Shown piece by piece: positions 1-32,137 of a stretch of DNA of 32,137 bases. How positions within the stretch are numbered: the first letter of the stretch is position 1; each line of letters begins with the position of its first letter. This stretch comes from Paludibacteraceae bacterium (lineage in GTDB: Bacteria; Bacteroidota; Bacteroidia; Bacteroidales; Paludibacteraceae): positions 1 to 32,137 of the forward strand of contig JAFTXV010000002.1 in NCBI GenBank assembly GCA_017461505.1, in the 5' to 3' direction. Both the position numbers and the translations under genes were made by a program. The notes below the pieces were generated by a model. The model was not told the DNA's origin. It saw only the letters and a list, made by a program, of their open reading frames with translations, and ran no database searches.

Positions 1-120
1 GCTTTTTTTGAAGCAGGTGACATTTTGGATACAAATGGATATGAAGCCAAAGGCTTGAACAATGCCAACCATAGTTTAAACAAACTTTATATTGCTTTAG
101 AAACGGCAACCTACATCTGA
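1..120 (+). CDS. C-terminal fragment of an unidentified protein
   Basis: An open frame enters from the left edge and ends at TGA 118-120, giving 39 residues that finish ...LYIALETATYI. The fragment has no diagnostic motif and I do not recognise the family. It is on the same strand as lon, but the 125-nt gap before lon, with no clear terminator hairpin, leaves open whether they are cotranscribed. Composition is normal for coding sequence (NHSLNKLYIALETA could be an amphipathic C-terminal helix). It could also be a chance frame. Confidence 0.5.
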   Translation, partial: AFFEAGDILDTNGYEAKGLNNANHSLNKLYIALETATYI

Positions 121-245
121 AGTATATCAGAATTGTGAATTATTATGTAAAATATCGCAATACAGATATACCCTATATTTAAATTGAAAAGAATTAGCTA
201 TTGAACTTTTAGAACTTTGAAACTTTTAAAACTCACGTAGTGAAT
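121..245. other. Intergenic leader upstream of lon, with 9-bp direct repeats
   Basis: This is an AT-rich spacer. Near the lon start, at about 204-232, there is a degenerate 9-bp repeat (GAACTTTTA, GAACTTTGA, AACTTTTAA). A 15-mer at 130-144 (GAATTGTGAATTATT) recurs at 15873-15887. I see no convincing TAnnTTTG promoter box. Confidence 0.4.
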
Positions 246-2672
246 ATGACCTACTTTGATGATTTATTAGAAACGCAAAACCAACCAGATGTGGAATACA
301 TTCCTCTGGTGGATGAAACCGATGACGCAATCGAACCTAAACTGAAAGATGGCGACATTCTGGGCGTACTGCCGCTCCGCAATATGGTGCTGTTCCCTGG
401 CGTATTATTGCCAGTGACTGTAGGAAGACCAAAATCTAAGAAACTTGTAGCTACTGCCTTCAAGAATGACCAACTATTGGCTGTATGCTGCCAAAAGGCA
501 CAAGACGTGCAAGAACCTTCCGAAGAAGATATCTTCCCTGTCGGCACAGCTGGACGTGTGATGCGTACCTTAGACATGCCAGATGGCAATCTGATGGTGA
601 TTCTAGAAGGTGTGGAACGTATTCATATTCAGGAGATTGTGGGAGTTCGCCCTTATATGAAAGCCCGTGTACAGATCCTTACCGAACTTTTCCCAAAGCG
701 CAATGATAAGGAGTTTGTGGCACTCGTCAGCAGTCTCAAGAACGTAGCCGAGAAAATTATCAAGAGCATGGAGAATTTGCCCGCAGAAGCAGGTATGACC
801 CTTCGTAGCATTGATAATCCCCCTACTCTGGTCAACTATATCTGCGGTAACTTTGGCGTACGTATAGCAGAGAAACAGCAACTTCTAGAGATTGACTCCA
901 TCAAAGACCGTGCACTATCTCTGCTCGAAATCCTCAACAACGAGGTGAAGATGCTGGAGATGCGCAAGGATATTCAGAACAAAACCAAGGAGGATTTGGA
1001 TCGTGAACAGCGCGAATACCTGTTGCACCGTCAGATGGAGACTATTCAGAAGGAATTGGGGGACTCCGACGAGCAACAAGTCAACGCCATGCTCGAGCAA
1101 TCGAAGCAAAAGAACTGGGGCGAGAAGATGCAAGCTACCTTTGAGAAAGAACTCAAGAAGTTGCGCCGCATGAACTCCCATTCGCCTGAGTATGCTACCC
1201 AACAAAACTACCTTGATACCCTGCTCGATTTACCTTGGAACGAATACTCTGAGGACAACTACGATATTCGCCATGCACAAGAAATTTTGGATAAAGACCA
1301 CTATGGCATGGAGAAAATCAAAGAACGTATCATTGAGTACCTCAGTGTGCTGAAAATCAAATCATTGAGCGACAATCCAGACAAGATGAAAGCCCCTATC
1401 CTGTGCCTCTATGGCCCTCCGGGTGTGGGTAAAACAAGTCTTGGTCGCTCGATTGCTGAGGCACTAGGTCGTAAATATGCACGTATCAGTTTGGGTGGTT
1501 TGCATGATGAGTCTGAGATTCGTGGTCACCGCCGTACTTATATCGGTGCAATGCCTGGCCGAATCATTGAGAACATCCGCAAAGCAAAAACTTGCAACCC
1601 CGTGTTTGTACTCGATGAAATTGATAAGATAGGTGCTGATTACAAGGGTGACCCTACCAGCGCACTATTAGAAGTACTTGATCCTGAGCAAAATAGCACC
1701 TTCCACGATAACTATCTCGACGTAGATTACGACCTGAGTAAAGTGCTGTTTATTGCTACCGCAAACACCCTTGATACCATACCTCGCCCACTCCTTGATC
1801 GTATGGAACTTATCGAAATGACGGGCTATCTGCAAGAGGAGAAAGAGGAGATTGCTAAACGTCATCTTTTGCCAAAGGAGTTGGATAACCACGGCTTGAA
1901 AGCATCGCAATTGAAGCTTAAGAAGAGCATTATTGCCTCTATCATTGACGGCTATACCCGTGAGTCGGGTGTGCGTGGATTGGAACGTAAGATTGCTGCT
2001 ATTTGCCGCAAAGTGGTGACAAAGATAGCGTTGGAAGAGCCTTATAATGTAACGGTTACAGAGGAAGACATCATAGAGTACCTCGGCAAGAAACGCTATT
2101 CGCGCGATGAATGGGAGACAAATAAATATATCGGTGTAGTCACTGGCTTAGCATGGACATCCGTCGGCGGCGAGATTCTCTTTATCGAGACATCCCTCTC
2201 CCCTGCTAAAGCCCCTACCCTTACCCTCACGGGTAACTTGGGCGATGTGATGAAAGAATCTGCTACTATCGCACTGGGCTATATCAAAGCGCATGCTGAG
2301 CAATTTGGTATCGCACGCAAGAAACTCGACACCACATCTGTACATATCCACGTGCCAGAAGGCGCGATTCCAAAAGATGGCCCAAGTGCGGGTATCACCA
2401 TGACTACTGCCCTCGTGAGTGCGTTCACAGGCAAGAAAGTGCGTCCTCGCATTGCGATGACGGGCGAGATGACATTACGTGGCAAAGTACTGCCAATCGG
2501 TGGTGTAAAAGAAAAATTGCTAGCGGCTAAACGTGCAGGTATCACAGATATCGTACTCTGCGAGAAAAACCGCAAAGATGTGGATGAGATTCCAGAGAAA
2601 TACCTCAAAGGATTGAAATTCCACTATGTGCAAGATATTCAAGAAGTTATTGACTTTGCGTTGGTGAAGTAA
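246..2672 (+). CDS. lon: Lon ATP-dependent protease
   Basis: Lon is a cytosolic AAA+ serine protease that degrades misfolded and regulatory proteins. Numbering from ATG 246 (808 aa): an N-terminal LON substrate-binding domain at about residues 38-240 (starting near LPLRNMVLFPG), a coiled-coil linker, then the AAA+ module with Walker A GPPGVGKT at 390-397 and Walker B VFVLDEID with D457/E458. The C-terminal protease domain has the catalytic serine in DGPSAG (S714) and the catalytic lysine in GGVKEK (K757). Length and domain order match bacterial LonA. An in-frame GTG lies six bases upstream (240); I prefer ATG 246, though neither has a clear Shine-Dalgarno. mfd follows after 18 nt on the same strand, so the two are probably cotranscribed. 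Confidence 0.97.
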   Translation: MTYFDDLLETQNQPDVEYIPLVDETDDAIEPKLKDGDILGVLPLRNMVLFPGVLLPVTVGRPKSKKLVATAFKNDQLLAVCCQKAQDVQEPSEEDIFPVGTAGRVMRTLDMPDGNLMVILEGVERIHIQEIVGVRPYMKARVQILTELFPKRNDKEFVALVSSLKNVAEKIIKSMENLPAEAGMTLRSIDNPPTLVNYICGNFGVRIAEKQQLLEIDSIKDRALSLLEILNNEVKMLEMRKDIQNKTKEDLDREQREYLLHRQMETIQKELGDSDEQQVNAMLEQSKQKNWGEKMQATFEKELKKLRRMNSHSPEYATQQNYLDTLLDLPWNEYSEDNYDIRHAQEILDKDHYGMEKIKERIIEYLSVLKIKSLSDNPDKMKAPILCLYGPPGVGKTSLGRSIAEALGRKYARISLGGLHDESEIRGHRRTYIGAMPGRIIENIRKAKTCNPVFVLDEIDKIGADYKGDPTSALLEVLDPEQNSTFHDNYLDVDYDLSKVLFIATANTLDTIPRPLLDRMELIEMTGYLQEEKEEIAKRHLLPKELDNHGLKASQLKLKKSIIASIIDGYTRESGVRGLERKIAAICRKVVTKIALEEPYNVTVTEEDIIEYLGKKRYSRDEWETNKYIGVVTGLAWTSVGGEILFIETSLSPAKAPTLTLTGNLGDVMKESATIALGYIKAHAEQFGIARKKLDTTSVHIHVPEGAIPKDGPSAGITMTTALVSAFTGKKVRPRIAMTGEMTLRGKVLPIGGVKEKLLAAKRAGITDIVLCEKNRKDVDEIPEKYLKGLKFHYVQDIQEVIDFALVK

Positions 2673-2690
2673 AGTCAATAACACTACAAT

Positions 2691-5600
2691 ATGCAAATTG
2701 CTGATTTAGAACATCTGATGGAGCAACATCCCGAAGTGGATGTATTAGCACAACAACTGAGCAAGAAAGGTAACAGCCATTTCTTGCTCTCTGGTTTGTA
2801 TGCCTCTGCCCGCGGGATGATTCTAGCAGCGTTGCATTCGCGCCTCAAGCAAAAAGGAAGTGCGCCCACGATGCTCATCGTGATGGATAATGCCGACGAT
2901 GCGCAGTATATGTACGCCGACATTAAGACCTTGCTGCAGACACAAGATATATATTACTTCCCCAATAGCCATCGTCGCCGTCAGGGCAAAGATGAGGCCA
3001 TGGCTGTGCAGCGCACGGAGGTGATGAGCGCATTGCTGAATGCAATGCACAGTTTAGAGGACGCTTCGCTACAGGACGGCAGCAAAACTGCCTACAGTTT
3101 AAAGGCGAGACCAATCATCGTAACTTACCCTGAGGCATTGGCGGAAAGTGTGCCTCAACCACAGTCGTTGCAAGGCAAGACCATCACCCTATCGGTGGGA
3201 GAGGAAATAGCCATCTCGCAGCTCATAGAAATGCTTTTAGAGTTGGATTTTAAGCGGGTGGATTTTGTGTATGAGCCCGGACAATTTGCTGTACGTGGAG
3301 GAATAGTGGATGTATATAGTTATGCATGCGATATTCCTGTGCGAATAGATTTCTTCGGTGATGAGATAGATAGTATTCGTGAGTTTGAGTTAGAAACACA
3401 ACTATCTCAAAATAAGGTAGATACGATAAGCATTGTAGCGTCGAGTGCAGATGAACAAGCTATGACCGACATAACGGCGTATTTGCCCCAGAAAACGCTA
3501 TGGATAAGCAATGATTTTGGGCTAGCAAGCTACAAAATCAAGAGTGCTATCACCGAATTGGATGCTAGCATTTTGACTCAGGCGATGGAAGAGGCAACCA
3601 CCATAGAGTTGAACCAAAAATCTACCTATCCAAGTCACAATCTGGTGGTATTTGATACCCTTCCCCAACCTACCTTCAATAAAAATTTCGACCTGTTGAT
3701 AGACGACCTGCAGCAACGCACCAAGGACGGTTATCGCGTCTATATATTGGCAGATCAGGTGAAACAAACCGACCGACTGAAAGCCATCTTTGATGACAAA
3801 GAGTCGGGGATAGAGTTTGTGGCGGTAAATCATGCTTTGCACGAGGGATTCATCGACCATGGGGCGAAGATATGTTGCTATACCGACCATCAGATATTCG
3901 AGCGTTACCACCGCGTGACACTCCGTTCGGAGAATGCGCGTCGTGGCAAAGCTATCATCACCCTGAAGGAGATCAACCAGTTGCAGGTGGGCGATTATGT
4001 GGTGCATGTGGATCATGGTATTGGTCAGTTTGCGGGATTGGTGACGACGAACTTCAACGGCCGTCCACAGGAGACTATCAAACTGACATACAAAGGTGGG
4101 GATACGCTATTTGTGAGTATCCACAATCTGCATCGCATATCCAAATATAAAGGTCGCGAAGGTAGCGAACCTACCATATCTCGCTTAGGGTCAGGCGCTT
4201 GGGAACGCATGAAGGAGCGTACGAAAGATAAAGTCAAGGATATTGCGCGCGACTTGATTCAACTCTATGCTACTCGCAAACAGCAGAAGGGCTTTGCCTA
4301 TACGCCAGATGGCTATATGCAGCATGAGCTGGAGGCATCGTTCCTCTACGAAGATACGCCCGATCAGGCGAAAGCGACATTGGACATCAAGCACGACATG
4401 GAAAGTGCCATGCCGATGGACAGATTAGTATGCGGCGATGTGGGCTTTGGTAAGACCGAAGTGGCCATGCGTGCCGCTTTCAAAGCTGCAACAGACGGCA
4501 AGCAAGTGGCTGTATTGGTGCCCACGACCGTATTGGCATTGCAACACTACAATACCTTCAAGGAGCGTTTCCGCGATTTCCCTGTACGCGTGGAGTACGT
4601 TAGCCGTGCAAAAACAGGAAAACAGCTAAAAGAACTATTAGAGGATCTCAAGGCAGGCAAGATAGATATACTGATTGGTACACACAAACTGGTTGGTAAA
4701 CAAGTAGTTTGGAAAGATTTGGGTTTGCTCATCATAGACGAGGAGCAGAAGTTTGGTGTAGCCGTGAAAGAGAAACTCAAAGCCCTGCGCACCAATGTGG
4801 ATGTGCTGACACTGACCGCTACCCCTATCCCACGTACCTTGCAGTTCTCGCTACTAGGAGCACGCGACTTGAGCGTGATCAATACGCCTCCACCTAATCG
4901 CTATCCTGTTCAGACAGAGATGATTACACTGGATGACGAGGATATCATGAAGGAGGCAATCCAACTGGAGATGCAGCGCAACGGACAGATATACGTGGTG
5001 TGCAACCGCATTGAGATGTTGCCACGTATTGAGAGTCGTATCCGTCGTTTGGTACCCGAAGCACGCTGTATTATTGCTCATGGTCAGATGCCACCTGGCG
5101 AGATGGAAGAGGCACTGGAGGCATTTATCAACTATGATTATGATATCCTTATCTCAACGACTATCATCGAGTCGGGCGTGGATATTAGTAATGTGAATAC
5201 CATCATCATTCATGCGGCGCAGAACTATGGTTTATCAGATTTGCACCAATTGCGTGGTCGCGTAGGACGATCAAATCGCAAGGCGTATTGCTATTTGGTG
5301 ACACCCGACAGAGAGTTGCTGACGAGCGATGCACGCCGCAGATTGGATGCGCTGACTACCTTTGCTGAATTGGGTGCAGGTTTTCAATTGGCGATGCAAG
5401 ATTTGGATATTCGTGGTGCGGGCAATATGTTGGGCTCAGAACAAAGTGGTTTTATTGCCGACTTGGGCTACGACACCTATCAACGCATATTGGCAGAAGC
5501 CGTAGAAGAAATTCGAGAGGAGCTATCCCTAGCCTCATCGCCTGATAGCCTCTTTGCCTCATCGCCTAATAGAAATAAATACTGGTGCTCCGACTGCCAA

Positions 5601-6065
5601 TTAGAGAGCGACCTATCACTCGGATTTCCAAGTACTTACATCGAAAATATAGCAGAACGAATCAGTTTGTACCGCGAATTAGACTCTTTGAGCGATGAAG
5701 ATGCACTTCTCGCATATCAAAAGCGATTGATTGACCGATTTGGCAAATTACCCGAAGAGGCTGAACAGTTGTTGAATGTAGTACGTTTGCGTTGGCTATG
5801 CTGCAAATTGGGCATAGAGAAAGTAATACTCAAGCAAGAGCGCCTAAGTTTGTATTTTACCACAAAGAACAATAAATACTGGCAGTCAGAGACGTTTAGC
5901 AAAGTAGTGGAATTTGTTATGACCCGTCCACAACGCTGTCGCCTGGTAGAAGACAAAGACCGTCAAGGCAAACCAACAGGTCGTCGCTATGCTACTATTC
6001 AGCAGGTGAAGACCATCTCTGGTGCACTGACCATGCTCAATAAAATCTGGATGGGAGAAAAATAA
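2691..6065 (+). CDS. mfd: Transcription-repair coupling factor Mfd
   Basis: Mfd removes RNA polymerase stalled at DNA lesions and recruits UvrA. The 1124-aa product has the family layout: UvrB-homology region (1 to about 350), RNA-polymerase-interacting domain (VGDYVVHVDHGIGQF at about 435-450), two RecA-like translocase lobes with Walker A GDVGFGKT at 582-589 and the DEEQ box at 683-686, the SGVDISN and QLRGRVGRS motifs, and a C-terminal TRCF domain. Oddity: the linker before the C-terminal domain holds a tandem 8-residue repeat (ASSPDSLF/ASSPNRNK, residues 948-963) encoded by a 24-bp duplication that shares a 12-mer with purD (see findings). It starts 18 nt after lon. The stop is only five bases from the convergent HAD gene, leaving no room for a separate terminator. 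Confidence 0.97.
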   Translation: MQIADLEHLMEQHPEVDVLAQQLSKKGNSHFLLSGLYASARGMILAALHSRLKQKGSAPTMLIVMDNADDAQYMYADIKTLLQTQDIYYFPNSHRRRQGKDEAMAVQRTEVMSALLNAMHSLEDASLQDGSKTAYSLKARPIIVTYPEALAESVPQPQSLQGKTITLSVGEEIAISQLIEMLLELDFKRVDFVYEPGQFAVRGGIVDVYSYACDIPVRIDFFGDEIDSIREFELETQLSQNKVDTISIVASSADEQAMTDITAYLPQKTLWISNDFGLASYKIKSAITELDASILTQAMEEATTIELNQKSTYPSHNLVVFDTLPQPTFNKNFDLLIDDLQQRTKDGYRVYILADQVKQTDRLKAIFDDKESGIEFVAVNHALHEGFIDHGAKICCYTDHQIFERYHRVTLRSENARRGKAIITLKEINQLQVGDYVVHVDHGIGQFAGLVTTNFNGRPQETIKLTYKGGDTLFVSIHNLHRISKYKGREGSEPTISRLGSGAWERMKERTKDKVKDIARDLIQLYATRKQQKGFAYTPDGYMQHELEASFLYEDTPDQAKATLDIKHDMESAMPMDRLVCGDVGFGKTEVAMRAAFKAATDGKQVAVLVPTTVLALQHYNTFKERFRDFPVRVEYVSRAKTGKQLKELLEDLKAGKIDILIGTHKLVGKQVVWKDLGLLIIDEEQKFGVAVKEKLKALRTNVDVLTLTATPIPRTLQFSLLGARDLSVINTPPPNRYPVQTEMITLDDEDIMKEAIQLEMQRNGQIYVVCNRIEMLPRIESRIRRLVPEARCIIAHGQMPPGEMEEALEAFINYDYDILISTTIIESGVDISNVNTIIIHAAQNYGLSDLHQLRGRVGRSNRKAYCYLVTPDRELLTSDARRRLDALTTFAELGAGFQLAMQDLDIRGAGNMLGSEQSGFIADLGYDTYQRILAEAVEEIREELSLASSPDSLFASSPNRNKYWCSDCQLESDLSLGFPSTYIENIAERISLYRELDSLSDEDALLAYQKRLIDRFGKLPEEAEQLLNVVRLRWLCCKLGIEKVILKQERLSLYFTTKNNKYWQSETFSKVVEFVMTRPQRCRLVEDKDRQGKPTGRRYATIQQVKTISGALTMLNKIWMGEK
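5532..5572 (+). repeat. 24-bp in-frame duplication inside mfd
   Basis: Two 17-bp copies starting GCCTCATCGCCT (5532-5548 and 5556-5572) differ at one base and are offset by 24 bp. They encode Ala-Ser-Ser-Pro repeats in the variable linker before the TRCF domain. The 12-mer GCCTCATCGCCT also occurs at 25522-25533 inside purD, where the opposite strand is coding. Confidence 0.85.
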
Positions 6066-6070
6066 TATGC

Positions 6071-6955
6071 TTATCCCACCGTATCTCCCAATGCGGAGAA
6101 CATGTTTAGGGTGTCACGATTGACGGATTGGTGCTGGCTGAGGGTATAGTCGGCTTTGATTTTATCTAAAATTCGTTTGACAATCTCCATCATCTGACCA
6201 TCTTCCGTATAATCAGCAGGACAAGCGAAGTTTACACGACCTTCTGAGAGTAATTGTTGTGCGAGCATGCGCTTTTTATCGTTACCATACACTGCAAAAC
6301 TATGTCCGCCATTGGCTTTGATAGTACGCATACATGGCACATCGGTCTCACCATCTCCGAAATAAATCATTCGCTCGAATGGCACAGGGCGCTGGTCAGA
6401 AGGCACAAACTCGTTGATACGCACGCGATCACTCACTTCGCGGATACCTTTGTTAATCTTAAAGAGGAACTGCGTTTTCTTGGTATAGTCCACCACAACT
6501 GACGGCCAGCAAGCATCGCCATTGCTATCATAGAGGTAGGTGCAAGCATAGATTTGCTCAAACTGATGCGCAATGGCACATCCCTCGATCATCTCCTTGA
6601 TACCCGAACTATTGATATAATGCTTGACCTGAACACCAATTTGCGCAGCATATTGGTTGATATGATCAAACCATTCCACTACTCCCGCAAAGAATTGCAC
6701 TGTCTTACCAAACTCGCGTAACATATCTCGGGTACAACGAATGCCTGCACGCTGCGCTTCTGCTTGAATAGCATACATCACCACGGCTATGCCACCCGCA
6801 TCGTTGGTCTTAGCAATGCGGTCACAGAGATCCCAAAAATCATTTGGATTAGGATAACCAATAGCCTGCAAGAGTCCGAACTCTTGCATATTGCCTGGCG
6901 CTAATGTACCGTCAAAGTCGTAGATAAGTGCTACGGAAGGGAGCGAAGTTGTCAT
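6071..6955 (-). CDS. HAD-superfamily phosphatase
   Basis: This is a 294-aa cytosolic phosphohydrolase. Motif I is DFDGTLAP near residues 15-22 (the two nucleophile/acid Asp residues), a Ser sits in HYINSSG (motif II-like), and GDGETDVPCM is the metal-binding motif IV. The pattern resembles the phosphoserine-phosphatase-like branch of the HAD family, but the substrate is not readable. The frame stays open to 7159, but that extension overlaps the divergent RNase gene and contains this gene's own promoter, so ATG 6955 is the start. Five bases separate its stop from that of mfd (convergent). Confidence 0.85.
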   Translation of the reverse strand: MTTSLPSVALIYDFDGTLAPGNMQEFGLLQAIGYPNPNDFWDLCDRIAKTNDAGGIAVVMYAIQAEAQRAGIRCTRDMLREFGKTVQFFAGVVEWFDHINQYAAQIGVQVKHYINSSGIKEMIEGCAIAHQFEQIYACTYLYDSNGDACWPSVVVDYTKKTQFLFKINKGIREVSDRVRINEFVPSDQRPVPFERMIYFGDGETDVPCMRTIKANGGHSFAVYGNDKKRMLAQQLLSEGRVNFACPADYTEDGQMMEIVKRILDKIKADYTLSQHQSVNRDTLNMFSALGDTVG

Positions 6956-6978
6956 GTGGTATAGTTTTTGTTTGGGCG

Positions 6979-7010
6979 CAAAGGTACAACTTTTTATTGA
7001 ATAGAGCAAG
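6979..7010 (-). promoter_or_regulatory. Bacteroidota promoter for the HAD gene
   Basis: On the minus strand a TTGC at 7006-7009 is followed by 19 nt and TACCTTTG (plus-strand 6979-6986), 24 nt upstream of ATG 6955. It matches the -33/-7 pattern of the Bacteroidota primary sigma factor. Confidence 0.7.
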
Positions 7011-7025
7011 AAAATCATCAAAAAC

Positions 7026-7056
7026 TTTGATATTTGAATTTTTCTTTGTATCTTTG
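7026..7056 (+). promoter_or_regulatory. Bacteroidota promoter for the MBL RNase gene
   Basis: TTTG 7026-7029, a 19-nt spacer, then TATCTTTG 7049-7056, 23 nt before ATG 7080. It lies back to back with the HAD promoter in the divergent region. Confidence 0.75.
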
Positions 7057-7079
7057 CAAACGATTTAAAACCCAATACC

Positions 7080-8486
7080 ATGAAAATACAATTCTTAGGC
7101 GCTGCACGCGAGGTGACAGGTAGCAAACATCTGATCACAACAGAATCCGGAAAAACCATCTTGTTGGACTGCGGTATGTATCAAGGTAAAGGCATGGAAA
7201 CCGATGAAGCCAACCGTGAACTAGGCTTCGATCCAAAGGATATACACTATCTGCTGCTTTCGCATGCACATATTGACCATTCAGGTCTTATACCTTATAT
7301 ATATACTCTTGGATTTCGCGGGAAGATCTATTGTACAGCCGCTACGCGCGACTTGTGCCAATTGATGCTACAAGATACTGCCTTTATCCAAGAGCAGGAT
7401 GTACGGTGGTACAACAAGAAGATGGATCGCTTGCACAAGCCCAAGATCAAACCGCTGTTTGATATGAATCATGCACAACAGGTGATGAAATTGTTCCGCA
7501 CCGTGGAATACGACAAGCCCTATCGCATTGACGAAGAGATAGAAGTACAGTTTACAAACTCTGGTCACATGCTTGGATCAGCGATTATCAGTTTGAATAT
7601 CACAGAAAACGGTGAAGTGAAACGCATTGCATACACAGGCGATGTAGGACGTTTGCATAGCCATATACTGAGTACACCTCAAGCTTTCCCACAATGCGAT
7701 TATTTGATTTGCGAGTCCACATATGGCGATCGGTTGCACGATGATGCATTGGTGTCGGAAGAGCAACTGCTGGGCGTGGTGCAAGAGACATGTATGTACA
7801 AGAAAGGCAAGCTGCTAATTCCGTCGTTTTCGGTGGGTAGGACACAAGAGATTGTGTATGTGCTGAATGAATTATACAATGATGGACGACTAGAACGTGT
7901 GCCAGTATATGTAGATTCGCCATTGTCGGCTAATGCAACGGAGATATTCCGCAGATATGCCGATACGCTGAACGAGCAAGTGCGCGACACAATGCGCTTT
8001 GATTCCGATCCGTTCGGTTTTAATACACTAAGGTATATCACCGACCTAAAAGACTCAAAAGCACTCAATAGAAGTCAGGAGCCATGTATTGTGATTTCAG
8101 CATCGGGCATGCTAGAGGCAGGGCGTATCAAGCACCATGTATCGAATCATATTGATGACCCAAGCACAACGATATTGATTGTGGGCTATTGTACGCCAAC
8201 CTCGTTGGGTGCACGCATACAAAATCCTGACTTGCGCTACGTGAGTATATTTGGCTATGACCACAGAATCCGTGCTCAAGTGACCAAGATAGAGGGCTTT
8301 TCTGGACATGGAGATTACCAGGAGATGATACAGTACTTTACAGGTTGTCAGGATGTTAAACAAGTACGAAAGGTGTTTGTTGTTCATGGCGAGAGTCAAT
8401 CGCAAGAAGCAATGAAAGATCACCTTTATGAAGCTGGCTTCAGGGGGATTATGATTCCTGCAAAAGGAGAAGAATTCGAGATATAA
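7080..8486 (+). CDS. MBL-fold / beta-CASP RNA-processing nuclease
   Basis: The 468-aa product has the metallo-beta-lactamase zinc motif HAHIDH at residues 62-67, a second histidine motif SGHMLGSA, YTGDVG, a beta-CASP region (STYGDR, PSFSVGRTQE, SASGMLEAGR) and a C-terminal Zn-dependent RNA-metabolism region with GFSGHGD and VFVVHGE. This is the arrangement of the CPSF73-like/YsH1-type bacterial exo/endonuclease family rather than of RNase J, which is longer. It is predicted to cleave RNA; the substrate is unknown. It has its own promoter and is monocistronic: no gene follows before the tRNA. Confidence 0.92.
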   Translation: MKIQFLGAAREVTGSKHLITTESGKTILLDCGMYQGKGMETDEANRELGFDPKDIHYLLLSHAHIDHSGLIPYIYTLGFRGKIYCTAATRDLCQLMLQDTAFIQEQDVRWYNKKMDRLHKPKIKPLFDMNHAQQVMKLFRTVEYDKPYRIDEEIEVQFTNSGHMLGSAIISLNITENGEVKRIAYTGDVGRLHSHILSTPQAFPQCDYLICESTYGDRLHDDALVSEEQLLGVVQETCMYKKGKLLIPSFSVGRTQEIVYVLNELYNDGRLERVPVYVDSPLSANATEIFRRYADTLNEQVRDTMRFDSDPFGFNTLRYITDLKDSKALNRSQEPCIVISASGMLEAGRIKHHVSNHIDDPSTTILIVGYCTPTSLGARIQNPDLRYVSIFGYDHRIRAQVTKIEGFSGHGDYQEMIQYFTGCQDVKQVRKVFVVHGESQSQEAMKDHLYEAGFRGIMIPAKGEEFEI

Positions 8487-8574
8487 TACTGGACCGCGTA
8501 CTGTTAGAACACTCACTTTCGCTCGTTGTTAGATGATAGATTTAGGAATAATTTCAAAAAATAATAGGTAACAA

Positions 8575-8606
8575 TTTGCGTATATGAGAAAAAAGCTGTA
8601 CCTTTG
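8575..8606 (+). promoter_or_regulatory. Promoter of tRNA-Ser
   Basis: TTTG 8575-8578, a 20-nt spacer, then TACCTTTG 8599-8606; the mature tRNA begins 15 nt downstream. Confidence 0.75.
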
Positions 8607-8620
8607 CAGGCGAATTAAGA

Positions 8621-8707
8621 GGAAAGTTGTCTGAGTGGTCGAAAGAGCCGCACTCGAAATGCGGTATACGCGTAAGCGTATCGAGGGTTCGAATCCCCCA
8701 CTTTCCG
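8621..8707 (+). tRNA. tRNA-Ser (anticodon CGA)
   Basis: This is an 87-nt class II tRNA. The acceptor stem GGAAAGT pairs with ACTTTCC (8700-8706) and G8707 is the discriminator base. The anticodon stem CCGCA/TGCGG encloses the loop CTCGAAA, giving anticodon CGA, which reads UCG. The long variable arm (TACGCG TAA GCGTA type hairpin) is typical of tRNA-Ser, and the T arm is GGGTTCGAATCCC. CCA is not encoded. Confidence 0.96.
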
Positions 8708-8714
8708 CAAAAAG

Positions 8715-8764
8715 AAATAAAACTGTCTGTCCAAGTTTACTTGAGCAAGCAGTTTTATTTTTAT
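8715..8764 (+). terminator. Intrinsic terminator after tRNA-Ser, possibly bidirectional
   Basis: An 11-bp stem AAATAAAACTG (8715-8725) / CAGTTTTATTT (8750-8760) is followed by TTATTTT. Read on the minus strand the same hairpin is followed by CTTTTT, so it could also stop transcripts arriving from the GDPD gene. Confidence 0.7.
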
Positions 8765-8770
8765 TTTGCA

Positions 8771-8840
8771 AGGATGCCGTCGGCAGACTTAAGGGATTAC
8801 GCAGAAATCCCTCACTTTTAGGATGCCGTCGGCAGACTTA
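8771..8840. repeat. 21-bp direct repeat flanking a hairpin
   Basis: Two identical 21-bp copies (8771-8791 and 8820-8840) contain the palindrome GCCGTCGGC. Between them lies the inverted repeat AGGGATT (8792-8798) / AATCCCT (8806-8812). The element occupies the spacer between the tRNA terminator and the end of the GDPD gene. Its build (short palindromic words joined by a linker containing CACTTTT) recalls the arrays in the purine cluster. Confidence 0.8.
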
Positions 8841-8849
8841 TCCCAATTC

Positions 8850-9608
8850 TTATTTATTCAAAAATAAATCTGGACGATTCGTGATTACTCCATCCGCCTT
8901 ATAATTTAACTTACTAGGATCATCTACTGTCCAAACTTTTACTTCAAATCCTTCAGCATGCAATTTATCGATTTCGTTTTGATTGATGAACTTATACATA
9001 AAATTAAAAGAAGCACACATTTTATATTTTTCGAATGTAAAACGACTGATTTTTCCATCAAAACACATACCGAATGGCAATTTGCAGAACAATAATTTCT
9101 CTATGCGAATACTTGGATCTAGTTGGTGAACGGTAAATAAAGCTTGATCATCAAAAGATTGAATAACGACTTGATCTACCATATCCATTTCATGAATCAT
9201 GTCAATAATCTGTTGTTCTAACCCAGCATATTGATTCTTATCTCTACGTTTAATCTCTAGTAATATTTTGGTTCTTCCCTTCATTAGCTCTAATGCTTCT
9301 CTCAAAGTAGGCATAGATTCTGATGTAGGCAATTTACTAACATGGTCTACCACTGCCGCTTGCTTGAATTGCTCCAAAGTCATATTTTCAATCTTACCTG
9401 TACCATTGGTGGTACGATCAATCGTCACGTCATGACAAACCACCACATGGTTATCTTGGGTCATGTGCACATCTAGTTCTACCATATCAACCCCCATTTC
9501 AATAGCCTGCTGAAACGAACTTAGCGTATTCTCATTTGCAATCTTTGCACCTCCTCTATGTGCTACTATAATAGTCGATAAAATCATAAAAACTGTAGTT
9601 TTAAACAT
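8850..9608 (-). CDS. Glycerophosphodiester phosphodiesterase family protein
   Basis: The 252-aa protein has the GDPD TIM-barrel hallmarks: AHRGG at about 16-20, NENTLSSFQQAIEMG, ELDVHMTQD with the metal/catalytic residues, CHDVTIDRTTNG, and a late KVWTVDD. These enzymes hydrolyse glycerophosphodiesters to glycerol-3-phosphate and an alcohol. The N-terminal 15 residues are hydrophobic (FMILSTIIVA), but the first barrel strand already lies there, so I do not call a signal peptide; a start at the second Met is possible. The gene begins 29 nt after the STAND gene on the same strand with no promoter box between, so it may be read from that operon. Whether it belongs functionally to that module is unknown. 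Confidence 0.88.
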   Translation of the reverse strand: MFKTTVFMILSTIIVAHRGGAKIANENTLSSFQQAIEMGVDMVELDVHMTQDNHVVVCHDVTIDRTTNGTGKIENMTLEQFKQAAVVDHVSKLPTSESMPTLREALELMKGRTKILLEIKRRDKNQYAGLEQQIIDMIHEMDMVDQVVIQSFDDQALFTVHQLDPSIRIEKLLFCKLPFGMCFDGKISRFTFEKYKMCASFNFMYKFINQNEIDKLHAEGFEVKVWTVDDPSKLNYKADGVITNRPDLFLNK

Positions 9609-9637
9609 ATTTTTCTATCTATTTATATTAATCTTAC

Positions 9638-12600
9638 TTAAGCATTTATGTATTTGAACACCACTTTCACAGCTTGACTGATCCATTGATCTGCACTTTT
9701 GACCTTAGGCATTGGTTTGCAAATATCAACAATCACATCATCTATCACAGGTTCATTAATAATACTTTTAATCACAAAATTACCAAACTTATGGGTGATT
9801 AAGTCGCTAAACTTCTCACTCTCTGGGTTATAACTCAACAAGGTCTCAGAATATTGTGGCAAACCAGGGAAAGATAACCCAACCGTTTCTTTTTTCAAGA
9901 ACTCATTAATTTGTTGAGAGAATTTTAACTTGGCAGTACCAAGGATGCGTCCAATCATTGCTACTATCGACTCTTGTGTGTCAGGATATCTATTATTCAC
10001 GTTGTTTTCAAACTCTTCGATTGTCTGTACGTTCGGAATTTGCTCCATCACATAATATAGCAAGTCTTTGGCTGTATAAATATATCCAGCATCAGTAATT
10101 AGTTCGTTAATGTTTTGCAACAAGTGCATAAGCAACTCTTTGTCACGATTCTTGATGGCCGTATCTATGAGTTTTCTCATCAAAGGTACAGACTCCGCGT
10201 TTTTGTCATGTTTGTCCCCACCATTACGCTTACAATAGACCATGCAGTACCACGCCATCACATTGCGCTTATATAACTTCATGCTATTGACTTTTTTACT
10301 CAAACGCCCTTCGTAATAACCACGCATACGATTTGTCCAATCCTCACACCACTCTGACATGATTTTCCATAAATCCTCAGACATATTATCGGACTGCATA
10401 CCTATTTGATAAAGCGAATATATCAACGACATCTGAGTGTAATCCCACCATCTAGAACCAGGTATTTCGCTATTTTGTATTTTTTTGAACAAGTGTATGA
10501 CTAATTCTGGTTGCACCAAATACTGTACCACGAGCACACGCTCAAGAAAGAAATACGAAAGCGCATCACCAGAATAATAGGCATGGAATACTTTATCCAA
10601 TACTTTGCTAAAGTCTAAAGGTTGTTCTCCTTTTTTAGGAGCTGTGGGGCCCATGTAGTATGAATAGTTCTTAAAATACTCAGCCACCTCTACAATATCA
10701 TCTCTATTCCATCTATTATCTACAGAGTTTACGGGTATGTAATTATCCTCCCACATGCCTTGGTATTCAATGACATTGTTGCAATACATAGTCTGAGTAA
10801 ACTGCTTGCGCATAATCGGAGTTAGGAAGGGTGTCACGATTCGTACCAAACTATAATTCAGTGTCAAATGCTTGAATACACTCACAATATCTCCGTATAG
10901 AGCCCTTACCTTTTCTGCATCACGCTGTTCTGCTAACATATTCTCAATAATCAGCATCACCTTTAGGCGTATACCATTTTCCAAATAAGATAATAGCAAT
11001 TTGATACGTTTTATGCCGATCAAAGGTAAACGCCATAATGGAATATTGCATACATAATCTAGCATATATTCGGTGATGGCATAGGTTAGATTTTGCTGCA
11101 GTTCTTGATGCGAATGTGTATATTGCTTATTCACAAGATAATAGATATACATACACATTTGGTCTCTCATCTCATTGATATTTTGAGTCATCGCTTTATC
11201 CAAGAGTACATATGGACTAATGGTATACATATTCTTGTTGAAATAATCGGTCAGAAACACCCCATTCACAAGTGTCTGATTGGCCACACTTCTTATGCGC
11301 ATGATTGGTGCTAGTTGTTCGGACAATTCACTATACTGAGCTATCATCTTGTCATCTGCTTTTCCCTTGCTCACTAGTTTGTCCAATGTATTATAACGTT
11401 CAATTGCTCCATTCATCCCTTCATTGCGATCCAACATATCCGTTAACAATGCAAACAACCTAGCCTCATAATGCTCAATCACCAACATATTCATGCAGTT
11501 ATGAACCAGTGACTTGACAATGAAATCATTGCCATATTTTTTCACCAACTCAATAATCAAAGCATTAGTACCCGTATTAATAAAATCCATCAGTACTGCA
11601 TTCCGTAGTACAGCCACCATTACTTCAGTCATAGCAGCATGTTTTATCGTATTGTAGATACCATCTGGTGATAAACTACCATCTTCTGCTTTGTACTTAT
11701 CGTAGTACTCTACTGCCATGATATACTCCATATATCGTTCGTATACGAACTGAAGTTTTTCGTCATCCACCAATCGCAGCATAGGTCGCTCTGGTTTGCT
11801 CAGCAGTTCCGCAAAAGCAACTGATATGCCATCCTTGCCATATAGCAAGTTTTTCAGCTCCTCCAATGGTGTACCCTTCTTGCTTTTCCTTACTGTAGAG
11901 AGGTATACCGTATCACAAGCAAAACCTTGCTCATACTGCATCAATAAGCATTTTCCAATACACGATAATATCTTACGCTGATTTTTTCCTGCATACGAAC
12001 TAGCTACCGAATCACTCATCTGAGTAAAAAGTTGAATAGATGAGTACTCCAATGAACTCTCACCCATGACCTTGCCTAAGAAATTGGTACAAGCGATCTT
12101 CAATATCAGCGGATCTTTCAACCGCACCAAAATGGTTTGACCGATTTCTTCATATCGTGTTTGCATCTGATACAAGGATCCATAAATTGCATATGCACGG
12201 ATCAACTCAGTGTCTGAGAAACCACGAATAGCCAAATCTTCCTCTTTACCTACTGCATAGAATTTTGACATGTCTAGATGCTTGCATTCTGGTTGGATAT
12301 GTTGTACCCAAGTATAATTACGGCAAGTCATCAGAATGCGGAATACACTATTTTCTTTTACAACACCAAAGATTTTGACTATATCTTGGAACAATTCTAG
12401 AGGACCATTCGAACCTTCGTTATGACCTGCATAGTGCAAACACTCATTTATCGCATCAAAGAAGATATATATGCACTTACCTTCAGCAGACATTTTAGTC
12501 TGCAGTTCCTCCACGAGTTTGGTGATGGATTTTTTATAGGACCATTGGAATATTTCTCGCAATGCCATCTCTAGCGATTGCTCAATAAATTCAGTACCAG

Positions 12601-13555
12601 CAAAGGTCAGCACGGCCTCACCTTGCTCAATAAATTGCTCTGTCCAATAGCACAGTTGGTTCGTCTTACCTTGCCCAGGTTCACCCAAGAGCGGAAAGAA
12701 CTCCTGCTCAGATGTTATAAAGTCGTGATACACTTTTTCTGCTTGTTCGCGCTGCACATACAACTCTCTGTTGTATTTACGCTGACTATAGATAGAATTC
12801 AGATACATCGTCGATCTATCCTGCATAAGTTGTGCATATTCTTTATAGTTGAGTGAACGTGCGATATCAAACGATGGCATAATCACCTGCAACCACTGGT
12901 CAATCTGTTGGTTGTACTTCTCACCGATATATGTCACAGCACCTTTGTGCGTACTTACAAAAGAAGCCTCTTCATTTTTCAATGTCTGAAAGACAAAAGG
13001 GTAACCTTCTTCAGAGGTATGCACCATAGGATACAACGTATCGGCATCCATATGAATTTCTACATTATCTAGCAGACTGATCAGCTCCTCAAACCTAGGT
13101 AACATCTTCTCCACTAAATCTGCATAAATCTCATCAGCCAGAGTAAAACCATGTCCACGATATTCATTGCGGATTGCTACAATACTTTGTTCTCGTTTAT
13201 TACCGATGTATAGGTTCCTACTCTTAAACGCTCGCAACAATGCTATGGCTAGAGGATGTTCTATTCTCATTTGTTGACATGCCTGCAACAATTGAGGAAG
13301 CATCTCATTGCACCAATCGCCAAAGGCAAGTGGTCGTTTTTTATCAATTTTGTTGACTACAGTCAATACCTCTTTGGACGGTTCTTTGCCCGTTATGATT
13401 TCTTGACGAAGTAGAGCCATTAATTCGATAGCCATATATTGTGCACTTACTTCAAAGAAATCTAGCATATAATTAAAAGACAACATGTGCTGTCCTTCTG
13501 CTCTACTAACGCGAAATCCCTCAACGGGAAGCAACAATGATTGAGGTAATGACAT
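9638..13555 (-). CDS. STAND (NACHT-like) NTPase with putative N-terminal HEPN RNase motif
   Basis: A 1305-aa protein with three visible regions. Residues 1 to about 170 are helical and contain IRNEYRGHG: R129-N130...H135 fits the R-(N)x4-6-H signature of HEPN ribonucleases. A P-loop NTPase follows: Walker A GEPGQGKT at 291-298, Walker B IYIFFDAINE at 362-371, and RILMTCRNY at 406-414 as a sensor-1-like strand, together typical of STAND/NACHT ATPases. From about residue 430 to the end the sequence is long, helical and repeat-like without recognised motifs, the usual place for a ligand-sensing domain. By analogy with bacterial NLR-like and Avs defence proteins I infer a sensor that oligomerises and activates an RNase, but that is inference. 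It starts 9 nt after the CorA-like gene. Confidence is high for the NTPase and moderate for HEPN. Confidence 0.8.
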   Translation of the reverse strand: MSLPQSLLLPVEGFRVSRAEGQHMLSFNYMLDFFEVSAQYMAIELMALLRQEIITGKEPSKEVLTVVNKIDKKRPLAFGDWCNEMLPQLLQACQQMRIEHPLAIALLRAFKSRNLYIGNKREQSIVAIRNEYRGHGFTLADEIYADLVEKMLPRFEELISLLDNVEIHMDADTLYPMVHTSEEGYPFVFQTLKNEEASFVSTHKGAVTYIGEKYNQQIDQWLQVIMPSFDIARSLNYKEYAQLMQDRSTMYLNSIYSQRKYNRELYVQREQAEKVYHDFITSEQEFFPLLGEPGQGKTNQLCYWTEQFIEQGEAVLTFAGTEFIEQSLEMALREIFQWSYKKSITKLVEELQTKMSAEGKCIYIFFDAINECLHYAGHNEGSNGPLELFQDIVKIFGVVKENSVFRILMTCRNYTWVQHIQPECKHLDMSKFYAVGKEEDLAIRGFSDTELIRAYAIYGSLYQMQTRYEEIGQTILVRLKDPLILKIACTNFLGKVMGESSLEYSSIQLFTQMSDSVASSYAGKNQRKILSCIGKCLLMQYEQGFACDTVYLSTVRKSKKGTPLEELKNLLYGKDGISVAFAELLSKPERPMLRLVDDEKLQFVYERYMEYIMAVEYYDKYKAEDGSLSPDGIYNTIKHAAMTEVMVAVLRNAVLMDFINTGTNALIIELVKKYGNDFIVKSLVHNCMNMLVIEHYEARLFALLTDMLDRNEGMNGAIERYNTLDKLVSKGKADDKMIAQYSELSEQLAPIMRIRSVANQTLVNGVFLTDYFNKNMYTISPYVLLDKAMTQNINEMRDQMCMYIYYLVNKQYTHSHQELQQNLTYAITEYMLDYVCNIPLWRLPLIGIKRIKLLLSYLENGIRLKVMLIIENMLAEQRDAEKVRALYGDIVSVFKHLTLNYSLVRIVTPFLTPIMRKQFTQTMYCNNVIEYQGMWEDNYIPVNSVDNRWNRDDIVEVAEYFKNYSYYMGPTAPKKGEQPLDFSKVLDKVFHAYYSGDALSYFFLERVLVVQYLVQPELVIHLFKKIQNSEIPGSRWWDYTQMSLIYSLYQIGMQSDNMSEDLWKIMSEWCEDWTNRMRGYYEGRLSKKVNSMKLYKRNVMAWYCMVYCKRNGGDKHDKNAESVPLMRKLIDTAIKNRDKELLMHLLQNINELITDAGYIYTAKDLLYYVMEQIPNVQTIEEFENNVNNRYPDTQESIVAMIGRILGTAKLKFSQQINEFLKKETVGLSFPGLPQYSETLLSYNPESEKFSDLITHKFGNFVIKSIINEPVIDDVIVDICKPMPKVKSADQWISQAVKVVFKYINA

Positions 13556-13564
13556 AATCTTATA

Positions 13565-14836
13565 TTATTTACGTTTTGAATTCAATGCAAATAATGCAAC
13601 CAACACGATCACCAATAATATGATGGATGTCACTAGCCTATACCCCAATAGATTGATAGTAAAAACAGTACTATAATTAAACATCGCATCAAGCAAGCAG
13701 TTCAAGTCCCAAATAGTGGAAAACGAGGTTATTATTGCCAAAAAAGTCAAAAAATAATTAGAACGTTTCTCTCGTAACTCTGTTTCTGCTTGTACAGTAC
13801 GCTTTAATATATTCTTCATCTCTTCCTGCTCATCTGCAATCTCTTGAGAAGACTCGACCACCTTGTTCAACAAGTTGGGTAAAAAATTATAGGAAATGAA
13901 GTGATACGTATAGTGATTATCAAAATCCTCTAAATCATTTTGAATCTTATTAATAGGACGTTTTCTCAATCTAAACTCAGAATTTGTTCTGTATAAGAAA
14001 ATTTTCCTATATAATTGATAAATATAAATCAGTTCAAAATAATCCGTTCTCCACGAGTCTTTTACATAGGATTTCATACCTTCGTCACACATAAAAGTCA
14101 TGCTATCTAATAAGGGCAAAGCTACCCAATTATTAAAAACTGCTATCTTATATTTTGTCAATATATTCTGTACATATTCCTCATTGCTTCCCATGTGATC
14201 AGAAGAATCATTCATAGACAAAGTTCCCAAACTATATAGCAAATTATCTGCATAACTAGAATGTAACAATTCATTATTTATCGTTACTATTTGATATATC
14301 TTCAGTTTATTACCATTCTCTACCAACTGATAATTATGTTCAACACATCTCCCAGTCACTTGCTTATATAGTTCACGAATTGGTACAATCACCGTATCAA
14401 CAAATTCCTGAATATTCTGTTGCTGGTTATATCTACTAATTTGTCGCAGTTGATTGAACACTTTTAGCATGACTTCCATATTTACTTGCGCACAAGACAT
14501 CCCTATGCTATATATCAACGTATTAAAAGGCAAAAGTGAAATTTGGATTTTATCAATATGAATTGGGATTAGATCTTTTGTCTCAGCATCTCCAATCGTA
14601 ATATCCTTATTAATCGGCATTGATAAAGACTGGTTGCATTCTGAATAAAAGTGAATAATCTCAGGATAATATACATTTAGCATCTCCAACTTATACTCTT
14701 CTGAAACCACTCTACGTTCCCACGAAGTTCGTCCTGCATCTACATTCTTCAAGAAAGTTCTACTCGAAGATTCTACTGTAGAAAAATATCCAGAAAACCA
14801 AAACTGATTATCTACAATTATATCCATTTTATTCAT
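13565..14836 (-). CDS. CorA-like membrane protein with two C-terminal transmembrane helices
   Basis: 423 aa from ATG 14836. The N-terminal part is mixed alpha/beta and includes HIDKIQISLLPFNTLIYSIG, similar in style to CorA-family cytoplasmic domains. A long charged helix (about 325-358) leads straight into TM1 (about 361-378, with LAIITSFSTIWDL), a loop of some 20 residues and TM2 (about 401-418), ending in a basic SKRK tail. The canonical GMN loop of Mg2+ channels is absent, so ion transport is not implied. The frame can be opened upstream to a TTG at 14896, but that falls inside the promoter; ATG 14827 is an alternative start. The 9-nt gap to the STAND gene suggests a two-gene unit. A membrane effector or partner of the STAND protein is the obvious hypothesis. 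Confidence 0.7.
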   Translation of the reverse strand: MNKMDIIVDNQFWFSGYFSTVESSSRTFLKNVDAGRTSWERRVVSEEYKLEMLNVYYPEIIHFYSECNQSLSMPINKDITIGDAETKDLIPIHIDKIQISLLPFNTLIYSIGMSCAQVNMEVMLKVFNQLRQISRYNQQQNIQEFVDTVIVPIRELYKQVTGRCVEHNYQLVENGNKLKIYQIVTINNELLHSSYADNLLYSLGTLSMNDSSDHMGSNEEYVQNILTKYKIAVFNNWVALPLLDSMTFMCDEGMKSYVKDSWRTDYFELIYIYQLYRKIFLYRTNSEFRLRKRPINKIQNDLEDFDNHYTYHFISYNFLPNLLNKVVESSQEIADEQEEMKNILKRTVQAETELREKRSNYFLTFLAIITSFSTIWDLNCLLDAMFNYSTVFTINLLGYRLVTSIILLVIVLVALFALNSKRK

Positions 14837-14865
14837 TTTATTTTGTTTTTTTGATTTATAGCCGA

Positions 14866-14897
14866 CAAAGTTACAAAAAATATTTGACTCCTCCAAA
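14866..14897 (-). promoter_or_regulatory. Promoter of the CorA-like/STAND operon
   Basis: On the minus strand TTTG (plus 14894-14897), a 20-nt spacer, then TAACTTTG (plus 14866-14873). It rules out the upstream TTG start and shows that this operon is initiated separately from the XRE gene. Confidence 0.75.
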
Positions 14898-14925
14898 TAT
14901 CCTCCTCAAATGCTGAAAAAAAACG

Positions 14926-14959
14926 TAAAAAAACACACATAGCAAAAAGCCATTGTGCG
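14926..14959 (-). terminator. Intrinsic terminator after the XRE gene
   Basis: On the minus strand CGCACAATGGC, a TTTTT loop and GCTATGTGTG form a stem with one bulged A and wobble pairs, followed by a run of seven T. It separates the XRE unit from the CorA-like/STAND operon. Confidence 0.6.
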
Positions 14960-15011
14960 TTCTTTATTAAGCTGCGTAAAATTATTACACCCTAAAATCT
15001 CTATCTATATT

Positions 15012-15413
15012 TTATCTTTCTTCGAATGTTCCATCAGAGTAGAAGATCATAATCTTTTGGATAGAGCGAGTACTGGTCGACGGTGCAGCTACTAATACTT
15101 TATCTTTAGTAGGTTGATGCGATTGACGCATCTCTACTATAGCGTCATTATGAACTGTCTTTAATTGCGATTTACTAGGTACATAACCATCAATATACTT
15201 ATCTCCAAATCCTAAAAACAACCAAGTAGGGCTAATAAAGGGAAAATGATTTGCCACATTTTGTAGGAAATCTAAACTGGGTTTATTACGACCACTAAGT
15301 ATATTTGAAATGGTACCAGCACTCACACCTAATTCTAATGATAATTGTTTAGAATTAAGTTCCTCAGATTTCATTATTTCGATCAATCGTTCACGTTCGT
15401 CCATTTTATTCAA
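15012..15413 (-). CDS. XRE-family helix-turn-helix regulator
   Basis: A 133-aa protein with an N-terminal Cro/C1-type HTH: LNSKQLSLELGVSAGTISNI at about 19-38, then GRNKPSLDFLQNVANHFPFISPTWLFLG. The C-terminal part (about 75-133) is polar and ends in a short strand, KIMIFYSDGTFEER. It sits upstream of the CorA-like/STAND operon on the same strand but has its own promoter and terminator, the arrangement of a local repressor of a defence or toxin locus. Inverted ATTCAC/GTGAAT words upstream are candidate operators. The target is inferred from position only. Confidence 0.88.
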   Translation of the reverse strand: MNKMDERERLIEIMKSEELNSKQLSLELGVSAGTISNILSGRNKPSLDFLQNVANHFPFISPTWLFLGFGDKYIDGYVPSKSQLKTVHNDAIVEMRQSHQPTKDKVLVAAPSTSTRSIQKIMIFYSDGTFEER

Positions 15414-15420
15414 TTCTCAG

Positions 15421-15453
15421 CAAAGTTAATATTCATATTCACAAAACGGCAAA
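15421..15453 (-). promoter_or_regulatory. Promoter of the XRE gene
   Basis: On the minus strand TTTG (plus 15450-15453), a 21-nt spacer, then TAACTTTG (plus 15421-15428). The -7 box is identical to that of the CorA-like operon. Confidence 0.7.
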
Positions 15454-15514
15454 TATGTCGTCCTTATTTCGTCTGCAAAGGTATAAAAAATATTTCACAT
15501 ATGCAAATAATAAA

Positions 15515-15554
15515 ATTCACAGTATAAAATTAAATGCCATTCACTTCTGTGAAT
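15515..15554. promoter_or_regulatory. Inverted ATTCACAG/CTGTGAAT words upstream of the XRE gene
   Basis: ATTCACAG (15515-15522) is mirrored by CTGTGAAT (15547-15554), and within this span ATTCAC-TTCT-GTGAAT (15539-15554) is a perfect tighter dyad. It lies about 60-100 bp upstream of the XRE promoter, so it is a candidate regulator-binding site. Function is unproven. Confidence 0.35.
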
Positions 15555-16159
15555 TTACACATATCGTATTAATTAAGAAAGAATGAGCGACATATAATCA
15601 CATGCATTAATATGATATATTCTGCCACTTTAGTTATTTAAAAAATATTTACTGATTATCAGTGTGTTATGCTCTTATTAAACTGTTTATATTTTAATAT
15701 TTTAACAATTTGTAAGATTTGTGATAAATTCATAAATTACTACTTTATTATTTGTATTTATTTTATTGATTATTAGTAAATTATTAGAATATATCAGTAG
15801 TTATTATTGAATGATTATCGGTTGATGTATGAGTAGTAGCATGTAGCGTTGGATATGTGTTGTGTTGTTTTTGAATTGTGAATTATTTGTGGTAAAAAAT
15901 ATTTAGATGACATAATGATATTTAGAAATTCACAATAATGGACTATGTTGACAGAGGGTATTCCCTACCCTATAGAGATTGTTTGGTGTTAGGAATATTT
16001 ATGTAGTATTTGGATGGTATATCTAAATAAGGGAAAGGATTTGATACTTTATGAGAATTGAATATTTTTGAGTAAACTGGTTGATCGTTCAGAATATGCA
16101 ATTCTCAACAATGTATAAAAATGCTGTCATACTCCCCTTAGAAAGGTTAAGCAAAGGGT
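15555..16159. other. AT-rich gene-free region
   Basis: I find no credible coding frame here: every frame is broken often and the base composition is strongly AT. Small dyads are visible: ACTGATTATCAGT (15651-15663) and AGGGTA-TTCCC-TACCCT (15955-15971). The sequence is consistent with an eroded insertion boundary or a long regulatory spacer. Confidence 0.5.
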
Positions 16160-16197
16160 AAAAAAAAGAATACCGAACCTTAGACCAAGGTTCGGTA
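16160..16197 (-). terminator. Intrinsic terminator of the gcvP-yitT operon
   Basis: An 11-bp perfect stem TACCGAACCTT (16171-16181) / AAGGTTCGGTA (16187-16197) has a 5-nt loop. On the minus strand it is followed by TTCTTTTTTT. It sits about 70 bp past the stop of the second YitT gene. Confidence 0.85.
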
Positions 16198-16223
16198 AGA
16201 GTTTGGTAAGAGTTCGGTAAATA
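16191..16223. repeat. 11-bp tandem repeat x3
   Basis: TTCGGTAAGAG, TTTGGTAAGAG, TTCGGTAAATA. It overlaps the right arm of the terminator hairpin. Confidence 0.8.
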
Positions 16224-16267
16224 ATGAGCAGAAATAGATAGGTAATCCTTTCGATCAATATAATGGA

Positions 16268-17218
16268 TTACTTATTTTTGATCGTATCAAATCCCTGTCC
16301 AAAAACACCACTGACATTGGCTTGACTGACAAAAGCATTTGGATCAATGGTTTTGATGATACGGAAAATGAGTTGACTCTCTTGCTTGCGAGCTAGTACA
16401 GTAACAACTCGTATGGGTTGTTGGCTATACCAGCCAGTTCCATCTAATACGGTAACACCACGGTGGACTGTTTGATTAATGGCAGTAGCAATCTCGTCAT
16501 ATTTGGTAGAAAAAATAAAAAACTGAACAGACTGACGCATGCGCGACATGATCCAATCGAGAGCAGCCGTATAACTAACGGTCATACATAGACCATATAG
16601 AATACGCTTGATTTTGAAATCAACAATATCCATTCCTTCCACATAGAATCGCTCAGGAATAGGCAGGAAATAACTACTAGCAATGATAACAGCATCGCAA
16701 ATAACCATGACTTTACCTAGGGAAACATCCTTGTAGTTATTAACAATCATAGCCACGATATCTGTACCACCAGACGAACCATTATTGAGCATAACAATAC
16801 CCAAACTCATACCAAAGATCACACCACCCACGATACATGCCGTAACGGGATCTTCGATGAGTGGTTCAGAGCGCATAGGTATGACGCGATACCAGAATGC
16901 CAATGCTAATGCACCAACGAGTGTACGCACGCAAAATTTCCAGCCTACGGTTAGCGCTGCGATGATAAGAAGTATTGTATTGATCGTTAAGGAACTAATC
17001 CATAATGGAATAGAACCTCCATAGTCAGGAAAGATATCTATAAAAAGACCTTGAGTAGCATAGTAAATGATGGAACAAATACCTGTGAGGCCAGCACCCA
17101 CTACGTTCTGTGGCACGAAGATCCAGTTGACCATCAAGGCAAAAGGAAACAAGCCGAGAATGATGAAGATGTATTCTCGAACGACTTTGCTGATTGGGTA
17201 TTGTATGTAAGGAGTCAT
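16268..17218 (-). CDS. YitT-family membrane protein (DUF161 + DUF2179), copy 2
   Basis: 316 aa. About five to six hydrophobic segments in the first two thirds (for example IFIILGLFPFALMVNWIFV and AALTVGWKFCVRTLVGALALAFW) carry the YitT signatures NWIFVPQNVVGAGLTGI and LNNGSSGGTDIVAMIVN. A soluble C-terminal DUF2179-like domain (about 235-316) contains VTVLDGTGWYSQQPIRVVTVLARKQE. The molecular function of the family is unknown. It lies 23 nt downstream of a paralogous gene, so the pair is a tandem duplication and ends the gcvP operon. Confidence 0.9.
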   Translation of the reverse strand: MTPYIQYPISKVVREYIFIILGLFPFALMVNWIFVPQNVVGAGLTGICSIIYYATQGLFIDIFPDYGGSIPLWISSLTINTILLIIAALTVGWKFCVRTLVGALALAFWYRVIPMRSEPLIEDPVTACIVGGVIFGMSLGIVMLNNGSSGGTDIVAMIVNNYKDVSLGKVMVICDAVIIASSYFLPIPERFYVEGMDIVDFKIKRILYGLCMTVSYTAALDWIMSRMRQSVQFFIFSTKYDEIATAINQTVHRGVTVLDGTGWYSQQPIRVVTVLARKQESQLIFRIIKTIDPNAFVSQANVSGVFGQGFDTIKNK

Positions 17219-17241
17219 GAAAGGTGAAAAGTGAAAGGTGT

Positions 17242-18165
17242 TTATTTACCCATTGGGTCGAAACCTTGTCCGAAGACTCCACGCACTTGGCTTTGGCTGA
17301 CAAAGGCGTTAGGATCAATGGCATTCACCAAACGGAAAATCTTAGCCGATTCGTATTGGCGAGCAATCACCGTGATTACTTTGCCTGGGTTCTTGGTGTA
17401 GCCACCTTGCGCTTCAAGGAAGGTCACACCGCGTGGAACTTGGGTCATAATAGCTTCGGCAATCTCCTCGTACTTGCTGGAGAAAATGAAGAACTGCACC
17501 GATTGGCGCGTGCGATTGAGCACCCAATCTACAGCAGTACCTGCCATGAAAGTATAGCAAAGACCAAAGAGAATCCTCTCCAGACCTTGACCAAATGGAA
17601 GTTCCTTGATTTCAGGCAAGAAATATGCACATAAGATAATTACAATATCGCATGCCATAAGTACGCGTCCCATAGGCAAATGCTTGTATTTGTTGACGAT
17701 CATTGCTACAATATCTACTCCACCCGTGCTGCCGTTGTTGAGGAATACCACCCCCAAGAAGCAGCCCATAAAGAGACCTCCTAGAATAACAGCCATGAAT
17801 GGGTCAGAGATGACGGGATCCGCGGGTATTTCTATAATCTTGAGCCAGATGGTGTACCATAATACACCCCAAAGTGTGCGTATGCAGTAACGCCATCCAA
17901 CCGTAAAATAAGCAGCTATTAACAAGGCTAAATTACATACAAATGAACTCAACCAAATTGGCACAAACTTGTCTGTAGCAAAGTATATGATCTCGCAGAG
18001 ACCCGTCAATCCACCTCCGACAATGGTGTGCGGCACCAATATCCAGTTCACCGCAATAGCATACGGAATAGTGGCAATGATAATCATTATATACTCTTTT
18101 AGAGTTATCAGCGGTTTCATTCGCTGATAGCCTTTGAGTTGTTCACGAAGTTTTCCTTTGGACAT
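17242..18165 (-). CDS. YitT-family membrane protein (DUF161 + DUF2179), copy 1
   Basis: 307 aa with the same plan as the neighbour: NWILVPHTIVGGGLTGL, LNNGSTGGVDIVAMIVNKYKH, and a C-terminal DUF2179-like domain with GVTFLEAQGGYTKNPGKVITVIARQYE and a shared ending DPNAFVSQ...VFGQGFD. The paralogues are clearly homologous but diverged in most loops, so the duplication is old. It begins 42 nt after the gcvP stop and has no promoter box of its own. Function is unknown; it is an integral membrane protein. Confidence 0.9.
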   Translation of the reverse strand: MSKGKLREQLKGYQRMKPLITLKEYIMIIIATIPYAIAVNWILVPHTIVGGGLTGLCEIIYFATDKFVPIWLSSFVCNLALLIAAYFTVGWRYCIRTLWGVLWYTIWLKIIEIPADPVISDPFMAVILGGLFMGCFLGVVFLNNGSTGGVDIVAMIVNKYKHLPMGRVLMACDIVIILCAYFLPEIKELPFGQGLERILFGLCYTFMAGTAVDWVLNRTRQSVQFFIFSSKYEEIAEAIMTQVPRGVTFLEAQGGYTKNPGKVITVIARQYESAKIFRLVNAIDPNAFVSQSQVRGVFGQGFDPMGK

Positions 18166-18172
18166 AAATGTG

Positions 18173-18202
18173 TTGTGTAGAATTGTGTAGTATTGGGTAG
18201 TA
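18173..18202. repeat. 10-bp tandem repeat x3 in the gcvP-yitT spacer
   Basis: TTGTGTAGAA, TTGTGTAGTA, TTGGGTAGTA. It fills most of the 42-nt gap between the two genes. Confidence 0.75.
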
Positions 18203-18207
18203 TTGTT

Positions 18208-21042
18208 TTATTTTTCGAATCGTGCAACGAGGTTGCGATCGCCCCAACCGTTGTCCACACGGCAAACTGGCAACCAGAACTTGTTTTCGCGTACCCAAGC
18301 GGCAGGATAAGCTGCTTTCTCGCGGCTGTATGGATGGTTCCACTCGTCTGCAACTACCTCATACTCAGCGTGTGGCGAGTTTACGAGTACATTCTCTTTG
18401 GCATCTACCTCGCCATTTTCTACTTCGGCAATCTCTTTGCGAATAGTTAGTAGTGCATCGACAAACTTATCTACTTCGCAAAGCGATTCGCTCTCTGTAG
18501 GCTCAATCATGAGGGTGCCGTGTACAGGGAAAGAAAGGGTTGGTGCATGGTAGCCAAAGTCCATCAATCGTTTAGCGATATCGGACTCAGTGATACCTAT
18601 TGAGTGGAACTGACGGCAGTCGAGAATAAGCTCGTGACCTACTCTACCTGTTACGCCTGTGTAAACGATGCCGTAAGCGTCTTTGAGTTTAGCTGCCATG
18701 TAGTTGGCAGAGAGGATAGCTGCTGCTGTGGACTCACGCAATCCCTCTTCGCCCATCATGCGGATGTAGCCGTAGGAGATGAGCGCCATGTTGGCATTGC
18801 CATAGAGTGCACTTGACACGCGGTTGTTCTCTGCTTGAGGCATGGCACTAACCAAGTGCTCTGCACAGCAGATAGCACCTACACCAGGACCACCACCGCC
18901 GTGAGGACTAGCAAAGGACTTGTGGAGGTTGAGGTGGCAAACATCGGCACCGATGATACCTGGATTGGTATAACCAATTTGTGCGTTCATGTTGGCACCG
19001 TCCATATATACTTGTCCACCGCAGTCGTGTACGATTTGGCACATCTCGCGGATAGCCATCTCGAAGATACCGTGGGTAGATGGGTATGTGATCATACAAC
19101 CAGCAAGGTTGTCACGGTTTTGCTCTGCTTTCTCGCGCCAGTCAGCAAGGTCGGTGTTACCATTCTCGTCGCACTTCACTACTACAGGAATCATACCCGC
19201 TTGTGCACAAGAAGCAGGGTTAGTGCCGTGAGCCGAAGCAGGAATCAAGAGAATATTGCGGTGGTCTTGACCTTGTTGGTGGAGATACTCACGGATTGTC
19301 ACAAGACCCGCATACTCGCCTGCAGCACCTGAAGTCGGTTGGAGGTTGCAAGCTGCAAAGCCCGTGATGGTAGCCAATTGTTGCTCAAGTTCTTCGAGTA
19401 CCTCTTGATAACCAGCCACTTGCCCTACTGGTGCTAATGGGTGAACGCCCATGAAACCAGGATAAGTAACAGGGATCATAGCTGCAGCAGGATTGAGCTT
19501 CATGGTGCAAGAGCCAAGAGGAATCATGCTGTGGGTGAGCGAGATGTCTTTGCGCTCTAGGCGTTTGAGATAACGCATCATCTCGGTCTCGGTATGATAG
19601 CGAACAAAGACTTCCTCTTGCAAGTAGTCCACTTCGCGTACATTCTCCTCGGAGATTGCCCAAAGACCATTGAATGCCTCGTCGTTATCTTCGTATTGAG
19701 CAAGGTTATCGCTGGCAGCAGCAAAGAGGTCAATGATGTCGTTCATATCGTCCACGGTGACGGTCTCGTCGAGTGAGAGCCCTACCCAACCCTCTGCGTC
19801 GTAATAGAGGTTGATACCACGCTCTTCTGCCTCTTGGCGAATGCGCTCAACGGTAGTCTCAACAGGGATAATCTTCAGTGTATCAAAGAATTCGGTATTC
19901 TCTTGCTCGTAGCCGTAAGCTTGAAGCATCTCGCTTAGGTAAGCTGCTTTGCCGTGAATACCCTCGGCGATCTCACGAATACCTGCCGCACCGTGATAAA
20001 CACCGTACATACCTACCATGATAGCAGAAAGGGCTTCGGCTGTACAGATATTGGAGGTCGCTTTCTCGCGTTTGATGTGTTGCTCGCGTGTTTGGAGCGC
20101 AAGGCGGAAAGCAGGTTTGTCGTGGGTGTCTTTGCTCAGACCGATGATACGACCTGGCATGTCGCGTTTGTACTCCTCGCGGGTAGCCATGTAGCCAGCG
20201 GTTGGACCACCATAGCCAAGAGGCAATCCCATGCGTTGAGCAGTACCGCACATGATGTCTGCGTTGAGTGGTTTGAGGAGCGCCAAAGCCATGAGGTCGG
20301 CAATGACGGTCACTTTCATACCTGCAGCGTGGCAGTCATCAATGAAAGCAGTGTAGTCTTCAATAGCACCTTCGGCATTAGGCCATTGCACAATAGCACC
20401 GAAGAAAGGACCATTGGCTGCGAGCCAGTCTGGAGTGACTTGCGCATAATCCACCATTACGAGGTCGATGTCTTGTCCCTTCGCGCGCGTGCGCATAACA
20501 TATAAGGTGTTCTCAAAAATCTTTTTGTCCACTAGGACTTTCTTCACCCCCGCTTTCACCATGTCACGAGTGCGGAGGTTGCGCATCATGGTCACTGCTT
20601 CTGCAGCTGCTGTAGCCTCGTCAAGAAGCGAGCAGTTAGCGAGAGGAAGACCAGTGAGGTCGCTGATCATGGTTTGATAAACAAACAGTGCCTCGAGGCG
20701 ACCTTGACTAATCTCTGCTTGGTATGGAGTGTAAGAGGTGTACCAAACAGGGTTCTCCAATATATTGCGTTGAATAACCGCAGGAGTGATGCTGCCGTAC
20801 CATCCACGACCGATATAGGAGCGATAGAGTTGGTTCTTCGCTGCCATCTGGTGCATGGTGTTGAGGTGTTCTTGCTCGGTGAGTGGCTCATCGAGGTCAA
20901 GCGGCTCATCCATAAGGATATCCGCTGGCATGGTTTGTGCGATGAGTTCATCCACACTTTTCACTCCGATTACTTCCAACATCTGCTGTTGGTCTTGCTC
21001 TGTCAGACCAATATGTCTGCTTTTCAAGTAGTTAGTTTTCAC
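18208..21042 (-). CDS. gcvP: Glycine dehydrogenase (decarboxylating), P-protein
   Basis: A 944-aa single-chain P-protein of the glycine cleavage system. It decarboxylates glycine with PLP and passes the aminomethyl group to the lipoyl H-protein. The N-terminal half (YTPYQAEISQGRLEAL, NCSLLDEATAAAEA) and the C-terminal half (SMIPLGSCTMKLN, THGIFE, NLHKSFASPHGGGGPG) are both present. The PLP lysine is K708 in the last motif. The start is GTG 21042, supported by homology-like N-terminal residues (KSRHIGLTEQD) and the promoter just upstream; the next Met is about 19 residues in. T-, H- and L-protein genes are not in the window. The two YitT genes follow in the same operon. Confidence 0.97.
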   Translation of the reverse strand: MKTNYLKSRHIGLTEQDQQQMLEVIGVKSVDELIAQTMPADILMDEPLDLDEPLTEQEHLNTMHQMAAKNQLYRSYIGRGWYGSITPAVIQRNILENPVWYTSYTPYQAEISQGRLEALFVYQTMISDLTGLPLANCSLLDEATAAAEAVTMMRNLRTRDMVKAGVKKVLVDKKIFENTLYVMRTRAKGQDIDLVMVDYAQVTPDWLAANGPFFGAIVQWPNAEGAIEDYTAFIDDCHAAGMKVTVIADLMALALLKPLNADIMCGTAQRMGLPLGYGGPTAGYMATREEYKRDMPGRIIGLSKDTHDKPAFRLALQTREQHIKREKATSNICTAEALSAIMVGMYGVYHGAAGIREIAEGIHGKAAYLSEMLQAYGYEQENTEFFDTLKIIPVETTVERIRQEAEERGINLYYDAEGWVGLSLDETVTVDDMNDIIDLFAAASDNLAQYEDNDEAFNGLWAISEENVREVDYLQEEVFVRYHTETEMMRYLKRLERKDISLTHSMIPLGSCTMKLNPAAAMIPVTYPGFMGVHPLAPVGQVAGYQEVLEELEQQLATITGFAACNLQPTSGAAGEYAGLVTIREYLHQQGQDHRNILLIPASAHGTNPASCAQAGMIPVVVKCDENGNTDLADWREKAEQNRDNLAGCMITYPSTHGIFEMAIREMCQIVHDCGGQVYMDGANMNAQIGYTNPGIIGADVCHLNLHKSFASPHGGGGPGVGAICCAEHLVSAMPQAENNRVSSALYGNANMALISYGYIRMMGEEGLRESTAAAILSANYMAAKLKDAYGIVYTGVTGRVGHELILDCRQFHSIGITESDIAKRLMDFGYHAPTLSFPVHGTLMIEPTESESLCEVDKFVDALLTIRKEIAEVENGEVDAKENVLVNSPHAEYEVVADEWNHPYSREKAAYPAAWVRENKFWLPVCRVDNGWGDRNLVARFEK

Positions 21043-21080
21043 AATATATTGTTTTTAGAGTTAATACACATTTTAGGGCA

Positions 21081-21111
21081 CAAAGTTACTAATTTTTTTG
21101 AATATACACAA
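21081..21111 (-). promoter_or_regulatory. Promoter of gcvP
   Basis: On the minus strand TTGT (plus 21108-21111), 19 nt, then TAACTTTG (plus 21081-21088), about 38 nt before the GTG start. I see no glycine-riboswitch-like structure in the short leader. Confidence 0.65.
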
Positions 21112-21136
21112 GAGGATAGTAAAAAATACTCTTTTT

Positions 21137-21168
21137 TTTGCACATATACATTTTTTTTCGTACCTTTG
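21137..21168 (+). promoter_or_regulatory. Promoter of the lipoprotein gene
   Basis: TTTG 21137-21140, a 20-nt spacer, then TACCTTTG 21161-21168. The leader to ATG 21212 is about 35 nt. Confidence 0.75.
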
Positions 21169-21211
21169 CAGTCGATTCCTACGCTAACATTAACATTTAA
21201 TTCAATATTTT

Positions 21212-21745
21212 ATGAAGAAGATTATTTTATTCTTTAGTGTAGCTGCTATTGTTTGCAGTTGCTCTACTCCTCAAGCAACAACTTATTCTACTCCTAAAGC
21301 AACGAGTTATTCTTACTCAGAGTACCAAACTATTTCTCCTTCGCAGTCTGTTTACACTGTTCCTGTAATTGCAGATCTTGATGTCGCCAAAGAGCGTATT
21401 ACCTATGCAGAGCGTATAAATAAGAATATTACAACTTTAACCGATGCAGAAGTTGAGGCACTCGCTTCTCGTGAGAAAGAGGTTGTTATAGCCAATGCTG
21501 CAAAGGCGAATAATGCAGATGTTATCGTAGCTCCAACAATTAATATTACAACAGATGCTAACAAAAATCTTGTAATTGTTGTAAATGGCTATCCTGCGAC
21601 ATACAAAAATTTTCGCAATGCGACAGAAGCCGACAGATGGATTATAGAAAATACAGACAATGCTACTACAAAACAGACTGAACCTGTAGAGGAAAAAGAG
21701 GAAAATACAAATCTTTTAAAAAATCTTTTCCAAAAGAGAAACTAA
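21212..21745 (+). CDS. Small predicted lipoprotein, function unknown
   Basis: 177 aa. A hydrophobic signal sequence (KKIILFFSVAAIVCSC) ends in a lipobox-like VCSC with C17 as the probable lipidated cysteine. A Ser/Thr/Tyr-rich stretch (about 18-50) follows, then a compact domain with LDVAKERITYAERINK, EKEVVIANAAKANNADVIVAPT and VVNGYPATYKNFR, and an acidic/polar C-terminal tail. The middle looks like small Bacteroidota lipoproteins with an alpha/beta fold, but I cannot name the family. It is cotranscribed with the next exported protein (30-nt gap), suggesting a shared envelope role. Confidence 0.8.
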   Translation: MKKIILFFSVAAIVCSCSTPQATTYSTPKATSYSYSEYQTISPSQSVYTVPVIADLDVAKERITYAERINKNITTLTDAEVEALASREKEVVIANAAKANNADVIVAPTINITTDANKNLVIVVNGYPATYKNFRNATEADRWIIENTDNATTKQTEPVEEKEENTNLLKNLFQKRN

Positions 21746-21775
21746 TATTATAAGTATATAAATTTTAATTAAACA

Positions 21776-22438
21776 ATGAAAAGAGTATTCTCTACTATAT
21801 TATTGCTCTTAGTACTTTCTTTTTCTTATCCCATTTTCTCTCAGCAAAGAAATGTAGTAATCAATACGAGTTCTGTTGATCGCACTGTTATTACTACTGA
21901 TCCTGATGTAGATATATGGACGCAACTAGAACAAGAGCGTATTGCTGCTGAAAGAGCAGAACAAGAGCGTATTGCTGCTGAAAGAGCTGAACAAGCGCGT
22001 ATTGCTGCTGAAAGAGCTGAACAAGCACGTATTGCTGCTGAGAATGCAGAGCAAGAGCGTATTGCTGCTGAGAGAGTTGAACAAGAGCGTATTGCTGCTG
22101 AGAATGCAGAGCAAGCACATATTGCAGATAAGAAAGGTACACAACCAATTGCTATCACCAATGATTTCCAAACTAAATGCGCTCAGATACACAAACAAAT
22201 AATAAAATTATCTGAACATTACTATGGAGGTCAGGTGCTCAAAAAATATAATAACATATATAAATCTATGCCCCAAACGGAAGAGAATATGCTCAACTTG
22301 CAAAAGATTCAGTATGTTGTTATTTCATATTTAAATAGCAAAGGAAGTGCATATCCTACTCTTGAAAAAGAACTCAAGAATGCTGCTTCTGTAGAAGAAG
22401 AAATAGCATTCTTTTTGTCTTATTATAAAGAGCAATAG
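21776..22438 (+). CDS. Exported protein with a 10-residue coiled-coil repeat
   Basis: 220 aa. A signal peptide ([20 protein letters not shown], cut near residue 22) is followed by a short Thr/Val segment and a run of near-identical decapeptides of the type [10 protein letters not shown] (about residues 53-122), strongly charged and predicted to be a coiled coil or single alpha helix. The C-terminal 100 residues are helical and unrecognised. The repeat is encoded by exact 30-bp DNA units, so copy number may vary between strains. It sits 30 nt after the lipoprotein gene, with a strong terminator after it. Periplasmic or surface location is inferred. Confidence 0.8.
21931..22140 (+). repeat. 30-bp coding tandem repeat, about 7 units
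   Basis: Units begin at 21931, 21961, 21991, 22021, 22051, 22081 and a decayed one at 22111, each with the core CGTATTGCTGCTG. The period is exactly 30 bp, so changes in copy number keep the frame. Confidence 0.95.
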
Positions 22439-22455
22439 TACATTTTATTTGCAAC

Positions 22456-22501
22456 AAAACAACAAAGGTATGCGCAGAGAAGCATACCTTTGTTGTTTTT
22501 T
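22456..22501 (+). terminator. Strong intrinsic terminator
   Basis: A perfect stem of at least 16 bp (22458-22473 with 22482-22497; core AAAGGTATGC / GCATACCTTT) has an 8-nt loop and is followed by a T-run. It ends the lipoprotein/coiled-coil operon. Confidence 0.95.
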
Positions 22502-22523
22502 ATCTCTTTAGTATTCCCTTTTC

Positions 22524-22604
22524 TTGCCCGTTAGTTGCCACCTATTTGCCCCCTATCTCCATTGGAACCTGATTGGAACCTCATTGGAACCTCACTGAAG
22601 GATG
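22524..22604. repeat. Two adjacent 11-bp tandem triplets
   Basis: First triplet: TTGCCCGTTAG (22524), TTGCCACCTAT (22535), TTGCCCCCTAT (22546). After four bases a second, unrelated triplet follows: ATTGGAACCTG (22561), ATTGGAACCTC (22572), ATTGGAACCTC (22583), with a decayed fourth unit. Both have an exact 11-bp period. Confidence 0.9.
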
Positions 22605-22636
22605 ACTATAACATCTCCCTACTATCTATATCAGTT

Positions 22637-23005
22637 CTACCCCTCTTTAGCAGCTTTCGCCAACTCCTTCCTCACATAGTCGCACAATCGTCCAGGCACA
22701 TAGGGCTTTCCTTTCGAGTCTGGCATGCGTTGATGCTTACTCGCTTCGCGCAAAGCTGCCCGATACTTCGTTTCCCATTCAGCACGACGTACTGGGTCTT
22801 TCAATATGGCACTGGCTTCAGCGCTAACTGCAGCAAAACTTTTGACGATAGGACGTTCTGCCATTTCCTTTTGTTTCTTCTTCGAATACTCAGGTTTGCG
22901 GCAGTAGGCAGCATACCCTACTCTGCCAGGAATGGGACGAAGGTAGTGGTCTTTGTCAATAGAACCACCGATACTCTCTAAAAATGATGCTACGTGTACA
23001 ATCAT
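22637..23005 (-). CDS. Small basic conserved-looking protein, translationally coupled to CNNM
   Basis: 122 aa, rich in Lys/Arg/Ala, with no membrane segment. Visible features are FLESIGGSIDKDHYLRPIPGR near the N terminus, an Arg/Lys-rich KPEYSKKKQKEMAER, and a helical C-terminal half. I do not recognise a named domain. The ATG (23003-23005) overlaps the stop of the CNNM gene in an ATGA arrangement, a strong sign that the two are translated together. It is a real gene by coding character and coupling; function is unknown. Confidence 0.7.
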   Translation of the reverse strand: MIVHVASFLESIGGSIDKDHYLRPIPGRVGYAAYCRKPEYSKKKQKEMAERPIVKSFAAVSAEASAILKDPVRRAEWETKYRAALREASKHQRMPDSKGKPYVPGRLCDYVRKELAKAAKEG

Positions 23006-24108
23006 AGTTGTGAATTGGGCTCCTCTTCCGTTTCGCCTTCTGGTGTACTGCGCATGACAACAGGTTTGAAGCGTTTTTGGCGAAGTTGCCAGCGTTCGCG
23101 GGCATATTGCTGCATGTCAGTGACAACGTCCATCTCGTCGATGATCTCCAAACCGAAGATAGTTTCAATCACATCCTCAAAAGTGATGATACCTTGCAAG
23201 CAACCATACTCGTCAATCACCACGCCAATCTGCGACTTCTCCTTGAGCATAGCGTCGAAGATATCGCCGACATTCATCTCTTCGTTGAAGTACAAGAGTG
23301 GTCGTTTGATCTCGCCTAGGGTCTTCTGGAATTGGTCTTCCGTCAAATCCTCCAACGCGTCGCCACGCAGGACATAGCCCGTGATGAACTCGGGCGAGTC
23401 GGCATAGACAGGGATACGCGAGAAATGATCGTATTGGTCGCTATCGTAATACTCGCGCAGGGTCATCTTCTCCGAAGCAATAGCAGCCACCACGCGAGGG
23501 GTCATCACCTCGTATGCCTTCACCTCGTTGAGGCGCATGACATTGCGGATAATCTTGTTCTCGTCCTCCTCAATCACACCTTCTTCTTCGCCCACATTCG
23601 CCATGGCAATCACTTCCTCACGGCTGACAGCCGCTTCGTCGGGCTCTGGGAAGAGGCGAGCAATGAGCTCGATGATCTTCACCACAGGGAACATCGCCCA
23701 CACCAATACACGAATCACATTGGCAGCAAAGCCCATGAGTTGTTTCCAATAGGTAGTACCGATGGTTTTAGGGATAATCTCTGAGAAGACCAATATCAGC
23801 ACCGTCATCACGCCACTCGCAACACCAAACCACGCTTCGCCAAAGACCAAAGTGGCTTGCAGACCCACACCTGAAGCACCTACAGTGTTGGCAATCGTGT
23901 TGAGCGAAAGGATAGCCGCCAATGGACGCTCGGTGTCCACTTTGAACTTCTTCATGAGTTTGGCGGGCTTGTAACCCTCCTCTTCACGAAGATTGATATA
24001 CGACAAGGTGGTGGACATCAATACTGACTCCAACAAACTACACAAAAACGATACGCCTACGGCAAGAAAAAGATATAATAATAAGTACGAAACCATGAAT
24101 AAAATCAA
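23002..24108 (-). CDS. CNNM/CorC-type membrane protein (DUF21 + CBS pair)
   Basis: 368 aa. An N-terminal DUF21 domain with about four membrane segments (for example SYLLLYLFLAVGVSFLCSLL and ASGVMTVLILVFSEIIPKT, the conserved SEIIPK) is followed by two CBS motifs (VMTPRVVAAIASEKMTLRE..., QIGVVIDEYGCLQGIITFEDVIE) and the linker GLEIIDEMD. The C-terminal CorC_HlyC domain seen in many homologues is missing; the chain ends in an acidic tail. The family is linked to Mg2+ export/homeostasis in other bacteria; here that is inference. It has its own promoter and does not depend on the folD transcript. Confidence 0.92.
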   Translation of the reverse strand: MILFMVSYLLLYLFLAVGVSFLCSLLESVLMSTTLSYINLREEEGYKPAKLMKKFKVDTERPLAAILSLNTIANTVGASGVGLQATLVFGEAWFGVASGVMTVLILVFSEIIPKTIGTTYWKQLMGFAANVIRVLVWAMFPVVKIIELIARLFPEPDEAAVSREEVIAMANVGEEEGVIEEDENKIIRNVMRLNEVKAYEVMTPRVVAAIASEKMTLREYYDSDQYDHFSRIPVYADSPEFITGYVLRGDALEDLTEDQFQKTLGEIKRPLLYFNEEMNVGDIFDAMLKEKSQIGVVIDEYGCLQGIITFEDVIETIFGLEIIDEMDVVTDMQQYARERWQLRQKRFKPVVMRSTPEGETEEEPNSQL

Positions 24109-24117
24109 TAATCGCTA

Positions 24118-24149
24118 CAAAGGTACTGCTTTTTTTCTATACCTGCAAA
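24118..24149 (-). promoter_or_regulatory. Promoter of the CNNM operon
   Basis: On the minus strand TTTG (plus 24146-24149), a 20-nt spacer, then TACCTTTG (plus 24118-24125), 9 nt before the ATG, in the 45-nt gap after folD. The transcript leader must be very short. Confidence 0.75.
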
Positions 24150-24153
24150 TATT

Positions 24154-25008
24154 TTAAGCTTTTTTATTCTCGCGATTGAGGAAACACTCAATCGTATTGC
24201 GCATGAGCATGGTGATAGTCATAGGTCCTACACCGCCTGGGACAGGGGTGATCGCACCTGCTACGGGCAGTACTGCCTCATAATCCACATCACCTACGAG
24301 TTTGCCGTCTTCGGTGCGGTTGATACCCACATCAATCACGGCTGCGCCTGGTTTCACATACTCGGCAGTCACCATCTTTGCACGACCTACAGCAGCCACG
24401 AGGATATCTGCTTCGCGGCACACGGCAGCCAAGTCCTTGGTACGGCTATGCGCGATAGTCACAGTAGCATTGCGGTCAAGCAAAAGTTTAGCAACTGGTT
24501 TGCCCACGATATTGCTGCGACCGATGACTACGGCTTTCTTGCCTGCAATCTCCACGCCTGCTTGGTCAAGCAGTTCGATAATACCTTTTGGGGTACAAGG
24601 CAGGATGCAATGTTGGTTGAGCCAAAGGCGTGCCACGTTCTCTGGGTGGAAACCGTCCACATCTTTCTCAGCAGAGATAGCTGCGATGACCTTGTCCTCA
24701 GAGATATGCTTTGGCAATGGCAATTGCACGAGAATACCGTCCACGAGAGGATCGTTGTTGAGTTTGTCAATCTCTGCAAGGAGTGTTGCTTCGCTCACAT
24801 CTTCAGGCAGTTCCACCAAATGGCCGTCAAAGCCACAATACTCGGTTGCTTTAATCTTGCCGCGCACATACGAGCGGCTGGCAGGGTTGTTGCCCACGAT
24901 AATTACCATAAGGCATGGGCGGCGACCATATTGCTCCGCCAATGCATCTACTTCAATTTTCATCGCATCCTTGAGGGATTGCGAGATTTGTTTACCGTCT
25001 ATTATCAT
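24154..25008 (-). CDS. folD: Methylenetetrahydrofolate dehydrogenase/cyclohydrolase
   Basis: 284 aa. This bifunctional enzyme interconverts 5,10-methylene-, methenyl- and 10-formyl-THF with NADP+. Signatures are Y47 and K51 in SYVRGK (the catalytic Tyr/Lys pair), DGILVQLPLPKH, PCTPKGIIELL, the nucleotide-binding GRSNIVGKP, and the C-terminal PVPGGVGPMT. It supplies the formyl donor for PurH, encoded two genes upstream in the same orientation. The whole 202-nt spacer to purD is a repeat array, part of which forms its 5' leader. Confidence 0.97.
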   Translation of the reverse strand: MIIDGKQISQSLKDAMKIEVDALAEQYGRRPCLMVIIVGNNPASRSYVRGKIKATEYCGFDGHLVELPEDVSEATLLAEIDKLNNDPLVDGILVQLPLPKHISEDKVIAAISAEKDVDGFHPENVARLWLNQHCILPCTPKGIIELLDQAGVEIAGKKAVVIGRSNIVGKPVAKLLLDRNATVTIAHSRTKDLAAVCREADILVAAVGRAKMVTAEYVKPGAAVIDVGINRTEDGKLVGDVDYEAVLPVAGAITPVPGGVGPMTITMLMRNTIECFLNRENKKA

Positions 25009-25210
25009 ATGTTTAGTTCACTTTGTTCACGTTATTGGTTCGTTTCACTCACGAAAGTGGTTCGCTGCGTTCACGAAAATGATTCGCGTTGCTCATGAAA
25101 GTGGTTCGTTTCACTCACGAAAATGATTCGCTTCGCTTATGTACGCTTTAGCCACTTTCGCTTTAGCCATCTACGTCGCCATAGGCGACCACTTTTCGTG
25201 CCTTTGGCAC
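25009..25210 (-). repeat. Hairpin array A (purD-folD spacer)
   Basis: The spacer is filled by two kinds of unit. On the plus strand, six tandem 22-bp units begin at 25017, 25039, 25061, 25083, 25105 and 25127 (core TTCGCT...CACGAAA); each can form a 4-5 bp mini-hairpin. From 25145 the array switches to palindromic words joined by 7-8 nt linkers: GCTTTAGC twice, GTCGCC-ATA-GGCGAC (25175-25189), linker CACTTTTC, GTGCC-TTT-GGCAC (25198-25210). The last word ends on the base next to the purD stop codon. The two halves are roughly complementary to each other. Confidence 0.9.
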
Positions 25211-26476
25211 TCAAAGTGCCCAATGCGCAATGTCTTTGCGATAGAAGAGGTTGTCGCAGTGGATTTTCTCGATCTCCTTATATACTTTAGCTTGTGCCTC
25301 GGCGATGTCTTTGCCTGTAGCAATGCACATCATCACGCGACCGCCATTGGTCTTGAGCACACCGTTGTCGTTCTTGGTACCCATGTGGAATACAGGACCG
25401 TCGAAGAGCTCAACTCCTTCAATAACAGCGCCTTTCGCATAGTCGCCTGGGTAGCCTTTAGAGGCAAGTACGACACCGATGGTGGCTTCGTTGCGCCAAC
25501 TCATCGCCTTATCGCCTTGTTGCCTCATCGCCTCATCGCCCGTAGCAATGCCGTAGAACACATCGTAGGCATCAGACTCGAGGAGAGGCAATACGACCTC
25601 GGTCTCTGGGTCACCAAAGCGAGCATTAAACTCGATGACCTTCACACCTTGAGCGGTCTTCATCAGTCCGCCATAGAGTACGCCTGTGAGTGGCAAGCCC
25701 TCTTGGCACATGCCTTTGGCTACGGCTTCGAGGACATATTTGCGGGCAAATGCCTCATCTTCTTCGGTCACGAATGGCAGCGGAGTGTATGCACCCATAC
25801 CGCCGGTGTTAGGACCTTCGTCGTTGTCGAAAGCGCGCTTGTGGTCTTGCGAGAGAGGCATTGGATAGACATTCTCGCCATTCACAAAGCACATAAAGGA
25901 GAACTCTGGACCTTCCAAAAACTCCTCTATCACCACTTTGCCTTTGCCAAATGCCTCATTGCAGAGCATATCTTGCAGCGCAGCATCCGCTTCTTCAAGA
26001 GTGTTGGCAATGACCACACCCTTGCCTGCTGCCAATCCGTCGTATTTGAGTACGATAGGCAGACTGCCTGCTTTGACGTATGCCAATGCCTCGTTGTAGT
26101 CGCTAAAGGATTGATAACCAGCAGTTGGCACATTGTATTTGTCCATAATAATCTTGGCAAACTCCTTGCTCGACTCTATTTGTGTAGCCGCTTTGGTATG
26201 ACCAAAGATAGGCATACCTTCCGCACGGAAAGCATCTACCACACCTGCTGCCAATGCTGCCTCTGGACCTACTACGGTGAGATCGACTTCCGTCTCTTTG
26301 GCAAAGAGCAATAAGCCCTCTACATCGGTGTCTTTGATAGCTACGCACTCAGCGAGTTGAGCGATACCTGCATTACCTGGAGCGCAGTAGATCTTCTCCA
26401 CTTGTGGGCTACGTGAAAGGGCATACACAATTGCATGCTCTCTTCCGCCTCCACCTATAACTAATACTTTTTTCAT
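25211..26476 (-). CDS. purD: Phosphoribosylamine-glycine ligase
   Basis: 421 aa from ATG 26476. GARS, an ATP-grasp enzyme, makes GAR from phosphoribosylamine, glycine and ATP. It has the N-terminal KKVLVIGGGGREHA, ATP-grasp KYDGLAAGKGV, and the Mg/ATP site RFGDPETEVVLPLL. A TTG two codons upstream (26482) overlaps no useful signal; ATG 26476, 6 nt after the purH stop, is the natural start. Oddity: residues 313-325 (GDEAMRQQGDKAM) are encoded by a tandem GCCTCATCG-type repeat that shares a 12-mer with mfd. Its stop codon directly abuts hairpin array A. Confidence 0.97.
   Translation of the reverse strand: MKKVLVIGGGGREHAIVYALSRSPQVEKIYCAPGNAGIAQLAECVAIKDTDVEGLLLFAKETEVDLTVVGPEAALAAGVVDAFRAEGMPIFGHTKAATQIESSKEFAKIIMDKYNVPTAGYQSFSDYNEALAYVKAGSLPIVLKYDGLAAGKGVVIANTLEEADAALQDMLCNEAFGKGKVVIEEFLEGPEFSFMCFVNGENVYPMPLSQDHKRAFDNDEGPNTGGMGAYTPLPFVTEEDEAFARKYVLEAVAKGMCQEGLPLTGVLYGGLMKTAQGVKVIEFNARFGDPETEVVLPLLESDAYDVFYGIATGDEAMRQQGDKAMSWRNEATIGVVLASKGYPGDYAKGAVIEGVELFDGPVFHMGTKNDNGVLKTNGGRVMMCIATGKDIAEAQAKVYKEIEKIHCDNLFYRKDIAHWAL
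25501..25540 (-). repeat. In-frame 9-bp repeat inside purD
   Basis: Degenerate 9-bp units with the core TCATCGCCT span this stretch and encode the two GD(E/K)AM pentapeptides. The exact 12-mer at 25522-25533 is also present in mfd. Confidence 0.75.
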
Positions 26477-26482
26477 TTGCAA

Positions 26483-28018
26483 TTAATGTTTGAAGTGGCG
26501 TGTGCCGGTCATGAGCATGCAGATGCCGAGTTCGTCGGCTTTGACAATGCAGTCGTTGTCGCGGATACTGCCGCCAGGTTGAACGATAGCGGTTACACCA
26601 TATTGTGCAGCCAATGCTACGGTATCGTCGAATGGCAAAAAGCCGTCAGAAGCGAGGATAAGACCTTCAGTCACACCTGCTGCGTGCGCTTGCTTCATAG
26701 CAATCTCCGCACTACCTACGCGGTTCATCTGACCTGCACCTACGCCCAGCGTTTGACCATTCTTTACCACTACTATCGCATTGGATTTCACGTGCTTAAC
26801 GATATTCCAACCGAATTGCATGTCTGCCAATGTTGCTGCATCAGGTTGTACCTTAGTAGCGCACATGTCAGCAGTGATCGTCTCGATTTGGGTGTCGAGG
26901 TGTTGTACGAGCAAACCGCCGTTCACGCTCACATATTGGTCGATGGCTTCGCTGCTTGGAGTCATGTCCACTTGGATAACACGGAGGTTCTTCTTGGTAG
27001 CGAAGATCTCCATTGCCTCATCGGTGAAGTCTGGAGCAATCACAATCTCAAGGAAGATAGGCTTCATGCCGAGGGCAATCTCCTTGGTGATAGTGCGGTT
27101 GCAGATCACTATACCGCCGTAGATGCTTACGGTATCTGCTTCGTATGCCTTTTGCCATGCCTCTTCGATAGTCTCAGCCACAGCAGCACCGCAAGGGTTC
27201 ATGTGCTTGAGGGCTACGCAGAAAGGTTGTTGGAAGTCGCGTGCGATATTGAGTGCAGCGTTGGCGTCTTGGATATTGTTGTAGGACATCTCCTTGCCTT
27301 GGAGTTGTTTGCCACTGGCAAGTGAGAATGGGATAGCTTTAGTAGAAGCATAGAACTTAGCCGATTGGTGAGGGTTCTCGCCATAACGAAGACCTTGCTT
27401 GAGGTCGAACTCAAGGAAGAGTTTCTCGTTGAGGCCTGCTTTCTCGCGCATGTAAGTAGCTATGCAGCAGTCGTATTGCGCAGTATGGGTGTATGCCTTA
27501 GCAGAGAGTTGGAGACGGGTCTCAAGCGTGGTGTTACCTGTTGCGTTGATCTCAGCGAGGATAGTGTCGTAGTCCGCAGGATCGCAAACGACAGTCACAT
27601 CGTTGTAGTTCTTCGCTGCAGAGCGCAACATAGATGGGCCACCTATATCAATCTTCTCGATGGCTTCTGCCATAGTAGTACCCTCTTTGGCGATGGTCTC
27701 GCGGAATGGATAGAGGTTCACGCACACGAGGTCGATGAACTCGATGCCGTTCTCCTGCAATGCTTGGAGGTGAGATGGCTCATCGCGGCGAGCGAGAAGA
27801 CCGCCGTGCACCTTTGGGTGGAGGGTCTTAACGCGACCGTCACAGATCTCTGGGAAACCTGTTACATCGCTGATGCCGATAGTTTTAACACCTGAATCTT
27901 CGAGGAGTTTTTGTGTACCGCCTGTGGCGATAATCTCCCAACCTGCTGTTTGCAGGCCCTTTACAAAATCAACTAATCCTGTTTTGTCGCTTACGCTGAC
28001 TAATGCTCTTTTGTTCAT
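26483..28018 (-). CDS. purH: Bifunctional AICAR transformylase / IMP cyclohydrolase
   Basis: 511 aa from ATG 28018. It catalyses the last two steps of IMP synthesis. The N-terminal IMP cyclohydrolase (MGS-like) domain starts RALVSVSDKTGL with GGTQKLLEDSG. The AICAR-transformylase domain has the active-site KHMNPCG with K271/H272. A GTG three codons upstream (28027) would add MNK-type residues but lies in the repeat leader; ATG 28018 is preferred. It is followed after 6 nt by purD. The upstream spacer is hairpin array C, beyond which lies a four-helix-bundle gene instead of another pur gene. Confidence 0.97.
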   Translation of the reverse strand: MNKRALVSVSDKTGLVDFVKGLQTAGWEIIATGGTQKLLEDSGVKTIGISDVTGFPEICDGRVKTLHPKVHGGLLARRDEPSHLQALQENGIEFIDLVCVNLYPFRETIAKEGTTMAEAIEKIDIGGPSMLRSAAKNYNDVTVVCDPADYDTILAEINATGNTTLETRLQLSAKAYTHTAQYDCCIATYMREKAGLNEKLFLEFDLKQGLRYGENPHQSAKFYASTKAIPFSLASGKQLQGKEMSYNNIQDANAALNIARDFQQPFCVALKHMNPCGAAVAETIEEAWQKAYEADTVSIYGGIVICNRTITKEIALGMKPIFLEIVIAPDFTDEAMEIFATKKNLRVIQVDMTPSSEAIDQYVSVNGGLLVQHLDTQIETITADMCATKVQPDAATLADMQFGWNIVKHVKSNAIVVVKNGQTLGVGAGQMNRVGSAEIAMKQAHAAGVTEGLILASDGFLPFDDTVALAAQYGVTAIVQPGGSIRDNDCIVKADELGICMLMTGTRHFKH

Positions 28019-28116
28019 TTTATTCACGTTTATGGTTCGCTTCGCTCACGAATCATGGCTCATACGAGCGAAAATGGCTCGCCTTCGGCTCACGAATGGT
28101 GGCGTTGCGTATATTT
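28019..28116 (-). repeat. Hairpin array C (IVP gene-purH spacer)
   Basis: Shorter array. From the purH start it reads TTCACGTTT, then a unit TTCGCTTCGCTCACGAA, the palindromic word GCTC-ATAC-GAGC, a GAAAATG linker, a GCTCGCCTTCGGCTC word and CACGAATGGTGG. The last 20 nt before the IVP stop are AT-rich and not repeat-like. Confidence 0.8.
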
Positions 28117-28485
28117 TTATTTAGATTGCAATTTTTTGATGAGTGTTTCAATTTTACACTCTATTTCAATAATCTTATCTCGTAACTCTTTAGAACTTTC
28201 AGCAGATAAATAGTTTATATCCTCTGCTATGTATAACATGTTGCGAACTTCGCCACATGATCCATATGCAATATTCAAGAAATTAATAAACTGCTTGTTA
28301 TCCTTTGCGAATTTATTTCTTTGAAAACCCTCAGAAATATTATTCATTATTGAAACAGCAGCACGCTGAATTTGGTCGCGAAAACCGAAATCATTGTTGC
28401 TTCTGAATAACAGATATATTCTCCGAACCAGTTCTCTAGATAATTGCCAGATAACTAATTCTTCAAAGTTATATACCATGCTCAT
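28117..28485 (-). CDS. Four-helix-bundle protein of the 23S rRNA-IVP family (TIGR02436)
   Basis: 122 aa. The family pattern is clear: FEELVIWQLSRELVRRIY, then FGFRDQIQRAAVSIMNNISEGFQR, then FINFLNIAYGSCGEVRNMLYIA and a final long helix. Members are encoded inside 23S rRNA intervening sequences of some bacteria, and a related fold (Avd) accompanies diversity-generating reverse transcriptases; these are basic, pentameric, nucleic-acid-associated proteins. Here there is no rRNA or reverse transcriptase nearby. The gene is wedged between purM and purH, flanked on both sides by hairpin arrays B and C. A and B carry an identical 23-nt leader next to folD and this gene. That suggests it moved with, or acts on, the repeats. 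Function is unproven. Confidence 0.88.
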   Translation of the reverse strand: MSMVYNFEELVIWQLSRELVRRIYLLFRSNNDFGFRDQIQRAAVSIMNNISEGFQRNKFAKDNKQFINFLNIAYGSCGEVRNMLYIAEDINYLSAESSKELRDKIIEIECKIETLIKKLQSK

Positions 28486-28725
28486 AATCCTGTTTTTTAG
28501 TTCACTTTGTTCACGTTAGTAGTTCGCTTTGCTCACGAATGGTGGCTGCGCGAAAGTAGTTCGCTTTGCTCACGAATGGTGGCTGCGCGAAAGTGGTTCG
28601 CTTTGCTCACGAATGGTGGTTTCGCGTTATTTACGTCAAAGACCATTATTCGCTTTAGCCATTGTTCGTGCCTTTGGCACCACTTTTCGTCGCTATTTGG
28701 CGACCATCGTTCGTTCCGCAGGAAC
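28486..28725 (-). repeat. Hairpin array B (purM-IVP gene spacer)
   Basis: Units on the plus strand begin at 28501, 28523, 28560 and 28597 (steps 22, 37, 37 = 22+15). The right half is made of palindromic words: GCTTTAGC (28652), GTGCC-TTT-GGCAC (28668-28680), linker CACTTTTC, GTCGC-TATTTG-GCGAC (28689-28704), linker CATCGTTC, GTTCC-GCA-GGAAC (28713-28725). The final word touches the purM stop codon. The 23 nt at 28496-28518 are identical to 25012-25034 in array A. Confidence 0.9.
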
Positions 28726-29751
28726 TTAGAGGATCTCGTTTTCTCCTTCGATAACTTTACCAATCACTTGGGCTTTGTCGCCGTGCTGAGCGAGGATAGC
28801 GATGGCTTTCTCTGCGTCTGCTGCTGGCATAGCAATCACCATACCAATACCCATGTTGAAGATGTTGAACATCTCGCGGTGAGGGATATTGCCCCACTTC
28901 TCCAAGCATTGGAACACTGGCAAAATCTCCCATGAACCCTCAGTCACGCTGAAGCCCTGACCATCCTTCAAGATACGAGGGATATTCTCATCAAAGCCAC
29001 CGCCTGTGATATGTGCTACGCCGTGCACATCGCAGTTGCGGATTACCTCCAGCACTTGCTTCACATAGATACGAGTTGGAGTCAGCAACACTTCGCCGAG
29101 TGGTTTCTCGGCATTGAGTTCTGGATAAACGGTGTGGAGGTCAAGCCCTGCATCGCTAACCACCTTGCGCACAAGACTGAAACCATTGCTATGTACGCCC
29201 GAAGAAGAGATACCCACGAGCACATCGCCTACGGCCACTTTGCTGCCGTCGATGAGTTGAGATTTCTCTACCACGCCAGTGGTGTAACCTGCAATGTCGT
29301 ATTCGCCATCACCATACATACCTGGCATCTCAGCTGTCTCGCCACCTACGAGGGCGCAACCTGCTTGGCGGCAACCTTCTGCCACACCTGCCACAATGGC
29401 CTCTACTTTCTCAGGGATGTTATGACCAATAGCCACATAATCAAGGAAGATAAGTGGTTCTGCACCTTGTGCAAGCACATCGTTCACGCACATCGCTACA
29501 GCATCAATACCGATGGTATCGTGCTTGTCCATGGTGAAAGCGAGTTTGAGTTTGGTTCCTACGCCATCAGTGCCGCTCACGAGGACAGGCTCTTTGATAT
29601 TGAGTGCCGAGAGGTCGAACATTCCACCAAACGAACCGATATTGCCCATTGAGCCAAAGCGGTTGGTACTTTTTACGTGTGATTTAATACGACTTACTAC
29701 TTCGTATCCGGCTTCGAGGTTCACGCCGGCTGCCTCATAATGTTGTGCCAT
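28726..29751 (-). CDS. purM: Phosphoribosylformylglycinamidine cyclo-ligase (AIR synthase)
   Basis: 341 aa. It uses ATP to close the imidazole ring of AIR. Motifs are [40 protein letters not shown] and [15 protein letters not shown], in the order of the AIR-synthase N- and C-terminal domains. It is the first pur gene of the minus-strand cluster. There is no TAnnTTTG box in the 66-nt gap behind fic, so it may be transcribed from further upstream, or its promoter may be masked by the repeat array there. Confidence 0.97.
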
Positions 29752-29841
29752 AATATTTTAGTTACATTTCATTTCACGTTAGTGGCTCCTAAGGGAGCGT
29801 TGATGGTTCGCTGCGCTTCACGAAAGGTGGCTGCGCGTTAG
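29752..29841 (-). repeat. Hairpin array D (fic-purM junction)
   Basis: TTCACGTTA (29773-29781), the palindromic word GCTCC-TAAG-GGAGC (29785-29798), linker GTTGATGG, a TTCGCTGCGCTTCACGAA unit and GTGGCTGCGCGTTA. It is the same family as arrays A-C. It runs into the 3' end of the fic gene and encodes its last residues. Confidence 0.8.
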
Positions 29842-30924
29842 TACTTCCCAATGTCCGCCTTTGGATGGGCCTACCCATTGAATATTGTAATACTGTCGTA
29901 ATGCATCTATATCGCGTCGTATGCTGCGTATTGTGATACCATGAATAGTAGCCATTTTATTGGCAGATATGGTATTGTCCGTTGTTATGAGATGCAAAAT
30001 TTCCTTTTGTCTATCGGTTAGTTTTTGGGTGACATTTTGGGTGACATTTTGGGTGACATTGCTTTGTTTTTCGCCTAAATATGGTTGCTCTTTCCATTCG
30101 GCAGATGGATTGATGTGCAAGTATCTGTTGCGTAGGTCCCATTGCTCACCTAATAGCAGATTGCGGAAGAAGCGTTCCAAATATATTGGCGAGTAATCAA
30201 TGCCTTTGACTGCGTTCTTGTAGTTGGCTCTTACTAAGGCATTGCGGAAGTACCACGAATACTTTGCAAACAAATCGTTATCTACATTGAAACCTATATG
30301 ACGCAGATACAGGATGGTAAATACTGCCGTAGTGCGTGTATTGCCCTCTCCGAAAGGATGAATTTGCCATAATCCCGAAACGAATTGTGCTATGTGCACT
30401 ACTTGTTGCTCCAGTGATAGGTTCTTATAACTGAAATTACGCTCTTGCTCTATCTCAAACTCCAATGCGCGGTATAGGTCTTCCCAGTTGAGATAATTGA
30501 CTGTATCAGAGTCCAATACCCATTCTTTCTTTGTGATATCGTAACGGCGTATCTCGCCTGCGTGCTTTAGTACTCCGTCAAATATCCTTCGATGCAAAGC
30601 AACAAATCCTTTCGCACTAAAGTCCAGCGATACTGAAGATAGAATCTTTGTGATGTTTGCCGATGCTTTATCTGCCTCACATTGGTCATCATCGATTGGC
30701 TCGCGTGATGCTTTGGATTGATAATAGGTCTTTATCAAATGGCGTGCCTCGTCAATGTCAATCTTGCCCTCTATATGCTTTTTTGCTGTTTCTTTCAGGT
30801 AGTCAGATGTTTGCAATCCATCCACAGCCTGCAAACCAATTGCCGTCCGCCAAATGGCAGCTCGTTCTTGTTGATTGGGCTCACCCTGACGGATGTATTC
30901 ATCAAACTCCAAAAAATCAGTCAT
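29818..30924 (-). CDS. Fic-domain protein with winged-helix C terminus
   Basis: 368 aa. The Fic core motif HPFGEGNTRT is at 189-198 (catalytic H189), so AMP- or other nucleotidyl-transfer to a target protein is expected. Near the N terminus TAKKHIEGKIDIDEA (46-60) resembles the inhibitory helix of Fic antitoxins (E-G pair at 52-53), suggesting built-in autoinhibition, although the usual Ser/Thr four residues earlier is Lys. A tandem NVTQNVTQNVTQ (289-300, three exact 12-bp units) links to a C-terminal winged helix (about 303-350, RQKEILHLITTDNTISANKM... SIRRDIDALRQ). The last residues TRSHLS are encoded inside hairpin array D. It has its own promoter; it could be a regulator or a defence/stress toxin. 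Confidence 0.9.
   Translation of the reverse strand: MTDFLEFDEYIRQGEPNQQERAAIWRTAIGLQAVDGLQTSDYLKETAKKHIEGKIDIDEARHLIKTYYQSKASREPIDDDQCEADKASANITKILSSVSLDFSAKGFVALHRRIFDGVLKHAGEIRRYDITKKEWVLDSDTVNYLNWEDLYRALEFEIEQERNFSYKNLSLEQQVVHIAQFVSGLWQIHPFGEGNTRTTAVFTILYLRHIGFNVDNDLFAKYSWYFRNALVRANYKNAVKGIDYSPIYLERFFRNLLLGEQWDLRNRYLHINPSAEWKEQPYLGEKQSNVTQNVTQNVTQKLTDRQKEILHLITTDNTISANKMATIHGITIRSIRRDIDALRQYYNIQWVGPSKGGHWEVLTRSHLS
30025..30060 (-). repeat. 12-bp coding repeat x3 in fic
   Basis: Three identical units TTGGGTGACATT encode the tetrapeptide NVTQ three times between the Fic core and the winged helix. Copy-number change would be in frame. Confidence 0.9.
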
Positions 30925-30970
30925 TCTATTGAGATTTTAGAAAATTCTCGGCGCAAATTAAATTCGGGTA

Positions 30971-31001
30971 CAAAGGTAATCATTTTTCTGCATATACGCA
31001 A
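30971..31001 (-). promoter_or_regulatory. Promoter of fic
   Basis: On the minus strand TTGC (plus 30998-31001), 19 nt, then TACCTTTG (plus 30971-30978), 46 nt before ATG 30924. Confidence 0.7.
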
Positions 31002-31079
31002 GGAAATGTTTAGAAAGTTTGTGAGGAATTTTATTTTGCTAAATCGGGTGTGAAATTCCCTACAAGTTTCGGGACCACG

Positions 31080-31123
31080 ATAGGAGATCTATGGGAGATC
31101 TGTGGGCTTTCTGTGGCTTTTTT
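31080..31123. repeat. 11-bp tandem repeat x4
   Basis: ATAGGAGATCT, ATGGGAGATCT, GTGGGCTTTCT, GTGGCTTTTTT: exact 11-bp period with drift along the array. Confidence 0.75.
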
Positions 31124-31150
31124 GATGCGTCTCTATAATAATGCTGCAAA

Positions 31151-31186
31151 AATCTTCGGCGCGGAAGGGGTTTTGCGCCGAAGATT
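31151..31186. other. Perfect 12-bp inverted repeat
   Basis: AATCTTCGGCGC (31151-31162) and GCGCCGAAGATT (31175-31186) form a stem with a 12-nt loop. No T-run follows, so it is not a simple terminator. Confidence 0.8.
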
Positions 31187-31210
31187 GGAGAATTTGGAGG
31201 GTAAAATGGT

Positions 31211-31270
31211 ATATACAACACGCGGAAGCATCTGTATTACAAGAGTTTCCGCGTGGGTATATTTTTTTTG
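31211..31270 (+). terminator. Terminator-like hairpin
   Basis: CACGCGGAA (31219-31227) pairs with TTCCGCGTG (31247-31255); ATATAC and GTATAT extend the stem across a small internal loop. A run of eight T follows on the plus strand (31262-31269). There is no plus-strand gene directly upstream that would need it. Confidence 0.65.
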
Positions 31271-31284
31271 AAAAAAGTTTTCGC

Positions 31285-31320
31285 GTGCCGAAAGTTGTGC
31301 CGAAGATTGTGTCGAATCGG
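31285..31320. repeat. 12-bp tandem repeat x3
   Basis: GTGCCGAAAGTT, GTGCCGAAGATT, GTGTCGAATCGG. The middle unit shares GCCGAAGATT with the right arm of the hairpin at 31175-31186. Confidence 0.75.
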
Positions 31321-31402
31321 CAGTGAGCGATGTTGCGTTGCGCTTGATGATTGCCCTCTTGGCGAACTAATAAGAAATCCTTGTGAGTTCGATTATTTGC
31401 AA

Positions 31403-31436
31403 CAAAGGTAGTATATCAAACTCAAAAAGTTGTCAA
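31403..31436 (-). promoter_or_regulatory. Possible orphan promoter box pointing left
   Basis: TACCTTTG on the minus strand (plus 31403-31410), with only a weak TTG 23 nt upstream. It points into the structured gene-free stretch, not at any gene before fic. Confidence 0.3.
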
Positions 31437-31493
31437 TTTATTAGGAAAAATGTATTTTTTAGATTATATTGTGTCGAAATTAAGTATAATATT

Positions 31494-32108
31494 ATGAGTA
31501 TGATTTATGGTTATATTCGCGTAAGTTCTGACAAGCAGACGGTTGAGAACCAGCGATTTGAGATTGAAAGATTCTGCAAAGTAAACAACATAGGCATTGA
31601 TGGTTGGATAGAAGAAACTATCAGTGGCACAAAAGCCTATAATAAAAGGCAATTGGGTGTATTGTTAAGGAAAGCACAAAAAGATGATGTAATCATTTGT
31701 TCTGAGTTGTCACGGTTAGGAAGGTCATTATTTATGATTATGGAGATACTGAGTATCTGTATGAAAAAAGAATGTCGCGTATGGACTATCAAAGATAATT
31801 ACCGTTTAGGAGATGATATACAAAGTAAGGTATTAGCTTTTGCCTTCGGACTATCAGCAGAGATTGAAAGGAATCTGATTAGCCAACGGACGAAAGAAGC
31901 ATTAGCTCGGAAGAAAGCGGAGGGTGTAAGATTAGGAAGACCTGTAGGCAAACAATCCCGCCAATGTACTTATAAATTACACAAGAGAGAATGTTTAATA
32001 CGAGGACTAATAGCAGAAGGGCTATCTTTCAAAAAGATAGGTGATATATTACATGTAAATAAAGATACAGTTCGAAAATATTATCATACTTTTATTGAAA
32101 ACAACTGA
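31494..32108 (+). CDS. Mpi-family serine recombinase (DNA invertase)
   Basis: 204 aa from ATG 31494. The resolvase/invertase catalytic domain starts YGYIRVSSDKQTVENQ (catalytic S11), with the SELSRLGRS motif, VWTIKDNYRLGDDIQSKVLAFAFGLSAEIERNLISQRTKEAL-type helix E, then KAEGVRLGRPVG and a C-terminal HTH (LSFKKIGDILHVNKDTVRKYY). The sequence closely follows the Bacteroides master DNA invertase (Mpi) family, which flips promoters of surface-structure operons. The frame is open for 37 codons upstream, but the domain starts at this ATG. No invertible promoter is visible in the window. It is the last gene here and the downstream context is cut. Confidence 0.9.
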   Translation: MSMIYGYIRVSSDKQTVENQRFEIERFCKVNNIGIDGWIEETISGTKAYNKRQLGVLLRKAQKDDVIICSELSRLGRSLFMIMEILSICMKKECRVWTIKDNYRLGDDIQSKVLAFAFGLSAEIERNLISQRTKEALARKKAEGVRLGRPVGKQSRQCTYKLHKRECLIRGLIAEGLSFKKIGDILHVNKDTVRKYYHTFIENN

Positions 32109-32137
32109 TATGAATAGAGCGATTTTGTTCAGTTGCA

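Follow-up and report, generated by a model that had tools for sequence, protein, structure and literature searches.

Two-armed arrays of short palindromes at gene junctions of a Paludibacteraceae genome and its relatives

The spacers of a purine gene cluster in a Paludibacteraceae bacterium (contig JAFTXV010000002.1; the window is the whole stretch analysed, 32,137 nucleotides) were found to contain arrays of small hairpins that resemble known bacterial repeat mosaics while breaking several of their rules. The explanation that we favour, at about even chances of being correct, is that these arrays form a mobile, non-coding and modular family of palindromes, BIME-like and built on its own two-armed plan. 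Comparison of the arrays shows differences between relatives, recurrence at multiple sites, a position running from stop to start codon, complementary linkers, and stems that are kept while loops drift.

The four array-containing spacers of the window lie among minus-strand genes, namely folD, purD, purH, an ORF of the 23S_rRNA_IVP family, purM and a Fic gene. Their parts, as read from the sequence, are the following:

25009..25210, minus strand: W1, full two-armed array at the purD-folD junction
25017..25143, minus strand: W1 arm B, 22-bp units of a GTGAGCGAAGCGAAC-type mini-hairpin and a CCACTTTCG linker
25175..25189, minus strand: W1 arm A hairpin GTCGCC-TAT-GGCGAC
25198..25210, minus strand: W1 first module GTGCC-AAA-GGCAC, directly 3' of the purD stop codon
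25206..25220, minus strand: palindrome GGCACT-TTG-AGTGCC across the purD stop codon
28019..28116, minus strand: W2, junction of the IVP-family ORF and purH, in our reading arm B modules only
28058..28069, minus strand: W2 hairpin GCTC-GTAT-GAGC
28117..28485, minus strand: 23S_rRNA_IVP-family (PF05635) ORF, between W2 and W3
28486..28725, minus strand: W3, two-armed, junction of purM and the IVP-family ORF
28518..28626, minus strand: W3 arm B, 37-bp tandem units
28713..28725, minus strand: W3 first module GTTCC-TGC-GGAAC, adjoining the purM stop codon
29752..29841, minus strand: W4, fic-purM junction, in our reading of arm B type
29785..29798, minus strand: W4 hairpin GCTCC-CTTA-GGAGC, of which the loop alone differs in L070 and L072

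The 22-bp step of W1 arm B is exact (25017, 25039, 25061, 25083, 25105, 25127), as is the 37-bp step of W3 arm B (28518, 28555, 28592). Both steps had been reported in a first-pass annotation and were confirmed, together with its spacer coordinates, its palindromic words and the direct contact of the first modules of W1 and W3 with the stop codons of purD and purM. Its description of 29752-29841 as pure spacer needs correction, W4 beginning within the Fic ORF and overlapping the 3' end of fic, which has its stop codon at 29818. W4 is common to L070 and L072, two loci of close relatives, with minor differences. The left arm of the palindrome at 25206..25220 is purD coding sequence and is present too in the array-less L071 and L072. 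No tblastn match to the IVP-family ORF was obtained in the seven close-relative loci holding both purM and purH (L069-L074, L076).

The motif TTCGCTTYGCTCACGAA was identified nine times in the window with three mismatches or fewer, against 0.23 expected. Genome-wide, 16 hits were obtained at up to one mismatch (none for a reversed control) and 47 at up to three (10 for the control). The pattern, first described for four spacers, was found elsewhere: 13 array spacers were studied in the source genome, and related arrays occur throughout the genus, with seed hits in 157 of its 178 genomes (coding-sequence coincidences included). Members of this genus are gut bacteria, and many of their intergenic gaps are filled by two-armed hairpin modules. 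Of 295 genomes searched across the order, 19, with the source genome among them, contain the exact 15-mer, and the control gave no hits; the 20 order-level loci inspected have varied surroundings (tRNA neighbourhoods, larger inverted structures and others), and just L262, L274, L263 and perhaps L250 have the look of related arrays.

The perfect-hairpin content of the four window spacers was just moderately above that of dinucleotide shuffles (W1 p = 0.014, W2 0.052, W3 0.02, W4 0.27), with 5-33 paired bases per array against a mean of 12 and a maximum of 33 in ordinary 200-bp segments of the window (n=289). When the 13 arrays were pooled, 29 triloop hairpins were counted against 8.6 expected, the highest of 500 shuffles giving 15, and 10 of the 13 individually had p < 0.05, the exceptions being W2, W4 and the array C18x. 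With Rfam at gathering score, the sole match in the whole window was a tRNA, and the arrays correspond to no known Rfam RNA.

Read along the gene strand, a full array extends from the stop codon to shortly 5' of the following start codon. Its 5' arm consists of triloop hairpins connected by linker A and its 3' arm of GTGAGCGAAGCGAAC mini-hairpins connected by linker B, which in the dialects examined is the reverse complement of linker A, exactly or nearly so. Eleven linker dialects were found. This two-part layout and the complementarity of the linkers are visible only when an array is read along transcription and compared with other arrays; the first-pass annotation described the plus strand, while the genes lie on the minus strand, and it overlooked that the linkers are complementary and fall into dialects, that orientation follows a rule, and that sites are gained and lost. 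Using hand-chosen representatives and arm boundaries (a single array for each dialect except i, which had two), complementarity of A to B was 27 bases within the same dialect versus 3.3 between different dialects, reached in 0 of 100,000 permutations. Dialect vi is an exception, its own cell being 0; dialect vii has just 8 in its own cell, and dialect iv scores 14 with itself and 21 with v.

Arm B has a consensus, while the stems of arm A vary from module to module. Sixty distinct triloop words of at least 5 bp were collected from 44 stretches that take in flanking sequence, from which some of the words derive (L052 and L057, having no seed, were dropped); 47 of the 60 have a C-G closing pair, compared to 7 of 35 in the remainder of the window. 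For the mini-hairpins, 27, 27 and 26 of 47 non-seed words, a set that includes chance matches, pair at three positions, counts reached by 1, 2 and 12 of 2000 shuffles, respectively. A chance origin of the arrays was rejected on the motif excess, the reversed-control counts and the linker permutations.

Comparison of array length between strains showed that modules and whole arrays differ between relatives, which may reflect mobility. At the purD-folD site, L071, L072 and L076 have no array and the version in L069 is smaller by 59 bp (readable as 44 + 15); PurD and FolD of these strains share 93-99% identity with the proteins of the window. Module differences among orthologous arrays include 22, 31 and 59 bp. 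The purA-carA spacer has four unrelated contents among eight genomes, whereas the upstream gene, over its final 300 bases, is 85-91% identical to the source genome. Whole arrays were found in near-identical copies within a single genome (L242 twice and L243; L225 twice and L226), the same modules occur at unlinked sites, and one dialect is common to multiple sites of a genome. MITEs carry terminal inverted repeats together with a target-site duplication; by eye, no duplication was seen when purD-folD and purA-carA sites with and without an array were compared, but the entire spacer differs there.

Among orthologous arrays, 14 of 145 loop positions were found to be changed compared to 11 of 394 stem positions (p = 0.0019), a count that leaves out an untallied number of gap-overlapping hairpins, shares one sequence between two of its 11 pairs, and has 8 of the 11 stem changes at places where arm B can also be read as different hairpins. 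Compensatory double changes are also present. The proposal of the first-pass annotation, that palindromes are selected for or generated by some mechanism and that stem sequences vary with structure kept, is partly supported by both observations; against it, stems change at about the rate of non-hairpin positions (44/1358). Of the two outcomes that the annotation had named as refuting, absence of the pattern from the rest of the genome and from relatives, and loss of stem pairing in orthologous spacers, neither was observed.

Replication slippage with template switching at short palindromes, involving neither element-like mobility nor function, would explain the module-size steps between orthologous arrays. 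Stems of at least 6 bp spanning the stop codon are consistent with it: four of the 31 arrays have one, compared to 0.64 with array starts swapped (p = 0.0015), in a post hoc test made when three of these four were already known; the mean stop-spanning stem of the 31 arrays did not differ from that with swapped starts (p = 0.18). The stop-spanning palindrome of purA is accompanied by three silent differences from genomes G110 and G081, of which two also occur in G025, a genome without that array. Nevertheless, modules recurring at unlinked sites, the copying of whole arrays and a dialect common to several sites render this explanation distinctly improbable. It is also conceivable, though doubtful, that the linkers are recognition tags of a putative trans-acting machine for copying, able to generate palindromes de novo; a genome would then use one or two dialects, both arms would be complementary, and the stems could be almost any sequence, sometimes templated on the last codons of the host gene across its stop. 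Were this the case, dialect changes between strains would represent co-evolution with that machine.

The orientation of seed clusters relative to transcription was 47 sense versus 6 antisense, and 21 versus 4 when long-range complementarity was required, in a set of 113 clusters from the fetched loci that leaves out the arrays of the window and counts orthologous sites of related strains as well as a small number of clusters that belong to a different repeat or family (37 of the 113 lie within an ORF and 42 have a long-range reverse-complement 9-mer). In the source genome all 13 arrays follow transcription, one of them, at a contig end, being judged chiefly by the gene downstream. Arrays are mostly situated at stop-to-start junctions of co-directional genes; some are antisense or lie between convergent genes, and a strict RNA role is therefore not general. 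In comparisons internal to the arrays, all 13 had less pairing in the 18 nt preceding the start codon than in the body of the array, and RNA folding z-scores ranged from -1.6 to -4.8.

Such orientation and position, the weak pairing at the start codon, the folding scores and the greater change in loops than in stems are all consistent with a host-selected intercistronic RNA element that is not primarily mobile, its branched hairpin stabilising, insulating or marking the junction for cleavage (e.g. by RNase III). We regard this as unlikely, given that presence at the same junction is erratic among close relatives, that whole arrays are copied, that some arrays are antisense or convergent, and that folding is no weaker on the antisense strand, which has the lower energy in 6 of 13 arrays and the same energy in one. 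Sense-strand G-U mismatches numbered 12 against 6 A-C mismatches, not significant by our estimate, and selection on RNA only is supported by neither a G-U excess nor the strand comparison. The predicted RNA fold singled out no defined long-range structure and gave no support to bridging from stop to start, the path being longer than in shuffles (36 versus 26). Clusters of hairpins near stop codons are proposed as terminators in the section of PMC8355165 concerned with them, but intrinsic termination is highly improbable here: the arrays lie within a purine gene cluster near the next start codon, and no GC hairpin followed by a coding-strand T run was found in the four window arrays, the two terminator-like sites being on the opposite strand.

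A further explanation is that the arrays are true REP/BIME elements mobilised by the genus's relatives of REP-associated tyrosine transposases (RAYTs). A RAYT-like protein with a C-terminal extension was matched, at E up to 0.001 and in some cases partially, in 127 of the 178 genomes of the genus; the ORF of the source genome (L306) carries an HUH-type motif, and matches to NCBIfam REP_Tyr_transpos fell below its cut-off. Furthermore, the 14-nt word GGCAGCGGAGCTGC is common to a hairpin upstream of the L306 ORF and arm A modules of two source-genome arrays, and the linker types that contain GTGG or GTAG are similar to REP feet. This explanation is nonetheless improbable. By hand count the protein is no commoner in genomes with at least seven seeds (18/28) than in the others (109/150), it was not detected in G101 (19 seeds, 84% complete), and the foot is not conserved between dialects. 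No seed was present in 27 fetched stretches around RAYT-like genes (some being the same gene twice, and one an IS200-type gene), and linker words of the seven dialects checked appeared once in five of these stretches and twice in one. The Y1_Tnp model (PF01797) found nothing in the source genome, and across the genus its matches are unassociated with arrays (9/28 seed-rich versus 59/150 other genomes). An IS200/RAYT transposase as driver was rejected on the lack of correlation with abundance and of arrays beside the genes examined, the one shared hairpin word excepted; no enzyme was tied to the arrays by the abundance of RAYT relatives in the 178 genomes or by the flanks in the 27 stretches.

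For the mobile, modular family that we favour, a single strand, either DNA during copying or RNA in the transcript, would fold into local mini-hairpins with pairing of the linkers from arm to arm, and this folded form may be what is copied or maintained. Insertion at cistron junctions would be tolerated, or possibly used as intercistronic mRNA structure, in the orientation that keeps the start codon of the next gene accessible. Counting against this reading are the absence of an enzyme tied to the arrays and of a target-site duplication at the sites compared, an RNA fold that favours no single long-range structure, the equal folding of the antisense strand, the G-U count, stems that change no less than non-hairpin positions, and the arrays that are antisense or lie between convergent genes. 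Spacer DNA in bacteria is generally viewed as short and passive; here, unrelated repeat contents replace one another at the same junction, and a structural rule of complementary arms and variable stems outlasts changes in linker sequence. The arrays offer a natural covariation experiment in which small palindromic elements can be followed as they originate, spread and come to be fixed at cistron junctions.

The statement of the first-pass annotation that no named element has this design was too strong, since REP/BIME mosaics are a close analogue. Some copies of the Rickettsia palindromic elements lie in frame within coding sequence, and in-frame copies were likewise found here at L059, L181, L193, L227 and L236, although the arrays are chiefly intercistronic and their unit is a multi-hairpin array. 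Volvox organelle genomes are reported to be similarly rich in short palindromic repeats (PMC2670323), in a different lineage. REP elements are characterized, in the passage of PMC12306157 that defines them, as highly similar copies of one consensus motif, whereas the arm A stems differ here, arm B having a consensus. The repeats tagged with a conserved terminal GTAG, or CGTC in another superfamily (PMC3733652, pertinent sections), share with the arrays short loops, a setting that is mostly between unidirectional or convergent genes and some intragenic units, but foot and linker differ here among the 11 dialects, with GTAG or GTGG in some dialects only and no single tetranucleotide foot. RAYT-associated REP/BIMEs have the same palindromes flanking the transposase gene and a correlation between transposase presence and repeat abundance; here the former is limited to one arm A hairpin word and the latter was not observed. 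The account of BIME/REP mosaics in the relevant portions of PMC2817692, where their origin was described as unknown in 2010, is similar to our findings in short palindromic modules, both orientations within one mosaic, an extragenic location, module numbers that change from strain to strain, and compensatory stem changes. In contrast to those mosaics, none of the stretches examined has an array next to a transposase gene, stems vary by module, linkers are conserved yet dependent on dialect, and the orientations are split into two arms rather than alternating.

Four hairpin-bearing spacers of the window were found to correspond to four junctions of the fic-purM-IVP ORF-purH-purD-folD genes, and re-examination of the sequence reproduced the repeat steps and palindromes that the first-pass annotation had described in them. 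The window is contig 13 within a genome of 1.74 Mb (22 contigs, 82% complete). Among the best 80 of 174 matches to PurH, the named loci were from Paludibacteraceae or Bacteroidales MAGs with up to 99% identity, with herbivore guts as the main source going by record titles.

Hairpin arrays and genes of the window
25009..25210, minus strand: array W1
28019..28116, minus strand: array W2
28486..28725, minus strand: array W3
29752..29841, minus strand: array W4
fic, purM, 23S_rRNA_IVP-family ORF, purH, purD, folD, minus strand: genes

Two simple tandem repeats were also observed within ORFs of the window, namely a 30-bp unit in 6.3 copies (21928-22125) and, within the fic ORF, the 12-bp unit TTTTGGGTGACA in 3.2 copies (30023-30060).

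Read along the coding strand, a complete array runs from the stop codon through arm A, arm B and a last hairpin to the start codon. Arm A consists of perfect hairpins with highly varied stems and, in most, three-base loops (GTGCC-AAA-GGCAC, GTCGCC-TAT-GGCGAC, GCAGC-AAA-GCTGC and GCACC-TAC-GGTGC, among others), connected by linker A (CGAAAGTGG). Arm B consists of mini-hairpins of the GTGAGCGAAGCGAAC type connected by linker B (CCACTTTCG), and the final hairpin ahead of the start codon is weaker and AT-richer than the others. We read W2 and W4 as arm B alone. A C-G closing pair was present in 47 of 60 distinct triloop words (stems of at least 5 bp), compared to 7 of 35 in the remainder of the window. 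The core of arm B is GCGAAGC, a sequence known as an extraordinarily stable DNA mini-hairpin.

The two arms of an array were found to be complementary. For 12 arrays picked by hand from 11 linker dialects, scoring of arm A bases covered by 7-mers with a reverse complement in arm B gave a mean of 27 within an array and 3.3 across dialects (130 cells, maximum 21), and none of 100,000 permutations of arm B labels equalled the observed sum. The exceptions to this are dialect vi, with linkers differing by one base and a score of 0 against itself, dialect vii, which scored only 8, and dialect iv, for which the score with v exceeded that with itself. This complementarity shows structure or an inverted origin; alone, it cannot separate selection for pairing from concerted copying.

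Comparison of 11 orthologous array pairs (one sequence being common to two pairs) showed differences at 14 of 145 loop positions and 11 of 394 stem positions (p = 0.0019), with 44 of 1358 differing outside hairpins; by these counts loops are the fast class and stems are no slower than the rest. An alternative reading of arm B holds eight of the 11 stem differences. Compensatory changes were identified, among them GCCC-TTC-GGGC to GTCC-TTC-GGAC (L064/L240), GTGAACAAAGTGAAC to GTGAGTGAAACGAAC (C9a/L207), and ATTAAC-GAA-GTTAAT versus ATGAACAAAGTGAAT (L052/L185). Pooled arrays held more perfect-hairpin content than shuffles, as did 10 of 13 single arrays at p < 0.05 (the exceptions being W2, W4 and C18x). 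RNA folding of the arrays gave negative z-scores, sense and antisense strands folded about equally, and no shortened stop-to-start path was found in the predicted RNA folds.

Using simple ORF calling, 113 seed clusters in fetched loci were counted for orientation; orthologous sites are part of this total, as are a few clusters that belong to a different repeat or to other families. Intergenic clusters with co-directional neighbours on both sides were sense in 47 cases and antisense in 6 (21 and 4 for those with long-range complementarity only); four lay between convergent and six between divergent genes, and 37 of the 113 were inside an ORF. In the window's genome all 13 arrays were sense, in one case mainly on the evidence of the downstream gene, as the contig stops at that point. 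Stems of at least 6 bp spanning the stop codon occurred in 4 of 31 arrays, versus 0.64 with array starts swapped among genes (p = 0.0015), while mean stop-spanning stem length did not differ from the swapped starts in these 31 arrays (p = 0.18). As a link to the host gene end this excess is only suggestive, since three of the four cases were already known when the test was made. The palindrome at purA is accompanied by three silent differences, two of which also occur in G025, a genome without this array.

The core motif recurs beyond the window, both in its genome and in relatives, in the scan proposed by the first-pass annotation. Genome-wide, it had 16 matches with up to one mismatch (reversed control, 0) and 47 with up to three (control, 10), and 13 intergenic arrays of this genome were examined. 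The 14-mer seed (up to one mismatch) was present in 157 of 178 genus genomes, an upper bound because many matches are coincidences in coding sequence. Eleven linker dialects were gathered by reading arrays, and the GTTCAACAT type at purA-carA is likely a twelfth. Two dialects can share a genome (i and ii in the window's, i and iii in G014, vi and xi in G085). No description of the array family was found among the literature matches listed in a search of open-licence papers.

Other repeats were encountered in the fetched loci. In other families of the order (L254, L255, L257), the same mini-hairpin lies within a larger inverted structure recurring between genomes, which we take to resemble integron attC sites. 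L159, L160, L164, L170 and L217 carry a different conserved repeat, about 150 bp long and not part of the array family, with CCGTGAGCGAAGCG and, in the majority of copies, CACCTTATTAAAG close to the end.

The arrays appear to be gained, lost and copied between close relatives. The purD-folD array is present in the window and L069, with a length difference of 59 bp, readable as 44 + 15; in L071, L072 and L076 the gap is 28-35 bp including the stop codon, with short AT-rich repeats. PurD and FolD of these four loci are 93-99% identical to those of the window. Near-identical whole arrays occupy three sites in G085 and three in G075. At purA-carA (L309-L316), spacer content is fully turned over among eight genomes with PurA-like proteins 95.7-100% identical. 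The gene names were read from translated gene ends without a family search, and carA adjacency was confirmed with tblastn in seven of the eight.

Four unrelated types of purA-carA spacer content
this array: 1 genome
GTTCAACAT array: 2 genomes
GGTTAAA repeats: 3 genomes
TTGAATTAAGAATT repeats: 2 genomes

The purM-purH junction (window 28019-28725; L069-L074, L076) is a hot spot for content change; in relatives with PurH 95-99% identical it is empty or is occupied by a fic gene, by an IVP-family ORF together with arrays, or by another ORF next to hairpin words. Some array copies lie within coding sequence (L059, L181, L193, L227, L236), where they contribute protein tails or the residues behind an apparent signal peptide; in-frame array words forming C-terminal tails or directly following such peptides were observed at L059 (4158-4392), L180, L187, L181, L193, L227, L229 and L236. 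The array at L063 (contig C18) has a contig end within about 250 bp, consistent with assemblies being broken by arrays.

A REP-associated tyrosine transposase (RAYT) was considered as the copying enzyme. A search with a RAYT-like protein gave matches, some partial, in 127 of 178 genus genomes, and the window's genome encodes one such ORF (L306) with an HUH-type motif. A hairpin upstream of L306 has a 14-nt word common to two arm A modules of the same genome, which argues in favour of an array-RAYT link. The protein was no commoner in array-rich genomes (18 of 28) than in the others (109 of 150, both counted by hand), and no seeds were found in 27 stretches around RAYT-like genes, six of which contained linker words (7 dialects checked). 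In the loci read, the RAYT-like Y1/HUH proteins are about 330-420 aa with a C-terminal extension (L279 625-1734, L280 1050-2300, L306), and several of the genes (L292, L296, L299, L300, L307) have distinct palindromic repeats of their own on their flanks. Owing to these transposase results (abundance, flanks and shared word) and those of RNA folding, the favoured reading is that the arrays are a mobile mosaic, tolerated or used at cistron junctions and mostly in sense. Such a mosaic would be like the bacterial interspersed mosaic elements (BIMEs), with a candidate role at cistron junctions.
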